From: Tunturiibacter empetritectus
GTDB lineage: Bacteria; Acidobacteriota; Terriglobia; Terriglobales; Acidobacteriaceae
DNA: 64,000 nucleotides
Direction of reading: 5' to 3'
Assembly: GCF_013410875.1 (NCBI RefSeq)
Contig: NZ_JACCCU010000001.1
Location: 806,001-870,000, forward strand
Under the pieces are notes generated by a model. It worked only from the letters and a program-made list of their open reading frames with translations, searched no databases and was not told the origin of the DNA. Position numbers and translations under genes: made by a program. Below are positions 1 to 64,000 of the stretch, one piece after another. The stretch's first letter is position 1, and each line of letters starts with the position of its first letter.

Positions 1-96
1 CCAGCGCCTTCAAAACATCCATTTCCCAAGCATAGTCGTCCCCGAAACACCCGTCGGAAGCCCAGCTTCACGGGATCAAGTATCCTGAGTCTCACC

Positions 97-1716
97 ATGC
101 CAGCGACCCACAACCCAGAGAACAAAATCGATAGCCACGCGACCTCCTCCCCCGCGAATGCCCCGGCCGCGCACCCCCCCGCGAGCGAGACCGACGTCTA
201 CGCCATCCACGGCGCCGATCCCGAGGTCCTCGCCTACGCCATGGCCAAGTACTCCCGCTCCGCCCTCACCATGAAGGAGTCCCTCGCCGAGATCAGCTCC
301 CAGCGCGCCGAGCAGTTCCTCAATACCTTCTACTTCGCCTACGGCCATCGTTCCATCGCCGACCTCGCCCACATCCCCTTCGCCATCGAGCGTCTCTCTC
401 TGCTCGCTGCGATCGAACTCGTAGACGAGACACGCTGGGACGGCCAGGAGCGCTCCACCCGCTACCAGAACTTCCGCCTCTCCGGCTGGTTCACTCCTGC
501 CCTCGGCGACGAAACCTCAACCTTCACCGCCGCCGTCGAGCGCCTCTTCACCACCTACGACAAGGTCAGCGCCGGCATGCTCACCACGCTCAAGGCCGCC
601 ATCCCGCAGCCTGAATCGATGAAGCCCGACGCCTATGAGCGTACCCTCAAGGCCCGCGCCTTTGACGTCGCCCGCTATTTCCTCCCCCTTGCGACCAACA
701 CCTCGCTCGGCCAGATCGTCAACGCCCGCACCCTCGAAACTCAGGTCTCCCGCCTGCTCACCAGCGACTTCGCCGAGATCCGCCAGCTAGGCGAAAAGCT
801 TCGCACCGCAGCCTCCGAGCCCGCATGGAACGTCCAGCATGCTGCCGGCGAGGTCCTCTGCGAAGAGATCGCCTCCCTTGACGCTGACTGCGGCGAGCGC
901 GCCCACGAAGCTTTCCTGCGCCCCGTCAAAGCTGCGCCCACGCTGGTCAAATACGCCACCCCCAACGACTACCAGCGCGAGACCCGCAGCGAACTCGCCC
1001 ACGCCGCGAAGCTCCTCATGGGCAGCCAGCCCATCGCTTCCGCGCCTGTCGTCGATCTACTCGACGGCGACGAGCCCCTTGAAGTCGAACTCGCCACTTC
1101 GCTCCTCTACCCGCACAGCCACTACCCCTACCGCCAGCTCCGTAATCAGGTCGCCGCCCTCAGCGCTAACCAGCGCGGCGAGATCATTTCCCTTGGCGCC
1201 AAACACCGCGGCCGCCACGACGAACTCCTTCGCAGCTTCTCCTCCGGACACAGCCTCCGCTTCGACATCCTCATGGACATCGGCGGCTTCCGCGACATGC
1301 ATCGCCATCGCCGCTGCGTCCAGCTCCTGCAGCCCTACACCGACCTCCACGGCTACGACGAGCCCATCTGCCCCGGCCAGCCCACTCTCGCCGAAGCCGG
1401 CCTCGAAACCCTTTACAGCGAGACCCTCGCCGCCACCTACGCGACCTACCGCAGCCTGCGCGACAGCAGCGTCCCCGAGGCCGCGCAATCCGCCCAGTAC
1501 ATACTCCCGCTGGCCACCCGCTGCCGCTCGCTCTTCAAGATGGACTTCGCCGAGGCCCTCTACATCTCCGAACTCCGCAGCGGCATCGCCGGCCACTTCA
1601 GCTATCGCCGCGTCGCCTGGGAGATGTACAAAGCGGTCGCCAAAAAGCACCCTTCGCTGGCCCAGTACTTCCGCATCGAAGACGTCAACGAGCCCGTGGA
1701 TCTGTTGCGGCGATAA
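97..1716 (+). CDS. thyX: FAD-dependent thymidylate synthase (ThyX)-like protein, two fused domains
   Basis: Probable ThyX-family protein, which would make dTMP from dUMP using methylene-tetrahydrofolate and FAD in the cytoplasm. At 539 aa it is about twice the usual ThyX length (roughly 220-270 aa). The N-terminal half has YGHRSIADLAH (82-92) and QERSTRY (117-123), which resemble the HxS region and the second half of the ThyX signature RHRxxSxNxxSxRY. The C-terminal half has HDELLRSFSSGH (about 374-385) and MHRHRR (401-406), which resembles the first half of that signature. Neither half carries the whole motif in one piece. The first 30 residues are Ala/Pro-rich and look disordered. ATG at 97 is used. 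The family call is good; whether the enzyme is active cannot be judged from sequence alone. Confidence 0.75.
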   Translation: MPATHNPENKIDSHATSSPANAPAAHPPASETDVYAIHGADPEVLAYAMAKYSRSALTMKESLAEISSQRAEQFLNTFYFAYGHRSIADLAHIPFAIERLSLLAAIELVDETRWDGQERSTRYQNFRLSGWFTPALGDETSTFTAAVERLFTTYDKVSAGMLTTLKAAIPQPESMKPDAYERTLKARAFDVARYFLPLATNTSLGQIVNARTLETQVSRLLTSDFAEIRQLGEKLRTAASEPAWNVQHAAGEVLCEEIASLDADCGERAHEAFLRPVKAAPTLVKYATPNDYQRETRSELAHAAKLLMGSQPIASAPVVDLLDGDEPLEVELATSLLYPHSHYPYRQLRNQVAALSANQRGEIISLGAKHRGRHDELLRSFSSGHSLRFDILMDIGGFRDMHRHRRCVQLLQPYTDLHGYDEPICPGQPTLAEAGLETLYSETLAATYATYRSLRDSSVPEAAQSAQYILPLATRCRSLFKMDFAEALYISELRSGIAGHFSYRRVAWEMYKAVAKKHPSLAQYFRIEDVNEPVDLLRR

Positions 1717-1735
1717 GACTACCTCGCGGCCTGAG

Positions 1736-2731
1736 CTAGTTGCTGCCCGACGGGGAAATAGCGATGTCCCGGTAGTAGGTCGGCTTCCACCGCAGCAAGT
1801 TCGCGGTCGACTTGCACGGCGTCATCCACGCAAACGCCGTCAGGTACAAGCGGTTCTTCGACCGCGCGCGAATCTTCGGCATAAGGTAGCGGTCGATCGC
1901 ATCCTCGCCGACATTCCAGCCGAAGCCGTACACCGGAGTGATCACGAAGTCCTGAAATCCAGTCTCGTTGGTCGTGCGCCCCAGATGCGCGACATAATAC
2001 GTGTTCCGCCCGCTGTTGCCGATCGAAGCCTCGCTCACCGGCCCCACCTTCCACTGCGCGCTGTACACCGCCGACCACGCCATCGCCTTCAGCCGGCTGC
2101 GCCAGTAGTTGCCATTGTTCTCAAACACCAGCCCCCGCGCCTTCGGATCGTTCTGCTCAAAGATGCTGCTGGTAATCGCTCCCATCATCGGATGCCCGAT
2201 GTCATGCACGATGAACGTCGTATCGTCCGACCACTGGTACCAGCGGTAGTGTTCGACGCAAAACACATACGTCGACCAGTAAGGATTCGACGTCAGATCG
2301 TTCCGCGTCTCCGAGTCCAGCAGAATGTTTCCCGAGTGCTGCGCCGTAAGAAACTCGAACGACTGCCACAGCATCGGCAGCCAGTGCACTCTGCACGGCT
2401 TGCCTTTGATCCTGCCGCTCTCGCAGCCCTCGGTCAGCTCCTCCCTGGCCATCTCCCGCTCCGAGGCAGGAGCCTTAATCGTTCCGCCGCCCGTTCCGCC
2501 GCCCGCCCCCCTGAACCTTAGTGTGCTTGCGGAAGAAGCAACCATCAGGCCATCGGCGACGTCATCGCCAGAACTAGAGCCGGTCACACCTGGCATAAAA
2601 GCTGCGCTTGGTACCGGAGCATTTGGAAGAGAATCAAACGGCACCCCAATCCCAACCGGGCCCTCTGCCTTCGGTCCAGCAGCGCCGGCAGGGCAAACGT
2701 GCGTGGCGGTTGCCAGAAGAAAAAATCCCAT
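1736..2731 (-). CDS. Exported protein of unknown function
   Basis: Not recognised. The chosen ATG at 2731 gives 331 aa beginning with a signal-like segment (MGFFLLATATHVCPAGA). The frame stays open to a TTG at 2920 and would then add a second hydrophobic stretch, so the start is uncertain. A Gly/Pro/Ser-rich linker follows the signal. The C-terminal two thirds are rich in Trp and Tyr and contain VHDIGHPMMGA, which in membrane-associated families of the DUF3943 kind marks a helix-turn with small residues; that resemblance is weak. It converges on the ThyX-like gene with only 19 bp between the stop codons. Direct repeats (gcagggaac, ctaagcag) lie just around the ATG at 2738-2770. Likely a cell-envelope protein. 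Confidence 0.55.
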   Translation of the reverse strand: MGFFLLATATHVCPAGAAGPKAEGPVGIGVPFDSLPNAPVPSAAFMPGVTGSSSGDDVADGLMVASSASTLRFRGAGGGTGGGTIKAPASEREMAREELTEGCESGRIKGKPCRVHWLPMLWQSFEFLTAQHSGNILLDSETRNDLTSNPYWSTYVFCVEHYRWYQWSDDTTFIVHDIGHPMMGAITSSIFEQNDPKARGLVFENNGNYWRSRLKAMAWSAVYSAQWKVGPVSEASIGNSGRNTYYVAHLGRTTNETGFQDFVITPVYGFGWNVGEDAIDRYLMPKIRARSKNRLYLTAFAWMTPCKSTANLLRWKPTYYRDIAISPSGSN

Positions 2732-3060
2732 CGCTCTAAGCAGGGAACTAAGCAGGGAACCTCTAAGCAGAAAACCGGGGAGGCTGCTACGGAAAGTTTG
2801 GGTCAACTGACGCTCCGAGGGTTTAAGCAACCAACGTTCAGCGCCAGGTGACCTGAGCCAGGCGGCGCGCAGCCGAGCGTACTCGAACCAGATCACCAAA
2901 AGCAACGAAAAGCTGAGCAACGAACAGCTGCTGGAAGCTGGGTCTAGGCAGAGAGCGGATACCGTGTAGAAACGCAGTGCTTGCCAGCCTCCACGCGCAG
3001 AGCTATAGTTTGGGGCGCGACTGAGGGGGTGGCTGAATCCGCGCCAGCGTTTTAAACCTT

Positions 3061-3531
3061 GTGCTCTGCCTCGCCTTCCTCCTCTCTGCCTCCGCGGTGG
3101 GCCTTGCCCAGCAGCCTGTCAAAGACTGGCACGATCTCGAGACCCTCAAGCCCGGTGCCTCGATCCGAATCACGCTCGCCAGGCAAAGAACTCTCTGTGC
3201 CTTCGATTCGGTCAGTGAAGAAGCAATCGTCTGCCACAAGCGACAAGCCGGAGTTGATCGCTCGCTCTCCTTCCTCAGAGCGGACATCCATCAGATCCGA
3301 GCCCGCAACGCAACCGGATCGATCATCGCAGGGGCCGCCTTGGGCGCAGGCGTCGGTGCCGGAATCGGTGCCCTTGTCGACTCGCGCATCAACAATCCCG
3401 GCGCCACCAATAACGCAAAGTTCACTGGCGGACTCGCTCGTGCAGGCGGCCTCCTTGGCGCTCTCTTCGGCATCGCCACCGAGTTCGTCCCAGGCAAACT
3501 GCTCTACAAAGCGGAGAGCCAGCACCCCTGA
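3061..3531 (+). CDS. Small exported glycine-zipper protein
   Basis: Function unknown. The GTG at 3061 is the first usable start after an in-frame stop at 3034 and gives 156 aa. Residues 1-16 form a signal peptide (LCLAFLLSASAVGLAQQ). Residues about 30-80 look like a small beta domain (LKPGASIRITL, HQIRARN). Residues about 84-140 hold a glycine-zipper region (GSIIAGAALGAGVGAGIGAL, then GGLARAGGLLGALFG), typical of membrane-embedded or membrane-lining segments. Proteins of this shape are frequent in Acidobacteria and are often written hypothetical. It stands alone between two unrelated genes. Confidence 0.6.
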   Translation: MLCLAFLLSASAVGLAQQPVKDWHDLETLKPGASIRITLARQRTLCAFDSVSEEAIVCHKRQAGVDRSLSFLRADIHQIRARNATGSIIAGAALGAGVGAGIGALVDSRINNPGATNNAKFTGGLARAGGLLGALFGIATEFVPGKLLYKAESQHP

Positions 3532-3675
3532 ACACGGCACGCACACGCAGAACTCTCTCACCCTCGCCTCATTCACTTCTGTTTCGTGAAACTGAATCCC
3601 CTCCTGTCGAACAGTCATACGGGTCATTGACACAATCTTGCCGTCGCAGCTAAGGTTCGGGTACGGAGAATTTAT

Positions 3676-4029
3676 ATGAAGACGAAATGGCTAATTGCTG
3701 CAATAACGTCAGTTACCTTGACCATGCCAGCGTTCGGGCAGGTTGGCATCTATATCGGCAGAACACCGCCCCCGCTGCGTTATGAAGCACGTCCACCAAT
3801 GCCCGGAGATGGGTATGCCTGGGTCGATGGCTACTGGGGAGCCAACGACGGCCGCTACGTCTGGGTTCCCGGCCGCTGGGATCGTCCGCCTTATGCCGGC
3901 GCCTACTGGAGCCATCCACACTACGACCACTACCAGGAAGGCTGGCGTATGCACGAAGGCCACTGGGACCATGAAGACCATGGCGACCACTACGATCATG
4001 ATCATCATGACCATGACGACCACCACTAG
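3676..4029 (+). CDS. Exported WXXGXW-repeat protein with His-rich tail
   Basis: A 117-aa secreted protein of the YXWXXGXW (BcpO-related) repeat type. The signal peptide is residues 1-21 (MKTKWLIAAITSVTLTMPAFG). The repeats YAWVDGYWG, YVWVPGRW and the related GWRMHEGHW follow. The C-terminus is a run of His and Asp (HEDHGDHYDHDHHDHDDHH is 19 residues), a likely metal-binding tail. A purine-rich ribosome site (tacggagaa) lies 6 nt before the ATG. The family role is unknown; small surface proteins with such repeats are common in Acidobacteria and Bacteroidetes. A palindromic element starts 15 bp after the stop codon. Confidence 0.65.
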   Translation: MKTKWLIAAITSVTLTMPAFGQVGIYIGRTPPPLRYEARPPMPGDGYAWVDGYWGANDGRYVWVPGRWDRPPYAGAYWSHPHYDHYQEGWRMHEGHWDHEDHGDHYDHDHHDHDDHH

Positions 4030-4044
4030 CACTCAGTAAAGAGG

Positions 4045-4266
4045 TCCTGCCGGACGGGCCCACTGCGCGTGGAGCGGTCACTTCGTGACTTGTATACCGG
4101 CTTCGCCCAGGCCTTCCGTTGGTCGGCACAAGATGTTTCTTCGCGACCAACGGGAGCGCCAACCGAAGGGGTATACCAGTCACGAAGTGACCGCTGCCGA
4201 ATCGGGGTCCCCACAAACAGGTCTTCGTTTGTGGGGTGACCAAGCAGGGCGCCCGTCCGGCAGAAC
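4045..4266. repeat. 222-bp palindromic (MITE-like) element, copy 1
   Basis: The two ends are inverted copies: gtcctgccggacggg at 4045-4059 matches the reverse complement of cccgtccggcagaac at 4252-4266 with one mismatch. Inside, ggtcacttcgtgac...tatacc (4077-4099) is repeated inverted at 4171-4193 with one mismatch. Each arm carries its own small hairpin gtcac-ttc-gtgac. Partial copies occur at 52921 and 62669. No open frame with coding character is inside. It lies between a small exported gene and the recA promoter. Confidence 0.8.
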
Positions 4267-4309
4267 ATGATCTTCTAGAATCACCTGCAAGTTGTATTCG
4301 CCTTTTATT

Positions 4310-4337
4310 TGCTTTTCCCGTTTTGAATGCTAGAATC
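4310..4337 (+). promoter_or_regulatory. Probable sigma-70 promoter of recA
   Basis: TTGCTT (4310-4315) and TAGAAT (4332-4337) are separated by 16 bp and sit about 50 bp before the recA start codon. I saw no obvious LexA operator next to it. Identified by eye only. Confidence 0.4.
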
Positions 4338-4389
4338 CCAAATTGAAACATCAACCTCCCTCTTACCCACACCTCAGGAGAGAAATCAC

Positions 4390-5457
4390 GTGGCAGATGA
4401 CCGCAGCAAGGCAATAGAACTGGCCCTCTCCGGGCTGGAAAAGCAGTTTGGCAAAGGTTCCATCATGCGGCTCGGCTCGAAAGACGTCGTGCCCATCTCG
4501 GTCATCTCTACCGGCTCCATCTCCTTCGACGCAGCGCTCGGCGTAGGCGGCGTCCCCCGCGGCCGCGTCATCGAGATCTTCGGCCCTGAGTCCTCGGGCA
4601 AGACCACCATCACCCTCCAGATCATCGCCGAGGCGCAAAAGGCCGGCGGCCTCGCAGCCTTCGTCGACGCCGAACACGCGCTCGACCCCGCCTATGCCGC
4701 CAAACTCGGCGTCGACATCGACAACCTCCTCGTCTCACAGCCCGACTACGGCGAACAGGCCCTCGAGATCGTTGAAGCCCTCGTCCGCTCGAACGCCATC
4801 GACGTCCTCGTGGTGGACTCGGTCGCCGCGCTGGTTCCCAAGGCTGAGCTCGACGGCGAGATGGGCGACTCTCACATGGGGCTGCAGGCACGTTTGATGA
4901 GTCAGGCGCTGAGAAAGCTCACCGGCACCGTCTCGAAGTCACGCACCTGCCTGATCTTCATCAATCAGATCCGCGAGAAGATCGGCGTCATGTTCGGCAA
5001 TCCCGAGACCACCACCGGCGGCAAAGCGCTCAAGTTCTACTCCTCCGTTCGCATCGACATTCGTCGCATCGGCGCCGTCAAGGACGGGGATTCCGTCGTC
5101 GGCTCCCGTACCAAGGTCAAGATCGTCAAAAACAAGGTCGCCGCACCCTTCCGCGACGCCGAGTTCGACATCCTCTACGGCGAAGGCATCTCCCGCGAAG
5201 GTGATGTGCTCGACCTCGCCGTTCTGCACAACATCGTCGACAAGAGCGGAGCCTGGTACAGCTACCAGGGCGAACGCATCGGCCAGGGCCGCGAAAACGT
5301 TCGCGCCTTCATGAAGGACAACAAGGACGTCTTCGCCCGCGTCGACGCCGAACTCCGCAAGAAGCTAGGCATCTCCGGTGTAGCCTCAGCCGACGTTCCG
5401 CCAGTCCCCACAGACGGTCCCGTTCAAGCCAAGGAAGCCGTCCGCGCCAAAAAGTAA
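4390..5457 (+). CDS. recA: Recombinase RecA
   Basis: RecA, the DNA strand-exchange ATPase that also triggers LexA cleavage in the SOS response. The GTG at 4390 is chosen because aggaga lies 8 nt upstream and because it gives the usual RecA beginning ([25 protein letters not shown]) and 355 aa, a normal length; the frame is open further to an ATG at 4327. Visible motifs: Walker [10 protein letters not shown] (65-73), the catalytic region GEQALEI, Walker [13 protein letters not shown], the L1 loop region [16 protein letters not shown], the L2 region [22 protein letters not shown]. The C-terminal tail is short. Monocistronic, with its own promoter-like site and a hairpin after the stop. Confidence 0.98.
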
Positions 5458-5483
5458 ATCGTCACAGCAGGGAAGCGCTAGAG

Positions 5484-5515
5484 GAAGCGCCGGCATAAGA
5501 GTTTGCCGGCGCTTC
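5484..5515 (+). terminator. Hairpin after recA
   Basis: gaagcgccggca (5484-5495) pairs perfectly with tgccggcgcttc (5504-5515) around an 8-nt loop, 26 bp after the recA stop. There is only a weak T-run after it, so it may be a repeat hairpin rather than a strong intrinsic terminator. Confidence 0.6.
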
Positions 5516-5570
5516 TCCTGCCTACAACGCGTCATCTGGCTCAAACCCCCATCAACCACCTACAAGGCGT

Positions 5571-5636
5571 CATCTCGACCGAAGCAGCGAACAGCTTCAT
5601 CATTCGTTGCGCAGTGGAGAGACCCCCGCGTTTGCT
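5571..5636 (+). repeat. Dispersed intergenic repeat, copy 1 (gaccgaagc...ggagagaccc type)
   Basis: The stretch gaccgaagc...aacagc...gcgcagtggagagaccc...cg.gtttgc matches, at roughly 70% by eye, the reverse complement of 60161-60240 (gaccgaagc...aacagcgcggagagaccctcgcatctgc). No protein-like frame fits both copies. Between here and 5761 (AT-richer DNA) I see no gene; a 41-codon frame at 5726 is not convincing. Confidence 0.5.
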
Positions 5637-5761
5637 TTTCTCCAGGTCTGGACAAAGCAATTTTTCGCTGTCAAGCCCCTATCAAAGCTAAATCCATGCA
5701 ACCAAACCACATAGACGTGGCGTATGAGTTATATCAAAAAGCTTATACTGGAATTAGATCG

Positions 5762-5950
5762 AGAAAGCCCCGGACGAAACCGAGGCTTTCTTGCGAAAGA
5801 AACATCACAAACGCCCGTAACTCCTTCGCCTGCACGAATCTGCACGTAACTCATTTAGAATGAGGTTTTTGCAGGCCAATGATGCGTCTAAGTATATGAT
5901 AATAAAGGATTTGCGCGCGGGTAATAGGGGGGGGGGTGCCCCTGTCAGGG
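5762..5950 (-). other. Structured intergenic element, copy A (C-rich block, A-rich units, terminator)
   Basis: Read on the minus strand from 5950 to 5762: a block gacaggggcaccccccccc, then tattacccgcgcgcaaat, an A/T-rich stretch ending ttagacgcatcattggcc, then tgcaaaaacc...gagttacg and gtgcagattcgtgcaggc followed by gaaggagttacgg, and finally a hairpin gcctcgg-tttcgt-ccggggc flanked by agaaa/tttct. The same ordered blocks occur at 13071-13253 on the plus strand. The element follows, on the same strand, the sigma / anti-sigma / Spy-like operon that ends at 5981, so it could be that operon's 3' untranslated region. Confidence 0.6.
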
Positions 5951-5980
5951 GAGGAGTCAAATCGGCAACAGAGCTGCCTC

Positions 5981-6571
5981 CTACTCCATCCCCTCGCCGC
6001 CTGGACCGCCCGGAGGGGGTGCCTGACCCTCGGAGCCCCGTCCGCCCGGGTCACCCTGCATCCTCATGCGGCGATGGTCCCGCATCTCGGCCTGCAGTTT
6101 GGTCCACTGGTCCGGCGTCAGCACATTGCGAATCCCCAGCAGCATCTTGGCGTTCGCCTTTTCAAGCTCCGCTCGCGCCTGGGCCGCGTGGTCGATCTGC
6201 GCCAGAATCTTGTTCGTATCCGGAGGATCAGCCGCCAGCATCGGCTCCATCAGAACCTCCTGCTTCTCGACCGCGGCCCTCAGGTCGATCAGTTGCAGTT
6301 TGCTCTGCTGCAGGATGTCGTCCATCTTCTTCTGCTGGTCCGGAGTCAGGTTCAGCTTCTGGATCAGGTCGGGATTGTGCCACCAGATTCCTGGAGGCCC
6401 GATGCGGAAACCCCCGCGCATCCCGCCCCATCCGCCGCGATCCCTATCCATTCCCATACCCGGCTGAGGTGGTGAACCCGCAGGCGGCTGCGCCGTCAAA
6501 AAACTTCCAGAGAGCGTCGCGAATAAAACAATCGAAAGTACAGGTTTCAGACGCATATCAGTTCGTCCCAT
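5981..6571 (-). CDS. Spy/CpxP-like periplasmic protein (LTxxQ motif)
   Basis: An exported protein of the Spy/CpxP/zinc-resistance sensor type. It has a signal peptide (LKPVLSIVLFATLSGSFLTAQ), a Gly/Met/Pro-rich linker, a helical core beginning LNLTPDQQKKMDDILQQ with a long helix (LIDLRAAVEKQEVLM), and a second LTPDQWTKLQ motif, which is the family hallmark. The tail is Arg/Gly/Pro-rich. The ATG at 6571 begins one base after the TGA of the anti-sigma gene; a second ATG at 6556 lies in a 15-bp tandem duplication of the first start region (ggacgaactga[c/t]atg twice), so either could be used. It is the third gene of an operon with an ECF sigma and its anti-sigma factor, which suggests an envelope-stress sensing or folding role. 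Confidence 0.72.
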   Translation of the reverse strand: MGRTDMRLKPVLSIVLFATLSGSFLTAQPPAGSPPQPGMGMDRDRGGWGGMRGGFRIGPPGIWWHNPDLIQKLNLTPDQQKKMDDILQQSKLQLIDLRAAVEKQEVLMEPMLAADPPDTNKILAQIDHAAQARAELEKANAKMLLGIRNVLTPDQWTKLQAEMRDHRRMRMQGDPGGRGSEGQAPPPGGPGGEGME

Positions 6572-6572
6572 G

Positions 6573-7094
6573 TCAGTTCGTCCTTTGATCTGAAGTAGAG
6601 GTGAGTGAAGTCGTGCTGTCGGTCGGATCAACCAGCGGCTCCATCGGAGAAGGCACATCGGCAGAGACTTTCTGGTCGATATCCGAGAGCAAAGCCTCAT
6701 CCGACTCCGCAGTCTGCGAAGACGCCGCCGCAGCGGCCTTCGCCGCGGAACGAGCGGCAGATTGCTGTTGGTGCAAGGTAATCGGGAAGAGGGCAGCGAC
6801 GAAGACTACCGCCGCTGCTGCCCAGTAAAGTGGTTGCGAGAGCATGCTGTGCGGAGGCGCAATGGATGAGCGCCGCGCGTAGCTGTGTGCAAACTCCTGC
6901 TGCGAGTAAGCAACCGAGGCATCGCGGAAGTGAGAGAGCGAATCGCGCAGGCTCTTCAGCTCCGCCGCGCAGATCAGGCAAGCCTGAAGGTGCTGATCGA
7001 TCACATCGGTCTCGTGATCGACGCCGGCAGACGGAAGCGACGAGTCAGCGAGAAGAACATCGCAGAGTTGCTCGTGAGTCAGGTGGAGGTTCAT
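6573..7094 (-). CDS. Anti-sigma factor with ZAS zinc-binding motif
   Basis: A 173-aa single-pass membrane anti-sigma factor. Near the N-terminus is HLQACLIC (H-x3-C-x2-C), the zinc-binding anti-sigma (ZAS) motif that binds ECF sigma factors. A membrane segment follows at about 87-107 (LYWAAAAVVFVAALFPITL). The C-terminal about 65 residues are Ala/Ser/Thr-rich and would lie outside the membrane. Its ATG overlaps the sigma-factor stop by 4 bp (ATGA) and its own stop is one base from the next start, so all three genes are translationally coupled. It presumably holds the adjacent sigma factor inactive until an envelope signal arrives. Confidence 0.78.
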   Translation of the reverse strand: MNLHLTHEQLCDVLLADSSLPSAGVDHETDVIDQHLQACLICAAELKSLRDSLSHFRDASVAYSQQEFAHSYARRSSIAPPHSMLSQPLYWAAAAVVFVAALFPITLHQQQSAARSAAKAAAAASSQTAESDEALLSDIDQKVSADVPSPMEPLVDPTDSTTSLTSTSDQRTN

Positions 7095-7729
7095 AGGGAA
7101 TCCTTGAGAGAGGCGTTGTGGCGAGCCCGGATGGTCGCGAGGGCTCGGTAAAGATGGGTCTTGACGGTGCTGATCGGTAAACCTGTGATGCTCGCGATCT
7201 CGGAGAGCTCAAGCTCCTCGAGGAATCGCAGCAGGAAGACGCTTCGCTGGCGCTCCGAGAGTTCGGTAACGCTCTGCCATACCAGCGTCATCTGCTCACT
7301 GGCGATCAGGCGCGACTCCAGGGAGCTGTCGCGATGCGGAACGTAGGACGAGATATCGGATACATCGACGGCGGTATCCGAGACCCGCTTCCAGAAGCGG
7401 AAACGGTCGGTGCGAGTGTGATCGCGAACCAGGTTCAGCGCAATCCGCATCAGCCAGGTCAGCATCGAGCAGTCGCCGCGGAAGCTGCTGCGCGCCGACC
7501 AGGCTCGAATGAAGGTGTCCTGAGTCAATGTCTGGGCCACATCGCGGTCCCGGATCGAGACCAGATGGAAGCGGAAGATCCGCTGCTCATAGGTGGCCAC
7601 AATCGAGTCCATATCGTCGAGAGGAGTGGCCGGCGCGTGAGCGATGACGGTCTGTCGCGTCATGGGAAGACTATCGGAGCTGAGAGCTTGTGATGGCATT
7701 TGTGACCCGTATTCAGGCTGCTGCGGCAT
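7091..7729 (-). CDS. ECF-type RNA polymerase sigma factor
   Basis: A 212-aa group IV sigma factor. Region 2 is visible at about 75-105 (AQTLTQDTFIRAWSARSSF, then MLTWLMRIALNLVRDHTR) and region 4 at about 155-205 (LSERQRSVFLLRFLEELELSEIA, ISTVKTHLYRALATIRAR). The N-terminus before residue 35 is not typical and starts at M11 or M23 are also possible. It is the first gene of the sigma / anti-sigma / Spy-like operon and is divergent from coaD, with 96 bp between them for both promoters. ECF factors of this layout usually switch on their own operon; no autoregulatory promoter was identified by eye. Confidence 0.9.
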   Translation of the reverse strand: MPQQPEYGSQMPSQALSSDSLPMTRQTVIAHAPATPLDDMDSIVATYEQRIFRFHLVSIRDRDVAQTLTQDTFIRAWSARSSFRGDCSMLTWLMRIALNLVRDHTRTDRFRFWKRVSDTAVDVSDISSYVPHRDSSLESRLIASEQMTLVWQSVTELSERQRSVFLLRFLEELELSEIASITGLPISTVKTHLYRALATIRARHNASLKDSL

Positions 7730-7825
7730 TGTTTACTGTTGAAAGAGACGCCCGGGTGGCCCCGCAAGACTACAGGATTGCCGCGATTTATTTTTTACCC
7801 GCAAAGCAAGGTATGCTGCTGATGC

Positions 7826-8320
7826 ATGCATACGGTAAAAGCAATCTACCCCGGAACCTTCGATCCACTGACGAACGGTCACCTCGATCTGATAGCCCGC
7901 GGGTCGAAGATTGTGGATGAGCTGGTCGTAGCGATTCTTCGCAACTCGGAAAAGGGTACGCCGCTCTTCACTGTTCCGGAGCGTGAAGAGATGATCTTCG
8001 AAGCGACTCGTAGTTTTGGCAACGTCTCGGTAACCACCTTCAATGGTCTCCTGGTCGACTTTGCCCGGGAGCAGGGTGCCAAGGCTGTCCTTCGGGGCAT
8101 TCGGGCAATCAGCGACTATGAGTATGAGTTTCAGATGGCGATGATGAACCGGAAGCTCGATCCTGAGCTCGAAACGCTCTTCATGATGCCGGCGGAAAAG
8201 TACACCTACGTCAGTTCAAGACTGATAAAAGGCGTCTTCCAGCTCGGCGGCGACGTTACAGCTCTCGTACCTCCTCTGGTTGTCGAGCGCCTCAAAGCCA
8301 AGGTGCCGAACCGGCTCTGA
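7826..8320 (+). CDS. coaD: Phosphopantetheine adenylyltransferase
   Basis: CoaD makes dephospho-CoA from 4'-phosphopantetheine and ATP, the penultimate step of coenzyme A synthesis. At 164 aa it has standard length. The nucleotidyltransferase motif YPGTFDPLTNGHLDLI (8-23) with the GHxDL catalytic histidine is intact, as are RGIRAISDYEYEFQMA and the C-terminal YVSSRLIKGVFQLGG. The ATG at 7826 is chosen because the Pro-Gly-Thr-Phe motif follows at the normal distance; the ribosome site is weak (aagg 14 nt away). Divergent from the sigma-factor operon. Confidence 0.95.
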   Translation: MHTVKAIYPGTFDPLTNGHLDLIARGSKIVDELVVAILRNSEKGTPLFTVPEREEMIFEATRSFGNVSVTTFNGLLVDFAREQGAKAVLRGIRAISDYEYEFQMAMMNRKLDPELETLFMMPAEKYTYVSSRLIKGVFQLGGDVTALVPPLVVERLKAKVPNRL

Positions 8321-8376
8321 GGGTTTGAGAAGACTTGCTCCTTTATCTCGCTGGCTAAATCTGCCAAACTAGAGAT

Positions 8377-9573
8377 ATGACCACAGCGACAGCGACGAAG
8401 ATATTCGCAGACCGTATCGGCCGCATCGAAGTTTCGGCAACCATGGCTATTACAGCCGCAGCGCTGAAGCTCAAGTCTGAAGGCGTGAATCTCGCGGACT
8501 TCGGAGCCGGCGAACCTCACTTCTCCACTCCGCGTCACATCAAGGACGCGGCCATTGAAGCGATCGAGAATAACTTCACCCGTTATACCAACGTGGCTGG
8601 TATTCCAGAGGTGCGCAAAGCCATCGTCGATCGGCACGCCTGTGACTTTGGTTCGAACTACACGCCTGACGAGTGCGTCTTCACCACCGGTGGCAAGCTG
8701 GCGCTGTTCAATGCGATTCAGGTTCTGGTTGACCACGGAGATGAGGTAATTCTTCCTGTCCCTTACTGGGTCTCTTTCAAGGACATCATCCAGTACGCAG
8801 GCGGTAAGGTCGTTCTGGTCGGGAGCAAAGAGGAGGAGAACTTCCGTATCACGGCGAAGATGATTGAGGCGGCGATCACCCCGAAGACCAAGGCGATCAT
8901 TCTCAATACTCCGTCGAATCCTTCCGGCGCTGTGGTCGCTCCGGAGGATCTTGAAGCTATCGTTCGTCTCGCCCACAAGCACGGCATTTATGTGCTGCTC
9001 GACGAGTGCTACGTCTACCTGACCTTTACCGGGGAGGTCGTCAGCGGTGGCTCCTTCACCGATTGCAAGGAACATATCGTTGTACTGGGTTCGCTCTCGA
9101 AGACCTACGCGATGACAGGTTGGCGAGCTGGCTTTGCGCTGGGACCGAAGCCGATCATTGCTGCGATGAGTAAGCTGCAATCGCAGAGCACCTCGAACAC
9201 GGCCAGCATGGTGCAGCGAGCCTCGATTGCGGCACTCACCGGTTCGCAGGAGTGTGTCACGGAGATGCGTGCTGACTACATCAAGCTGCGCGATCAGACT
9301 CTGGCTGGGTTCAAGACCATTCCGGGGCTGACATGCACGGTGCCGCAGGGAGCCTTCTATGTATATCCGAATATCAGCAAGTTCATCGGTAGAGGCGCTG
9401 TCCAGTCGGCATCGGACTTGGCTTCGAAGCTGCTGAGCGAGGCGCACGTTGTCGTCGTTCCGGGTGAGGCCTTCGGGACTTCGGAGCATATTCGGTTGTC
9501 TTATGCCGTTTCGCACGACGTCGTGGATGAAGGTGTGAAACGAATGCGGGACTACTTTGCAACGCTGAGTTAG
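8377..9573 (+). CDS. Class I pyridoxal-phosphate aminotransferase (aspartate aminotransferase type)
   Basis: A 398-aa fold-type I aminotransferase, closest in motifs to the bacterial aspartate (aspartate/prephenate) aminotransferases. Seen: FGAGEPHFSTP near residue 43, TGGKLALFNAIQVLV, the PLP-phosphate region VPYWVSF, NTPSNPSGAV, DECYVYLTF, the lysine box SLSKTYAMTGWRAG (the Lys forms the Schiff base), and the substrate arginine region near the end (HIRLSYAVS). It would exchange amino groups between aspartate and 2-oxoglutarate. The ATG at 8377 follows coaD by 56 bp. A strong hairpin ends the transcript at 9592. Confidence 0.9.
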   Translation: MTTATATKIFADRIGRIEVSATMAITAAALKLKSEGVNLADFGAGEPHFSTPRHIKDAAIEAIENNFTRYTNVAGIPEVRKAIVDRHACDFGSNYTPDECVFTTGGKLALFNAIQVLVDHGDEVILPVPYWVSFKDIIQYAGGKVVLVGSKEEENFRITAKMIEAAITPKTKAIILNTPSNPSGAVVAPEDLEAIVRLAHKHGIYVLLDECYVYLTFTGEVVSGGSFTDCKEHIVVLGSLSKTYAMTGWRAGFALGPKPIIAAMSKLQSQSTSNTASMVQRASIAALTGSQECVTEMRADYIKLRDQTLAGFKTIPGLTCTVPQGAFYVYPNISKFIGRGAVQSASDLASKLLSEAHVVVVPGEAFGTSEHIRLSYAVSHDVVDEGVKRMRDYFATLS

Positions 9574-9591
9574 CTGTTGATCTTGCGTCTG

Positions 9592-9624
9592 GACCGCACT
9601 GCTGCTTTACGGTGCGGTCTTTTC
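9592..9624 (+). terminator. Rho-independent terminator after the aminotransferase
   Basis: gaccgcac (9592-9599) pairs with gtgcggtc (9612-9619), followed by ttttc, 18 bp after the stop codon. Confidence 0.75.
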
Positions 9625-9640
9625 ACTAAGACGGAGGCTT

Positions 9641-10807
9641 ATGTCCATTGAAGGCGGTAAGACGGAGCAGAAGTTCGCTCCGGTGATTCTTGCAGGCGGC
9701 AGCGGAACACGGTTTTGGCCTCGAAGCCGGAAGGCTCGGGCGAAGCAGGTGTTGGCTCTGGATGGAGAGCGCACCATGATTCAGCAGACGGTGGAGCGGT
9801 TGACTTCCGTGGTTGATCCTTCCGAAGTCTGGGTGGTTACGAACAGCCTTCTTGACGACCTGATCGCCGAGCAGCTGCCGGAAGTACCTCGCAAACATAT
9901 CCTGAGCGAACCAGCGGCCAGAAATACCGCGCCTGCGTGTGCTCTTGCTGCGTTTCTGCTGGAGTCGACTGCTCCAGAGACGGTGATTGGCATCTTTCCG
10001 TCGGATCATGTGGTGAAGAATAAGGCCAGGTTTGCCGAGGTGATTCGCGCCGGGATTGCGCTGGCTGCGAGTGGAGAGAAGATTGTAGTTCTTGGTGTTC
10101 CTCCCACGCGGGCAGAGACTGGTTATGGATACATTGAGTTGGGAGAGACTGTAGATCCTGCACAGGTCCCACATTCCGGCGTTGTGGTTCGGCGCGTCAA
10201 GCGGTTTACGGAGAAGCCGAACGCTGAGGTTGCGGAGCAGTTCGTTGCGTCGGGGAACTACGCTTGGAACGGAGGAATCTTCCTGTGGAGTGCGCGAACT
10301 CTGGCCAATGCGATTCGCGAACACTGTCCTGCAATGGCTCCGCTGTTGGAGAAGATCGCTGCTGCACATCGCGTGTCGAAGGAGGAGTTTGAGCGGGTGT
10401 TTGCGGAGGTTTATCCGCAGTGCGAGAACATCAGCATCGACTATGCGGTGCTTGAGCCGCGCTCAGCCAAGGGCGAAGCGGGTGCTGAGATTTACAGTCT
10501 TCCAGGCGACTTTGAGTGGAACGATCTGGGCTGCTGGTCGGCGCTGCATGAGCATGCGGCTGGTTGTCCGCCGGAGAGCGTCTCGGTGGCGAATGTGTTT
10601 GAGGGTGAAGATCCGCTTTGCATCTCGATTGACTCCACCGGAAACTATATTCACGCGCCTGGTAAGGTGATTGCGCTGGTTGGTGTTACAAACCTTGTGG
10701 TAGTTCAAACGAAGGACGCTCTGCTAATTACGACTCGCGAACGATCGCAGGAAGTGGGACAGGTTGTTGCTCAGCTGAAGAGTGCTGGTCGAGAAGACCT
10801 CATCTGA
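9641..10807 (+). CDS. manC: Mannose-1-phosphate guanylyltransferase
   Basis: Makes GDP-mannose from mannose-1-phosphate and GTP for glycans. The 388-aa protein is the short form: it has the nucleotidyltransferase domain but not the C-terminal isomerase domain of bifunctional ManC/AlgA. Motifs: VILAGGSGTRFWPRSR (16-31), then KQ (36-37), FPSDHVV, ETGYGYIE, RRVKRFTEKPN, NYAWNGGIFLW, DYAVLEP, DFEWNDLGCW. The ATG at 9641 has ggagg 5-9 nt upstream. The next two genes (phosphomutase and HAD phosphatase) probably supply or regulate sugar phosphates. Confidence 0.93.
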   Translation: MSIEGGKTEQKFAPVILAGGSGTRFWPRSRKARAKQVLALDGERTMIQQTVERLTSVVDPSEVWVVTNSLLDDLIAEQLPEVPRKHILSEPAARNTAPACALAAFLLESTAPETVIGIFPSDHVVKNKARFAEVIRAGIALAASGEKIVVLGVPPTRAETGYGYIELGETVDPAQVPHSGVVVRRVKRFTEKPNAEVAEQFVASGNYAWNGGIFLWSARTLANAIREHCPAMAPLLEKIAAAHRVSKEEFERVFAEVYPQCENISIDYAVLEPRSAKGEAGAEIYSLPGDFEWNDLGCWSALHEHAAGCPPESVSVANVFEGEDPLCISIDSTGNYIHAPGKVIALVGVTNLVVVQTKDALLITTRERSQEVGQVVAQLKSAGREDLI

Positions 10808-10894
10808 GAATCGCCCTCTAAGAATCGTCAGTAAAGATCGTCAACTCGTTGTCTTGTCGTTGCATCAATTCATTCAGGAAAAATCAAACAACAT

Positions 10895-12343
10895 ATGGCA
10901 GAGACAGTTGTAAAGTTTGGCACCGACGGTTGGCGGGGAATCATTGCGGATGACTTTACTTACGCTAATGTGCGGGTTGCAGCGTCTGCGATTGCGAACT
11001 ATGTTTTAGCGCAGGAGGATGCGGCGGACGGGGTGTGCCTCGCTTACGACACGCGGTTCGGCTCGCACTCCTTCGCGAAGGTTGTTGCCGAAGTGCTCGC
11101 GGGGGCGGGTATTCCGGTGGCGATGGCCGCGGAGATTACGCCGACACCGGCACTCTCGTATGCGGTGCGAGAGCGCAGGGCGGCGGGTGGTGTGATGATC
11201 ACTTCCAGCCATAATCCGGCGGAGTGGAACGGGGTGAAGTATAAGGCCAGCTATGGCGGCTCTGGCAAGCCTTCGATCATGGCGGCGATTGAGAGCTATC
11301 TCGACAAGCCGCTGGTGAAGGCTGCGAAGGCCGCTTCGATCGAGACGGTCGACTTTAATACGGACTACATCGCTGCGATCGCGCGCTTTGTGGATCTTGA
11401 TGCGATTCGTGCCTCCGGATATAAGTTTCTGATTGATTGCATGTATGGCGCAGGTCGTGGGGTGGTTGCGGGGATCTTTACGAAGGCTGGGGTTCCGTTC
11501 GTCGAGATTCGCAACGAGATCAATCCTGCGTTTCCGGGGATCAATCCTGAGCCGATTCTGCCGCACATCAAGGAGTCGCAGGTTGCTGTGGTAGCGGAGA
11601 GGTGCGATGCAGGGCTGATTACGGATGGGGATGCGGACCGGATCGGTGCGGTCGATGAGCATGGCAACGTGGTCGATGCGCACAAGATCTTCGCGGTGAT
11701 TTTGAAGTGGCTGCTGGAGCGCAAGGGGTGGCCGGGCGATGTGACGCGCGCGTTCAACACGACGAAGATGCTGGACCGGATCTCGGCGAAGTATGGGCGG
11801 CGGCTGCATGAGCATGGGATCGGGTTCAAATATGTCTGCGACCTGATGCTCGAGCAGGAGATTCTGATCGGTGGCGAGGAGTCGGGTGGCATCGGCATCA
11901 GCCGGCATCTGCCGGAGCGGGATGGGATGCTGAACTCGCTGCTGCTGGCCAATGTGATGGCGGATGAGAAGAAGACGCTCGGCCAACTCGTCGCTGCGTT
12001 GCAGGAGGAGTTCGGCGAGCACCAGTATGGGCGCATCGATATGCACATTGATGAGGAGCTGAAGCAGTCTGCGATTGCCCGGGCCAAGGCTTTGCAGGAT
12101 GCGGCTGGCGCGGACTTCGCGGGTTTGAAGGTGCTTCGGGTGGAGACGCTGGATGGGATCAAGTTCTTTCTGGAGAATCCTGACTGCGCGGTCAAGCCTA
12201 ACGCTGCGGAGACCTGGCTACTGCTTCGGGCTTCGGGGACTGAGCCTTTGCTGCGGGTGTACTGCGAGAGCTGCTCGATGGAGTCGGTGGAGCGGGTGCT
12301 GGCGGCGGCGAAGACGTTTGTGCTGCAGGGGCGTGGGGCTTGA
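10895..12343 (+). CDS. Phosphoglucomutase/phosphomannomutase
   Basis: An alpha-D-phosphohexomutase of 482 aa that interconverts hexose 1- and 6-phosphates. Motifs: KFGTDGWRGIIADDF (7-21), the phosphoserine loop GVMITSSHNPAEWNG (about 105-119), the metal loop ITDGDADRIGA, the sugar-binding loop GGEESGGIG, and the phosphate-binding RASGTEPLLRVY near the C-terminus. Next to manC, a mannose-1-phosphate supply role is likely, but glucose is equally possible from sequence. Its TGA overlaps the next gene's TTG start, so the two are probably co-translated. Confidence 0.92.
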   Translation: MAETVVKFGTDGWRGIIADDFTYANVRVAASAIANYVLAQEDAADGVCLAYDTRFGSHSFAKVVAEVLAGAGIPVAMAAEITPTPALSYAVRERRAAGGVMITSSHNPAEWNGVKYKASYGGSGKPSIMAAIESYLDKPLVKAAKAASIETVDFNTDYIAAIARFVDLDAIRASGYKFLIDCMYGAGRGVVAGIFTKAGVPFVEIRNEINPAFPGINPEPILPHIKESQVAVVAERCDAGLITDGDADRIGAVDEHGNVVDAHKIFAVILKWLLERKGWPGDVTRAFNTTKMLDRISAKYGRRLHEHGIGFKYVCDLMLEQEILIGGEESGGIGISRHLPERDGMLNSLLLANVMADEKKTLGQLVAALQEEFGEHQYGRIDMHIDEELKQSAIARAKALQDAAGADFAGLKVLRVETLDGIKFFLENPDCAVKPNAAETWLLLRASGTEPLLRVYCESCSMESVERVLAAAKTFVLQGRGA

Positions 12344-13005
12344 GTGAAGAGCATTCGGTGCAGGTGAAGGGCATTCTGTTCGATATGGATGGGGTGCTGG
12401 TCAGCTCGATTGGTTCGGTGGTGCGTTGCTGGCGGCAGTGGGCGGAGCACTACGGGATTCCGAACGCGGAGATCTATGAGGTGCCGCATGGGATGCGTGC
12501 GATTGAGATTGTGAAGTCGCTGGTTCCTGAGATCGATCCTGAGGAAGGGCTGCGGTATATCGAGGATTTGGAGATGAATGATGTGGCGGACCTGGTGGTG
12601 CTGCCGGGGGTGCGGGGGCTGCTGGAGAGTCTGCCGACGGAGCGGTGGGCGATTGTGACCTCTGCAACGCGGAGGCTGCTGCTGGGGCGTCTGAAGGCGG
12701 CTGGGCTGCCGGTGCCGGAGCGGATTATCAGTGCAGATATGGTGGAGCGGGGGAAGCCCGACCCGGAGCCTTACCGGCGTGGTGCGGAGCTGCTTGGACT
12801 GCGGCCTGAGGATTGCCTGGTGGTGGAGGATGCTCCTTCGGGCGTTGATGCCGGGCTGGCCGCCGGGTGCCGGGTGCTGGGCGTTGCCGGGACACACAGC
12901 GTAGAGGAGCTGGAGGGGGCGCAGTGTGTTGTCCGGTCGCTTGAGGGGGTTTCGGTGGGCGTGGGCGTGGATGGGTTGGAAGTGCGGTTCACCCCAGTAG
13001 GCTGA
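12340..13005 (+). CDS. HAD-superfamily sugar-phosphatase-like hydrolase
   Basis: A 221-aa HAD hydrolase of the beta-phosphoglucomutase / sugar-phosphatase subgroup. Motif I is FDMDGVL with both aspartates, motif II is VTSATR, motif III GKPDPEPY and motif IV VVEDAPSGVDAG. A small helical cap sits between motif I and II. The TTG at 12340 overlaps the phosphomutase stop; GTG codons at 12358 or 12364 are alternatives. It belongs to the manC-phosphomutase operon, so a hexose-phosphate substrate is likely, but the exact one cannot be read from sequence. Structured element B follows 65 bp downstream. Confidence 0.88.
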   Translation: MSEEHSVQVKGILFDMDGVLVSSIGSVVRCWRQWAEHYGIPNAEIYEVPHGMRAIEIVKSLVPEIDPEEGLRYIEDLEMNDVADLVVLPGVRGLLESLPTERWAIVTSATRRLLLGRLKAAGLPVPERIISADMVERGKPDPEPYRRGAELLGLRPEDCLVVEDAPSGVDAGLAAGCRVLGVAGTHSVEELEGAQCVVRSLEGVSVGVGVDGLEVRFTPVG

Positions 13006-13070
13006 GTCTGGTGACAACTGGATCTGCCGTCTGCATGATGTCTCTGGCAACGTCTTATCTCCTCTCTCCT

Positions 13071-13253
13071 GGTGTAGGGGTACCCCCCCTATTACCGGCG
13101 CGTAAATTGCTTATTTTCAATAATTTAGACGAAAGCATTGTCCGTAAAAATGAGATAACAAAGGGCTTACCCGCAGATTCCTGCAAACAAAGGAGTTATG
13201 GCTGATTATTCGTCTTAAACGCAAAAACTCCACGGGTTTCGTGGAGCTTTTTG
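13071..13253 (+). other. Structured intergenic element, copy B
   Basis: The same ordered blocks as copy A (5762-5950, minus): ggtgtaggggtacccccc, tattaccggcgcgtaaat, an A/T stretch ending ttagacgaaagcattgtcc, gtaaaaatgag...gcttaccc, gcagattcctgcaaac plus aaaggagttatgg, then the terminator hairpin with a gggtttcgtg loop. Positions conserved between copies are concentrated in these blocks. It follows the manC / phosphomutase / HAD operon on the same strand. The atggctgattattcg frame at 13198 is not conserved in copy A (acg instead of atg), so it does not look like a peptide gene. The rest of 13006-13370 shows nothing else. Confidence 0.6.
13223..13253 (+). terminator. Rho-independent terminator inside element B
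   Basis: ctccacg (13228-13234) and cgtggag (13240-13246) form a perfect stem with a gg ttt loop, preceded by five A and followed by cttttt. It ends the manC operon about 220 bp after its last stop codon, or a separate small RNA. Confidence 0.75.
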
Positions 13254-13370
13254 TTCCTTTGCTTCAATTATAGAGGATTGAGGGTAACTGATATGCCACG
13301 CCGATATCGTTGAATACGCTTGCTTTATGCGCTTAAGGGGGTTGACAGCGATTTTTGCCACTCTTCTTCT

Positions 13371-13721
13371 TCACCAGTGGATGGCGGGGGTGAAGATGTA
13401 GTGGGTTTCGAGAAAGGAGGCGAGGGGGTAGAGGAGGAGCATGATGCTGGTGGCCCAGTAGAAGATCTGGAGCGGGAGGGTGGAGGAGAGGGATGGGCGG
13501 GGGAGGGGCTCGGCTTCGCGGAAGACCAGGCTGCCCATGAGGGAGATGCCGGCGGAGAGGGCGAGGAGGAGGAGCGAGTCCAGGATGCGGTCGTTGAGGG
13601 CCTGATGTGGTTGGTGCAGGAGATGGGGGTCTTCGAGGGTGAAGAAGACGGTGTGGAAGACCATGAGGAGGGAGAGGAGGCAGAGAAAAAGAGCTACGGG
13701 TTTGACGAGTTCGAGCAACAT
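13371..13721 (-). CDS. Small membrane protein of unknown function
   Basis: 116 aa with three hydrophobic segments: 5-26 (LVKPVALFLCLLSLLMVFHTVF), about 45-65 (ILDSLLLLALSAGISLMGSLVF) and about 85-105 (IFYWATSIMLLLYPLASF). The ATG at 13721 has aggag 2-6 nt upstream, within gggagcaggagc. No known motif. Related small proteins seem to be of the acidobacterial conserved-hypothetical kind. It stands alone between element B and a repeat-rich gap. Confidence 0.6.
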   Translation of the reverse strand: MLLELVKPVALFLCLLSLLMVFHTVFFTLEDPHLLHQPHQALNDRILDSLLLLALSAGISLMGSLVFREAEPLPRPSLSSTLPLQIFYWATSIMLLLYPLASFLETHYIFTPAIHW

Positions 13722-13797
13722 GCTCCTGCTCCCTTGGGTGGGATCAGTTTACTGCTTCTTTGATGTTGGTGATTGGGTGTTGTGGAGGCGACGGCAA

Positions 13798-14005
13798 GTG
13801 CAACCGCAACCGCAGATCCCCTTCGGGGATGACAACAAGAATTACAACTGCAAATGCAACTGCAACTGCAACTGCAAAATACGGGGATCCTTCGACTGCG
13901 TGACTCACAAAGTGCCGTGAGTCACTTCGCTCAGGATGACGATGGCATGGGATGACGTGTCGTCGGTGGTGTCATCGGTTGTGTGTCGTCGTCGGTTGTG
14001 TGTCG
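13798..14005. repeat. Repeat-rich intergenic stretch with an aactgc microsatellite
   Basis: Between 13722 and 14067 no gene is visible. 13844-13879 is a run of (a)actgc units. 13882-13940 holds gggatccttcg...ctcaggatgac around a perfect inverted repeat gtgactcac / gtgagtcac (13900-13908, 13917-13925). 13972-14005 is two tandem 17-bp units (tc[a/g]tcggttgtgtgtcg). The microsatellite plus gggatccttc / caggatgac combination recurs at 60303-60403. Confidence 0.65.
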
Positions 14006-14067
14006 TGGGTTGTGGTGTTGACGGCGCAAATGCGTGCGTAAAGAAGGGAACGGGAGATAGCTATCGG

Positions 14068-14880
14068 CTAAGAGAGGATTGATGATTGGCGCAGGAGGAG
14101 GGACTCTACGCGTTGGAGGTCTTTTTCGGTGTCTACTCCGATGGTGTCGAATTCGGTGGGCTCGACATGGATGGGGATGCCGTTTTCGAGGAAGCGGAGT
14201 TGTTCGAGGCGTTCGGTTTGTTCGAGAAGGCTGGGGGGTAGGTTGGGGAATCGCTCGAGGGTGGACTTGCGGTAGGCGTATAGGCCTATGTGCTTCCAGT
14301 ACTGCGGGGCGGTGCCATCGACGTACTGTCTAATTCCTGCTTGTGCCTCAGTTGTTCGGCTCTGACTTGATTGTCCGTCGCGGGCTTGTGCATCACGATC
14401 GTAGGGGATGGTGGCTCGGGAGAAGTAGAGGGCGCGGCCGTCGGCGGCGGTGACTACCTTTACGGCGTTGGGGTTGGCGATGTTTTCGGGCGTGCAGAGG
14501 ACTTTGAGAGTGGAGACTTGGACATGATGCTGGGTGAAGGGGCGGAGGAGGGCGGTGAGGTGCTGGGGTTTGAGAAGGGGCTCGTCGCCCTGGATGTTGA
14601 CGTAGATGTCGGCGTGGTGGTGGCGGGCGACGGCGTGGACGCGGTCGGTGCCGCTGGGGAGGTCGGGCGAGGTGAGCTGGACGGGCCATTGGTTGCGGTG
14701 GCAGAGTTCGGCTACCTCGTCGGAGTCGGTGGCGATGAGGACGCGATCGAGCTGGGGGCAGGCGCTGGCGGCCTCGTAGACCCAGGCGAGCATGGGGCGT
14801 CCGGCGAGGGTGCGGAGGACTTTGCGGGGGAGACGCGTGGAGGCGAGACGGGCGGGGATGACGCCGAGGATGATCGGCTT
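14068..14880 (-). CDS. kdsB: 3-deoxy-manno-octulosonate cytidylyltransferase (start codon not canonical)
   Basis: KdsB activates Kdo with CTP for lipopolysaccharide inner core, so the organism makes an LPS-type outer membrane. The N-terminal motif IPARLASTRLPRKVL (including the RLPRK ligand residues), IATDSDEV, NIQGDEPLL, and the C-terminal IGLYAYRKSTLERF, EQTERLEQLRFLENG and GVDTEKDLQRVE are visible. The first ATG is at 14793, but conserved residues are encoded upstream to at least 14880. The frame is open to a TGA at 14998-15000 with no ATG, GTG or TTG, so a rare start (for example ATC at 14907) or a sequence error must be assumed. The given end marks the first conserved residues. Divergent from tRNA-Met. 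Confidence 0.9.
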   Translation of the reverse strand, partial: KPIILGVIPARLASTRLPRKVLRTLAGRPMLAWVYEAASACPQLDRVLIATDSDEVAELCHRNQWPVQLTSPDLPSGTDRVHAVARHHHADIYVNIQGDEPLLKPQHLTALLRPFTQHHVQVSTLKVLCTPENIANPNAVKVVTAADGRALYFSRATIPYDRDAQARDGQSSQSRTTEAQAGIRQYVDGTAPQYWKHIGLYAYRKSTLERFPNLPPSLLEQTERLEQLRFLENGIPIHVEPTEFDTIGVDTEKDLQRVESLLLRQSSILS

Positions 14881-15047
14881 TGGATCTTGGCCGACTTGCT
14901 GAGGGATCTCGCCGACGTGCGGAGCGCTGTCACTGACTGGCTTTTCGCTGTGGCCGGAATCAAGTATGATTGGAGATGGCTGTGCTGTGGCGATGGTTCA
15001 CTCTGACTACAGAGGAGTTTTGCGCCGGCATACCCCTTACACACATC

Positions 15048-15124
15048 GGCGGTGTAGCTCAGATGGTTAGAGCGACGGACTCATAACCCGTAGGTCGGCA
15101 GTTCGATTCTGCCCACCGCCACCA
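15048..15124 (+). tRNA. tRNA-Met (CAT anticodon)
   Basis: Acceptor ggcggtg (15048-15054) pairs with caccgcc (15114-15120), followed by A and an encoded CCA. The D arm is gctcagatggttagagc, the anticodon loop ctcataa with CAT between stems acgga/cccgt-type sides, and the T arm has gttcgattc. The start pair and loop fit an elongator-type or tRNA-Ile2-type molecule better than the initiator, which cannot be told apart by eye with certainty. Confidence 0.93.
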
Positions 15125-15276
15125 AAGTGTTATAGCGACTGCTGGCGCACTCTGTATGGATCGAGAGTATCATTTTGTCTATACTGTTTTGCCTGCGGGG
15201 CCATTTGGCCTGCGGGTGCGTCTAACTTTTGTTGCGCCAGGAATACCCCGAATACCCCTTGGAGTTGCTCCGAACT

Positions 15277-16509
15277 ATGCCTAAGATCTCGAAGATTCTG
15301 TTGCTCGCCGTGTCGGTTGTTCTGGTTGTCACCGTGTTTCTGGGGGTGAACTCTAACCCTGTGAGCGCTGCGAGTGAGCCGCAGGATGGGGCGTATCGCC
15401 AGATCAACGTGTATAGCGAGGTGCTGCGGCACATTCAAACGGACTATGTGGAAGAGCCGAATATCAATGCGGTCACCAATGGCGCGCTGCGCGGGCTGCT
15501 GGAGTCGCTGGATGCGGACTCGAGCTATCTGACGCCGGAGGACTATAAGGCGTTCAAGGCGGACAAGGGCGGCAAGGCGCAGGTGGGGATCAATGTTTCG
15601 AAGCGGTTTGGGTATGCGACCGTGGTCTCGGTGGTGCCTGGAAGCCCGGCGGATAAGGCGAATCTCTCCGATGGCGACATCATTGAGGCGATCGGGCCGC
15701 AGGATACGCGGGATATTTCGCTAGCGATGATTCAGCTGTTGCTGGAGGGAGCGCCGGGTAGTGAGCTGACGGTTTCGGTGGTGCGGCCGCGGAAGGCTGC
15801 TCCGGACAAGATTGTGATGACGCGGGTTTCGACGCCGCCGGCGCCGGTTGCGGAGACGATGTATGAGAACTCTTCGATCCTGTATCTGAAGCCGGGCGTG
15901 CTGGATCATGACCATGTGCAGCAGATCGAGGCCAAGCTGAAGGCGATGCCGAAGGTGGGAAACAAGAAGATTTTGCTGGATCTGCGCGACGTTGCTGCGG
16001 GGGATATGCCGGAGGCGACGCGGCTGGCGAACTTCTTCCTGAAAGATGGCACGATTGCGATGCTTGAAGGGCAGAAGGTTGCGAAGCAGACGTTTACGGC
16101 AGAGGCTTCGAAAGCGATCAATACGACGGCGCCGGTGGTGGTGCTGGTGAATCGTGGGACGGCGGGACCGGCGGAGCTGGTGGCGGCGGCGCTGCTGGAT
16201 AACAAGCGGGCGGACCTGGTGGGGGAGAAGACGTTTGGCGAGGGCGCTCAGCAGAAGACGTTTGAGCTGCCGGATGGTGCGGCGTTGATTCTGTCGATTG
16301 CGAAGTACGAGTCGCCTTCGGGCAAGAAGCTGCAGGATGATGGTGTGACGCCGGGCGTTCTGGTGGCTTCAGCCGCAGAGGATGCTGTGGCGGAAGAGGA
16401 TACGACGACTCCGGCGGAGAAGGCGCAACAGCCTCTGCAGAAACCGGCGGTGACGGTGGACGAACAACTGACGAAGGCGCTGGACCTGTTGAAGAGCAAG
16501 TCTGCTTAG
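15277..16509 (+). CDS. S41-family (CtpA-like) PDZ protein with catalytic residues replaced
   Basis: A C-terminal-processing-peptidase homologue of 410 aa. The ATG at 15277 is preferred because it opens a clean signal or anchor segment (KISKILLLAVSVVLVVTVFLGV); the frame extends to a TTG at 15229. Domains: tail-binding helix region (about 40-80), PDZ (about 95-170, GYATVVSVVPGSPADKANLSDG), S41 fold (about 200-360). Where active enzymes have G[ST]ASASE, this one has G294-T-A-G-P-A-E300, and where they have TFGKG it has TFGEG (319-323): Ser becomes Gly297 and Lys becomes Glu322, at the same 25-residue spacing as in known enzymes. It is probably a pseudoprotease, perhaps a periplasmic scaffold. 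PBP1A follows 74 bp downstream, which fits cell-wall-related work. Confidence 0.85.
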   Translation: MPKISKILLLAVSVVLVVTVFLGVNSNPVSAASEPQDGAYRQINVYSEVLRHIQTDYVEEPNINAVTNGALRGLLESLDADSSYLTPEDYKAFKADKGGKAQVGINVSKRFGYATVVSVVPGSPADKANLSDGDIIEAIGPQDTRDISLAMIQLLLEGAPGSELTVSVVRPRKAAPDKIVMTRVSTPPAPVAETMYENSSILYLKPGVLDHDHVQQIEAKLKAMPKVGNKKILLDLRDVAAGDMPEATRLANFFLKDGTIAMLEGQKVAKQTFTAEASKAINTTAPVVVLVNRGTAGPAELVAAALLDNKRADLVGEKTFGEGAQQKTFELPDGAALILSIAKYESPSGKKLQDDGVTPGVLVASAAEDAVAEEDTTTPAEKAQQPLQKPAVTVDEQLTKALDLLKSKSA

Positions 16510-16583
16510 GCTGATTATTTCGGGTGTGATTGGCCCTTTTGTGGGAGAGAAACGCCTCCTCTGCCGTGCTATGGTGAGACTTC

Positions 16584-19139
16584 GTGCAGAGCCTACACAG
16601 TCCCGAAAAAAGGCCGCCAACGCCTGATGACGAGATCCCCGATTGGCAACGTGCGCTTCGCCGTGCGACGCTGAACGGGCCTGACTATCCGAGCCGACGC
16701 ATTGCGAGACGAGTTACGTTTTATGTGCTGCTGGGGCTGTCCGCGGTTTTTGGGGCGCTTTGCGGGCTGATGCTGGTCTACTCGATCGATCTGCCACAGA
16801 TGGATGACCTGGCACGGTATCGTCCGAACACTACGACGGAGCTGCTGGATGTGCATGGGAAGCCGTTTGGCTCGTTTGCGCTGGAGCGTCGTGTGGTGCT
16901 GCCGTACTCGGAGTTTCCGACGGTTCTGAAGCAGGCGATTATTTCGATTGAAGACAAGAGTTTTGAGAGCAACTGGGGGGTGAACCTGGTGCGGGCGGTG
17001 GGGGCTGCGTATCGGGATCTGCATTCGAGCGGTAAGGCGCAGGGGGCGTCGACGCTGACGATGCAGCTGGCGCGCAACTTGTTTCTCTCGTCGGAGAAGA
17101 CGTATGGCCGCAAGCTGCAGGAGGTCTTCCTGTCGGTGCAGATTGAGCGGCGATTTACGAAGGAACAGATCTTTGAGTTGTATGCGAACCAGATCTACCT
17201 GGGGCATGGGACGTATGGATTTGAGGCTGGGTCGGAGTACTTCTTCAACAAGAAGGTGCGTGATCTGACGTTGCCCGAAGCTGCGCTTCTGGCTGCGCTG
17301 CCGAAGGGGCCTGAGGCTTATTCGCCGATCAAGTATCCTGACCGCGCTTTGAAGCGCAGAAATCTTGTACTGAGCGAGATGCTGGCCGATGGGAAGATCA
17401 CGAAGAAGCAGGCGGAGGCGGCGGAGGCCGAACCGCTGGGGCTGCACTTGGAGGCGCCGGCGAATAGTGTCGCGCCGTATTTTGTGGAAGAGGTGCGCAG
17501 GCAGCTGGAGAAGCAGTTTGGCGTGGAAGAGGTGCATGGCGCAGGGCTGAAGGTTTATACGACGCTTGATCTGGATCTGCAACAGGTGGCGAATAAGGCG
17601 ATTCTGGATGGCACGGCGACGTATGAGCGCCGGCGCGGGTGGAAGGGAAGGCTGCCGAACGTGGTGCTGGACGGGGCGGATGTGGAGAGCTATCGGCATC
17701 CGGACTGGGTGCAGCCGATTGATATTGGAAGCTACGTCCACGGCGTGGTGACGACGGTCTCTGCGAAGAAAGTTACGGTAAAGCTTGGTGCGCGGCTGGT
17801 TGTGCTTACGCCGCAGGACTGGAGATGGACGCAGAACCTGGATGGGGACAGCTTCCTGCGCACAGGGGATGTCGTGTACGTCAAGGTTATGAGCTTTGCA
17901 GGGGATGGAACGCTGAACGCTTCGCTGGAGCAGGATTCGGGCGCACAGGCTTCGCTGATGGCGGTGGACAATTCGACCGGCGAGGTGCTGGCGATGGTGG
18001 GCGGAAGGGACTTTGCCTTGTCGCAGTTCAATCGCGCTACGCAGTCGCAGCGGCAGGTTGGTTCGTCGTTCAAGCCCTATGTTTATACGACGGCGATTGA
18101 GGGTGGAGCTAAGCCTACGGACATCATCGTTGATGGACCGACGACGTTTCCTACGCCGAATGGGCCTTACACGCCGCATAACTACGAGGGCGACTATAAG
18201 GGCGCGATGTCGCTGACCAACGCGTTCGCCGAGTCGAGGAATATTCCCGCGCTGAAGCTGGCGGACCGTTATGGAATCCGTAAGGTGATTGAGACGGCGC
18301 ACCGCTTCGGGATTACGAGCAATATTCCTGCGTTTCTTCCGGTGGCAATTGGTTCGGCAGATATATCTCTCTCGGAGCAGGTGAGCGCGTACAGTGTCTT
18401 TCCGAACGACGGCATCCGTGTTGAGCCGCGATACATTCGGAGGATTACTCAGGCAGATGGATTGCCGCTGGATCCGGCTCCTTCGCAGGTGTCGGAGGTC
18501 GTCTCGGTGGATACGGCGCGGACGATGATGCAGTTGCTGCAGGCGGTGGTTCGCTATGGGACGGGGGCCTCGGCTTCGCAGTTGAAGCATCCCCTGGGCG
18601 GCAAGACCGGGACGACGAACGACTATACGGATGCGTGGTTTGTAGGATTTTCTCCATCAATCACTTGTGGGACGTGGATTGGATTTGACGATCGCGAGTC
18701 GCTTGGGGAAAAAGAGACAGGGGCACGCGCGGCGCTTCCGATGTGGATGGATTTTATGAGGGCCGCGATCGCGACTAGGCCGGATGAGGCGTTTCCAGCT
18801 GCGGGTGCTGCGAAGAAGAGGCTGGATGTGCCCGGCAGTGCCGTGAGCGAGGCTAATCCGGTTCGTCCGCAGGTGAAGAAGGTGCAGGCAGAAGATTCAG
18901 GGGCGACGAGCGGGGTAAGGCCGAAGGATGTTCTTCCCACTGCTCCCCAGGCTAGCTCAACGCCATCGGTTCCGGTGGAGAAACCAAAGGCGAACGGGGC
19001 GGCACCGCAGGCGATTTATTTGCCGTTGAAGCCTGCGGTGCCGCAGGCGGTTGCTGCGCGTGTGAAGCCGGCAGCTATGTCGGCTAAGCCTGCGGATGAG
19101 CGGAGTGGAGTTTCGAATCCACCACCCGACATATATTGA
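16584..19139 (+). CDS. Penicillin-binding protein 1A (bifunctional transglycosylase/transpeptidase)
   Basis: A class A PBP of 851 aa that polymerises and cross-links peptidoglycan. A cytoplasmic N-tail of about 45 residues is followed by a membrane anchor (RVTFYVLLGLSAVFGALCGL, about 44-63). The glycosyltransferase domain has IEDKSFESNWG, GASTLTMQLARNLF and RRFTKEQIFELYANQIYLG. The transpeptidase domain has the SxxK motif SSFKPYVYTTA (catalytic Ser), the SxN motif ESRNIPAL and KTGTTNDYTDAWFVG. The last about 100 residues are Pro/Ala/Lys-rich and low in complexity. Start is GTG at 16584. Its 3' end overlaps the convergent ribF by 56 bp. It lies behind the S41 pseudoprotease gene. Confidence 0.95.
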   Translation: MQSLHSPEKRPPTPDDEIPDWQRALRRATLNGPDYPSRRIARRVTFYVLLGLSAVFGALCGLMLVYSIDLPQMDDLARYRPNTTTELLDVHGKPFGSFALERRVVLPYSEFPTVLKQAIISIEDKSFESNWGVNLVRAVGAAYRDLHSSGKAQGASTLTMQLARNLFLSSEKTYGRKLQEVFLSVQIERRFTKEQIFELYANQIYLGHGTYGFEAGSEYFFNKKVRDLTLPEAALLAALPKGPEAYSPIKYPDRALKRRNLVLSEMLADGKITKKQAEAAEAEPLGLHLEAPANSVAPYFVEEVRRQLEKQFGVEEVHGAGLKVYTTLDLDLQQVANKAILDGTATYERRRGWKGRLPNVVLDGADVESYRHPDWVQPIDIGSYVHGVVTTVSAKKVTVKLGARLVVLTPQDWRWTQNLDGDSFLRTGDVVYVKVMSFAGDGTLNASLEQDSGAQASLMAVDNSTGEVLAMVGGRDFALSQFNRATQSQRQVGSSFKPYVYTTAIEGGAKPTDIIVDGPTTFPTPNGPYTPHNYEGDYKGAMSLTNAFAESRNIPALKLADRYGIRKVIETAHRFGITSNIPAFLPVAIGSADISLSEQVSAYSVFPNDGIRVEPRYIRRITQADGLPLDPAPSQVSEVVSVDTARTMMQLLQAVVRYGTGASASQLKHPLGGKTGTTNDYTDAWFVGFSPSITCGTWIGFDDRESLGEKETGARAALPMWMDFMRAAIATRPDEAFPAAGAAKKRLDVPGSAVSEANPVRPQVKKVQAEDSGATSGVRPKDVLPTAPQASSTPSVPVEKPKANGAAPQAIYLPLKPAVPQAVAARVKPAAMSAKPADERSGVSNPPPDIY

Positions 19140-20070
19140 AGTAGCGTTTTGCCTTGGCGACGTCGCGGCCGATCTGCTCTTTCAGCGCTTCGGGATTTTG
19201 CCAGCGCATCTCGGCGCGGAGGCGACGAAGAAAAGTCAGAACAAGCGGCGTCGATTCGTCCAGCTCGATTGGGTGGAAGTTGAGTAGATGGGTTTCGACG
19301 GTGAAGGAGTCTGCGCCGAAGGTTGGGCGGTTGCCTACGTTGGTCACACCTTCAAAGGTCTCGCTTGATGACTCTGTGCCTACGGTGAGTGAGGTGATGT
19401 AGACGCCGTTGGCGGGAAGCAGCTCGGCGTAGGGCGCGAGGTTGATGGTGGGGACGGTGTAGCGGGTGCCGTAGCCGCGGCCTGATGCTGGTGTGCCGCA
19501 GACGGCGAAGCTGCGGCCGAGCAGGGCTCGAACGTGGGTGACGTCGCCTTCGGCGATCATCTGGCGGATGCGGCTTGAGGAGATGGTCTCTCCGCGCAGA
19601 TGACGCGGCGCGTAGACGCGCACGGTGAAGCCTAGTTCGCGGCCGAGAGCTTCGAGGCTTTCGATGCCTGCCTCGGCCTGATAGCCGAAGCGGAAGTTTT
19701 CGCCTTCGTGGAGTTGAGTGACACGGAGGGCTCGCTGGAGAATCTCGGTGGCGAAGGTGCGGGCAGTCATGCGGGAGAGTTCGCTGGTGAAGGGAAGTAC
19801 CAGCACTGCGTCGATGCCCGTGCCTGCGAGCAGCTCGAGTTTTTGCGCAAGCGGCGTGATGAGCGGTTGACTGGATTCGGGACGGAGGACGCGTGCGGGG
19901 TGCGGGTCGAAGGTGATGGCTACGGAGCGGAGGTTTTTTGCACGAGCCTGGGCTACGACTTCGGCGATGACCCACTGGTGGCCGCGATGGACGCCGTCGA
20001 AGTTTCCAATAGTGGCGATTGTGGGGCCGAAGTCGGCGGGGATGTCGGCGAGTTGGCGGAATATCTGCAT
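19084..20070 (-). CDS. ribF: Bifunctional riboflavin kinase / FAD synthetase
   Basis: RibF makes FMN and then FAD. 328 aa, standard length. The FAD-synthetase half has TIGNFDGVHRGHQWVI (about 20-35), ITFDPHPARVL, GENFRFGYQA and ISSSRIRQMIAEGDV. The kinase half has GRGYGTRYTVPTINL, ANGVYIT, GVTNVGNRPTFG and VETHLLNF. The ATG shares its first base with the TGA of the upstream MBL gene (TGATG), which implies coupling. Its end overlaps PBP1A from the other strand by 56 bp. Confidence 0.95.
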   Translation of the reverse strand: MQIFRQLADIPADFGPTIATIGNFDGVHRGHQWVIAEVVAQARAKNLRSVAITFDPHPARVLRPESSQPLITPLAQKLELLAGTGIDAVLVLPFTSELSRMTARTFATEILQRALRVTQLHEGENFRFGYQAEAGIESLEALGRELGFTVRVYAPRHLRGETISSSRIRQMIAEGDVTHVRALLGRSFAVCGTPASGRGYGTRYTVPTINLAPYAELLPANGVYITSLTVGTESSSETFEGVTNVGNRPTFGADSFTVETHLLNFHPIELDESTPLVLTFLRRLRAEMRWQNPEALKEQIGRDVAKAKRYFNICRVVDSKLHSAHPQA

Positions 20071-20870
20071 CAGGCGATCTCGAAGGTGAGCTTGAGGCCG
20101 TCGTAGGCCAGACGGATGTGGGATGGGAGGGCGGCCTCTGTGGCTTCGTGGTCGAGGTCGTGGCTCATGTGGGTGAAGAAGGCTCGGCGCGGCTTGAGTT
20201 GTTCGACGAGGGAGACAGATTTGTCGAGATGCGAGTGGCTGGGATGGGGGTCGCGGCGGAGGGCGTCGAGGATGAGGACGTCAAGATTCTGGAGGAGCGG
20301 GATGCTCTCGGCGGGGATGTCGCTCATGTCGGTAAGGTAGGCGGCGTTGCCGAAGCGATAGCCGGTGATCTGCTCGCGGCCGTGGGTGACGGGGACTCGA
20401 CGTATGCATGCGCCGAAGAGATCTACTCCAGAGCCTGGCGTTGGGTCGATGCGATGAATCTCAACTCGGGCGCTGGTAGGATAGCGGTCTTCTTTGCGAA
20501 AGGTGTACTCGAAGATGCGCTCGAGGGTCTTTGCGGTGGCGTCGTCGGCGTAGATGGGGAGGTTTCCGTTGCCGCGGAAGCTGAGGGGGCGCAGGTCGTC
20601 GAAGCCGAGGACGTGGTCGGCGTGGCCGTGGGTGTAGAGGACGGCATCGACGCGGCGGATGTTCTCGCGGATGGCTTGGGCGTGGAAGTCCGGGCCGGTG
20701 TCGACGAGGATGGTGTGGTGGTTGTAGTCGAGACGAAGGGAGGGGCGGGTGCGGCGATTGCGTGGGTCGCCATGCGAAGACACAGCGGAGGTGCAGACGG
20801 CGCAGTCGCAGCCGAGGGTTGGCACCCCCATGGAGGTGCCGGTGCCGAGGAAGGTGAGGGTCGCCTCCAT
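20070..20870 (-). CDS. PhnP-like metallo-beta-lactamase-fold hydrolase
   Basis: 266 aa. The beta-lactamase-fold metal motif is YTHGHADHVLGFDDL (HxHxDH), with further ligand positions HGREQ, LTDMSD and THMSHDL. The N-terminal GTGTSMGVPTLGCDCAVCTS resembles the extra cysteine metal site of PhnP (cyclic phosphodiesterase). Similar genes are widespread outside phosphonate operons and are often called MBL-fold hydrolase. No phosphonate gene is nearby, so the substrate is unknown; a phosphodiester is the best guess. First of a pair overlapping with ribF, and 2 bp after DUF1844. Confidence 0.85.
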   Translation of the reverse strand: MEATLTFLGTGTSMGVPTLGCDCAVCTSAVSSHGDPRNRRTRPSLRLDYNHHTILVDTGPDFHAQAIRENIRRVDAVLYTHGHADHVLGFDDLRPLSFRGNGNLPIYADDATAKTLERIFEYTFRKEDRYPTSARVEIHRIDPTPGSGVDLFGACIRRVPVTHGREQITGYRFGNAAYLTDMSDIPAESIPLLQNLDVLILDALRRDPHPSHSHLDKSVSLVEQLKPRRAFFTHMSHDLDHEATEAALPSHIRLAYDGLKLTFEIA

Positions 20871-20872
20871 CG

Positions 20873-21490
20873 TTAGCGGACGATGCTGGGGCCGCCTGGG
20901 CCAGGACGGGCTGGGCCGCCGGGGGCCTTGGAGGCTGCGGAACGGGCGAGCGCCTGCGTGACTTCGAGGAAGGCCATGCGCAGTTCGAAGAGAGCGCTTT
21001 CGAGCAGACGTGACTCTTCGGTGGAGAGATTACCTTTGGTCTTCTCTTCGAGAACCTGGAGCATGTCGATGCTCTGGCGTGCTCCGAGAATGTCGACCTG
21101 GGGCTGCTGGCCCTCCTGCGTGGTGCCGCCGAGCTGCAGGATGGAGGTCATGTAGACGGACTGGACGAGCTGATCAAAGCTCATGGTGGGCGGATGGTCC
21201 ATGCCGGGGTTGGCTGAGCGGATTGCGGTGTCGAGGCGATCGGCTGTCATCTCGTAGGCGCGCTTGGCCTGCTCGGTCTGCTCTGCGGTTAGGGCTGGCG
21301 GGAGCTCGGGCTCCTGCGGTGTCTCGGGTGCGACGGGCTGGGATGGCGTTGCAGCGACTGGTTCTGCCGGCCGCGCCTCGCGCTCTTCTCTCTCTGGCGA
21401 AGGATCGGCGTCAGGGCGCAGCTCGCCGTCCATGGTGAACTTGCGGCGGTCGGTGACAACGAAGGGCTTTTTCTGTTCAGGCATGTTCAC
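20873..21490 (-). CDS. DUF1844 domain protein
   Basis: 205 aa. The N-terminal about 90 residues are Pro/Glu-rich and look disordered. The C-terminal part (about 100-185) matches the DUF1844 family by motif: SFDQLVQSVYMTSILQLGG, GARQSIDMLQVLEEKTKGN, LESALFELRMAFLEV. The family is predicted helical and has no known role; it commonly sits beside translation or cofactor genes in Acidobacteria and deltaproteobacteria. Its ATG overlaps the ygfZ stop by 4 bp and the MBL gene follows 2 bp after its stop. Confidence 0.85.
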   Translation of the reverse strand: MNMPEQKKPFVVTDRRKFTMDGELRPDADPSPEREEREARPAEPVAATPSQPVAPETPQEPELPPALTAEQTEQAKRAYEMTADRLDTAIRSANPGMDHPPTMSFDQLVQSVYMTSILQLGGTTQEGQQPQVDILGARQSIDMLQVLEEKTKGNLSTEESRLLESALFELRMAFLEVTQALARSAASKAPGGPARPGPGGPSIVR

Positions 21491-22551
21491 ACTCTTTCAG
21501 GAGGTTCAGATGCAACCGATGGCGCAGAGGCTGCAGGTTGCGAAAAGGGGAGCGAGACCGGTTGTGCGATACCGCCGGCGTAAACGATGGGTAGGCCACG
21601 GTCCAAAGCCTCGCGGCGGAGGTAGCCAAGTGCGAAGTGGATGGATTGAGATTCGCCGGGTAAAGGAATGGCGGCTACGCTGGTGAGTTCGCCTGTTTGC
21701 TTGCCGTCGGCTTCGAGCGATATGCCGGCGGGTGGAAGATCGCCGTCGAGCCGGAAGCCGCTGAAGATGCGATGGACATTGCCGCGGGAGCGGATTCGCT
21801 CGACGATCTCTTGGCCGAGGTAGCAGCCCTTGGCGAAGTGCAGGGCGCGGGTCTGGCCGGTCTCCTGTGGGAGTTCGCGGTCGCGGATGTCGGTTCCGAT
21901 CTGCGGAGTTCCTTCGAGGATGCGGAGCCATTCGAGGCTTTGAACCTCGCAGGGTGTTGCGTCGAGGCTTTGAAGTGTGTTGGCGAGCTTTGCCGTAGTT
22001 GCGTGATCGGCCCACAGCTCAAATCGCGGTACAAGGGGACTGTATGCGTGCAGGATGTCTACTGCGGCGTTGTTCCAGCTGAGCGAAAGCATCGCGAGGG
22101 GTTCGAGATCATCCGCGGGGAGGCCGATCTGTTGCAGGAGCGAGGCGGCTTTGGGACCGGCGAGCAGGAGGCCGGAGCGCGTGCTGCTGATGTCTGCGAG
22201 TTCGACGTCGTCCATGATGATGAATCGGTCGAGCAGCGTTATCAAGGTTGGGACTTGCGGCGAGCTTGTCTCCATGAGGAGATCGTCCGGGCGGGCAAAG
22301 ATGGTGGCGTCGCCCTGGATGCGGCCTTGAACGCTGAGGAGGAAGTTATAGGTGCCCTCGCCGGGGAGTAGCTGCTGGATGGAGTTGGTTACCATCCCGT
22401 TCAACCAGCGGACGCGGTCCTCTCCGGTGGCTCGAATCCAGCCGGTGTTGTGCAGAGCGGATATGCCGGTGTTCTGGAGGAGCGCCTTGAGCTGCAAGGC
22501 GGGAGTCGAAGTTGACGGGATCGAGATTTCGGATTGTGCTGATGAACTCAT
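21487..22551 (-). CDS. ygfZ: YgfZ/GcvT-like folate-binding protein
   Basis: A tetrahydrofolate-binding protein related to the aminomethyltransferase GcvT, known for helping iron-sulfur cluster repair or assembly. The diagnostic motif KGCYLGQEIVERI (about 243-255 from the chosen start) with its conserved cysteine is intact, followed by RGNVHR. The N-terminal part has DRVRWLNGMVTNSI and GRIQGDATIF. ATG at 22551 is chosen; a GTG at 22581 would add 10 residues. The C-terminal about 25 residues are Ser/Pro/Ala-rich. First gene of a minus-strand operon with DUF1844, MBL hydrolase and ribF (4-bp overlap, 2-bp gap, 1-bp overlap). Confidence 0.88.
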   Translation of the reverse strand: MSSSAQSEISIPSTSTPALQLKALLQNTGISALHNTGWIRATGEDRVRWLNGMVTNSIQQLLPGEGTYNFLLSVQGRIQGDATIFARPDDLLMETSSPQVPTLITLLDRFIIMDDVELADISSTRSGLLLAGPKAASLLQQIGLPADDLEPLAMLSLSWNNAAVDILHAYSPLVPRFELWADHATTAKLANTLQSLDATPCEVQSLEWLRILEGTPQIGTDIRDRELPQETGQTRALHFAKGCYLGQEIVERIRSRGNVHRIFSGFRLDGDLPPAGISLEADGKQTGELTSVAAIPLPGESQSIHFALGYLRREALDRGLPIVYAGGIAQPVSLPFSQPAASAPSVASEPPERV

Positions 22552-22609
22552 GACGGATTGATGCAAAAAACTTGCGTACACTTGATTATAGCGGTGGATC
22601 GAGAGGGTT

Positions 22610-24187
22610 ATGTTGCTGGGAAGGCTTTGGGTCGGGAGCGGAAGTTCGACGGGGATGATCGCGGCCTTTGCGCTGTGGTCGGCCAGTTTTGGAGCCGCGC
22701 AGACGTCGGCGCCGGGTGCTGCTCAGCCGGCTTCTCCTGCTGCGACTCAACAGCCGATGACGAAGCAACAGGCGAAGGAGCTCTTTCGGTCTGTGGATGA
22801 GATTCTCAGCTTCGTCAGTAGCGACACCAAGTTGCCGATTGAACATACCGTGAAGCGCAAACTTATCTCGCGCGATCAGGTGAATCACTACCTCAAAGAC
22901 AAGTTTGACGAAGATGAGGGCGCCAAGCGCATGGAGCGGTCGGAGGTTGTGCTTAAAAAGTTCGGGCTGCTCGATCGCGATTTTCACTTGCGTACGTTTT
23001 TGCTGTCTCTGTTGACCGAGCAGGTTGCCGGTTTTTATGACAACAAGACGAAGACAGTGAATCTGCTGGACTGGATTGAGCCTGACGAGCAGAAACCGGT
23101 GCTGGCGCATGAGCTAACTCACGCTCTGCAGGATCAGAACATCGACCTGACGAAGTGGTCGGATGTTAGTTTGTCCAGCACCTCGCATAGCGTGCAGGAA
23201 GACAATCATCACCTGCAGATGGACGAGGCAGATACCGCACGCACGGCTGTGGCGGAGGGGCAGGCGATGGCGGTCTTCATCGACTACACACTGCGGTCCA
23301 CCGGTAGGACGATCGCCGATGCGCCGGATCTTGCGAATAAGTTGAAGGACCAGGCGACAGACGCGGGCGGATCGCCTGTGATGGCGCGTGCTCCGCTGCT
23401 GTTGCAGGAGTCTTTGTTGTTTCCGTATGGCGAAGGACTTGGCTTCGAGCAGGCGATTCTGGTCAAGGCCGGCAAAGAGGCGGCGTTTCATGGCGTGCTC
23501 GCGAACCCTCCGTCTTCGAGCTTCGAGATCATGAATCCGGAGGCCTACATGGCGCATGCGCCGGTGCCTCTGGTCCGATTGCCGGATATTCATCCGCTGC
23601 TCGATGCGGAGTACACCCCCTACGATGTCGGCGTGATGGGGGAGCTGGACGTTCGCATTCTTGCGGAGCTGTTCGGCGGGCGGGAGCAGGCAGCTGCACT
23701 CGCGCCAGAGTGGAATGGTGGTGTCTACTATGCAGCGCAACGCAAGTCGGCTGTGACCGAGGCGGAGAAGGAGTCAACGGCATCCATTGCGCTGCTTTAC
23801 TACTCGCGATGGAAGAACGCTGATTCGGCGCGGTCTTTTCTGCGTATCTATGCGGCGCAGATTCCGAGAAAATATTCGAACATTGTGGAGCGCAAGAGCG
23901 ATGAGACTGACGAGGAAGAGCTGGTGTACTCCACTAATGAGGGAGATGTCGTGATCTCTCGCGCGGGCGATTCGGTGTTTATCGGCGAAGGTTTCAATCT
24001 GGCGCTCGCACGAAAGCTGCGCGACATGATCGGGAGCATACAGCCTGAAGGGCGGATGCAGCAGGCGGTTGTGCCGGTCATTGTGCCAGTCAACGAGCCA
24101 GCGCTCTCGATGTCGCGAGTTTTGGCGTCTTTCGGCGCGGTCAATGAGAGCGCGCTACAACGGTATACTTCTAGAGGGGCGAAGTAG
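22610..24187 (+). CDS. Exported zincin-like metalloprotein, unknown family
   Basis: 525 aa. A hydrophobic segment at 14-30 ([17 protein letters not shown]) acts as signal peptide. The zinc-type motif [10 protein letters not shown] is at 167-176, preceded by [14 protein letters not shown] glutamate-rich helix ([18 protein letters not shown], about 203-220) may supply a third ligand, as in gluzincins. The rest has no motif I recognise. Genes of this kind, coding for about 500-aa secreted zincins, appear in acidobacterial genomes but carry no established name. Promoter and 5' end are shared divergently with ygfZ. Peptidase activity is inferred from the motif only. Confidence 0.65.
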
Positions 24188-24225
24188 CCACGCGGAATGT
24201 GTTCGCTAAAGGGAGCAAGGATATT

Positions 24226-25092
24226 TTGAAGAAGGCAGAGATCGGAATTATAGGGGGCAGCGGCCTGTATGCCATGCCTGGACTTACCAATGTGCGCGAG
24301 GAACGCGTGACAACTCCGTTCGGCGAGCCGTCCGATGCTTTTGTTCTGGGTGAACTCGAAGGCCGAAACGTCGCATTTCTTGCTCGTCATGGACGCGGTC
24401 ATCGCATTCTGCCCAGCGAGTTGAACTTCCGCGCCAACATCTTTGCGATGAAGATGCTTGGAGTTGATACGATTCTTTCTGTCTCGGCGGTGGGTTCGCT
24501 GAAGGAAGCACACAAGCCGACGGACTTTGTGATTCCGGATCAATTTATCGACCGCACCTTTGCTCGCGCGTCCACGTTTTTTGGCGAAGGGATTGTTGCT
24601 CACGTCGCCTTTGGTGACCCGATCTGCGCACCACTGGCCGAGGTGCTGAAGAAGGCTTGCGACACGGTTGGTGTCGTCGGCAAGCTTGGCGGAACATATG
24701 TCTGTATGGAGGGGCCGCAATTCTCGACTCGCGCGGAGTCGAATCTTTATCGAAGCTGGGGAGCTGATGTGATTGGGATGACGAACCTGCAGGAGGCGAA
24801 GCTGGCTCGCGAGGCCGAGCTTTGCTATGCGACCGTGGCGATGGTCACCGACTACGACTGCTGGCGCGAAGGTCACGACGACGTTACAGTGGATCAGATT
24901 GTTGCTGTCATGCATCAGAATGCGGACAACGCCTCAAAGGTAGTACGTGCGGCTGTTGCGGCGATGCCGGTGGATATGACAAAAGGCTGCGCGTGTGTCG
25001 ATGCTTTGAAGTACGCCATTCTTACTGATCGTAAAGTGATTCCAGAAGAGACTAAGCAGAAGCTTTCTCTGCTGCTTAGTAGATATCTCTAA
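24226..25092 (+). CDS. mtnP: S-methyl-5'-thioadenosine phosphorylase
   Basis: Phosphorolysis of methylthioadenosine to adenine and methylthioribose-1-phosphate, a purine and methionine salvage step. Motifs: [73 protein letters not shown] and [13 protein letters not shown]. The TTG at 24226 is preferred because ggagcaagg ends 5 nt before it; a GTG at 24199 gives nine more residues but has no ribosome site. About 288 aa, normal length. A PfkB-type kinase follows 82 bp later, behind a promoter-like site. Confidence 0.93.
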
Positions 25093-25119
25093 GGTAATAG
25101 TTTTGTGTGTCTCAAGATT

Positions 25120-25147
25120 TTGTAACTTGATTAGTTGCTAATATTAA
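25120..25147 (+). promoter_or_regulatory. Possible promoter before the PfkB kinase
   Basis: TTGTAA (25120-25125) and TATTAA (25142-25147) are separated by 16 bp, in the only AT-rich stretch between mtnP and the kinase gene. The kinase may therefore also be transcribed on its own. Confidence 0.35.
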
Positions 25148-25174
25148 TTAGATCGTAGTGTGTAGAAGGAGTTT

Positions 25175-26119
25175 ATGGCAATTCTCGTTGTAGGTTCGGT
25201 AGCGTTCGATAGCATTGAAACGCCCCATGGCGCGGTGAAGGATTGCCTGGGCGGCGCGGCAACACATTTTTCGCTTGCAGCCAGTTACTTTACATCGGTA
25301 CGCGTTATTGGTGTCGTCGGGAAGGACTTTACTGCTGAGCATGAGGCGATCTTTACTCGCCGCGGCATCGACACGAAGGGTATCGAACGGTCGGAGGGAC
25401 TCAGCTTTCACTGGACCGGTTCTTACTCGGGCAATATGGACGAGGCCAAGACTCTCGGTACAGACCTGAATGTCTTCGAGACGTTCGAGCCAAAGATTCC
25501 GGATGCATATAAGGACAGCGAGTATCTGTTTCTTGCGAATATAGATCCAGTGCTGCAGTCGCGCGTGCGAAGCCAGATGCCAAATGTCCGCATGGTTTGC
25601 GGCGATACGATGAACTACTGGATTGCCGATCACTCTGCGAATCTTGCGAAGGTGCTGCGCGAGCTGGATGTGTTGCTGATCAATGACGGCGAGGCGCGCA
25701 TGCTGGCTGGGGAGCGCAACCTGGTTGTGGCCGCGGAGAAGGTGCTTGCCATGGGACCGAAGACGCTAGTGGTCAAGCATGGTGAGTATGGCGCCACCGC
25801 TTTCTTCAGCGATCGCTCGTTTTCTAGTGGTAGCAAGGCATTGCGTCCGTTTCGCGCGCCGGCGCTGCCGCTTGCGGAGGTAGTTGACCCCACGGGTGCG
25901 GGGGACTCGTTTGCTGGAGGTTTCTATGGATACCTCGCGTCGCAGCCTAAGTTGACGCCGGCAGTTCTTCGCACTGCGATGTTTTATGGTGGGGTGATGG
26001 GTTCGTTTGCCGTGGAGCGTTTTGGGACTGAGCGGCTGCAGAATGTGTCTCGTGAAGAGATCGATGAACGATTCAAACTCTTCCTGGAGATCTCGCACCT
26101 TGAACATGCGGGCGTCTAA
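25175..26119 (+). CDS. PfkB-family (ribokinase-like) carbohydrate or nucleoside kinase
   Basis: 314 aa. The PfkB signature DPTGAGDSFAGGF (about 239-251) with its catalytic aspartate is intact, and the N-terminal VGSVAFDSI and GGAATHFSLAA fit the substrate region. The lid and sugar-binding part differs from fructokinases. Immediately downstream of methylthioadenosine phosphorylase, an adenosine or ribose-type substrate is a reasonable guess, but sequence does not decide it. A good ribosome site (aaggag) precedes the ATG by about 5 nt. Its stop overlaps the start of the next gene by 14 bp. Confidence 0.85.
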   Translation: MAILVVGSVAFDSIETPHGAVKDCLGGAATHFSLAASYFTSVRVIGVVGKDFTAEHEAIFTRRGIDTKGIERSEGLSFHWTGSYSGNMDEAKTLGTDLNVFETFEPKIPDAYKDSEYLFLANIDPVLQSRVRSQMPNVRMVCGDTMNYWIADHSANLAKVLRELDVLLINDGEARMLAGERNLVVAAEKVLAMGPKTLVVKHGEYGATAFFSDRSFSSGSKALRPFRAPALPLAEVVDPTGAGDSFAGGFYGYLASQPKLTPAVLRTAMFYGGVMGSFAVERFGTERLQNVSREEIDERFKLFLEISHLEHAGV

Positions 26120-27812
26120 GTCGTCCCGGAGTTCGCGGCTTAACAAGCCAGCGGCATCGGCCTTAGCGGGCCGAACTGCTGGTTCGGGTGTCGCGGAGTT
26201 CGATCCGGAAGAGGTGAGGCCGGCGACGCGGCAGGAGACCTTTCCGGTCGCGTTGGGTGCGGTGTTGCTGTCTTTTATCGCATTGCTTCTATCGTATTCG
26301 CGTGGATATCTCCTACTGTACGGTGATGCTGTTGCGCATCTTGGCATTGCTCGGCGCATCCTGGATTCGCGGAATCCGGGGCTCGTCCAGCTTGGCGGGG
26401 TTTGGTTGCCGTTGCCCCACCTGCTGATGCTTCCTTTTGTGCAAAAGGTGGAGTGGTGGCAGAACGGACTGGCTGGTGCGTGGCCTTCGTTGATCTGCTA
26501 TATCGCCAGTGTTGCGGGTATCTATCGGCTGGCGCGCTGGATGATGATTCCGCGGTGGGCGCTGGCGGCGATGGCTCTTTATGCGCTCAACCCGAATCTG
26601 CTCTATCTTGCGACGACTGCGATGACGGAGCCGTTGTTCCTAATGCTTCTCATCTGGACGACGTTGCTTACTGTTGAATGCATCGCTGCGATTAAGGACT
26701 CGCGGGTGAGTGCGGTTAAGCGCCGTCTGGTGTTGCTTGCGGTCTTCCTTGTGGCGGCTGTGTTTACGCGCTACGACGGCTGGATTTTAGGCGCGGCAGC
26801 GTGGTGTGTAGTGACGTTCTCGCTGGCGCGCAGGCGTGAGGTGTGGCGTGAGGTCACTCTGGTTTTTGTTGTCTTCACGGTGTTGTTGATTGCAGGGCCG
26901 GTGAGCTGGCTGGCCTATAACCAGCACTTCTTTCATGATCCGCTGGACTTTCTGCGTGGGCCTTATTCTGCGGCAGCGATTGAAAGGAAGACGATGCCGC
27001 CTAACGGCCATCACCACCGTGGATGGCATAACCCTGCGTGGGCGCTGTTGTTTTATACGCGCACGGCACAGGTGGACGCGGCTTTTTGGGAGACGGGTTT
27101 TCTGCTGATGGCAGCGGCCGTGGGTGGGTTGATTCTGACGGTACGTCGCCGCCTCGCTCTGTCGTCGCTGTTGCTATGGATGCCGCTGCCGTTCTATATC
27201 TATTCGGTGGCTTATGGTTCGGTGCCGATCTTTATTCCGCAGCTCTGGCCGCACTCTTACTACAACTCGCGCTATGGAATGGAACTGCTGCCGGCGCTGG
27301 CGCTCTTTACGTTTGTGGCCGTGCAGTGGATGGAGCGGAGATGGAGCGAGACGCAGCCGCTTGCCAGGAGACTGATGCAGCCTGTGGTGCTTCTGTTGAT
27401 TGCCTTGAATACGGTTGGGATGATGTACCGCACGCCGCTGGTGCTCAAAGAGGCGCTGGTGAATTCAACGACTCGGGTTGCATTTGAGACGGCGCTGGCT
27501 CGTCAGCTGGGGCAGTTTCCTTATGGCTCGACGATTTTGATGTACAACTCCGATCACATAGGGGCGCTGCAGGATGCTGGAATTCCTTTGCGGCAGACTG
27601 TCAATGAAGGAGATTACGACAGTTTTCAGGCTGCGCTGGCCGTGCCTGCTGAGCATGCGGGATACGTTGTCGCGATCGCCGGAGATCCGGTGGCGGCAGC
27701 CGTTGCAATGCATCCTCAAGGGCTTAACGAGTTGACGATTTTGTGCACAAGCGGCCAGCCCTGCGCGCGAATTTATAAGTCTGACCGATCCAGCATTGCG
27801 CTGCCGAAGTAG
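26106..27812 (+). CDS. GT39/PMT-type membrane glycosyltransferase-like protein
   Basis: Polytopic membrane protein with the shape of GT-C mannosyltransferases that use lipid-linked sugars. The ATG at 26106 overlaps the kinase gene by 14 bp and yields 568 aa with a basic N-tail; the frame is open to 26007 inside the kinase gene. Motifs: the first loop after helix 1 has YGDAVAHLGIARRIL, the acidic residue expected in this family, then VWLPLPHLLML. At least nine hydrophobic segments follow, such as CYIASVAGIYRLA, WALAAMALYALN, LFLMLLIWTTLL and VLLLIALNTVGMM. The C-terminus is soluble and has two Cys near the end. Acceptor unknown. Confidence 0.75.
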   Translation: MRASKSSRSSRLNKPAASALAGRTAGSGVAEFDPEEVRPATRQETFPVALGAVLLSFIALLLSYSRGYLLLYGDAVAHLGIARRILDSRNPGLVQLGGVWLPLPHLLMLPFVQKVEWWQNGLAGAWPSLICYIASVAGIYRLARWMMIPRWALAAMALYALNPNLLYLATTAMTEPLFLMLLIWTTLLTVECIAAIKDSRVSAVKRRLVLLAVFLVAAVFTRYDGWILGAAAWCVVTFSLARRREVWREVTLVFVVFTVLLIAGPVSWLAYNQHFFHDPLDFLRGPYSAAAIERKTMPPNGHHHRGWHNPAWALLFYTRTAQVDAAFWETGFLLMAAAVGGLILTVRRRLALSSLLLWMPLPFYIYSVAYGSVPIFIPQLWPHSYYNSRYGMELLPALALFTFVAVQWMERRWSETQPLARRLMQPVVLLLIALNTVGMMYRTPLVLKEALVNSTTRVAFETALARQLGQFPYGSTILMYNSDHIGALQDAGIPLRQTVNEGDYDSFQAALAVPAEHAGYVVAIAGDPVAAAVAMHPQGLNELTILCTSGQPCARIYKSDRSSIALPK

Positions 27813-27853
27813 CCGGCCGACTTGCAACTAGCATTGAGGCACAATAGGAGCAC

Positions 27854-28657
27854 ATGATTTTCTTCGTCAAAGCGCATGCCTGCGGTAATGACTTTCTGAT
27901 CATCGAGGAGCCGGTGGCACAGCGTCGCCACGCTGAGCTTGCTCGCAAGTTGTGTGCGCGGAACACCGGTGTTGGTGCCGATGGTATTGAATTCCTTGAT
28001 CGAAAGGCCAATGGCGAATATTTTCTGCGGCTCTTCAATGCTGATGGAAGCGAAGCGGAGCTTTCCGGCAATGGAACGCGCTGTGTGGCCGCCTGGCTGG
28101 CGAGCAGCGAGGGTAGGCCGGAGGTTGGGCTGGGCACTCATGGTGGCTTGCGTACTTGTCATGTGATTGAGTCGAACGATCCGCTTTATCTGATCGAGAG
28201 CGAGATGGGCGTTCCACGTGTAATGCAGCGCACGATTGTGCTGCCAAGAGTTGGTGAGGTGCCGGGCGCAATGGTGAATGTCGGCAACCCTCATTTTGTT
28301 CTCTTTGTGGATAGCGACGATTTCAGCGCACATGGCCTGAGCTGGCAGGAGCTTGGAGCGCAGATTAGCGTGAGTCCGCTGTTTCCGCATAGCACCAACG
28401 TTGAGTTTGTTCGGGTTCTTTCGCAGACCGAGATTGCGTTTCGTATCTTTGAGAGAGGGTGCGGGCCTACGACCTCTTCGGGTACGGGGACGTGTGCCTC
28501 TTCGGCTGCGGCGATGGTGCTTCGCAGGGTGGAACGGGAGTTGACTGCGATTGCAGAGGGCGGGCCGCAGCGAACTGTGTGGCCGTCAAACGATGCGGTG
28601 ATGCGATTGACGGGGCCGGCGGAGATTATCTGCCGCGGCGAGGTTGCGGCCCTGTGA
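27854..28657 (+). CDS. dapF: Diaminopimelate epimerase (second active-site Cys replaced by Ser)
   Basis: DapF turns LL- into meso-diaminopimelate for lysine and peptidoglycan. 267 aa, standard length. The first catalytic motif SGNGTRC is present with Cys77. The second, normally ERGxGxTxACGxGxCA, reads ERGCGPTTSSGTGTCA: the catalytic Cys of ACG is Ser (about residue 209). Other conserved points are FVKAHACGNDF, GADGIEF, NADGSEAELSGNG and VNVGNPHFVLFV. Fold and family are clear. Whether the Ser still serves as the acid/base, or the extra Cys of ERGC substitutes, is open. The next gene starts at the overlapping GTGA. Confidence 0.93.
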   Translation: MIFFVKAHACGNDFLIIEEPVAQRRHAELARKLCARNTGVGADGIEFLDRKANGEYFLRLFNADGSEAELSGNGTRCVAAWLASSEGRPEVGLGTHGGLRTCHVIESNDPLYLIESEMGVPRVMQRTIVLPRVGEVPGAMVNVGNPHFVLFVDSDDFSAHGLSWQELGAQISVSPLFPHSTNVEFVRVLSQTEIAFRIFERGCGPTTSSGTGTCASSAAAMVLRRVERELTAIAEGGPQRTVWPSNDAVMRLTGPAEIICRGEVAAL

Positions 28658-29598
28658 CGGCACCACTTTTCAAGCCTCGTGCGCTGCGTGCGGGCGCTAC
28701 GCTTGCGGTCTTGTCGCCGGCGAGTACTCCCAAGCCGGAGTTGGTGGAGCGTGGCATGGCGCACCTGCAGCGGCTTGGGTACAAGGCCGTACTTAGTCCA
28801 CATGCGCTGGACAGCGGGCCGCTGTACTACGCGGGCAAACTGGAAGATCGGCTGCGGGACCTTCATGCGGCGTTTGCGGATCCGGAGATCGATGGGATCA
28901 TCTGCACGCGGGGCGGGTGGGGATCGGCGGAGTTGCTGCCGCATCTTGATGCGAAGCTGATTCGAGCAAATCCAAAGCCGTTTATTGGGTACAGCGACCA
29001 TACTTCGCTGCATTGCTGGCTTCACAATGAGGCGAATCTTGCGACGTTCTATGGGCCGATGGTGGCGGCGGATTTTTCGCGAGAGGATGGCGTGGACCTC
29101 GCGAGTTGGCAGCATAGTCTGACGGGCGATCCTGCATGGTCGCTTGGTGATACGGAGGGGCTTCGCGTCTTGCGTGGCGGGCAGGCCGAGGGCTTGGTCG
29201 TTGGCGGGTGTCTCTCCATCTTCGTGGAGGCGCTGGGTACGCCGTATGCTCCGCGTGTTGAGAGGGACAGCATTCTTTTTCTGGAGGACATCGGAACGAA
29301 GCCGTATCAGTGGGATCGGATGCTGCTTCATCTTCGCTATGCGGGGGTGCTTGAAAAGGTGACCGGGATCGTCTTTGGGGATATGGAGCAAAACGTTTCG
29401 CCGGACGAGCAGGACTATCTGGAGCGGGCGATTCTTCATGCGCTTCGTGAGTTTGATGGGCCAATCGCCGTCGGGCTGCGATGCGGGCATGTGAGCATGT
29501 ATAACGTCACGCTGCCGCTGGGTGTTGCTGCCAGACTGGATCTTGCCGACGCGAGGAATCCGCGGATGCACCTTCTCGAAGCAGCGGTGAGCGGTTAG
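28654..29598 (+). CDS. LD-carboxypeptidase (peptidase family S66)
   Basis: Cleaves the terminal D-alanine from peptidoglycan tetrapeptides in recycling; the MccF relatives of this family cleave microcin or other acyl-amide bonds. The GTG at 28654 overlaps the dapF stop (GTGA) and gives 314 aa, the normal length; the frame is open to 28459 but that would run inside dapF. The nucleophile elbow is IGYSDHT (Ser), followed by FLEDIG (Glu) and the GLRCGH histidine near the end. GGWGSAELLPHLD matches the conserved domain region. Translationally coupled to dapF and 16 bp before mpl, so it belongs to a peptidoglycan-recycling operon. Confidence 0.9.
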   Translation: MTAPLFKPRALRAGATLAVLSPASTPKPELVERGMAHLQRLGYKAVLSPHALDSGPLYYAGKLEDRLRDLHAAFADPEIDGIICTRGGWGSAELLPHLDAKLIRANPKPFIGYSDHTSLHCWLHNEANLATFYGPMVAADFSREDGVDLASWQHSLTGDPAWSLGDTEGLRVLRGGQAEGLVVGGCLSIFVEALGTPYAPRVERDSILFLEDIGTKPYQWDRMLLHLRYAGVLEKVTGIVFGDMEQNVSPDEQDYLERAILHALREFDGPIAVGLRCGHVSMYNVTLPLGVAARLDLADARNPRMHLLEAAVSG

Positions 29599-29614
29599 GC
29601 TGGAGTCTCGCGAC

Positions 29615-31048
29615 ATGCAAAATTCCAAGCACATTCATCTGATCGGCATCTGCGGCACGGCGATGGCTTCGCTGGCTGGGATGCTGCAACTGCAGGGGCA
29701 CCGGGTGACGGGGTCCGATACAGCGGCCTATCCGCCGATGAGCGATCTGCTGGCATCACTCAAGATTCCGATTCACGAGCCATTTTCGGAGAGCAATCTG
29801 GAGCAGAGGCCGGACCTGGTGGTGGTTGGAAATGCGATCTCGCGGGGGAACGTCGAGCTGGAATATGTACTGGATACGCGGATCCCGTTTTGTTCGATGG
29901 CAGCGATTTTGCATGATGAGTTTTTGCCGGGGCGGGAGTCGCTGGTCGTTGCAGGAACGCATGGCAAGACGACGACCACGAGTATGCTGGCGTGGATCTA
30001 TGAGGTTGCGTCGCGACAAAACCCTGCGCTGGCGCCGTCGTTTCTGATTGGCGGCGTTGCGGAGAACTTCGGGACGAGCTTTAAGGTTCGTTCGACGAGG
30101 CCGTTTTTGCTGGAGGGCGATGAGTACGACACCGCCTTCTTCGATAAGGGGCCGAAGTTTCTTCATTACTTCCCTGACGCGTTGATCTTGACCCACGTCG
30201 AGTTCGATCATGCGGATATCTATGCCGATCTGCCTGCGGTCAAAACTGCGTTCAAGCGACTGGTGAATCTTGTGCCGGGGCGGGGGCGGATTGTTGCGTT
30301 CGACGGCAGCGAGAACGTGAGTGAGTGTATCGAGAAGGCATTCTGCGCGGTGGAACGTTATGGCTTCGATCCTCTGTCGCACTGGCGTCTTGCGGATCTG
30401 CGGCATGAGGGGACGTTGACTCGCTGGACGGTAACGCGCGCGGGTGCTCCGTTTGCTGAGTTGAGCCTGCCGATGGCGGGGGCGCATAACGCGCTCAACG
30501 CTACGGCTGCTGCGGCGTTGGCTGCGGGGCAGGGAGTTCCAACTGAGGCGATCGTTGAGGCGCTGGCTACGTTCAAGAGTGTGAAGCGCAGGCTGGAGGT
30601 GCGATCAGTTGTGGGGGGTGTAACCGTGATCGACGACTTTGCGCATCATCCAACAGCGATTCGTGAGACGTTGCGGGCTCTACGGGAGTCGTACCCGAAC
30701 CGACGACTGTGGGCGGTGCTGGAGCCGCGGTCGAATACGCTGCGGAGGAATGTCTTTGAGCTTGACCTTGTGGATAGTCTGGCGCTGGCAGACCGGGTTG
30801 TGCTGGCTTCGGTCTTCAAGTCTGAGAGCATTCCGGCGAGCGAGCGACTGCACCCTGAGCATGTGGTGAGTGCGTTGAATGCGCGCGGAGTTCCCGCAAG
30901 TCTGTTGGCGGATGCTGATGCGATTGTGAAAGCTGTGGTGCCGGAGTTGTGCGAGGGAGACGTGGTTGCGATTCTCTCGAATGGCGGATTCGGGAATATC
31001 TACGGGAAGCTCCCGGCGGCGATTGCAGGCCGAGCTTCAAGCAGGTAA
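29615..31048 (+). CDS. mpl: UDP-N-acetylmuramate : L-alanyl-gamma-D-glutamyl-meso-diaminopimelate ligase
   Basis: Mpl reattaches recycled murein tripeptide to UDP-MurNAc. 477 aa. Motifs: HLIGICGTAMASLAGM (7-22), the P-loop VAGTHGKTTTTSML, EGDEYDTAFFD, ILTHVEFDHADIY, GAHNALNATAAAALA, DDFAHHPTAI, and LEPRSNTLRRN. The last two points are those that separate Mpl from MurC. It sits behind dapF and the LD-carboxypeptidase, which feed the same pathway, so the three genes form one functional unit. The plsC gene follows 50 bp later. Confidence 0.93.
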   Translation: MQNSKHIHLIGICGTAMASLAGMLQLQGHRVTGSDTAAYPPMSDLLASLKIPIHEPFSESNLEQRPDLVVVGNAISRGNVELEYVLDTRIPFCSMAAILHDEFLPGRESLVVAGTHGKTTTTSMLAWIYEVASRQNPALAPSFLIGGVAENFGTSFKVRSTRPFLLEGDEYDTAFFDKGPKFLHYFPDALILTHVEFDHADIYADLPAVKTAFKRLVNLVPGRGRIVAFDGSENVSECIEKAFCAVERYGFDPLSHWRLADLRHEGTLTRWTVTRAGAPFAELSLPMAGAHNALNATAAAALAAGQGVPTEAIVEALATFKSVKRRLEVRSVVGGVTVIDDFAHHPTAIRETLRALRESYPNRRLWAVLEPRSNTLRRNVFELDLVDSLALADRVVLASVFKSESIPASERLHPEHVVSALNARGVPASLLADADAIVKAVVPELCEGDVVAILSNGGFGNIYGKLPAAIAGRASSR

Positions 31049-31098
31049 GGCTGCGTCCGGTCGAGAGGTCATTTGCGGCTGTTATTCTTGAAGTTGGT

Positions 31099-31833
31099 AT
31101 GCTCGCAACCCTGAAGCTCGTCTTTGTTTATCTTGCCCTCGGTCCAATCTCCGGGATCATCGGCATTCCTTACACACTGCTAGTCGGAGACGTCTCCAGG
31201 CTCTATCGCGTTGCAATGTGGATTACGAACGCGGGGGTGCGCGCTGCGGGAATTAAGATCGACATCAGCGGATTTGAAAATATTCCAGCCGGGCGCAGCT
31301 GTATCTTTATGAGCAATCATGTTTCGAACCTGGATCCGCCGGTGACGATTCCGCTACTGCCGGGGCGCAGCTCGGTGTTGCTGAAGCAGGAGCTGATGAA
31401 TATTCCGATTCTGGGCAAGGCGATGCGGCTGGCGAAGTTTGTACCGGTTGAGAGGGGAAGCCGTCGCGATACTGCACAGGCTACGGTCGCCGCTGCGGGC
31501 GATGCGCTCCTGTCCGGGTTACATATTCTGGTATATCCGGAAGGAACACGCTCGCTGGATGGGCGGCTCTCTGCCTTCAAAAAGGGACCATTTTTTCTGG
31601 CGAAGGAGACGCAGGCTCCGATTGTCCCCATCGCTATCTCGGGGACGCAGACGATGATGCGGAAGGGAAGCAACGCCATCACGCCCGGAGTGGCGCGGGT
31701 TCTATTGCTTCAGGCGATCGAGCCGTCAGACTATGCGACACGTGAGGAGCTGATGCGGGCGGTCAGGAACGCGATTGCAGCGGCGCTGCCTCCTGAAATG
31801 CAGCCGGCGGACTACTTGACGATGGCGTTGTAA
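31099..31833 (+). CDS. plsC: 1-acyl-sn-glycerol-3-phosphate acyltransferase
   Basis: Adds the second acyl chain to lysophosphatidic acid in phospholipid synthesis, at the inner membrane. From ATG 31099 it is 244 aa with an N-terminal hydrophobic segment (KLVFVYLALGPISGIIGI). The catalytic motif is NHVSNLD (HX4D), followed by KFVPVERGSRRD and the substrate motif YPEGTRS. The frame is open upstream to 30949 inside mpl, but ATG 31099 fits the family. The ribosome site is weak. The 3' end overlaps the convergent SPOR gene by 22 bp. Confidence 0.9.
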   Translation: MLATLKLVFVYLALGPISGIIGIPYTLLVGDVSRLYRVAMWITNAGVRAAGIKIDISGFENIPAGRSCIFMSNHVSNLDPPVTIPLLPGRSSVLLKQELMNIPILGKAMRLAKFVPVERGSRRDTAQATVAAAGDALLSGLHILVYPEGTRSLDGRLSAFKKGPFFLAKETQAPIVPIAISGTQTMMRKGSNAITPGVARVLLLQAIEPSDYATREELMRAVRNAIAAALPPEMQPADYLTMAL

Positions 31834-32495
31834 CCGTCTGTCTGGAGCCGTTGCCGCATGACGTCGGCATCTTTCTTGGTGGAGAAGGGCCCGATCTGAA
31901 CGTGGAGCAGCTTGTCTTGCGGCTCCTTGTGGATGGCCACACTGTAGCCGCGATGCTTCAAAGCATTGACGAGAACGTCGGCGTCCTCCTGGTGGGAGAC
32001 GGCGGCTACCTGGACGACGGCTACTCCTTGTCCGGCGGGTGTGATGGGAATCACCATTGCGGGCTTTGCGGTTGGCTTGATTGCTGGTTCGGGGCGAAAG
32101 TCTGCCGCTACGGCCTTGACCCTGGTGAGTGCGGGAGCGGGTTGGCTTGCATCCGTAGGTTCTGTTGCAGAAGCGTCCGAAGGGTTGGCACTTTGACGTG
32201 CGTCCTCGGAGGCGGTAGCGGGCAAGGTGGATGCTGCGTGAGCTGCGAGGCTTCCAGGAGAGGGTTTTGAGGCACTGGACTCGGAGCTTGTGCTGGTGTT
32301 CTCCGCTCCGCTGACCACAGACGGGGCTGAACGCCTGCCCAGGGAGTAGCCGAAGCCGAAGAAGACCGCGCAGAGTAGAGCCAATGCGAAGAAGATGCCA
32401 AGGATCGTGGTGGTGCCAAGCGAGATCTCGCGATCCTGTCCGCGAGAGTCGCGAAGATCCTGCAAGTCGTCGTCGGTTTGGTCGCGGCTGTTCAC
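31812..32495 (-). CDS. SPOR-domain membrane protein
   Basis: 227 aa, single membrane segment at about 27-50 (TTTILGIFFALALLCAVFFGFG) with a cytoplasmic acidic N-tail of about 25 residues. A long Ser/Ala/Pro-rich linker follows, then a SPOR domain at about 155-227 (VVQVAAVSHQEDADVLVNAL, VQIGPFSTKKDADVM). SPOR domains bind denuded glycan strands at division sites, so this is likely a cell-division or septal-wall protein. It is 2 bp from the slipin stop and last of the minus-strand group. Confidence 0.88.
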   Translation of the reverse strand: MNSRDQTDDDLQDLRDSRGQDREISLGTTTILGIFFALALLCAVFFGFGYSLGRRSAPSVVSGAENTSTSSESSASKPSPGSLAAHAASTLPATASEDARQSANPSDASATEPTDASQPAPALTRVKAVAADFRPEPAIKPTAKPAMVIPITPAGQGVAVVQVAAVSHQEDADVLVNALKHRGYSVAIHKEPQDKLLHVQIGPFSTKKDADVMRQRLQTDGYNAIVK

Positions 32496-32497
32496 GG

Positions 32498-33277
32498 TCA
32501 GACCTTCTTCTCCAACGCCGTGTCGGGCGTGAATGTCTTATTGAACAGGTTCATCAGCTCCATTGGAAGGGGAAATACGATGGTGGTATTTTTCTCGACA
32601 CCTATCTCGGTGAGGGTCTGGAGGTAGCGCAGCTGGAGGGTCATGGGTTGGGTGGCCATGAGCTGGGCGGCTTCGACGAGCTTGGCTGCGGCATTAAACT
32701 CACCTTCGGCGTGGATGATCTTCGCCCTTCGTTCGCGCTCGGCCTCGGCTTGCTTGGCCATGGCACGGAGCATGGATTCGGGCATGTCGACCTGCTTGAC
32801 TTCGACGGAGACGACTTTGACGCCGAAGGGGGCGGTATGGCCGTCGATGATGGTCTGGATGCGGATGTTGAGGGCTTCGCGGTGGGCGAGGAGGCCGTCG
32901 AGGTCGACCTCGCCGAGAACTGAGCGCAGGGTGGTCTGGGCGAACTGCGAGGTTTGGTAGATGTAGTTGGCGACTTCGATGACGGCTTTGGTGGGGTCGA
33001 CGACGCGGAGGGTGATGACGGCGTTGACCTTCAGGGTGACGTTGTCGCGGGTGATGACGTCCTGAGGGGGGACCTCCATCGCCTCCTGGCGGAGACTGAC
33101 GCGGACGATCTGGTCGAGGGGGCGGAAGATCCAGATGAGGCCTGGTCCTGCTGCGGCCTGCTTGACCCGGCCAAGACGGAAGATGACGCCTCGCTCGTAC
33201 TCTTTGAGGATGTTGAGGGAGTTGACGAGGTAGAGAACTACGATGACGATGGCAAAGAGCAGCGGGAGAGACATCAT
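32498..33277 (-). CDS. Slipin (stomatin-like SPFH/Band 7 protein)
   Basis: 259 aa. An N-terminal hydrophobic anchor (1-22) is followed by the SPFH/Band 7 core ([50 protein letters not shown]). A coiled-coil segment (about 175-210, [21 protein letters not shown]) and a hydrophobic C-terminal oligomerisation part follow. Slipins pair with NfeD, whose protease domain cleaves the stomatin C-terminal hydrophobic region; NfeD is encoded two genes upstream (34128-35444). Role: membrane microdomain organisation. Confidence 0.93.
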
Positions 33278-33354
33278 GGGTAAGACCTCTGTCGGCCAGA
33301 TTGCAGCCGCCGCTGCGATTGTAAAGCAGGCGCAGCGGCAGCCGGCATTACTGG

Positions 33355-34035
33355 CTAGAAGCGAAAGAAAAAGCCGAAGCCGGGTTGAAGTTCGGTGGTG
33401 CGCTTCTGAATGGTGAGGTAGTTGGTCTCGAAGTCTGGTGCTTTGAAGAACGTCTGGCGGAACTCAGCGCGTGCACCGAAGTGTTTGTTGAGCATGTAGT
33501 CGCCACCGACGTTGTAGTAGTAGGTGGCGCGCGCCTGGGGTGAGAGGCCTTCGCCGCCGCCGGGCGTTGGACGGAACGCGGTTGTCCCGGCGCCGCCGCC
33601 GGCGAAGGGTGCGACTCCGTGAAACTCGCGGCGGAAGTGAGCGACGTAACCGAACGTGTACTCCGAGGCGTTTTGCTGAACGCCTCCAGTAGGTGTGGCT
33701 CCGAAGGGTGTGAAGGTCTGCGTGTAGCGGGCGTATGCGTAGTTGAACTCGAATCCGAGGTATGGGGACTTGGTGTAGCGGATGGTTACGAGTGGACCTA
33801 CGGTGTTGCCGGGATGAAGATTGACTGCGGTGGGCACGGTGTTGATGGCTACGGTGCCGTTGGAGTCTCTGTTGAGGATGGCGGAGGCGACCACGCCGAT
33901 GTCGAGGCGGGAGAGCTGACGGTCCAGGCCCGTTTGCGGGGTGGCCTGTGCTTTGGCGATTGATCCAGCCGCGGAGAGCAGCAGGCAAAGTACAACGTTC
34001 CGAACCCAGATCGGGCGAGACACATTCAACATCAA
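33355..34035 (-). CDS. Outer-membrane beta-barrel protein
   Basis: 226 aa with a signal peptide ([18 protein letters not shown]). The rest alternates in amphipathic strands ([54 protein letters not shown]) and ends in a terminal Phe (GFGFFFRF), the recognition signal of the outer-membrane insertion machinery. It resembles small 8-stranded barrels such as OmpA-like or opacity proteins, without a peptidoglycan-binding domain. It lies between nfeD and slipin, with separate gaps of 92 and 77 bp. Confidence 0.75.
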
Positions 34036-34127
34036 GAAAAGACTCCCTTATTCAAAAACTACTGTTCTTTCAGTCTACTCTGGCGCGGCATTTGATGGGG
34101 GCTGCCTGATGGGGCTTCGAAGGCCGG

Positions 34128-35444
34128 TCAAACGGGCTTATTGGCGGGTTCGACGACCAGAGTGAGGCCGTCGAACCCGCGCACAGAGACCAGAGAGCCT
34201 ACGGAAAGCGAATCCTGGCCCTGGAGAGAGGCCTGCCAGAGCTCGCCGCGTATCTCCACCTGGCCGGTGGGGCAGAGTGGGGTGCGGACGACAGCGGTGC
34301 CGCCGATCATGGCCTGCGGGCCGGTGAGGACCTTGCCGCGGCGGGCACGTAGCGCGATCCAGGCGAGGCCGAAGGAGATGGTGCCAAAGCCGAGGCCTGC
34401 GCCCAGGGCGGTCGCGAGATGGACGCGGAGCTCGGGGATGGGGCCGTCGACCAGAGTGGCGAGGCCGAAGATGAGTGCGGCGATGCCGACGGCTGCCAAT
34501 ACGCCGTGACTGCTGAACTTGGCCTCGAGGACCATCATCACCAAAGCTGCGAGGAGAAGAACGATGGCTGTGTGGCGGATGGGGAGAAGGTTCAGCCCGA
34601 AGAGACCGAGGAGCACGAAGAGCGTGCCGATGGAGCCCGGGACGACGGTGCCGGGAACGTTGAACTCGAGGTAGATGAGGAGGGCACCGAGAATGAGCAG
34701 GAGCACGGCGACGTCAGGGTTGGTGAGTTTGCTGAGCAGGCGCTCGCGCTGGGAGGGGGCGGTGGTGATGATCTGCGCTCCCTGGAGATGAAGGGTCTGG
34801 GTGGTGCCGTCGAAGCGGTGGATCGCGCGGCCGTCGAGGGCTTTGAGCAGGGAGGCGTCGTCGGCGGAGACCAAGTCGATGAGCTTCAGATTGAGAGCTT
34901 CTTCGTCGCTGTAGGACTTTGAGTTGCGAACGGCGTCCTCGGCGGCAGCGACGTTACGGCCGCGGCGAGAGGTATAGGAGCGGAGGAAGGCCGCGGCATC
35001 GTTCTCAATTTTTTCTTTGAGAATGGGATCCAGCTGGCGGCCTTCGACGATAGGGTGAGCCGCACCTGCGTTGGTCCCGGGGGCCATTACGGCGATGTCA
35101 GCTGATTCGAGGAGGAAGAAGCCGGCCGAACCTGCTCTGCTGCCCGTTGGTGAGATGAAGATGATGACCGGGACGGGTGAGTTTTCGATAGCTTGCACCA
35201 TCACACGGGTGGACTCGAGCAGGCCGCCGGGGGTGCCGAGCGAGATCAGGACTGCTTCGGCGTGTTGGCTGGCCGCCTCGCGAAGGCCGCGCTGGAGGTA
35301 GTCCGCGGTGATGGGCTGGATGGTGTCGTGGATAGTGAGTTTGACGACGGTACCGGAGGCGACGGGAGCGGCGAAGATTAATGTGGGCCGTGCGCAGAGG
35401 GTCGCCATCAGGAGGAGGAGGGCGACTCTGGCGTAGGAAGTCAT
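34128..35444 (-). CDS. NfeD-family membrane serine protease
   Basis: 438 aa. Long-type NfeD: signal peptide (residues about 1-26), ClpP-like serine protease domain with SLGTPGGLLEST and the nucleophile SRAGSAGFFLLESADIA, APGTNAGAAHP and the lysine region DPILKEKIEND, then four to five membrane segments (about 230-360, LLLILGALLIYLEF, TLFVLLGLFGLNLL, IVLLLAALVMMVLE) and the soluble NfeD OB-fold (GPQAMIGGTAVVRTPLCPTGQVEIRGELWQ in part). Ser and Lys both appear intact. Known archaeal members (1510-N) cleave slipin tails. Its stop overlaps the TPR gene by 4 bp on the upstream side. Confidence 0.9.
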   Translation of the reverse strand: MTSYARVALLLLMATLCARPTLIFAAPVASGTVVKLTIHDTIQPITADYLQRGLREAASQHAEAVLISLGTPGGLLESTRVMVQAIENSPVPVIIFISPTGSRAGSAGFFLLESADIAVMAPGTNAGAAHPIVEGRQLDPILKEKIENDAAAFLRSYTSRRGRNVAAAEDAVRNSKSYSDEEALNLKLIDLVSADDASLLKALDGRAIHRFDGTTQTLHLQGAQIITTAPSQRERLLSKLTNPDVAVLLLILGALLIYLEFNVPGTVVPGSIGTLFVLLGLFGLNLLPIRHTAIVLLLAALVMMVLEAKFSSHGVLAAVGIAALIFGLATLVDGPIPELRVHLATALGAGLGFGTISFGLAWIALRARRGKVLTGPQAMIGGTAVVRTPLCPTGQVEIRGELWQASLQGQDSLSVGSLVSVRGFDGLTLVVEPANKPV

Positions 35445-37078
35445 GGCAGGCTCTGTCCACGTGCCTGCAGGGCCTGACGCATGCCTTGCGCTGCAGAGTT
35501 CTTCGGGTCCAGTTGTAGCGCCTTGCTCACGTTGCTTGCTGACGCTGACGCGTCACTGGTCTGGAGATCGAGACGGGCGAGAACGAGATAGGCCGTGACG
35601 TTTGGGCGCAGCATAATGGAACTCTGAGCCTCGGTGCGGGCATCGGCTGCATTGCCGCTTCGCTCCCGTACCTGCGCGAGGCCTGCGTGAGCCTCTGCAC
35701 TGGAAGCGTCTGCTGCAATCGCGGTCTGGAACTCCTGCTCGGCTTCGGGAACCAGGCCTTGCGAGAGATACTCGTGGCCTTGGCGGGTGTATTCTGCGGC
35801 CTGTTCCGCTGGAGGCAGGGTGGCGAGGCGCATGGCACGCATCTGGTCGAGCTGAAAGGCAGCCTGTCGGAAGGAGGCCTCTGAGTAAGTACGGCGAATG
35901 CGCTCGAGGGGATCGAAGTCGCTCGTTGATGCTGCAGGGTCTGTCGCCGCTGGGGTGGCGGTTGGAGGTTTCCGGCCTTCGCTGATGCTGGTCTTGAGTT
36001 GTGCTGCTTCGGAGTCGGCTGGGCGGAGCTTGAGGGTCGAGTTGACTTCGCGGGTGGCTCCTGCGAAGTCTCCCTGGCGAAAGAAGGCGACGGCGAGATT
36101 GTAGTGATAGTCGGGATCATTGGGATCGGCCGTTGAGGCGCGCTGAAAGAGCGGAACGGCGTTATGGCCTTGGCGGCTGGAGGCGACGGCCTGGTTGTTG
36201 ACGACTTCCGGAAGCGGTAGCCGGCTGGCGACGAAGGAGAAGGCTGATTCGGCCTCGGCGTACTTGGCAGTGTTGAAGCGGGAGAGGCCAATATAGAACC
36301 CTGCTTCGAGAGCGCGCCGATCGGTTTGGGGGATTTTGGCGAAGGTCGCCGCGGCCTGGTCGTACTCCCGCTCGTTGTACTGGGCTTTGCCGAGGGCGAG
36401 AAGGGCGGCGGGATAGTCGGGATTGGTCGCGATGGCTGCCTGGAGTCGCTTGATTCTCTCCTGCGAGGTTGGCGCGTCGGTGCCGCGGATGTAGTTCTCA
36501 AAGGCGCTTAGCTGGACTCCGCCTGAGGCTGCAAGGAAGGTCTGCTGGGCGATATTGAAGTGAGGATCGATCTGTCTCGCGACCTTCCACGCAACGGCGT
36601 TTTCGACGTCGAAGAGACGGTTGAGTTCGCTCGAATCCTGCAAGGGCGCGGAGAGTCGGAGATTTTTGACCTCGAGGACCTGCGCCTGCACTGCGATGCG
36701 GCCATTGATGACGTTGAAGCTGCCTACGATGACGAAGTCGGCGTCGAGATTCTGTGCGATGCGAATGGTGGTGGCCCGAGACGGCCTGAAGTCGATGGGC
36801 AGGCCGAGATGGTCGAGCGCGTACTGGCGATCTTCGCGGGTCAGGGTGAGGAAGCCGGCAGAGGAGAGGCGCTGGTTCAACGTGTCGGGAAACGAATCAC
36901 CGACCCAGGCCAGGGCTGGCTGTCCGGAGCGATTGTCGAAGGGAAGAACAAGGATGACGCGGCCACCGGTGTCGGCTGTCTCAGCGGATTGGGAGACTCC
37001 GGCGATGCTGCAGAGCAGAAGCAGCGAGAGGAGCCATGGCCGTTGAAGGATCGAGCGAACTTGAAGGCGCTTCGTCAC
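35441..37078 (-). CDS. Exported TPR protein with TolB/FlgO-like N-terminal domain
   Basis: 545 aa. Signal peptide 1-31 (RPWLLSLLLLCSIAGVSQSA). Residues about 38-175 form a domain of the kind found before TPRs in many Acidobacteria (GRVILVLPFDNRSGQPALAWVGDSFPD is the start; VIVGSFNVINGRIAVQAQVLEV is later), similar to TolB/FlgO-type nucleotide-independent folds. Residues about 200-360 and 405-540 carry TPR units (YPAALLALGKAQYNEREYDQA, DYHYNLAVAFFRQGDFAGA, EAHAGLAQVRERSGNAADA). Likely periplasmic scaffold. Overlaps the GT39 gene by 4 bp upstream and nfeD by 4 bp downstream. Confidence 0.82.
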   Translation of the reverse strand: MTKRLQVRSILQRPWLLSLLLLCSIAGVSQSAETADTGGRVILVLPFDNRSGQPALAWVGDSFPDTLNQRLSSAGFLTLTREDRQYALDHLGLPIDFRPSRATTIRIAQNLDADFVIVGSFNVINGRIAVQAQVLEVKNLRLSAPLQDSSELNRLFDVENAVAWKVARQIDPHFNIAQQTFLAASGGVQLSAFENYIRGTDAPTSQERIKRLQAAIATNPDYPAALLALGKAQYNEREYDQAAATFAKIPQTDRRALEAGFYIGLSRFNTAKYAEAESAFSFVASRLPLPEVVNNQAVASSRQGHNAVPLFQRASTADPNDPDYHYNLAVAFFRQGDFAGATREVNSTLKLRPADSEAAQLKTSISEGRKPPTATPAATDPAASTSDFDPLERIRRTYSEASFRQAAFQLDQMRAMRLATLPPAEQAAEYTRQGHEYLSQGLVPEAEQEFQTAIAADASSAEAHAGLAQVRERSGNAADARTEAQSSIMLRPNVTAYLVLARLDLQTSDASASASNVSKALQLDPKNSAAQGMRQALQARGQSLP

Positions 37079-38730
37079 AGATATGAGTATAGAGGGTCAG
37101 GGTTTTCCAGCGGGTGGAAGGATGCTTCGACGATACGGGGGAAGTGGAGCACGGCGGCCCATTCGCCTTTACGATGCGCCTGCCAGACGACTTCGCCGTG
37201 GAGGATCGTTGCGATTTCGGAGGGGGAGAGGTCGCGGTGGAAGTCGAAGTACTTCGTGTCTACGGACTCGTGCTGCCGACTGAGATCGACGCGGTTGGCC
37301 GGCGGTGCCCACTTGGTCGAGAAGACGAGCGCTACGTCGTAACTCCCCGGATCGGCGGCTGCTTTTTCGATCTGCTCCAGCGAAAAGTTCAGGATCGGCG
37401 CCGTCTTGACGGGATGATTGGTGTAGCCAAGCTCAGGACGGTTGAGCTCTGAGGTTGCTGGCCACGCGGTGAGGACTGTGGCTTGAGGGTAGGTGAGGTC
37501 GATGAAGCGGACCGCCTGCTGATGGAGAACGACGAAGTCGCGATAGGTGAGGTTGTCTTCGGGGGCGAAGGCGTAGGGCGGGTTGATCCAGATACCTGCG
37601 AGGAATGCTATTGCGCTCAGGGCGGCGAGGAGGAGCCATCGCTCGGAAAGACGGCGGCGCCAGGTGTTGACGCCGACCAGCAGGATCAGCGGATACATCG
37701 GCAGCAGATAGCGTGTGAGGAGAGCGCCGCCAAGGATGGAGAAGGCGATCCAGTTAGCAAGAAGAACTACGCCGATGGCTTTGAGGGCTGGGCGGGAGAT
37801 GGGGAGTCGCTTATTAGTTGCGGCGATGGGGAGAAACATTGCGGCGATCATGCACACGACAGGCACGAACATGTTCATGTGGGCGAAGAGGTGGAGGAGA
37901 CGATGCCAGAGACAGAGCGCGATGCGATAGGCGTCGAGGTTTGCGGTGGCGTTGTAGCGGAGAAACTCCGGATTGCCGAAGACGAAGCCGGTGCGGTGGT
38001 AGTGGAACGCATACCAGGCAGCGAGTGGCAAGATGGGGGCGAGGAGTGCGGCCATCCAAGAGAGGTGGAGTCTGCGTGATTGAGGAGCGCGGCGATTCTG
38101 GAGGAGAAGGGCTATCTCCCAAAGAGCAAGCGCTATGGGCGTGACGATGGACGTTTCTTTCGACAGCGCGGCGAGAGAGAACATGAGCGCAGAGTAGATC
38201 GGATTCAGGACGAGACTTGATCCCGTGTCTGCGGAGTCGTGGTTGAAGTAGAAGGCCAAGCCCCAGAGGGTGAGGGCTGCGGCGAAGATGTCAGCGTGAG
38301 CGAGCGTGCTCTGTGCGAACCAGACGGGATAGATCGCGGTGAGTACGACCGTGACTGCAGCGACTGCGGAGGTCGTCAGCGTTCTGGTTAGTTTGAAGAC
38401 GCCAAGCAGAGCGGCTGCGGCGACCATTGCCACCAGCGTGCGCGTGCCGCTGACGACATATCCGGAGAGGTGCCACCAGGCGGCGAGGAGGATCGAAGGC
38501 AGCGGCGGGTGCGCGTTGGTGACGGTGCTTTGCGGGATGAGGGTGCCGGTGCGGAAGAAGTCCCACGCGGCGGGAATGTAGTAGCCTCCTTCGTCCCAGA
38601 AATAGGGAAGCCGAAGGAGGCGAAAGTGTGAGAGATAGACGGCAACGAAGAAGAGCGGATAGAGCATCCAGAGAGGGATATTCTCGAAAGCTTGCTGCCC
38701 ATCTTTGTCGGTGCTGCGTTGGGGTCGCAC
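37075..38730 (-). CDS. GT39-type membrane glycosyltransferase
   Basis: 551 aa, polytopic. Seen: YFWDEGGYYIPAAWDFFRTG after the first helix (acidic Asp/Glu pair as in dolichyl-phosphate-mannose transferases and ArnT), TNAHPPLPSILLAAWW, and a series of hydrophobic segments (LVAMVAAAALLGVF, SAVAAVTVVLTAIY, MFVPVVCMIAAMFLPIA). The C-terminal about 170 residues form a soluble domain. Overlaps the TPR gene by 4 bp and begins 3 bp after the DUF3467 stop, so all belong to one operon. Acceptor unknown. Confidence 0.82.
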   Translation of the reverse strand: MRPQRSTDKDGQQAFENIPLWMLYPLFFVAVYLSHFRLLRLPYFWDEGGYYIPAAWDFFRTGTLIPQSTVTNAHPPLPSILLAAWWHLSGYVVSGTRTLVAMVAAAALLGVFKLTRTLTTSAVAAVTVVLTAIYPVWFAQSTLAHADIFAAALTLWGLAFYFNHDSADTGSSLVLNPIYSALMFSLAALSKETSIVTPIALALWEIALLLQNRRAPQSRRLHLSWMAALLAPILPLAAWYAFHYHRTGFVFGNPEFLRYNATANLDAYRIALCLWHRLLHLFAHMNMFVPVVCMIAAMFLPIAATNKRLPISRPALKAIGVVLLANWIAFSILGGALLTRYLLPMYPLILLVGVNTWRRRLSERWLLLAALSAIAFLAGIWINPPYAFAPEDNLTYRDFVVLHQQAVRFIDLTYPQATVLTAWPATSELNRPELGYTNHPVKTAPILNFSLEQIEKAAADPGSYDVALVFSTKWAPPANRVDLSRQHESVDTKYFDFHRDLSPSEIATILHGEVVWQAHRKGEWAAVLHFPRIVEASFHPLENPDPLYSYL

Positions 38731-38733
38731 GCT

Positions 38734-39051
38734 TTAGTTGACGGGACCTTCGGGCTGGGGGAGTTGCTCAAGCGTGATGAAGCCGAAGGTCTGCTCGTAT
38801 TGACCAAGATTGTGTCCGAGCACGTTCCAGAGAGCCTTTGCCTGCTGCGGGCTGAGATAGATGCCCTGAAAGTTTTTCACGTTCAGCTCGTCGGGGTTGT
38901 CCTGGCTCATGGTGCCGAAGACGAGGAAGAAGTCCCATACGCTCATGCGGACCTGTACGCTGTTGGCATAGCCGTCGCGATAGTCTTGGGTACTGGTGAG
39001 CTTGAGCTGTGGCTGTTTGTCCTGGGGCTGATTGGGGTTTTGCTGGCTCAT
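38734..39051 (-). CDS. DUF3467 domain protein
   Basis: 105 aa from ATG 39051. The frame is open upstream to 39117 but that would run into tRNA-Leu, so the ATG at 39051 is used. The N-tail is Gln/Pro/Asn-rich. The body SVQVRMSVWDFFLVFGTM, IYLSPQQAKALWNVLGHNL and YEQTFGF matches the DUF3467 family. These proteins are small, probably cytoplasmic, and of unknown function. First of the operon leading to GT39, TPR and nfeD, and just after tRNA-Leu. Confidence 0.8.
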   Translation of the reverse strand: MSQQNPNQPQDKQPQLKLTSTQDYRDGYANSVQVRMSVWDFFLVFGTMSQDNPDELNVKNFQGIYLSPQQAKALWNVLGHNLGQYEQTFGFITLEQLPQPEGPVN

Positions 39052-39087
39052 CGAATCTCTTTCGGGGTTGGGTTGCTTTTTAGATAT

Positions 39088-39171
39088 TGGTGCGGGAGAA
39101 GGGACTCGAACCCCCACGGATTTCTCCGCTTGGACCTAAACCAAGTGCGTCTGCCATTTCGCCACTCCCGC
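39088..39171 (-). tRNA. tRNA-Leu (TAG anticodon)
   Basis: On the minus strand gcgggag...ctcccgc form the acceptor, with A and an encoded CCA at the 3' end. The anticodon stem-loop is cttgg-tttaggt-ccaag with TAG as anticodon. A variable arm of type II (cggagaaatccg) and the T arm gggggttcgagtcccc are present. Confidence 0.95.
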
Positions 39172-39287
39172 ATTCTTCGTGGGCGACACCGTGTGGTGTG
39201 CGAAGAACTTGAGTGCCACAATCAGCCTATGGCAAAGGGATGTTGATTGCAACGTTGCCAGCGGGAAAAGAGGCGATCAGTGCCCGC

Positions 39288-39464
39288 TCAATGTTTGATC
39301 ATCCACATGATCCAGCTGGCCGCGATGGTGCCGCCGACGAAGAGGACAAAGCAGAAGGCGCCGAAGCGGATCATGGTGCGAGGTTCGGAGCGCTGCGTTA
39401 TGCCGAAGACGATGGAGGTGAAGAGAGCGAAGAGCAGGACTGCTCCGAAGTGCGAGATGGTCAT
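39288..39464 (-). CDS. Small two-helix membrane protein
   Basis: 58 aa; its ATG overlaps the upstream gene's stop by 4 bp (ATGA), which supports it strongly although it is short. Two hydrophobic segments at 3-21 (ISHFGAVLLFALFTSIVFG) and about 33-55 (FGAFCFVLFVGGTIAASWIMWM). No known motif. Coupled with the next gene; probably a partner subunit of it. Confidence 0.65.
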   Translation of the reverse strand: MTISHFGAVLLFALFTSIVFGITQRSEPRTMIRFGAFCFVLFVGGTIAASWIMWMIKH

Positions 39465-39868
39465 GAGCGCTTCCTCCCGGTGGCCAGCGAGTGCGCGTCG
39501 ACGGCGGAGATGATGTTGAGAAGGCCGGCCACGACCATAAACTTGGTTCCGTAGTCGGCGGTGGCTACCTGCACCGTCACCTGGCCGAGATCGAAGATGC
39601 GTGCAAGAACGTAGAGAAGGCCATTGCCGAGGTCGCCGGCGAAGTTGAGGATGTCCAGCAGATCGCCGGTGTTGGGCGAGTAGATCTTGCCCTTGAGAGC
39701 GAGGCCGATGATGAACATCGCGACGATGGAGACCATCAGGAGGCCGCCGCGAATCCATTTACGCTGCAGAAAATGACCTGCGCCGGGGATGAGCCATCCA
39801 GCGATAAGAGCCATCGCCGGAAATGAGGTGGATTGCGCGCGCGCTTGTGCCGAAACGTTAGTAGCCAT
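39461..39868 (-). CDS. Membrane protein with GAGH-type motif, unknown
   Basis: 135 aa from ATG 39868; the frame is open to 40012 but the added N-terminus lacks hydrophobic or coding character. Contains LIAGWLIPGAGHFLQRKWIRGGLLM, like the TM2-type motif G-x-GxHxxxxR, and about four hydrophobic segments (LLMVSIVAMFIIGLALKG, LLDILNFAGDL, NGLLYVLARIFDL, MVVAGLLNII). Family unknown; similar proteins are of the acidobacterial conserved-hypothetical type. Coupled to the 58-aa gene. Confidence 0.65.
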   Translation of the reverse strand: MATNVSAQARAQSTSFPAMALIAGWLIPGAGHFLQRKWIRGGLLMVSIVAMFIIGLALKGKIYSPNTGDLLDILNFAGDLGNGLLYVLARIFDLGQVTVQVATADYGTKFMVVAGLLNIISAVDAHSLATGRKRS

Positions 39869-40218
39869 TGCTACTTTGATGATAACAGGGCGCTGCAACA
39901 CTGGATGGAAGCTGTAGCCAACTTCGAGAAGACGAGGTCTAGGAAGTTGCACGCGAAGTTGCCGAAGGCCGGCCTTTGCAGGCACTGTCCGATACGCCGG
40001 TTTTGCATCCACATGAAATGGAGCGGATCGGTAAACACACGCCGACTTAGCATTATCAATTGAATACCAAGGCGCCTAAGCGATCAAGGCCAATGTATCT
40101 TGCATGCACAGGCTTTGATTGCGTTTCATCTTCGACGACCGGTCTCAATACTTCATAGTGTTCAGATCTTCGCACTCGTCATGGTTACCTCCAACGACTT
40201 CCAAGTAGACAGAAGCTG
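39869..40218. other. Intergenic stretch, possible gene remnant
   Basis: No convincing gene. A plus-strand frame (39833-40063) ends with AGLCRHCPIRRFC, resembling the C-terminal cysteine cluster of RecB-like PD-(D/E)XK nucleases, preceded by a helix-like RALQHWMEAVANFEKT. There is no start or nuclease core, so it could be a degraded 3' end or chance. From 40080 to 40218 I see only AT-richer DNA. Confidence 0.3.
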
Positions 40219-40899
40219 TTATTGCTTTGAGGCACTGGATCGGCCGGATCGTTTAGGGATTGCGCTCTTCGGCAATCGCGGAACAGCCTGTACGCCCGCC
40301 CAAAGCGTTGCGATCGTTTGCTCGACCAAGAGAGTCTGGTCAGTCAAGCCGGGCACAACACCTTGGATGACCATGAGCGTGGCGAGGCCGAGAATCGTGT
40401 ACCACCAGGTGTGGGCTACCACTATGTCATCCCTGCTTGGCAATCCTTCATCCTTGGCAGCATCGAAAAAGAGCTGCACGAAACGTTCGAACAACGGCGT
40501 GCCAATCTCGTTGATGTATTCTCCAGCGCGGATGCCGTTGCGGTTCTCAGGCCCGAAGAAGACGTTGCGGAACTGCTGGGGATGGGCAGTGCAGAATTGA
40601 ATCAAGCCGCGTGACGTCGCAAAAAGACGCTCTTTCGGTGCAGGATGTTTAGCGGCAATCGCGTCGAAGTTCTGAATCAGCAGCCCGATCGTCTCGTTGC
40701 TCAACTCGGCAAGAATGTGCCATTTGTCCGGAAAATGCTGGTAAATCACGGCGTGTGTATAGCCGATCTCTTTAGCGATCGCACGAAGCGTCACGGCTTC
40801 GTAGCCGCGATCGGCAAACATTTTGCTTGCAGCAACGAGGATTTCGCTTCGCAGCCTTTCCTTGCGCTCTATCCGGCGACTTGGTGATGTGGATGTCAC
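40219..40899 (-). CDS. TetR/AcrR-family transcriptional regulator
   Basis: 226 aa. The helix-turn-helix is LVAASKMFADRGYEAVTLRAIAKEIG...AVIYQHFPDKWHIL (about 20-62). The C-terminal ligand domain (about 75-200) is like the TetR_C group that begins FCTAHPQQFRNVFFG. The divergent oxidoreductase gene and two palindromes (40947-40993) between the starts suggest that it represses both itself and that gene. The ligand is unknown. Confidence 0.9.
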   Translation of the reverse strand: MTSTSPSRRIERKERLRSEILVAASKMFADRGYEAVTLRAIAKEIGYTHAVIYQHFPDKWHILAELSNETIGLLIQNFDAIAAKHPAPKERLFATSRGLIQFCTAHPQQFRNVFFGPENRNGIRAGEYINEIGTPLFERFVQLFFDAAKDEGLPSRDDIVVAHTWWYTILGLATLMVIQGVVPGLTDQTLLVEQTIATLWAGVQAVPRLPKSAIPKRSGRSSASKQ

Positions 40900-40946
40900 T
40901 TGAATAGCTTAGCCCGTTTGATGATTTTTGCGGCCGATTGTTGTTT

Positions 40947-40993
40947 TATAACCATTGGTTATAAAACCAATGAATAATTTGCAACCAATGGTT
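40947..40993. promoter_or_regulatory. Twin palindromic operators for the TetR regulator
   Basis: tataaccattggttata (40947-40963) is a perfect 17-bp palindrome. aaccaatggtt (40983-40993) is a perfect 11-bp palindrome with the same half-site aacca. Their centres (40955 and 40988) are 33 bp, about three helical turns, apart. An extra half-site aaccaatg lies between them. They sit in the divergent region of tetR (minus) and the oxidoreductase (plus). Confidence 0.7.
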
Positions 40994-41063
40994 TGAATAG
41001 GCCTCTAATCGTCAGGTCGCTCATTTGGATGGGCGGCCAAATACGAGGTAGAAGGAAGATGCG

Positions 41064-41690
41064 ATGAAAGATCTGGTGATTGGTGCAGCGGGCAAGAGCG
41101 GAGAGGCGCTGGTAGATGAGGCGCTGGCGGCCGGACATAAGGTGACGGCTTTCGTGCGTGGTGCCACGCAGTACAAGAAGGCAAATGTCAGAGTTGTTGC
41201 GGGCGACGTGCTGGACGCGACTGCAGTCGACGCTGCGGTAGCCGGACAGGATGCGGTCATCGACGCGCTCGGCGGTAAGACGCCGTGGAAAGTGACGACG
41301 ATGGAAACGAGCGCAGCACACAATATTGTGGACGCGATGCGGCGCAATGGCGTGCGGCGGCTGCTGAAGATCTCGGTGGTGGGTGCGGGCGAGAGCGTCA
41401 AGAACGCCGGCTTCTTTAACGAGCACCTGCTCATGCGGACGTTTCTGCGGGGTCTGCTGGTAGACAAGGCGGGCATGGAGGCCGAGATCGAAGGCAGCAA
41501 CTTGGACTGGACGCTCGTGCGGCCGCCGATGTTGACCGACGGCGAGAAGACAGGCATTGCCAGGGTGCTGAGCACGGAGAGCGGCGAGAAGGCACACAAG
41601 ATCGGGCGGGCCGATCTGGCAGCCTTCATGGTGCAGCAACTGGAAAGCGGCCGGTATGTGCGTCAGGCAGTGACAGTGACGACCACATAG
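41064..41690 (+). CDS. NAD(P)-binding atypical SDR oxidoreductase (NmrA/BVR-B-like)
   Basis: 208 aa. The dinucleotide motif is LVIGAAGKSGEALV (4-17, GxxGxxG type). AGQDAVIDALGG, RRLLKISVVGAG and the C-terminal GRADLAAFMVQQLE fit the NAD(P)-binding family of BVR-B / NmrA-like atypical short-chain dehydrogenases. The usual YxxxK is not evident. Substrate unknown. Preceded by the TetR-type operators, so likely induced by the regulator's ligand. Confidence 0.82.
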   Translation: MKDLVIGAAGKSGEALVDEALAAGHKVTAFVRGATQYKKANVRVVAGDVLDATAVDAAVAGQDAVIDALGGKTPWKVTTMETSAAHNIVDAMRRNGVRRLLKISVVGAGESVKNAGFFNEHLLMRTFLRGLLVDKAGMEAEIEGSNLDWTLVRPPMLTDGEKTGIARVLSTESGEKAHKIGRADLAAFMVQQLESGRYVRQAVTVTTT

Positions 41691-41796
41691 CAAAGCCTCC
41701 ACGAGAATCAATCACCTCTCTCATCGAGGCGATCCGATCGGCTGTGTAAAGGCCTTATAGCGATTCATGCGACAGATAACTGTGGAAGCCCACGGG

Positions 41797-41921
41797 ACTC
41801 GAGCAAATCTCCTGGAGGTGTTTAGGGAGGCACAAATATTATGGCCGTTTTTCCCAAGAAAAACGGCACTCCGCAGAATCTCCCCCTCCAAAGTGACAGG
41901 AGATTTGCTCTAGCGGAGTGC
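41797..41921. repeat. Nested and interleaved inverted repeats
   Basis: gagcaaatctcctg (41801-41814) is repeated inverted at 41897-41910. Within that loop lies a perfect 9-bp hairpin gccgttttt / aaaaacggc (41844-41852, 41859-41867). gcactccgc (41866-41874) pairs with gcggagtgc (41913-41921), outside the first stem, so the arrangement crosses like a pseudoknot. No coding frame; no known element recognised. Remaining parts of 41691-41991 hold nothing else seen. Confidence 0.65.
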
Positions 41922-41991
41922 TAACTGCGCAACTCACAAGCTCTGGCGTTCGCATCAGAGCATCACCTTCGGTCTAAGAAAGGATCGTTTT

Positions 41992-42513
41992 ATGTCAAGC
42001 TTCCCCACTCCGCTTGAAGAAGTCATTCATCACAACGTTATTAAGAACAACAAAACAGGCGGCCCGGCGCTTGATGTCGGGCAAATGAAGTTGCTCTGGA
42101 GGGCCTTGGGAGAGAACACAGGCTACACGTTCTCTATCTTCGAGAGCACGCTCGCGCCGGGCATGGGTATTCCACTTCACAGACACCCCTTTCCAGAGTT
42201 TTTCTATGTCCTGGAAGGCAATCTGTCGATCGGGTATTGGAACAACCAGGGTGTCACTGAGTGGGACGTGTGTAAAGCCGGGGAGAGTCTGATGGTGCAG
42301 CCCAATGCGCCTCATACATTCTTCAATAAGAGTGAACATCCGTGCCGCATGCTGAGTGTGTCAACGTATCACCACGAGCGGATGATGAAGGATGCTGTGC
42401 ATCCGGAGGGCAGGACAGATTTTCTGCCTGCTCATCTCACTCAGGCCGATCTTCATAAATTGACGAAGTCGATGGAGAAGAATCAGACATTCCTTGTCGC
42501 AGACCATGCTTAG
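41992..42513 (+). CDS. Cupin-domain protein
   Basis: 173 aa, single cupin. Metal motif 1 is GMGIPLHRHPFPEFFYVLEG (HxH...E), motif 2 is PNAPHTFFNKS. No signal peptide. Function cannot be told: cupins of this shape include small oxygenases, isomerases and sensor domains. An aaaggat site precedes the ATG. Unrelated to its neighbours, with a structured repeat upstream. Confidence 0.82.
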   Translation: MSSFPTPLEEVIHHNVIKNNKTGGPALDVGQMKLLWRALGENTGYTFSIFESTLAPGMGIPLHRHPFPEFFYVLEGNLSIGYWNNQGVTEWDVCKAGESLMVQPNAPHTFFNKSEHPCRMLSVSTYHHERMMKDAVHPEGRTDFLPAHLTQADLHKLTKSMEKNQTFLVADHA

Positions 42514-42674
42514 TATTGGGTCGCATACGCGCCTTCGTCTTTTCGCGAACGAGGCGAGATGAGTCCTACAAACGCGTCTCTCATCACCTGGTCGAATAGT
42601 CGGCAAGTCTGAGAAGTGACTCATGTAGCTGGCGAAAAACGGGGCTGTCGAAAACTACTCAGGTGAAGTGGAGG

Positions 42675-43919
42675 TCAGACCCGGACAAGCTCGGTCTGGA
42701 TGCGGCCGGTGACCTCAGCCTTGCCTTTGCGCGCGATCATGTCCACCTCACTGCGAATGCCGAATGCGTTCGGATCGCTGGCGGGGCCAGGGAAGTAGAG
42801 GCCGGGTTCGACGGAGAAGCAGGTGTTGGGGAGGATGAGGCGCTCGTCGTGGGTTTCAAGGTTGTCGAGGTGAGCGCCGTTGCCGTGGAGGACGGTGCCG
42901 ATGTTATGGCCGGTGCGGTGCGTGAACCACTCGCCGAAGCCAGCTGCGCGGATGACGTTGCGGGAGGCGTCGTCGGCCTGCCAGCCAGCGATGAGCTGGT
43001 TGGCGGCGAAGGCGTCCTGCACGACTTTGATGGAGGCGTCGCGGGCGTCGCGGACGGTGTTGAAGACGAGGTGCTCGCGTTCGGTGGGCTCACGGCCGAC
43101 GACACCGGTCCAGGTGATGTCGTACCACACGGCGGTGGGGTCGTCTTTGAGCTTGGCCCAGATGTCGATGAGCACGAAGTCGCCTTTGCCAATGGGACGG
43201 GAGCTGGCGGCGGTGGGCTCGTAGTGGGAGTCGGCGGAGTTGGGTCCGGCGCTGACGTTGGGGCCGTGCTCCCAGTCGAGCGAGGCGCGCGCCATCGCCT
43301 GCTGCAGGTACTGGACCATCGTATGCTCGTCGGTTCCATCGGAGCGGCCGCCGCCGGAGCGTGCACGGGTGCCGATCTCATTCCACGCTGCGGCGAGGAT
43401 CTCGTCGATGTGCCTCTGCGCAACGTAGTGGGTGGCGAGTTGTGCGTCGGTAAGGACAGCTTCGAAGTGGCTGACGAGATCGGCAGAGCTGACGATTTCC
43501 TTGTCCAGACTACGAAGGAGTTCAATGGTGCCGGCATCGACCATGGAGACGTACATGATGGCGTTGCGCGGCGAGTACTGCATGGCGAGCTTCGTCTGGC
43601 CCACGAGGAGGGCTTGGATCTGCGCTTCGAGCTCCTGCCAGGAGGAGTAGACGGACTTGGTGCCGGGCAGGGAGTCGAGCCGTCCGGCTTCGATGCGGTG
43701 GACGAGTTTTTTCGGTTCGCCCGCCGCTGGAATGAAATAGAACCAGCGGCGAGTGACGTGGGCGTTCGGATCGAGGCCGAGGATGCTGTAGGCGAGGGGG
43801 TCCCGGTGATGATGATCGTAGAAGAGCCAGCCGTCGATTTTATCTTCCAGGAGGGCTTGCTGGATGGCGGAGAGGTCGAATCTGGTCTGGCTCTGGGTCT
43901 CGCTGACGATATTCGGCAT
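42675..43919 (-). CDS. M24-family Xaa-Pro aminopeptidase-like metallopeptidase
   Basis: 414 aa, pita-bread fold peptidase with a creatinase-like N-domain (about 1-140). The metal ligands are visible as VLIDIWAK and YDITWTG (two Asp), HRTGHNIG (His), and two Glu in FSVEPGLY and GIRSEVDM. Typical substrates are Xaa-Pro peptides. No signal peptide, so cytoplasmic. Monocistronic. Confidence 0.9.
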   Translation of the reverse strand: MPNIVSETQSQTRFDLSAIQQALLEDKIDGWLFYDHHHRDPLAYSILGLDPNAHVTRRWFYFIPAAGEPKKLVHRIEAGRLDSLPGTKSVYSSWQELEAQIQALLVGQTKLAMQYSPRNAIMYVSMVDAGTIELLRSLDKEIVSSADLVSHFEAVLTDAQLATHYVAQRHIDEILAAAWNEIGTRARSGGGRSDGTDEHTMVQYLQQAMARASLDWEHGPNVSAGPNSADSHYEPTAASSRPIGKGDFVLIDIWAKLKDDPTAVWYDITWTGVVGREPTEREHLVFNTVRDARDASIKVVQDAFAANQLIAGWQADDASRNVIRAAGFGEWFTHRTGHNIGTVLHGNGAHLDNLETHDERLILPNTCFSVEPGLYFPGPASDPNAFGIRSEVDMIARKGKAEVTGRIQTELVRV

Positions 43920-44010
43920 GGTACCTCCACCTCTGAGTGAAAAGTGTGCAAAGTCTTCAAACCAGAAGACATGAGTCTGGACTTACTGGTCAAGTCTACG
44001 CGGTTTAAAT

Positions 44011-44046
44011 GCAAAGGCCCGGCGGATGGCCGGGCTTCCTTTGCAG
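44011..44046 (-). terminator. Terminator of the FkbM gene
   Basis: On the minus strand tgcaaagg and cctttgca flank gcccggc / gccgggc around a 5-nt loop. Lies 90 bp beyond the stop of the gene at 44135-44986. Confidence 0.65.
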
Positions 44047-44134
44047 ATTATCAAGGTTGTCAGGCTTGTCACGGTTTGCTATGGAATGCGGCGAGTTCGC
44101 TAGTTGCAAAAGAATGCGGGCAAGACGCTGAGTT

Positions 44135-44986
44135 CTAGTCTTTGAGCGAACCGATTTTAGAGGCGTAGATATAGCCTGCGTTGCGCTGATCTGCGGGGTA
44201 GCCGGCATCGTCGAGCCACTTTACGCGGAAGCCCTTTTGCTGGAGGCGCTGGATAATTTCGGTTGGGTCTCCGACGGTGTTGTGCACCTCCATCGCGAGG
44301 TTGTCGACCTCGTCGAGCCATTGCACGGAGTCGCGAAAGATGGCGAACTCGGCGCCTTCGATGTCCATCTTAAGGAAGTCGACGTGTTGAATGCCGTAGG
44401 TTTTCATCAGTTCTTCTACTGTGATTGCGAGGCTGGCATCAAAGTCATAGGGGTCGCACATGGCGAGGAGTGCGGCGGAGTCGTGACGGAGGGACTCTCC
44501 GCAGAGGACGCCTTGATGAATCGTCAGCCCCGGTACTGTGTCCAGCTTGGTGCGAAAGGTGTTGTCCGGGTAGGTGAGGGGATCGATGCCGACGACCTTA
44601 CCGCCGGGACCTGCCAACTGCTTCAAGAGGCTGGCGACGACGCCGGTGTTGCAACCAAGATCGAGGCATGTGTCGAAGTTGAGCTGTTTGAACTCCCGAA
44701 AATAAATTCGGCGGACGAAAAACTCTCGCAGGAAGGCGTAGCCATTGCCTCCCGTAGTGTTGATTGCGTTTACATCAATGTCGAGGTCTCGGCCGAGCAG
44801 GTGAAAACGCAGGACGCCGTGCATGGCGTGGTCTGCGGAGTAGAATTTGCGCTCACGCAGGACGGTGGAAGCATTCTGAAGGACAGCGCCATACCAGCGC
44901 AGCGCCTGGGACTTTGGCATGGTGTGCCAGGTTTGAATTACGTCGTCGGCGAGGCGTCGGAGTTGTTGGGCCATGTATGGCTTCAT
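44135..44986 (-). CDS. FkbM-family methyltransferase
   Basis: 283 aa. Rossmann methyltransferase with the SAM motif LDLGCNTGVVASLL (about 109-122), acidic loop VVGIDPL, and the FkbM core VDFLKMDIEGAEFAIF. It methylates hydroxyls, often of sugars, in surface glycans. N-terminal about 90 residues are a helical extension. Located after infB with a terminator between, so independent. Confidence 0.88.
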   Translation of the reverse strand: MKPYMAQQLRRLADDVIQTWHTMPKSQALRWYGAVLQNASTVLRERKFYSADHAMHGVLRFHLLGRDLDIDVNAINTTGGNGYAFLREFFVRRIYFREFKQLNFDTCLDLGCNTGVVASLLKQLAGPGGKVVGIDPLTYPDNTFRTKLDTVPGLTIHQGVLCGESLRHDSAALLAMCDPYDFDASLAITVEELMKTYGIQHVDFLKMDIEGAEFAIFRDSVQWLDEVDNLAMEVHNTVGDPTEIIQRLQQKGFRVKWLDDAGYPADQRNAGYIYASKIGSLKD

Positions 44987-45049
44987 AGTACAAGACGATC
45001 GCTAAAGTGAGATGTGCGATTGTCCGAGGATCCTGCGCGGGACGACCAA

Positions 45050-45082
45050 CGCGAAAGCCGGGATTGCTCCCGGCCTTTCGCG
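45050..45082 (-). terminator. Terminator of the rimP-nusA-infB operon
   Basis: cgcgaaaggccggga and its complement tcccggctttcgcg pair around ~5 nt on the minus strand, 21 bp after the infB stop. Confidence 0.7.
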
Positions 45083-45102
45083 TGTGTTGCGTGATGAATC
45101 GG

Positions 45103-48100
45103 TTATGCGTTGACTGAGTTTTCTGCGGTGGCTGCCGCAGCTGCTGCGGCGGCTTCGCGTTCCTTCTCGGCCTTCTCTGCTTTTCTGGCTGCGGCAGAGT
45201 TCTGGCCAAGTTCGGCGGCGAGGGTTTCGGTGGTGAAGGACTCGATGACGTCGCCGACACGGATGTCCTTGTGACCGGCTAGATCGATGCCGCATTCGAC
45301 GCCCTGACGGACCTCGGAGACGTCGTCCTTGAAGCGCTTGAGCGAGGCGATCTTGCCCTTCCAGACCTCGGCGCCCTCGCGAAGCAGACGTACCTGCTGG
45401 TCGCGCTTGATGAGGCCGTCGGTGACGCGGCAGCCGGCGATCTGGCCGACCTTGGTGATCTTGAAGACGTTGAGCACTTCGGCGCGGCCGGCGTAGTTCT
45501 CCTTGAAGACTGGCTCGAGGAGGCCGTACATCGCCTTGGTGATCTCGTCCTGCAGCTCGTAGATGATCGAGTGCAGACGAATCTCGACGTTTTCGCGCTC
45601 GGCAACTTCGGCAGCCTTGCGGTCAGGACGTACATTGAAGCCGATGACGACGGCGTTCGAGGCCGAGGCCAGGAGGACGTCGGACTCGGTGATAGCGCCG
45701 ACGCCGGAGTGGAGGACGCGAACGCGAACCTTCTCGGTGGACATGCGCTGGAGCGAGTCGGCCAGGACCTCGACCGAACCTTGCACGTCGCCCTTAAGGA
45801 TCAGGTTGAGATCCTTCATGCCGGCCTGCTTGATCTGCTCGGCGAGGCCCTCGAGCGAGACGCGGGAGCTCTTGGCGAGTTGGGCCTCGCGCTCCTTCAT
45901 CTTGCGGTACTGGGCGATGCCCTTAGCCTTGTCGCGGTCTGCCATAACAAGGAAGGTATCGCCTGCATCGGGCATGCCTTCGAGACCGAGGATCTCGACC
46001 GGGGTGGAAGGACCTGCTTCGACGATGGGACGTCCGCGATCGTCGAACATGGCGCGAATTTTGCCGAAGGTGTTGCCGACGATGTAGCTGTCGCCGGTGC
46101 GGAGGGTTCCGTTCTGCACGAGGATGCTGGCAACCGCGCCGCGACCGCGATCAAGCTTGGCTTCGATGACGGTTCCGACGGCGGGACGGTCGGGCTGTGC
46201 TTTTTGTTCGTTGACGTCGGCGACGAGGCAGATCATCTCCTCGAGTTTGTCGAGGTTGAGATGCTTCTTCGCGGAGACTTCGACGAACTCGGTGTCGCCG
46301 CCCTGGTTGGCCGGCTGCAGGCCGCGCGTGGCGAGCTGCTGGATGACCTTCGAGGGGTTGGCCTCGGGTTTGTCGATCTTGTTGACTGCGACAATGATCG
46401 GCACGTTGGCGGCGCGGGCGTGGTCGATGGCTTCGAGGGTCTGCGGCATGACGCCGTCGTCAGCTGCGACGACGATGACGACGATGTCGGTGACCTTGGC
46501 TCCGCGGGCACGCATGCGGGTGAAGGCCTCGTGGCCGGGGGTGTCGAGGAAGACAATCTCGCGACCGAATGCGGGAGAGTCGGGCTTGGTGATTTTGACC
46601 TTGTAGGCGCCGATGTGTTGGGTGATGCCTCCGGCTTCGCCGCCTGCGACGTCGGTGGAGCGGATGGCGTCGAGGAGCGAGGTCTTACCGTGGTCGACGT
46701 GGCCCATGACGGTTACGACTGGTGAGCGGACGACTTCGACCATGCCGGTGGTGTCTTCGAGGAAGCCTTCGATGGCCTCGTTTTCGAGTTGCTCTTCGAC
46801 CGAGATGATGGTGGCGTCGGCGCCGAACTGGCGGGCAACGTCCTTGACTAGCTCGCCTTCGAGCGACTGGTTGACGGTGACGAAGACGCCCTTCATGAGG
46901 AGGGTAGCGATGAGGTCCTTGCCGCGTACGTCAAGCTTCTCGGCGAGGTCCTTAACGCTGATACCTTCGGTGACCGTGATGGTGCGGGTGATCGGCACCG
47001 GCTCGCGGGAGATCTGCGCGCTGCCGAAGCGTGGTGGCGGCTGAAAGCCCTTCATCGGGCCTTCCTTGGTCTTTTCGTAGCGCTGTCCGCCGCGGCGTGA
47101 GGCTGGGCGTGCTGCTGGGCGCATTCCTGGCTTTTCGCCAGGGCCGGGCATTACGCCAGGTGCTCCGCCGGGCCCACCGGGGCCGCCTGGGCGTGCTCCG
47201 AAGCCGGGACGCGCAGGAAATCCGGGACGGGCACCGGGGGTGAAGCCGGGACGTCCTGGTGCACCGCCGGGGCCGGACGGGCCGCCTGGGAAGGTGCGCG
47301 TGGGGTGCATCGGACGGCGTGCGCCGGGAGCCGTCGAGGACATGGGACGGGAGCCGGGAGCGCCGGGCGACTGCGGCCGTGGACGCTCAAAGATAGGTCG
47401 GCCGCGTTGAGGCGTGCCAGGGGCCACTGGAGGCGCGGTATAGATGGGGCGCGGGCCGGTCTGCGGCATAATGACGCGACGGGCTGGGGGGCCGGCAGGC
47501 GGAGCTGGCGCTGCTGGAGCGGCTTCGGCCTCGGGTTCAATTAGAGGCGCTGAAGCTTCAATGACTGGTGCAGCGGGAGCCGCTTCGACTGGCGGGGCTG
47601 CCGGGATTGGCGTCGGCACCGCTTCTGCGGCTGGGGCAGACGGAGGCGCAGGCTTTGCTACTAGTGGGGTAGCCACTACGGGGGCCGCTGCTACTACCGA
47701 GCGGCCAGCCGATGGTGGTGCCGTGGCTGGAGAGACGGCGACTGGAGAAGCAGCGGCTGGCGGGCGCGCGATGACAGGGCCGACGGGCGGCTTGCTGGCG
47801 ATAGCCGGGCCACGCGCGGGAGCGACGATGTTTGCGCCTTGGCGAGGCAGAGGCACGATGCGGCGAGGCGCTGCCGGTCCAGTCTGGGCAGGTGCCGCAG
47901 AGGAGACCGGGGCCGTGGGTGGTGCTGCGACGACGCGAGGCGGTACGGCTGCAACCGGGGCTGAGGCGGGAGGCGGCGCAACGACGGCGGTTGGGCGCGG
48001 CGGGGGCGCGGCTTTGGCTGTGGCCTCGGCCTGCTTGCGCTCGAGGATCGCCTTGAGGGCATCGCCGGGTTTGGAGACCTTGGAGAGGTCGAACTTCGGC

Positions 48101-48300
48101 TTATTGTCGGCCTGCTGCTGCCGGCTGGCACCGCTTCTTCCGCCGTTCTTGAAGTAGTCCCGAACTCTTTCGGCCTGATCGGCTTCAATCGAGCTGGAGT
48201 GGGTCTTTCCAGACACGCCAATGGCTTCGAGCGCGTCCAGGATTGGCCTGCTCTTTACTTCCAGTTCTCGTGCCAGATCGTTAATTCGAACTTTGCTCAT
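45103..48300 (-). CDS. infB: Translation initiation factor IF-2
   Basis: 1065 aa. IF-2 GTPase places fMet-tRNA on the ribosome. N-terminal IF2_N-like segment ([18 protein letters not shown]) is followed by about 330 residues of low-complexity Pro/Ala/Val/Arg/Gly (about 90-415). A second IF2_N segment ([18 protein letters not shown]) precedes the G domain: G1 [15 protein letters not shown]3 [12 protein letters not shown]4 NKIDK. The C-terminal domains with [13 protein letters not shown] follow. Length is above the bacterial average because of the linker. Third gene of rimP-nusA-infB; the YlxR gene often found between nusA and infB is absent (136-bp gap). Confidence 0.97.
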
Positions 48301-48436
48301 CCGTCCCTTTTCGCTTGCCCTGCGCGGTTAGCTGTTCATAGCAGCCTCATCGTTGCAGGAATCTTTATTGTAAGTGCTCTCACTGGATTTCGAGAGTCCG
48401 TGATCCAGGGAGTGCTGTGGCGCGTGGTTGAACTGG

Positions 48437-50032
48437 CTAACCACGATCGTTTCCATCGTCGATACCTTCATCGGAGTGCTCCTGGGCTTCTTCTACCAGG
48501 CTGTCCACGCTGTCGTTATCCAACTCGATCTGTTCTTCGCGTGCATCGTTGTCCGAGAAGGCATCGCTGGCCGATTCGGCCTCTTCGGCGTCGGCGATGT
48601 CTTCGGCGGAGAGGTCGTTGACCTCGCGGGCGGTGCCGATTCCAGCCTCTTCGGCGAGAATCGCTTCGGGTGTCTTTGCCATGGTGTCCTCCTCGGATAT
48701 TGTTGCTTCAGCATCAGATGCGGTAGAGGCGGCGACAGCAGGACGCTCTTCGCCTTCTTCGTACTGGCCGAAGTAGTGGCGAACGGCGACCGAGATCTTT
48801 TCGACGGTCTTTTCGCCGATGCCGGGGACCTCTTCGAGCTGCTCGGGGGTCATGTCGGCTAGAGCTTCGACGGTGGTGATGCCGGCGGCGATGAGTTTTT
48901 CGAGTATGGTCTCGCCGAGTTCGGAGACTTGCTCGATCGGGGTCGTGGGACCACCGCTCATGGCCTGCATCTGGCTCTCGACCTCCTGACGCTTCTCCTC
49001 TTCGCTCTTGATGTCGATCTTCCACTGCAGGAGCTTAGCGGCGAGGCGGACGTTCTGGCCCTTCTTGCCGATGGCGAGAGAGAGCTGGGTGTCGTCGACG
49101 ATGACCTCGATCTGCTTGTCGGCGAGATCGGTGATGGAGACGCGGCTGACCTTGGCGGGCTGTAAGGCCTTCTCGGCGAAGGTGGTGATCTCTTCCGAGA
49201 ACTCGATGATGTCGATCTTTTCACCACGCAGCTCGCGGATGATGGACTGAACGCGCATGCCCTTCATGCCGACGCAGGCGCCGACTGGGTCGACATCTTT
49301 ATCGCGGCTCATGACGGCGATCTTGGTGCGCTCGCCGGCTTCGCGTGCTATGGCGCGAATGGTCACGGTCCCGTCGTAGATCTCGGGAACCTCAGACTGG
49401 AAGAGGTTTTGAACAAGGGCGGGGGCGGCGCGGGAGACGATGACCTGCGGGCCTTTGGCGGCGCGGTCGACGCGCAGCAGGACGACGCGGACACGCTCTC
49501 CGACGGCGAACTGCTCGAGGCGAGACTGCTCGCGCTTAGGCATGCGGGCTTCGGCTTTGCCGAGGTCGAAGATGACGTCCATCGGTTCGAGGCGTTTGAC
49601 GGTAGCGTTGAGGACCTCGCCGGCGCGATGGTTGTACTCGTTGAAGACGGTGTCGCGCTCGGCTTCGCGGACCTTCTGGAAGATGACCTGCTTGGCCATC
49701 TGGGCGGCGATGCGACCCAGCGGGGTGGTGTCCTTGTAGAAGCGCAGTTCGCCGCCGACTTCAACCTCGGGGGCGAGCTCGCGGGCCTGCTCGAGGGTCA
49801 TCTGGTTGATGTCATCCTCGACCTGCTCGGGCGTCTCGACGACGGTCTTGAAGACGTAGGCGCGGATCTCGCCGGTCTCGCGGTCCATCTCGGCGCGCAT
49901 GTTCTCCTGAGTCTTGTAGTACTTGCGCGTGGCGAGCGCGATGGCGTCTTCCACGGCTCCTACGACTACTGCGGGCTCGATACCCTTATCGCGGCTCAAC
50001 GTCTCAATCGATTGATACAGAACACTTGCCAT
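48437..50032 (-). CDS. nusA: Transcription termination/antitermination protein NusA
   Basis: 531 aa. NusA binds RNA polymerase and RNA. N-terminal domain (about 1-130), S1 domain (about 140-200, GEVLNATVKRLEPMDVIFDLGKAEARMP), KH domains (about 230-355, DPVGACVGMKGMRVQSII and LAIGKKGQNVRLAAKLL), then a helix-hairpin-helix region (LEEVPGIGEKTVEKI). The last about 90 residues are Asp/Glu-rich. Middle of the operon. Confidence 0.96.
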   Translation of the reverse strand: MASVLYQSIETLSRDKGIEPAVVVGAVEDAIALATRKYYKTQENMRAEMDRETGEIRAYVFKTVVETPEQVEDDINQMTLEQARELAPEVEVGGELRFYKDTTPLGRIAAQMAKQVIFQKVREAERDTVFNEYNHRAGEVLNATVKRLEPMDVIFDLGKAEARMPKREQSRLEQFAVGERVRVVLLRVDRAAKGPQVIVSRAAPALVQNLFQSEVPEIYDGTVTIRAIAREAGERTKIAVMSRDKDVDPVGACVGMKGMRVQSIIRELRGEKIDIIEFSEEITTFAEKALQPAKVSRVSITDLADKQIEVIVDDTQLSLAIGKKGQNVRLAAKLLQWKIDIKSEEEKRQEVESQMQAMSGGPTTPIEQVSELGETILEKLIAAGITTVEALADMTPEQLEEVPGIGEKTVEKISVAVRHYFGQYEEGEERPAVAASTASDAEATISEEDTMAKTPEAILAEEAGIGTAREVNDLSAEDIADAEEAESASDAFSDNDAREEQIELDNDSVDSLVEEAQEHSDEGIDDGNDRG

Positions 50033-50124
50033 TGTTCACTCTTCCTTGCTCTTGTCCGAAAGGTATCCGGATTTGTCTCTGTTGGTTTTGCCAATTCAGA
50101 GGATTGCTTCCGTTCGAGCAGCCT

Positions 50125-50706
50125 CTAAATCTCTGCGACTAGATTTGCCTTTTCGACGTTCGCCAGGGCGATGTCGACGGTCGATTCTGTCACAGCCTTC
50201 TTTGCCTTGCCCTTCTGTTTGACGGCAGAGAGGTCGATCGTCAGGACACCGTTTGAAAATTTGGCGAGACGGCCTTGCCACTGCCTGTTCTTATTCACCG
50301 GCGTGAAGGTCTGGAGTTTGACCAGACTGCCTTGAAACCGGATGTAGTCCTCGGGGCGGAACAGCTTGCGTTCGAGGCCCGGAGAGGAGACCTCGAGGGT
50401 GTACTCTGCGCCCGGGATGAGGTCTTCTACATCGAGGACGGTGCCGAAATCCTGTGCAAAGACAGCGCAATCCTCATGGGTGACGCCGGAGAGTCTTTCG
50501 ACCGGCACTCCCTTGGGAAGATCTGCAACGGCTTCATTTGCGGCGAGTTCTGCAAGTTTGGCTCGTTCTGCTGCGTTTTTCTCTACAAAGACGCGCAAGG
50601 TGCGGAATTTGGCCCCTCCTTGAAACTCAAGATCGACGAGTTCCAGGTTGTGGGAGGCTGCGACACGCTCCGCGGTTGCTCGAATTTGGTCTAACTGGAC
50701 TGACAT
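50125..50706 (-). CDS. rimP: Ribosome maturation factor RimP
   Basis: 193 aa. Matures the 30S subunit. N-terminal alpha/beta domain (LVDLEFQGGAKFRTLRVFVEK) and the signature YTLEVSSPGLERKLFRPEDYIRF (the SSPGxxRPL region), followed by an Sm-like C-terminal beta domain. First gene of the operon, divergent from guaB. A hairpin with a T-run lies about 55-80 bp upstream of the ATG. Confidence 0.94.
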   Translation of the reverse strand: MSVQLDQIRATAERVAASHNLELVDLEFQGGAKFRTLRVFVEKNAAERAKLAELAANEAVADLPKGVPVERLSGVTHEDCAVFAQDFGTVLDVEDLIPGAEYTLEVSSPGLERKLFRPEDYIRFQGSLVKLQTFTPVNKNRQWQGRLAKFSNGVLTIDLSAVKQKGKAKKAVTESTVDIALANVEKANLVAEI

Positions 50707-50761
50707 AAGCGCTTATTTCCGGTTCAGTGGTCCCGCGTGCACAAACGTTTTTAGAGCAAAT

Positions 50762-50787
50762 AAAAAGTGGGCTTTAGCCCACTCATC
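50762..50787 (-). terminator. Terminator/attenuator-like hairpin before rimP
   Basis: On the minus strand gagtgggct-aa-agcccact is followed by tttttattt, about 60 bp before rimP. No minus-strand gene ends upstream, so it could attenuate the rimP operon. The same gggctaaagccc core recurs at 60003-60014, so it may instead be a dispersed hairpin repeat. The rest of 50788-50960 holds no gene I recognise. Confidence 0.5.
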
Positions 50788-50961
50788 TCTTCCGTCAAAT
50801 CACCGGTGCGGTCACGGCTCTCATTCTTACGACGGAACAAAATCGTCTGCAACTCAAATGATACATCTCCTTTTGCCGTAATTCAATGGGCGTCCCGGCC
50901 CGAAGGGGACTGGGGTGCGCCCGGACGGCTAAGAAACTTTCGTGAAATCAGACCATCCAAT

Positions 50962-50990
50962 TTGCTATGGGCGGTAGGCGACTCTACAAT
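50962..50990 (+). promoter_or_regulatory. Promoter of guaB
   Basis: TTGCTA (50962-50967) and TACAAT (50985-50990) are separated by 17 bp, about 80 bp before the guaB ATG. No purine operator was recognised. Confidence 0.5.
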
Positions 50991-51071
50991 CGATGAAATC
51001 CCGCGAAATTCAGGCTTGCTGCCGCATGGCCTATCGCTTTTCAACCATCACAACTGGAACCTATAAAAATT

Positions 51072-52598
51072 ATGATTAGCTCCCCCGTACCCGAAGCCCT
51101 TACGTTTGATGACGTTCTTCTTGTGCCCGCTTACAGCGATGTTGTTCCTACCCAGGTGAGCACGCAGACGCAGCTGACACGAAATATCACGCTGAGTACG
51201 CCGCTGATGTCGGCTGCGATGGATACGGTGACGGAGGCGCGGCTGGCGATTGCGATGGCGCAGCAGGGTGGGTTAGGGGTGGTGCATCGCAACCTGACGA
51301 TTGAGCAGCAGGCGGGGGAGATCGATAAAGTGAAGCGGTCGGAGAGCGGGATGATCGTGGACCCGGTGACGATTACACCGGAGCAGACCATCGCGGACGC
51401 GCTGGAGGTGATGCGGCGATACAAGATCTCGGGCGTGCCGGTGACGAAGAACAAGAGGCTGGTGGGGATTTTGACCAATCGCGACCTGCGGTTTGTCTCG
51501 CGGACGGATCTGACGATCGACTCGGTGATGACGAAGACGAATCTGATTACGGTGCCGGTGGGTACGACGCTGGAGCAGGCGGAGCAGATTCTACATCAGC
51601 ATCGGGTGGAGAAGCTGCTGGTGGTCAATGACGACTATGAGCTGAAGGGCCTGATCACGGTCAAGGATATTCAGAAGAAGTTGAAGTATCCGAATGCTTC
51701 GAAGGACTCGCAGGGGCGGTTGCGCGTGGCGGGTGCGATTGGTGCTACGGGGGATTTTCTGGAACGGGCTGAGGCTCTGGTTGCGGCGCGGGTGGATGCG
51801 CTGGCAATTGATTCTGCGCATGGACACTCGTCGCGGGTGCTGGAGGCGGTGCGTGAGGTGAAGAGGCGGTTTCCGCAGATTGATTTGATGGCAGGAAATA
51901 TTGCTACCTATGAAGGCGCGATTGCGTTGATGGATGCGGGAGCCGATGCGGTGAAGGTGGGGATCGGGCCGGGTTCGATCTGCACGACGCGGATGGTGAC
52001 GGGCGCGGGGATGCCGCAGATTACGGCGATCTCAGAGGCTTATCGCGCGGGTAAGGAGCGGGGGATTCCGATTATTGCGGATGGTGGGATCAAGTACTCG
52101 GGCGATGTGACCAAGGCGATTGCGGCTGGGGCAAGCGTGGTGATGATGGGGTCGCTGTTTGCTGGAGTAGATGAGAGTCCCGGGGAGACGATTCTCTATC
52201 AGGGGCGTTCGTTCAAGGCTTATCGCGGGATGGGTTCGCTGTCGGCGATGGCGCAGGGATCGGGTGAGAGGTACTTCCAGGGCAAGAGCGATATGGAAGA
52301 TGCTGCGAGTACGGAGAGGCCGTCGCTGACGGCTCGGGAGAACGGCGGCTCGAACCGGCTGGCGAAGTTTGTGCCGGAGGGGATTGAGGGCCGAGTGCCG
52401 CATCGTGGGCCGCTTGAGGGCATGGTGTATCAACTGGTTGGCGGTCTGCGTTCAGGGATGGGGTATTTGGGATGCGGCACGATCGCGGAGTTGCAGGCGA
52501 ACGCCCGGTTTATTCGGATCTCGAACGCCGGGCTGCGAGAGAGTCACGTTCATGACGTGATCATCACGCGTGAGGCGCCTAACTATCACGTGGAATAA
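51072..52598 (+). CDS. guaB: IMP dehydrogenase
   Basis: 508 aa. GuaB oxidises IMP to XMP with NAD, the first committed step to GMP. TIM barrel with two inserted CBS domains (about 95-215, [38 protein letters not shown]). The catalytic Cys loop is [15 protein letters not shown], the phosphate loop [12 protein letters not shown], and the flap has [13 protein letters not shown] 51072 fits the family. Own promoter-like site; DUF2277 follows 39 bp after it. Confidence 0.97.
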
Positions 52599-52637
52599 AA
52601 TTCGGTAGTGAATTCGCCTATGCGATGAGGTGAAGCA

Positions 52638-52907
52638 ATGTGCAGGAATATCAAAACACTGTTCAACTTCGATCCTCCTGTGACGGACGCAGAGATTCGC
52701 GATGCGTCGCTTCAATTTGTGAGAAAGATCAGCGGTTTTACGAAGCCGTCGAAGGCGAACGAAGATGCTTTTCAGTCTGCGGTGGAGGAGATATCACTAA
52801 TCTCTGGGCGTCTGCTGGCGTCGCTTGAGACTAATGCGCCACCTAAGGATCGAGAGGAAGAGGCTGCGAAGAAGAAGGCTCGGAGTGCGGAGAGATTTGC
52901 TGTTTGA
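52638..52907 (+). CDS. DUF2277 domain protein
   Basis: 89 aa. Starts MCRNIKTLFNFDPPVTDAEI and continues FVRKISGFTKPSKANEDAF, the hallmark of DUF2277, a family of short proteins found in many bacteria. Function unknown. Lys/Glu-rich C-terminus. The conserved Met-Cys-Arg-Asn start makes the ATG secure. A palindromic element copy follows 13 bp after the stop. Confidence 0.85.
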   Translation: MCRNIKTLFNFDPPVTDAEIRDASLQFVRKISGFTKPSKANEDAFQSAVEEISLISGRLLASLETNAPPKDREEEAAKKKARSAERFAV

Positions 52908-52920
52908 TCTTGGTGAGGTG

Positions 52921-52974
52921 TCCTGCCGGACGGGCCCACTCCGCGTGGGGCGGTCACTTCGTGACTTGTATACC
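52921..52974. repeat. Palindromic element, copy 2 (half element)
   Basis: 54 bp identical to the left arm of copy 1 (4046-4099) with two mismatches. The second, inverted arm is missing; a short cctcccgttggtcggg (53004-53019) recalls the inner sequence of copies 1 and 3. Confidence 0.75.
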
Positions 52975-53036
52975 TTGTTTAGGTGGTGTGGTCATTGTCT
53001 CTCCTCCCGTTGGTCGGGCGTGAGTTTCCGTGCGCT

Positions 53037-54026
53037 TCAGGATGTCTGATTCGTCCGGTCGAGAACCATGGCATCGAAGCGATGGCGAGTGAAGAAGCTG
53101 TGGTTCTCGTACAGCTTGACGGCCTGCTGGTTGGCTTCAGTGACGGTCAGGGTGATGGCCGCGAAGCTGGCGCGGGTTAGATGATCGATGCAATAGTTGA
53201 GAAGGGTTCGTCCAAGTCCGTGGCCTCGCCAGGCGGGGGCGATGCAGAGCTGGGTGATGTGGGCGACGTCGCTGGCTACGCGGGAACACAGCAACATTCC
53301 GACGATGGAGCCGTTGTGGCGATCGCGAAGAACCCAGGAGGCGTTCGGCTCAAAGACGCCGCAGCCGGGGAAGCGGACGATGTTGTGGAGAAAGCGAAGT
53401 GAGCCGTGGAGGGAGCAGTACTGATCGTTGATGCGGGCGTCGATGTGGCCCAGGTAGCACTCGTGGATCAGTTCGGCTGCGGCCTGATAGTGATCGGTGG
53501 ACCAGCGCAGCAGCTCAACGGTGGCGGGAAGATTCAGTTCGGGGGGAGCTTGGGGGGCGTCTGTCGATGTGCTTAGATCGCACTCCATGAAGAGGCGGGG
53601 ATACATGGTGAAGCCGGATGTCAGGAAGACCTCGTTGATGGAGCCGGCGTCGTAGAGCAGGAGCTGGGACTCGATCCGTTGAATGCCGGGAGAGTTTTGC
53701 AGGAGCTGCAGCAGCTGGTGGAGCAGGGTGTGAGTGGTTTGAAGCATCTGCGCCGTATCGTTGGCGATGGCGAAGGCGTCACCGACAACTGCTTTCTGGC
53801 CTTCGTAGACGCAGAAGGTGAAGCCGCAGATTCGTCCCCGGTCGAGTGCGACGAAGCCGGGCAGGATGCGGGAGTCGAGGTACTGGAGGAGGAGTTCGGT
53901 GGAGCTTTGATAGTTCCAGCGAAGGCGTTGCTCCCAGACACGCGACTCGGTTTCGAGCAGAGGACGAAGCTGGCGCGCCGAAAAGTGGCGAAGGTCCAGT
54001 ATCTCGAGTTGGGTCGCGACGGCCAT
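53037..54026 (-). CDS. GNAT-family N-acetyltransferase, two-domain
   Basis: 329 aa from ATG 54026 (MAVATQLEILDLRHF); the frame is open to 54368 but this would run into the next gene's coding part. The C-terminal GNAT domain has the acetyl-CoA loop LCIAPAWRGHGLGRTLL, plus ALKLYE-like AVKLYENHSFF. The N-terminal half (about 1-150) is a degenerate GNAT fold (FVALDRGRICGFTF, GDAFAI). Acceptor unknown. Alone, behind the ArnT-like gene. Confidence 0.82.
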   Translation of the reverse strand: MAVATQLEILDLRHFSARQLRPLLETESRVWEQRLRWNYQSSTELLLQYLDSRILPGFVALDRGRICGFTFCVYEGQKAVVGDAFAIANDTAQMLQTTHTLLHQLLQLLQNSPGIQRIESQLLLYDAGSINEVFLTSGFTMYPRLFMECDLSTSTDAPQAPPELNLPATVELLRWSTDHYQAAAELIHECYLGHIDARINDQYCSLHGSLRFLHNIVRFPGCGVFEPNASWVLRDRHNGSIVGMLLCSRVASDVAHITQLCIAPAWRGHGLGRTLLNYCIDHLTRASFAAITLTVTEANQQAVKLYENHSFFTRHRFDAMVLDRTNQTS

Positions 54027-54135
54027 ACCTGTGGGAGGTCTTTCGTCGAGCTTATAGGAATTTTGGTGGGATGGGTGAGTGTTAGTGCGGGCACCCCGGG
54101 TGTCATGCCGGATCAACCCTCTGTGTAGAGTGTGG

Positions 54136-56031
54136 TCAGCCGGTGATGTGTCTCCGGGTCTTGGGTGGGTGGTGGGGATGGTTCTCCGGCTGGTTGGGAG
54201 GGACGATGTCAGGGGAGACCGGTGGGCGAGCGTAGACGCGGTAGACTTCGATCCCTTGCGATTCGTAGAGGAATAAGGGTTTGTAGACGCGCCCGGCGAG
54301 CCAGCGGTCGAGATCGCCAGCGTCGCTGGAGCGGATGACGAGGATGTGCTCCGCATCGGGAACGCCATCGGCGCTGTAGTGGATCATAGGCTGGTCGCGG
54401 TAGAAGGCAAGGCCGTAGTCCATGTCGCGCTTGATGTCGGTAGCTACCAGCTTCACCTCGGGTGCTTGTAGCTGGATCTCGCGGGCGAGGGGGCGGGCAG
54501 AATAGTTCATGTCGAGCTCTTTGCCGTAGAAGCCTAGGAGAAAGACGAGGGTTGCGAGGACTGGAAGCAGGGTTACGTAGCAGACCTGCGGAATTCCCCA
54601 ACGACGGATGGTGAGGAAGACTACCGCTCCGAAGGCGAGAGCGGCGGCGCCTGCGATCAGCAGCCACTGCGCGGAGGGTACGAACGTCTCGTACTTCATG
54701 TGCTGAGGGGCGAGAGCCAGGACAAACACGAGAAGGCCGCAGGTGGCGGCGTGGGCCCAGATGAGCCATTGCGGGAGGCCCTGGCGGCGGCTGCGGTTGA
54801 GATAGTCGGCGGTGAGGATGGTCAGTGGAGGAATGGAGGGAAGGATGTAGCCGGGAAGTTTGGAGCCGGAGAAGGAGAAGAAGACGATGGGGAAGAGTGC
54901 CCAGAGGACCAGGAACTCGGGGAAGGCGTCGCCGGCGCGGGTGTGGCCGAGGTAGCGCTGGGGGTTGTGACGTACCTTCCACTCGGCGATGGAGACTTCG
55001 ATGGAGTCGGCCAGGGCGCGGATGGCGATGACGGTCCATGGCATGAGGCCGATGAGGAGGACTGCTAGGTAATACCAGAAGGGCTGGTGGTGCTGGTAGC
55101 GGTTGGTGGCGAAGCGTTCGAGATTGTGTTCAAGAAAGAAGAGGCGGTAGAAGGTTGGGTTGCGCTTTTGAACCGCAATGTACCAAGGCAGCACCATGAC
55201 CAGATAGAGGATGACTCCGGGAATCCAGATGGTGCGGCGAAGAAGAGACCACTCGCGACGGAGGCCAGCGAAGAGGAGGATGATGGCCAGCGCGAGGAAG
55301 GGAGCTACGGGGCCTTTTGCCAAGGTGGCAGCTGCGCCGAAGAAGTAGAGATCGAAGAGCCAGAATTTTTTGCCAGTCTCATACCAGGCGTACCAGCCGA
55401 GCATTCCGATGCAGAAGGGAGCCGCGAGCTGCATGTCGGTGGAGGCGCCGCGGGCGAAGCTGACGATGGCGACGCAGGAGACGGTGATCAAGGCTGCGTC
55501 GAGGTGGCCGCCTGGGCGGAAGCGTCGCATGTGGAGAAAGATGAGCACGACCAGAGCAAGTGCTCCCGAGGAGGATGGGAGGCGGGCGGTCCAGTCGGAG
55601 ACGCCGAACTCTTTGAAGAAGCTCATGGCGCGCCAGTAGTAGAGGGCGGGCTTTTCCAGCCAGGGCTTGCCGTAGAGGATGGGGGTGACGGTGCCTCCGG
55701 CGATGCAGTGGAAGGAGTTGCGGATGTCTTCCGGACGCGGGCTGCGCGGAACCATCTTGGCGTCGACCTCGTGACAGGCTTGGGAGTGTGCGGTGAGCAT
55801 CTCGCGGGCGATTTGGGCGTACCGTGGCTCATCTGCGCCGACGAGACCGAGCTGGTCTCCGCCGAAGACCGGGACCAGCCCATAGAGCAGAAGAAAGATC
55901 GTGACTACAAAGAGGATGACAAACTCGCGGATGGTTGCGATGGAAGGCGGCTTTAGATACTGCTGGAGCCACATCACGATTGCGCTGCCATTCCGTGCGC
56001 CGGTGACGGCGGGATGTTGAATATCTGCCAT
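54136..56031 (-). CDS. ArnT-like GT39 membrane glycosyltransferase
   Basis: 631 aa. Close in motif to ArnT (aminoarabinose transferase) and undecaprenyl-phosphate-mannose transferases: GADEPRYAQIAREML and YGKPWLEKPALYYW in the first large loop, SGSKLPGYILPSIPPL later, and about 12 hydrophobic segments. The loop holds extra Cys/His (HSQACHEVDAK). The C-terminal about 90 residues are soluble and Pro/His-rich at the end. It could modify lipid A or attach a sugar to another carrier; no arn operon is near, so the former is uncertain. Confidence 0.85.
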   Translation of the reverse strand: MADIQHPAVTGARNGSAIVMWLQQYLKPPSIATIREFVILFVVTIFLLLYGLVPVFGGDQLGLVGADEPRYAQIAREMLTAHSQACHEVDAKMVPRSPRPEDIRNSFHCIAGGTVTPILYGKPWLEKPALYYWRAMSFFKEFGVSDWTARLPSSSGALALVVLIFLHMRRFRPGGHLDAALITVSCVAIVSFARGASTDMQLAAPFCIGMLGWYAWYETGKKFWLFDLYFFGAAATLAKGPVAPFLALAIILLFAGLRREWSLLRRTIWIPGVILYLVMVLPWYIAVQKRNPTFYRLFFLEHNLERFATNRYQHHQPFWYYLAVLLIGLMPWTVIAIRALADSIEVSIAEWKVRHNPQRYLGHTRAGDAFPEFLVLWALFPIVFFSFSGSKLPGYILPSIPPLTILTADYLNRSRRQGLPQWLIWAHAATCGLLVFVLALAPQHMKYETFVPSAQWLLIAGAAALAFGAVVFLTIRRWGIPQVCYVTLLPVLATLVFLLGFYGKELDMNYSARPLAREIQLQAPEVKLVATDIKRDMDYGLAFYRDQPMIHYSADGVPDAEHILVIRSSDAGDLDRWLAGRVYKPLFLYESQGIEVYRVYARPPVSPDIVPPNQPENHPHHPPKTRRHITG

Positions 56032-56058
56032 TTTCCTAAGAGGAGCGAGACAAGGCTA

Positions 56059-57057
56059 TCAGAGTCCTGTCCGTAGCTGGGTGAGGATGCGCTCGAGAGC
56101 GACCGGGAGGGGGCCATCGAGGGTGCACCCGCTGGCGTTGCGATGGCCGCCGCCGCCGAAGCGTTCGGCGATTCGGGCCACGTCGGTCTCGCCTTTGCTG
56201 CGGATGCTGAGGCGAAACTGGTCGGCGTTAGCGACCTCGCGGAGAAAGACTGCTGACTCGACGCCGGCGATGCTGATGAGGTAGTTGACGACTCCTTCGC
56301 AGTCCTCAGCGATGGCGCCGATGCGATCCATATCTTCGCTGGTGACCCAGGTCCAGGCTAGGTCGTCGTCGCATTGGAGGTTGGAGAGAGCGATGCCGAG
56401 CAGGCGGATTTTGCTGGCCGGGTTGGATAGGTAGATGTCGCGGGCTATGCGGCTGGGATTGGCTCCGCAGGCTGCGAGATGGTGGACCATGGCGAAGGTG
56501 TCGGCGGTAGTGCTGGAGTAGGTAAAGGTGCCGGTGTCGGAGAGGATGCCGGCGTAGAGGCAAGTGGCCATGGAGGGTGTGATCTCGACGTTCGCGGCTA
56601 CGGCGATGTGGTAGACCATGGCGGCGACGGCACAGGCGTGCTCGTCGATCCAATTGACCGAGGCGAAGGGCCGGCCGCTGGCGTGGTGATCAATGTTGAT
56701 AAGGGTGCGGCCCTCCAGGCCGAGGAGGCCGGTGCGGATGATGCCGTCGCATTCAAGGAGGATGGCGGGGGTAGTGCCGGTGGGGTCTACGTCGTTGGCG
56801 GAGGGCGTGTGGTGGATGCGGCTGATATTGGGTAGGGTGCTGTAGGAGGAGGGGATGGGGTCGGCGAAGACGACGTCGGCCTGGCAGCCGAGCTGGTCGA
56901 GCACTTCGGCGAGGGCGAGGACGGAGCCGATGGCGTCGCCGTCGGGGCGGGTGTGCGAGGTGAGGAGAAAGCTGGGATGGGACCGGAAGGCCGCCAATAG
57001 ATCGTCTATCTGGGTTGCGTGAGGCCTAGGCTCGAGGAGAAAGGCTTGGGGGGTCAT
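56059..57057 (-). CDS. nrnA: DHH-family oligoribonuclease / pAp phosphatase (NrnA-like)
   Basis: 332 aa. DHH motifs: SHTRPDGDAIGSVLAL, VFADP, LINIDHHASG, YAGILSDTGTFTYSSTT. The C-terminal DHHA1 motif is FGGGGHRNASG. NrnA degrades short RNA and 3'-phosphoadenosine 5'-phosphate. Its ATG overlaps the rbfA stop by 4 bp. The order DUF503-rbfA-nrnA is the common bacterial one downstream of infB; here it lies 9 kb away from infB. Confidence 0.92.
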   Translation of the reverse strand: MTPQAFLLEPRPHATQIDDLLAAFRSHPSFLLTSHTRPDGDAIGSVLALAEVLDQLGCQADVVFADPIPSSYSTLPNISRIHHTPSANDVDPTGTTPAILLECDGIIRTGLLGLEGRTLINIDHHASGRPFASVNWIDEHACAVAAMVYHIAVAANVEITPSMATCLYAGILSDTGTFTYSSTTADTFAMVHHLAACGANPSRIARDIYLSNPASKIRLLGIALSNLQCDDDLAWTWVTSEDMDRIGAIAEDCEGVVNYLISIAGVESAVFLREVANADQFRLSIRSKGETDVARIAERFGGGGHRNASGCTLDGPLPVALERILTQLRTGL

Positions 57058-57464
57058 GGTTTGGCGGGGGCCCCTGGGGTCGGTTCGGAGGAAGTGCGCT
57101 TCTGCTCCCGCTTGCGGGTGCGGGCGAGGAGCTCATCCATGCGTCCGGTCATCTTCTCGGAGCGATCGATGGCGAAGGTAAGCTCGGGGACGTGGCGGAC
57201 GCCCATGCGGTCGCGAAGCTGGGAGCGGATGTAGGCGCGGGCGGTAATCAGGCCTTCGAGGGTGGAAGCCTCCTCCTCCTCGTTGCCGTGGACGGCTACG
57301 AAGATGCGGGCGGATTTGCCGCCGGGAGCGAGGACGACCTCGGTGACGTAGCTGGGGGCGATGCGGGGATCGGAGAGCTCGCCTTCGAGCATGGCTCCAA
57401 TCTCCTCTGAGAAGGTGTTGGCGACACGGTTGCGATGATAGGTTCTAGCGCGCTGCTCGGGCAT
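57054..57464 (-). CDS. rbfA: 30S ribosome-binding factor RbfA
   Basis: 136 aa from ATG 57464 (PEQRARTYHRNRVANTF); a TTG at 57500 would add 12 residues. RbfA KH-like fold: IGAMLEGELSDPRIAPSYVTEVVLAPGGKSARIFV and LRDRMGVRHVPELTFAIDRS. The C-terminal extension (from about 112) is Lys/Arg/Pro-rich. A perfect 14-bp inverted repeat lies just before it. Overlaps nrnA by 4 bp. Confidence 0.92.
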   Translation of the reverse strand: MPEQRARTYHRNRVANTFSEEIGAMLEGELSDPRIAPSYVTEVVLAPGGKSARIFVAVHGNEEEEASTLEGLITARAYIRSQLRDRMGVRHVPELTFAIDRSEKMTGRMDELLARTRKREQKRTSSEPTPGAPAKP

Positions 57465-57473
57465 AGGGTTTTG

Positions 57474-57521
57474 ACTAGGTAGAACGGTTGAGGATATCAA
57501 AGTTGGGCCGTTCTACCTAGT
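57474..57521. repeat. Perfect 14-bp inverted repeat before rbfA
   Basis: actaggtagaacgg (57474-57487) and ccgttctacctagt (57508-57521) with a 20-nt spacer, ending 10 nt before the rbfA ATG. It would fold in the mRNA directly upstream of the start. No T-run, so not an intrinsic terminator. No clear ribosome site is seen between it and the ATG. Confidence 0.65.
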
Positions 57522-57572
57522 GCTGAGGAGCGGTTCCAGCGGATTTCCTGTAGATTGCGGCGTCTTTTTGGG

Positions 57573-57884
57573 TCATTCGGGCAGGATTTCGGCGTAGGAG
57601 TCGGTGATTTCGGCACTGAGGTTGATAGCGATGCGGTGGGCGGCCTGGTCGATATGGCGGAGCTGGCCGGTGAGGTAGCTAGTGGAGGAGGAGATGGCGA
57701 CGATGCCCAGAGTGGCGCGGTTCCAGACCATACCGTCGTCGAGTTCGGCGATGGCTAAGTTGAAGCTGTGGCGGAGTTTATCTTTCATGGAGCGGAGGAC
57801 CTGGCGACGGTCTTTGAGGGACTGGGCGTGGTGGATTTCGAGTTCGATGGTGAGTTTGGCTACGGGCATTTTGGCTACGGGCAT
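57573..57884 (-). CDS. DUF503 (YlxP-like) protein
   Basis: 103 aa. Starts with the duplicated MPVAKMPVAKL, then LEIHHAQSLKDRRQVLRSMKDKLRHSFN and the C-terminal SSSTSYLTGQLRHIDQ, which match DUF503. The family is a small RNA- or ribosome-related fold, typically next to rbfA as here. The first 15 bp of the gene (atgcccgtagccaaa) are tandemly duplicated, so either ATG (57884 or 57869) can start it. Confidence 0.88.
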   Translation of the reverse strand: MPVAKMPVAKLTIELEIHHAQSLKDRRQVLRSMKDKLRHSFNLAIAELDDGMVWNRATLGIVAISSSTSYLTGQLRHIDQAAHRIAINLSAEITDSYAEILPE

Positions 57885-57892
57885 AATGATTG

Positions 57893-58030
57893 TCCCCCCT
57901 CCGCCTCCCCCCAGGGGGTATTTTTGGAATAAGTCTTTTATTTTCTGTTACTTGCAGGGAATGTGTGGCTGTAAAATATTCCATCTAAAGGGGTTGCTTG
58001 CAAAATATAGACGATAAGAGGGTTATGTCT
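57893..58030 (+). other. Intergenic element C, related to A and B
   Basis: Begins with a C-rich block (tccccccagggggtattt in part), then A/T-rich DNA, then ggctgtaaaatattcc / atctaaaggggttgctt and gcaaaatatagacgataa / gagggttatg. The last two are of the same kind as the tgtaaaa...aaaggagttatg units in A and B. It lacks the terminal hairpin and aligns only loosely. The remainder to 58132 is plain. Confidence 0.4.
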
Positions 58031-58132
58031 AGATGGGGTTGAACGGTGGCCCTCTGTGGACAACTACTTTGTCAAGTATCCCCTAATTTTTTGATTAGGC
58101 TTCGTTTAGCGAACTTCGTTTAGCGGGCTTGT

Positions 58133-58522
58133 TCAGCGGACAAGGATGAGGTAGATAGTCATGGCTACTCCTGCTGCGGCGAGGAGGAGGCCGAGAATAA
58201 CTGCGTCGCGGGAGACGCGGCCGGGGCGCCAGGTGCCCGAGCTTAGCTCTTGAATGAGCTGGAAGTGGCGGTAGACGGAGCTGAGATTAACGATGACTCC
58301 GAGGGCTACGAGAGCGACGCCGGACCAGAGGGAGAGGCCAGTGGTGTGGGAAGGGAGTCGGGACTGGGCGGCGGCGATCTGGCGGAGGAAGAGGCCGAAG
58401 CGACTTACGGCAAAGCCGATGCCCATGAGGCCGAGGCCGGTGCGGATCCAGGCAAGGAAGGTTCGCTCGGCGGCGAAGTAGACGCGGGGGTCCTGTTCGA
58501 CGGGCTGGGGCGGACTGGGCAT
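58133..58522 (-). CDS. DUF202 (YidH-like) membrane protein
   Basis: 129 aa from ATG 58522; the open frame extends to 58675 but its extra part is Pro/Thr-rich and untypical. Motif FAAERTFLAWIRTGLGLMGIG (DUF202), then three membrane segments (about 31-45, 69-90, 108-128; LWSGVALVALGVIVNL, DAVILGLLLAAAGVAM). Function unknown. Alone. Confidence 0.83.
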   Translation of the reverse strand: MPSPPQPVEQDPRVYFAAERTFLAWIRTGLGLMGIGFAVSRFGLFLRQIAAAQSRLPSHTTGLSLWSGVALVALGVIVNLSSVYRHFQLIQELSSGTWRPGRVSRDAVILGLLLAAAGVAMTIYLILVR

Positions 58523-58727
58523 GGTGGGATTGTAAGGCAGCGGGGTGGTTTGAGGCGGTGGGGAACTGGTGGTGAGTCGTGGTGTTTCGGTGGTGGCTTG
58601 TGGTGATTTGGGTGCTGGCAGGGAGGGCGGATTTCGGGTGGCAAGGCTTCTGGACGATTGACAATGCGCTGACAATTCTGTGACGGCGATCGCTTATAGT
58701 CGGTGACCATGGTGGGCAGGGGGACGG

Positions 58728-59954
58728 ATGGGGCGGGAGCGTAAGACGGCCAGCGGGTGGAAGTTTTTTTCCTTGCTTGTGTTCGTAAGTTTGCTCTCAG
58801 GTTGGGCTGGGGCGGGTACGGTCAAGGCCGAGTTTGTCGGCTCGGAGAGTTGCAAGACGTGTCATGCTGCGGCGTACAACGGGTGGAAGCAGACGCGCAT
58901 GGCGAATGTGGTGCGTGATCCGAAGGTGCATCCGGAGGCGGTGCTTGCGGATTTCAGCCATGCCGATCCGTTGGTCACGTTTGGGATCGATGACGTGGCG
59001 TTTGTGTATGGGAGCCGATGGAAGCAGAGGTACTTTACCAAGCGTGGCGATGACTACTACCCGGAGCCGGCGCAGTGGGATGTGAAGAAGGGCCGGTGGC
59101 TGCCGTACCACGCGGAGACGGGCACGGACTGGTGGCTTTCGTTCTATGGGCCGAGTAACTTCGATCGGCCTACGGGGCCGACGTGTGATGGGTGTCACTC
59201 GGTGAACTACAACGTGGAGACCAAGCAGGTGACGGAGTGGAATGTGGGTTGCGAAAAGTGCCATGGGCCGGGGAGTCTGCATGTGGCGCATCCGACGAAG
59301 CAGAACATTGTGAATCCGGAGACGCTTGATTATGTGCGGGGCAATGACACGTGCATTCAGTGTCACAGCCAAGGGCGACCGATTGCGAATCCGATTGCAG
59401 GGAGGTACTTCGACTGGCCGGTGGGGTTTGTGCCGGGGAAGCGGCTGGCGGATTTCTGGACGCTGGAGGAGTTGAAGCCTGGAGTGACGAACTTCTTTCA
59501 GTATGCGGACCTGACGGCACACAAGAACAGGATGCAGGGAAATGATTTTGTGCAGAGCAATATGTATCACCGGCAGATCAAATGCTTTGACTGCCATCAG
59601 GTTCACAGTAATGAGAACGAGTCGGACCTGATTGCGAAGGGGAACGCGGTTTGTCTGACGTGCCATACGAAGGACAATCCTGCGGGGCTGAAGGGGACGG
59701 TGAGCGAGCATACGCATCATGCGGCGGGGAGCAAGGGGAGTGAGTGCGTGGCGTGTCATATGCCGAAGATCGAGCAGACGATCAAGGACAACTATGTGAG
59801 TGCGCATACGTTCCGGTTTATTACTCCGATTGAGACGGAGCAGTCGGGGATTCCGAATCCTTGTACTTCGTGCCATACCGACAGATCGACTGCGTGGGCT
59901 ACGAAGGAGTTGAGGGGGTGGAGGACTACTTCGCCGTGGAGGGTTGCGAATTAG
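58728..59954 (+). CDS. Exported octaheme c-type cytochrome
   Basis: 408 aa with signal peptide (FFSLLVFVSLLSGWAGAG). Eight CxxCH heme sites are visible: CKTCH, CDGCH, CEKCH, CIQCH, CFDCH, CLTCH, CVACH, CTSCH. Additional His residues could be distal ligands. The fold resembles cytochrome c554 / nitrite-reductase-like multiheme families. The catalytic CxxCK of nitrite reductase is missing, so an electron carrier or a hydroxylamine-type enzyme is more plausible. Location periplasmic. No maturation or partner gene adjoins it. Confidence 0.88.
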   Translation: MGRERKTASGWKFFSLLVFVSLLSGWAGAGTVKAEFVGSESCKTCHAAAYNGWKQTRMANVVRDPKVHPEAVLADFSHADPLVTFGIDDVAFVYGSRWKQRYFTKRGDDYYPEPAQWDVKKGRWLPYHAETGTDWWLSFYGPSNFDRPTGPTCDGCHSVNYNVETKQVTEWNVGCEKCHGPGSLHVAHPTKQNIVNPETLDYVRGNDTCIQCHSQGRPIANPIAGRYFDWPVGFVPGKRLADFWTLEELKPGVTNFFQYADLTAHKNRMQGNDFVQSNMYHRQIKCFDCHQVHSNENESDLIAKGNAVCLTCHTKDNPAGLKGTVSEHTHHAAGSKGSECVACHMPKIEQTIKDNYVSAHTFRFITPIETEQSGIPNPCTSCHTDRSTAWATKELRGWRTTSPWRVAN

Positions 59955-60000
59955 TATTTGCTTTTGCGCTTGAGGTCTCGGCTGGGACAGGAGGCACCCC

Positions 60001-60128
60001 AGGGGCTAAAGCCCTCTGTTTTGTTTTTTAGAGGTACCCAAGGCTGAAGCCTAGGGGTACCTAGAGGCAAAGGCAACAGGATTGAAAAGTTTACATTCCC
60101 ATCCATCGCAAAGTGCGCGATGGATGGG
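60001..60128. repeat. Cluster of palindromes after the cytochrome gene
   Basis: gggctaaagccc (60003-60014), aggtaccc...aggct-ga-agcct...gggtacct (60032-60062), and cccatccatcgc / gcgatggatggg (60098-60109, 60117-60128) follow each other. The first resembles the hairpin at 50767. No gene is visible in 59955-60470. Confidence 0.7.
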
Positions 60129-60160
60129 GCACCCGATTAGTTGTGGCTGGGTGGGTAAGA

Positions 60161-60240
60161 ACAGGCAACGGCAGATGCGAGGGTCTCTCCGCGCTGTTTA
60201 CGGTGAGGCTGTGAACAGCTTCGGTCGTTTGTGGTGGAAG
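60161..60240 (-). repeat. Dispersed intergenic repeat, copy 2
   Basis: Reverse complement gaccgaagc...aacagcgcggagagaccctcgc resembles 5571-5636. Lies between the palindrome cluster and the microsatellite. Confidence 0.5.
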
Positions 60241-60302
60241 AGCGGCGACCCGTCGATTGTTGGGTTGGAAGGTTCGAGCGGGGATGGGCGGGTGGAATGT
60301 GT

Positions 60303-60403
60303 CGGGATCCTTCACTCCGTTCAGGATGACGGCGAAGAGCAGACAACAGCAACAGCAAAGGCACAAGCAACACAGAACAGCAAAGGCACGAGCAACAGCA
60401 AAC
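60303..60403. repeat. gggatccttc / caggatgac plus aacagc-type microsatellite
   Basis: cgggatccttcactccgttcaggatgac at 60303-60330 is 28 bp in total, followed by runs of (a)acagc / aaaggcac units to 60403. The arrangement mirrors 13844-13940. Confidence 0.65.
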
Positions 60404-60470
60404 GCCCGGCAGATCGGAAATCCTCTACAATTTGGGTTTGGATTGCGACTGAGGAAGTACGGAGATATGG

Positions 60471-62654
60471 ATGAGTCAAGCGGATTTGGTGCGGCGTGTG
60501 TCTTTGGTGTTGAGTCTCGGAGCGTTTGTGGGGGTGAGTGTGAGTAGTGCGTCGGGTGCGGTGATGAACGCGAAGGATGCCGGGTTTGATCCGTCGAATC
60601 CGTTTTATGCGAAGAGTGCGCTGCCGTTTGAGGCTCCGCCGTTCGACAAGATTAAGGACAGCGACTATGAGCCGGCGATTGAGGCTGGGATGGCGGAGGA
60701 GCTGAAGGAGATCGACGCAATTGCGAATAACTCTGCTGCGCCTACGTTTGAGAACACCGTGGTTGCGATGGAGAAGACGGGCGAACTGTTTCAACGGGCG
60801 ATGGCGGCCTTCGATGGAGTGACGGGAGCGAATACGAATCCTACGCTGGAGAAGATGCAGGAAGAGCTGGCTCCGAAGCTGGCGGCGCATCGGGATGCGA
60901 TCTATCTGAATGAGAAGCTGTTTCGTCGCGTGGCTGCGGTGTACGACACGAGAGCTTCGCTGAAGCTGAGCCCGGAGGGTCTGCGGCTGGTGGAGGTGAG
61001 GTACAGGGACTTTGTGCATGCGGGCGCGAATCTTTCGGATGCGGACAAAGAGAAGCTGAAGAAGCTCAATGAAGAAGAGTCGACGCTTTCGAATGGGTTT
61101 CGAAGCAAGGTGCTGGCTGCGACCAAAGATGCGGCTTATGTGACGACGGATAAAGCTGCGTTGACGGGTTTAACGGCTGCGGATTTGAGCGGCGCGGAGG
61201 CGGCGGCGAAGGAGCGGAAGAAGGAGGGATATGTGCTGCCGATGCAGAATACGACACAGCAGCCGGTTCTCTCGTCGTTGAGTGTGAGGGGGACGCGGCA
61301 GGCGGTGTTTGACGCCTCGTGGACGCGGACCGAGCGTGGCGATGCGAACGATACGCGGGCGACGATTGCGCGGCTGGCGCAACTGCGCGCGGAGAAGGGC
61401 AAGCTGCTGGGGCACGACAGCTATGCGGGCTGGAAGCTGGAAGACCAGATGGCGAAGACGCCCGAGAACGCACTGAAGTTTATGGATGCGCTGGTGGCTC
61501 CTTCTGTGGCGAATGCAGCGGATGAGGCGAAGGATATTCAGGGTGTGATCGATGCCCAGAATAAGGGGGCTCAGGGTAGCGGGTTTCCGGTTGAGGCGTG
61601 GGATTGGGAGTTTTATTCGGAGCAGGTGAGGAAGGCGAAGTACGACATTGACGAGGCGCAGGTGCGGCCTTACTTCGAGCTGAACAATGTGCTGGAGAAT
61701 GGCGTGTTCTATGCGGCGGGGCAGCTGTATGGGCTGAGCTTCAAGGAGCGGAAGGATATTCCGGTTTGGAATGCGGATGTGCGGGTGTTCGAGGTGTTCG
61801 ACGCGGATGGGAAGCCGCTGGCGCTGTTTTACTGCGACTACTACAAGCGCGACAACAAGAACGGCGGGGCTTGGATGTCGAACTTTGTCGATCAGTCGAA
61901 GCTGATGGGCAGGCTGCCGGTGGTTTATAACGTGGCGAATCTGCCGAAGCCTGCGGCGGGAGAGCCGGCGCTGATCAGCTTCAGTGATGTGGTGACGATG
62001 TTCCATGAGTTTGGTCATGCGCTGCATGGGATGCTGGCGGATAGTGAGTATCCGAGCTTGTCGGGTACGTCGGTGGCGCGGGACTTTGTGGAGTTTCCGT
62101 CGCAGTTCAATGAGCATTGGGCGACGTATCCGGCGGTGTTTGCGCACTATGCGAAGCACTATAAGACGGGCGCGGCGATGCCGGAGGAGTTGGCGACGAA
62201 GATCAAGCGGGCCGTGGATTTCAACCAGGGCTATATGCTGACGGAGCTGGTGGCGGCGGCGGAGCTGGATATGCAGTGGCACTCGCTGCCGGTGGGCGAG
62301 GGGTTGCAGGAGCCGGATGCGTTTGAGAAGGCGGCGCTGGCGAAGAAGGGATTCACGCTGGGCTATGTGCCGCCGCGGTATAGGTCGAGCTATTTTTCGC
62401 ACATCTGGGGCGGGGGTTATGCGGCCGGGTACTACGCGTATCTGTGGAGCGAGATGCTGGATGATGATGCGTTCCAGTGGTTCCAGGATCATGGCGGGTT
62501 GACGCGGGCGAATGGGGACCGGTTCCGGAAGATGGTGCTGTCGCGAGGGAATACGGAGGACCTGGCGAAGATGTATGAGGCGTGGCTGGGGAGTGCGCCG
62601 AAGGTGGAGCCGATGCTGAAGTACCGGGGGCTGGAGAAGGCGGCGGCGAAGTAG
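60471..62654 (+). CDS. dcp: Exported M3-family peptidyl-dipeptidase
   Basis: 727 aa. Thimet-type zinc peptidase; Dcp removes C-terminal dipeptides. Signal peptide about 1-30 (LSLGAFVGVSVSSASGA). N-terminal helical domain with FDKIKDSDYEPAIEAGMAEE. Zinc motif TMFHEFGHALHGM, then EFPSQFNEHWA supplies the third Glu ligand region, and YVPPRYRSSYFSHIWGGGYAAGYYAYLWSE is the C-terminal signature, here abbreviated in parts (SYFSHIWGGGYAAGYYAYLW). Ribosome site ggag precedes the ATG by about 6 nt. The third palindromic element copy begins 15 bp after its stop. Confidence 0.94.
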   Translation: MSQADLVRRVSLVLSLGAFVGVSVSSASGAVMNAKDAGFDPSNPFYAKSALPFEAPPFDKIKDSDYEPAIEAGMAEELKEIDAIANNSAAPTFENTVVAMEKTGELFQRAMAAFDGVTGANTNPTLEKMQEELAPKLAAHRDAIYLNEKLFRRVAAVYDTRASLKLSPEGLRLVEVRYRDFVHAGANLSDADKEKLKKLNEEESTLSNGFRSKVLAATKDAAYVTTDKAALTGLTAADLSGAEAAAKERKKEGYVLPMQNTTQQPVLSSLSVRGTRQAVFDASWTRTERGDANDTRATIARLAQLRAEKGKLLGHDSYAGWKLEDQMAKTPENALKFMDALVAPSVANAADEAKDIQGVIDAQNKGAQGSGFPVEAWDWEFYSEQVRKAKYDIDEAQVRPYFELNNVLENGVFYAAGQLYGLSFKERKDIPVWNADVRVFEVFDADGKPLALFYCDYYKRDNKNGGAWMSNFVDQSKLMGRLPVVYNVANLPKPAAGEPALISFSDVVTMFHEFGHALHGMLADSEYPSLSGTSVARDFVEFPSQFNEHWATYPAVFAHYAKHYKTGAAMPEELATKIKRAVDFNQGYMLTELVAAAELDMQWHSLPVGEGLQEPDAFEKAALAKKGFTLGYVPPRYRSSYFSHIWGGGYAAGYYAYLWSEMLDDDAFQWFQDHGGLTRANGDRFRKMVLSRGNTEDLAKMYEAWLGSAPKVEPMLKYRGLEKAAAK

Positions 62655-62668
62655 GTTTCTTCCGGGGA

Positions 62669-62777
62669 AAGTGCCCGCTGCGCGCGGGGCGGTCACTTCG
62701 TGACTTGTATACCCCTTCGGTTGGCGCTCCCGTTGGTCGCGATCAAATATCTTCGCCGATCAACGGGAGGGCGAATG
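62669..62777. repeat. Palindromic element, copy 3
   Basis: 62690-62742 matches the reverse complement of copy 1's right arm (4143-4193) at 50 of about 53 positions: ggtcacttcgtgac, tatacccc, cggttggcgctcccgttggt. A second part gatcaacgggagg (62758-62770) is inverted to cctcccgttggtc-like sequence. Rest of the gap to 63024 is AT-richer with no gene. Confidence 0.8.
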
Positions 62778-63024
62778 ATGGGCGGGTGGCGGTGCGACGA
62801 TTTTTCTTCGCAATTTTGACAACTTCAGATATGCTAATTTTCATTCCAAGTTCACAAAGTAAACTGAATTTCACCTGTATCGAAGTTTAAGTTCACAGTT
62901 GCCTGGGTGTCGTCACCGCGGGTTCGCGGCGCTGCATCGCTGCATAGGTGTCTTTGCTGATCGGTCATTTTCAGGCAAAAAACTTGTTTTGGTTCAAGCT
63001 GCATTACTTCAGGAGCCAGAGATT

Positions 63025-64000
63025 ATGACGAAGCGTTCGCGTTTTTTCTTCCTCGTTGTTGTTTGCCAGATGGCTTGTCTGCTTCTGGTTTGTCCTGTGT
63101 TTGGGCAGCAGACGCTTGGCGGCCTGACGGGGGTGGTGACCGATGCTCAGGGTGGAATTCTGCCTGGGACCGTGGTGACGGTGGTGGGGGATCAGACGGG
63201 TTTGACGCGGACCCAGACCGCGGGGAGCAATGGGTTTTATGACTTTGCGAATCTGCCGATTGGGACTTATACGCTTTCGTTTACGAAGGAAGGGTTTCAG
63301 ACGCAGAAGATGAGCACGGTTCCTGTGCAGAGCGACCGCACGGGGACGGTGAATGCGAGTTTGAGCGTGGGCGCGGTGAATACGGTGGTGAGCGTGGATG
63401 CGGTGCCGTTGCTGAACGCGGTGGACACGACGAATGGGTACATTCTGGATAAGGCGCAGATCGAGTCGATACCGCAGCCTACGGGGAGTTTTACGGGGCT
63501 GGCGATTCTGTCGCCGGGGGTGAATGCGGAGCTGCCGGGTGGGACGGGGGCTCAGTCGGGGTTGGGAAATCTGCCGATCTGGGCGAATGGGCAACGGGAT
63601 ACGAGCAATAGTTTTTCGATTAACGGCGTGGATGCGAGCAGTCTTTTTAATGGGAAGAGTACGAGCCAGGTTGGTTCGCAGCGGGTAGTTAATAGTACTG
63701 GCGCCTCGACCACGCAAGGCGGCGCGGGGGTGATTCAGACGGTCGCCTCGGTTTATCTTTCGATCGGGAACGCGATTCCGACGCCGGCTCCGGAGTCGAT
63801 CCAGGAGGTTCGGGTGAATGCGTCGATGTATGACGCGCAACAGGGTTCTACCTCCGGGGCGCACATCGATGTGAATACTGCTTCGGGCACCAACTCGTAT
63901 CACGGTACGGCGTATGGGCGTCGTGGAACGAACTGGATCAATGCGGCGCCGTTCTTCTTGAAGAATAATCCGCTGCTTGCGAATGATCGGAAGGATGAGA
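63025..64000 (+). CDS. TonB-dependent receptor-like outer-membrane protein, 3' end outside the window
   Basis: Partial: 325 codons are seen and the frame stays open at 64000. Signal peptide about 1-27 (FFFLVVVCQMACLLLVCPVFG). Residues about 30-115 form a carboxypeptidase-regulatory-like beta-sandwich (LTGVVTDAQGGILPGTVVTV, TAGSNGFYDFANLPIGTYTLSF). From about 140 a plug-like domain follows (DKAQIESIPQPTGSF, SFSINGVDASSLFNG, EVRVNASMYDAQQG, GAHIDVNTASGTNSYHGTAYG). This is the usual build of the large acidobacterial receptors of this class. A caggag site precedes the ATG by 9 nt. Substrate unknown. Confidence 0.9.
   Translation, partial: MTKRSRFFFLVVVCQMACLLLVCPVFGQQTLGGLTGVVTDAQGGILPGTVVTVVGDQTGLTRTQTAGSNGFYDFANLPIGTYTLSFTKEGFQTQKMSTVPVQSDRTGTVNASLSVGAVNTVVSVDAVPLLNAVDTTNGYILDKAQIESIPQPTGSFTGLAILSPGVNAELPGGTGAQSGLGNLPIWANGQRDTSNSFSINGVDASSLFNGKSTSQVGSQRVVNSTGASTTQGGAGVIQTVASVYLSIGNAIPTPAPESIQEVRVNASMYDAQQGSTSGAHIDVNTASGTNSYHGTAYGRRGTNWINAAPFFLKNNPLLANDRKDE

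What the first reader, a model, noticed from the sequence alone, without database searches (positions are those of the whole stretch)
5762..5950. Two homologous ~185-bp structured elements ending in a terminator (A and B)
Copy A (minus) and copy B at 13071-13253 (plus) share, in the same order, a C-rich block with ggggcaccccc / ggggtaccccc, tattacc.g.gcg.aaat, ttagacg..a.cattg.cc, gcagattc.tgca, aaggagtta.gg and a hairpin with a ggtttcgt-type loop and T-run. The internal part looks like about 30-nt A-rich units. Both follow an operon on the same strand. No protein frame is conserved. This could be a family of 3' untranslated elements, small RNAs or a mobile repeat.
Basis: seen in the sequence. 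Interest (0 to 1): 0.7.

Follow-up and report, generated by a model that had tools for sequence, protein, structure and literature searches.

The report
Dispersed one-way DNA start sites
Chromosomes of the soil bacterium Edaphobacter carry about fifty conserved 280-base DNA elements, nearly all lying along the G-rich strand, with a strong strand bias that on average rises on one side of them; they likely mark start points for one-way DNA synthesis, which would be new for a bacterial chromosome.

Summary
A and B are two of 49 near-full copies of a ~280-bp element in this genome; 35 of 37 genomes of the genus have it, and of 24 others one gives a marginal hit. Orthologous copies keep family-conserved columns (7% changed) while the least conserved drift (45%). 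It is not a structured RNA: only the optional middle hairpin, a two-way terminator, shows compensatory change. Core and tail behave as double-stranded DNA sites. Unexpectedly, the genome is a mosaic of strong GC-skew domains independent of gene strand, and the element's plus strand is the G-rich one in 145 of 149 copies, 47 of 47 here. Over 1.66 Mb, skew averages +0.20 on the tail side and +0.04 on the core side; 0 of 2000 matched controls reach that difference. I propose directional, origin-like start sites of DNA synthesis. The association is shown; the mechanism is inferred. No initiator was found, 19 of 33 skew onsets lack an element, loci without an element are often skewed too, and outside this genome the step is weak (8 of 11, p=0.08).

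The parts
13067..13354 (+). Element B, whole (core, terminator, tail)
   Evidence: model R1 hit 176 bits, positions 6-283 of 284
13077..13096 (+). B left end: GGGGTACCCCCCC-TATTACC
   Evidence: located; conserved alignment
13098..13131 (+). B core unit 1 (family-wide mostly inverted relative to units 2 and 3)
13142..13171 (+). B core unit 2
13173..13200 (+). B core unit 3
13223..13253 (+). B terminator hairpin with T run
   Evidence: family-wide compensatory change
13267..13273 (-). B -10-like motif on minus strand (TATAAT)
   Evidence: pattern at fixed spacing; coordinates; no sigma-70 -35/-10 pair by consensus scan
13285..13300 (-). B conserved box, reads TGGCATATCAGTTA on minus strand
13337..13356 (+). 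B right end GGGGGTTGACA + T-rich
5666..5945 (-). Element A, whole
   Evidence: model R1 hit 164.7 bits
5920..5942 (-). A left end, C-rich block
5885..5918 (-). A core unit 1
5845..5875 (-). A core unit 2
5816..5843 (-). A core unit 3
5762..5792 (-). A terminator hairpin
   Evidence: the simple scan did not report it
5743..5749 (+). A -10-like motif (TTATACT on plus strand)
   Evidence: no sigma-70 pair
5716..5731 (+). A conserved box, TGGCGTATGAGTTA on plus strand
5666..5679 (-). A right end GGGGCTTGACA
57930..58052 (+). Third copy, core only, no tail detected
   Evidence: R1 hit 44.7 bits, positions 42-147

Best explanation
A and B belong to a family of about fifty ~280-bp DNA elements per Edaphobacter chromosome that nearly always lie with their plus strand on the G-rich strand and, on average, at the upstream edge of strand-bias domains, and each is predicted to be a start site for one-directional DNA synthesis. 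Shown: dispersed copies, constraint at fixed loci, no RNA structure outside the terminator, rigid spacing, match of orientation to local skew, and an average step in skew at the element in this genome. Inferred: a still unidentified initiator binds the three ~28-nt core units and opens or nicks the DNA near the tail (conserved TTGACA); synthesis then runs core to tail, the plus strand is repeatedly exposed as single strand, and cytosine deamination there leaves it G- and T-rich for tens of kb. The few kb of skew on the core side could be end resection or imperfect positioning. The terminator would only insulate a convergent neighbour gene.
For: Orientation equals G-rich strand: 145 of 149 copies (47 of 47 in G000; the 149 include orthologues, so are not independent), also when both called neighbour genes lie on the minus strand (38 of 38). 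In 1.664 Mb contiguous DNA: right 0..12 kb +0.202, left -15..-3 kb +0.040, right>left 22 of 25, 0 of 2000 matched controls; without the one weak tail-only hit, 24 of 24 agree in sign (circular shifts: maximum 23) and the difference is 0.160 (shift maximum 0.117 of 2000). 14 of 24 elements sit at an independently called onset; random oriented positions give mean 6.1, maximum 14 of 1000. T>A on the tail side in 24 of 25. Skew is independent of gene strand (48% of coding bp on plus in domains >+0.15, own gene calls) and sits in third codon positions and intergenic DNA. At recA loci, strong skew is a trait of this genus as the element is: 1-kb windows with |skew|>0.2 are 17% of 108 in the genus, 1% of 100 in other genera. 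recA skew is -0.12 to -0.15 where the nearby element is minus (G000, G002, G014, G032) and +0.13 to +0.20 where it is plus (G030, G036, G033) (weak, see against). Constraint in situ.
Against: 19 of 33 called onsets have no element (several mirror a sign flip). Three of 25 show no step (C1 750238, 1395517, 1622752) and two almost none (534062, 1599838); the 4 kb on B's core side are as skewed (+0.22) as its tail side. One weak tail-only hit (C3 286059) is opposite to the skew. Outside G000, right>left only 8 of 11, p=0.083. recA is positive in 16 of 20 genomes with no element in the fetched locus (-0.11 to +0.29), so plus is the usual sign; G025 keeps -0.11 without element A; G018 has a same-sense element 1.7 kb off but recA +0.07; the HAD gene is G-rich in 19 of 21 genomes without B; G012 and G013, with no detected element, are skewed too. 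No exact DnaA box (11 of 149 with one mismatch, shuffled 3). Candidate initiator or nicking families are not genus-wide: RPA 8 of 37, not G000; Y1_Tnp 28 of 37; Relaxase 5 of 37, G000 only below the cut-off; Y2_Tnp 11 of 37, not G000. Skew begins 2-4 kb on the core side.
Confidence: 0.38

Rival explanations
1. Polar reading sites: the elements do not start anything but are read in one direction by a fork, recombination or segregation motor (as Chi, KOPS or Ter are), and selection keeps them aligned with an existing strand asymmetry.
For: Complete orientation match in G000 (47 of 47); constraint at fixed loci; rigid double-stranded architecture; skew at recA and HAD also without an element.
Against: Does not by itself explain the average step at the element, nor why the asymmetry is a mosaic of both signs along one chromosome.
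Confidence: 0.24
2. An ancient transposable element that could insert only into exposed single strands: orientation records the strand that was exposed, and copies were later co-opted.
For: Repeat family with subfamilies; three site-like units at one end; presence/absence differences at A and B (G029 lacks both); a decayed copy (L152).
Against: No TIR, no TSD; no near-identical paralogues in the sample; no autonomous copy seen in the G000 or G014 hit lists, which score 150 candidates each; position at onsets is unexplained; strong constraint in situ.
Confidence: 0.15
3. A gene-boundary transcription module: a leftward promoter in the tail plus a two-way terminator, bound by a regulator at the core; skew alignment is secondary.
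For: -10-like TAYAMT at a fixed 13-nt spacing from the box in 33 of 33 places, control 0; plus-strand terminator in 72 of 83 copies with a left gene running toward the element and 35 of 62 with one running away; left gene mostly within ~150 nt; an ORF lies between tail and core in L149.
Against: No sigma-70 -35/-10 pair in A or B; neighbour genes look functionally unrelated by eye; cannot explain the 145 of 149 orientation match or the skew over tens of kb.
Confidence: 0.13
4. Structured non-coding RNA or 3' UTR family.
For: Follows genes on the same strand in 85 of 147; terminator hairpin covaries.
Against: No clear compensatory change elsewhere; no Rfam match; covariation between units 2 and 3 is of identical bases (A-A/T-T, A-A/C-C), not complementary ones; the tail lies beyond the terminator.
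Confidence: 0.03

Closest known systems
REP/BIME, BOX, ERIC, Correia-type intergenic repeats (features recalled)
   Same: Dispersed, intergenic, genus-level repeats, about 50 per genome, often at gene ends
   Different: No TIR or TSD, no young copies in the sample, columns conserved at orthologous loci, orientation tied to GC skew
Replication origins with iterons (plasmid or secondary-chromosome type; recalled)
   Same: Three A-rich ~28-nt units at rigid spacing plus a -10-like motif; asymmetric base composition starts nearby on average
   Different: About fifty per chromosome, directional, no exact DnaA box, no Rep-type initiator identified (RPA tested)
oriT or rolling-circle nick sites (recalled: CTTG^A-type nick motif)
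   Same: Conserved cTTGACA at the tail end; the exposed strand would be the one seen G/T-rich
   Different: No genus-wide Relaxase, Y1 or Y2 HUH protein
Polar chromosome sites: Chi, KOPS, Ter (recalled)
   Same: Orientation aligned with strand asymmetry
   Different: ~280 bp composite instead of a short site; on average at skew onsets; both orientations mixed along one chromosome
Bacteria with multi-polarity skew plots proposed to have several origins (Xia 2012, PMC3269012, passages read)
   Same: Multiple changes of skew polarity along one chromosome
   Different: There Wigglesworthia, Wolbachia, Synechocystis and Mycoplasma pulmonis, without a linked sequence element in the passages read; here a GC-rich soil bacterium with a defined element

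Membership tests
Rfam structured RNA families | score above family gathering cut-off | tested here: not met
   window: only two tRNAs; five element loci at E<=1: none
Structured RNA (any) | compensatory base changes in stems | tested here: not met
   eleven segment pairs other than the terminator, one of them a control: z -2.4 to +3.1 on either strand (control -0.3 and -2.1); terminator z -13.8 and -15.1
MITE/IS-derived repeat | terminal inverted repeats and target duplications | tested here: not met
   73 copies: best 10-mer match 6.84 within versus 6.74 permuted; TSD 2.89 versus 3.07
MITE/IS-derived repeat | young near-identical copies or an autonomous partner | tested here: not met
   best same-genome identity 72% in G000, 81% in the whole 149-copy sample; no core-transposase-tail copy in G000 or G014 hit lists (150 candidates scored each)
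Replication origin | DnaA boxes | tested here: not met
   0 exact; 11 of 149 with <=1 mismatch against 3 in shuffled copies, a slight excess
Replication origin | onset of strand asymmetry at the site | tested here: met
   on average and one-sided in G000; 14 of 24 at a called onset; other genomes 8 of 11, p=0.083
Replication origin | DNA synthesis starts there | not testable with these tools
   needs marker frequency or 5'-end mapping
oriT / rolling-circle origin | cognate HUH nickase present | tested here: inconclusive
   PF01797 28 of 37, PF03432 5 of 37, PF04986 11 of 37 genomes, so none is genus-wide; other HUH families not tested
Iteron origin | iteron-binding Rep protein | tested here: inconclusive
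   PF10134 8 of 37, not in G000; Rep_3 and others not tested
Chi/KOPS/Ter-type polar site | orientation aligned with strand asymmetry | tested here: met
   145 of 149
Chi/KOPS/Ter-type polar site | recognised by RecBCD/AddAB, FtsK or Tus | not testable with these tools
   needs biochemistry

The most novel reading that the evidence does not exclude
Edaphobacter chromosomes are copied, or over-copied, from some fifty dispersed one-way origins, each set by one of these elements, giving a bacterial chromosome a eukaryote-like patchwork of replicons written into its GC skew.
Probability: 0.2. Interest if true: 0.97.

Novelty: categorically new. Interest (0 to 1): 0.82.

Why it matters
One origin per bacterial chromosome is the norm, and irregular skew plots can be put down to rearrangement or gene transfer (PMC4403523, part 1 of 2 read; PMC3269012, passages). 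Here a defined, conserved element goes with the sign and, on average, the start of skew domains that do not follow gene strand, and recA skew differs in sign between genomes in which recA and the HAD gene still lie 7-14 kb apart in the same sense (e.g. G000 and G033). Whatever the mechanism, this makes the question of what writes strand asymmetry into bacterial DNA testable: delete or move one element and watch one domain.

Tried and rejected
RNA structure: RNAalifold on both strands, mutual information, stem scan, permutation test: only the terminator. Hairpin CGCCA..TGGCG in the tail: no clear excess over permuted partners (z +0.2 and -2.1). Tail box as a fourth, inverted unit (my idea): rejected, 1 of 149 tails scores >5 with the unit profile. 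Autonomous transposon: none seen in G000 or G014 hit lists. Regulon: left-gene products of G000 copies look unrelated, e.g. MnmA, Dxr, RibD, PanB, FabF (named by eye, no family search). Plasmid or phage origin: no match of B in plasmids, of A in phages; a tail pattern with 15 fixed bases hit 20 viral contigs, neither opened nor weighed against chance. Second element family at empty onsets: only repeats, REP-like by eye, shared among some. Replichore explanation: both signs alternate along one 1.26-Mb stretch. Detection bias: no group of weaker, opposite copies. Literature: searches showed no paper on such elements or skew domains in Edaphobacter; listings only, except PMC4403523 (part 1 of 2), PMC3269012 and PMC3174227 (passages).

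Full report
Observation. Copies A and B are present as described. The same element occurs many times in the genome. A sequence-only profile of 16 copies (R1) gives 49 hits at E<=1e-13 spanning at least 200 of 284 positions in this 5.07-Mb genome, plus fragments; 150 of 398 first-look candidates were scored, so this is a lower bound. G014 has about 65. Of 37 genomes of the genus, 35 have hits under strict filters (none in G012, G013); of 24 genomes outside it, one has a marginal hit (E=0.008). A tail pattern with 22 fixed bases, scanned over the species-genome collection, hit 33 stretches, in records titled Edaphobacter lichenicola, Acidobacteriaceae bacterium (KBS 89 and a BOG isolate) and Granulicella sp. 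S190; the genus name rests on those records.

Anatomy, in element orientation. A C-rich left end (GGGGTACCCCCC in subfamily 1; TACCCCCTCCCCCC..GGGGTATTTT in subfamily 2). A core of three A-rich units of ~28 nt at steps of about 41 and 30 nt; units 2 and 3 are direct repeats, and unit 1 is mostly inverted (71 of the 83 copies, of 149, that score >5). A variable middle, often a hairpin terminator. A tail with TATAG, TAACTnATACGCCACG and GGGGCTTGACA. On the minus strand the tail reads TGGCGTATNAGTTA then TATAMT: 33 matches in the genome, all inside elements or fragments listed, all with the same spacing although the pattern allowed 9-15, control 0. From AACT to TTGACA the distance is 56 nt in 101 of 139 parsed tails. 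The tail looks like a -10 motif with an unusual upstream box, but a consensus scan finds no sigma-70 promoter in A or B.

Not RNA structure. Permuting partners between copies shows clear compensatory pairing only for the middle hairpin (z -13.8 plus strand, -15.1 minus strand); eleven other pairings, one a control, lie between -2.4 and +3.1. A strong long-range signal in the core is agreement of identical bases between units 2 and 3, as repeated protein sites would give. Plus-strand terminators are commoner when the left gene runs toward the element (72 of 83) than away (35 of 62), so they look like local insulation.

Constraint. By flank similarity I found 110 orthologous pairs in 29 groups, 25 with a G000 member. 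With one pair per group, family-conserved columns differ in 140 of 2005 comparisons (7%), the least conserved columns in 1246 of 2782 (45%). Copies within a genome are far apart (best 72% in G000, 81% in the sample). So individual copies are held at their loci. A and B are missing in G029, and A in G025.

Strand asymmetry. Flanks of the elements, elements removed, have G>C on the element's plus strand in 145 of 149 copies and 47 of 47 in G000, whatever the neighbour genes' strands; orthologues are among the 149. In the window skew is -0.17 before A (minus), +0.20 after B (plus) and +0.28 after the third, core-only copy, but the 4 kb on B's core side are already +0.22. The chromosome is a mosaic of domains with 2-kb skew up to 0.46 and sign changes. 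In domains above +0.15, 48% of coding bases are on the plus strand, and third codon positions carry the skew in both senses (+0.44 and -0.54), with +0.18 in intergenic DNA (864 kb, my own simple gene calls). This points to a physical-strand process rather than coding or transcription. It is stronger in this genus than in its class, as far as recA loci tell: |skew|>0.2 in 17% of 108 one-kb windows at 28 loci of the genus against 1% of 100 at 26 loci of other genera.

Position. Over 1.664 Mb contiguous (25 hits), oriented skew is +0.20 in 0..12 kb on the tail side and +0.04 in -15..-3 kb on the core side, right>left in 22 of 25 (p=5e-6; 16 of 19 above 60 bits); none of 2000 random sets matched for local skew reaches the difference. 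Without the one weak tail-only hit, 24 of 24 agree in sign and none of 2000 circular shifts reaches the difference. 14 of 24 elements are at one of 33 called onsets (random oriented positions: mean 6.1, maximum 14 of 1000). The rise starts 2-4 kb on the core side, peaks at 4-10 kb on the tail side and falls to about +0.11 at 40-60 kb. T>A accompanies G>C in 24 of 25, as C-to-T change on the plus strand would give.

Against. 19 onsets have no element. Several elements inside long domains show no step. Other genomes, where only short flanks were at hand, give 8 of 11 (p=0.083). At recA, skew follows element sense in seven genomes, but these are related, 16 of 20 genomes without an element in the fetched locus are positive anyway, G025 without the element is negative and G018 does not fit; the HAD gene is G-rich in 19 of 21 genomes without B; and G012 and G013, without detected elements, are skewed too. 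So the element is tied to the skew in this genome, but causation is not shown.

Mechanism. A start site for one-way DNA synthesis explains polarity, one-sidedness, decay, independence from genes and in-place constraint together. Whether it is an origin opened by a protein on the three units or a nick at the conserved TTGACA end (TTGAC in 16 of 16 copies, at the expected place in 147 of 149) is open; the likeness to CTTG^A-type nick sites is recalled, not tested. Four candidate protein families are not genus-wide, and there is no exact DnaA box. The main rival is a polar site kept aligned with an asymmetry that something else makes.

Noticed in passing
G000 C1:406001-1670000 and C3:1-400000: Mosaic of 10-100-kb GC-skew domains, many with a sharp onset and a gradual end, both signs, independent of gene strand where tested; became the core of the report.
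   Followed up: yes
G000 C1 ~716k, 760k, 907k, 976k, 1100k, 1183k, 1500k; C3 ~205k, 246k, 284k, 320k, 360k: Sharp skew onsets without a detected element; several share REP-like ~55-bp repeats. There may be a second type of site.
   Followed up: partly
L149 1886-2470 (G000 C1 ~588k): A minus-strand ORF lies between core and tail of one element, starting just downstream of the tail.
   Followed up: partly
L150 (G000 C1 ~567k): An element lies upstream of a leftward gene whose start reads like a cold-shock protein (by eye).
   Followed up: no
window 5555-5632: Repeat, REP-like by eye, between recA and element A; related pieces beside elements in other genomes.
   Followed up: no
G000 C3:286058-286321 (L155): Two tandem tail-only pieces oriented against the local skew, the one exception among the 25 hits.
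   Followed up: partly
L152 (G000 C2 ~338k) versus L182 (G002): Decayed copy: a core remnant where the orthologous G002 locus has a full element.
   Followed up: partly
L076 (G025, recA locus): Where element A would be, G025 carries about 800 bp of other sequence that looks like an extra gene (by eye).
   Followed up: no
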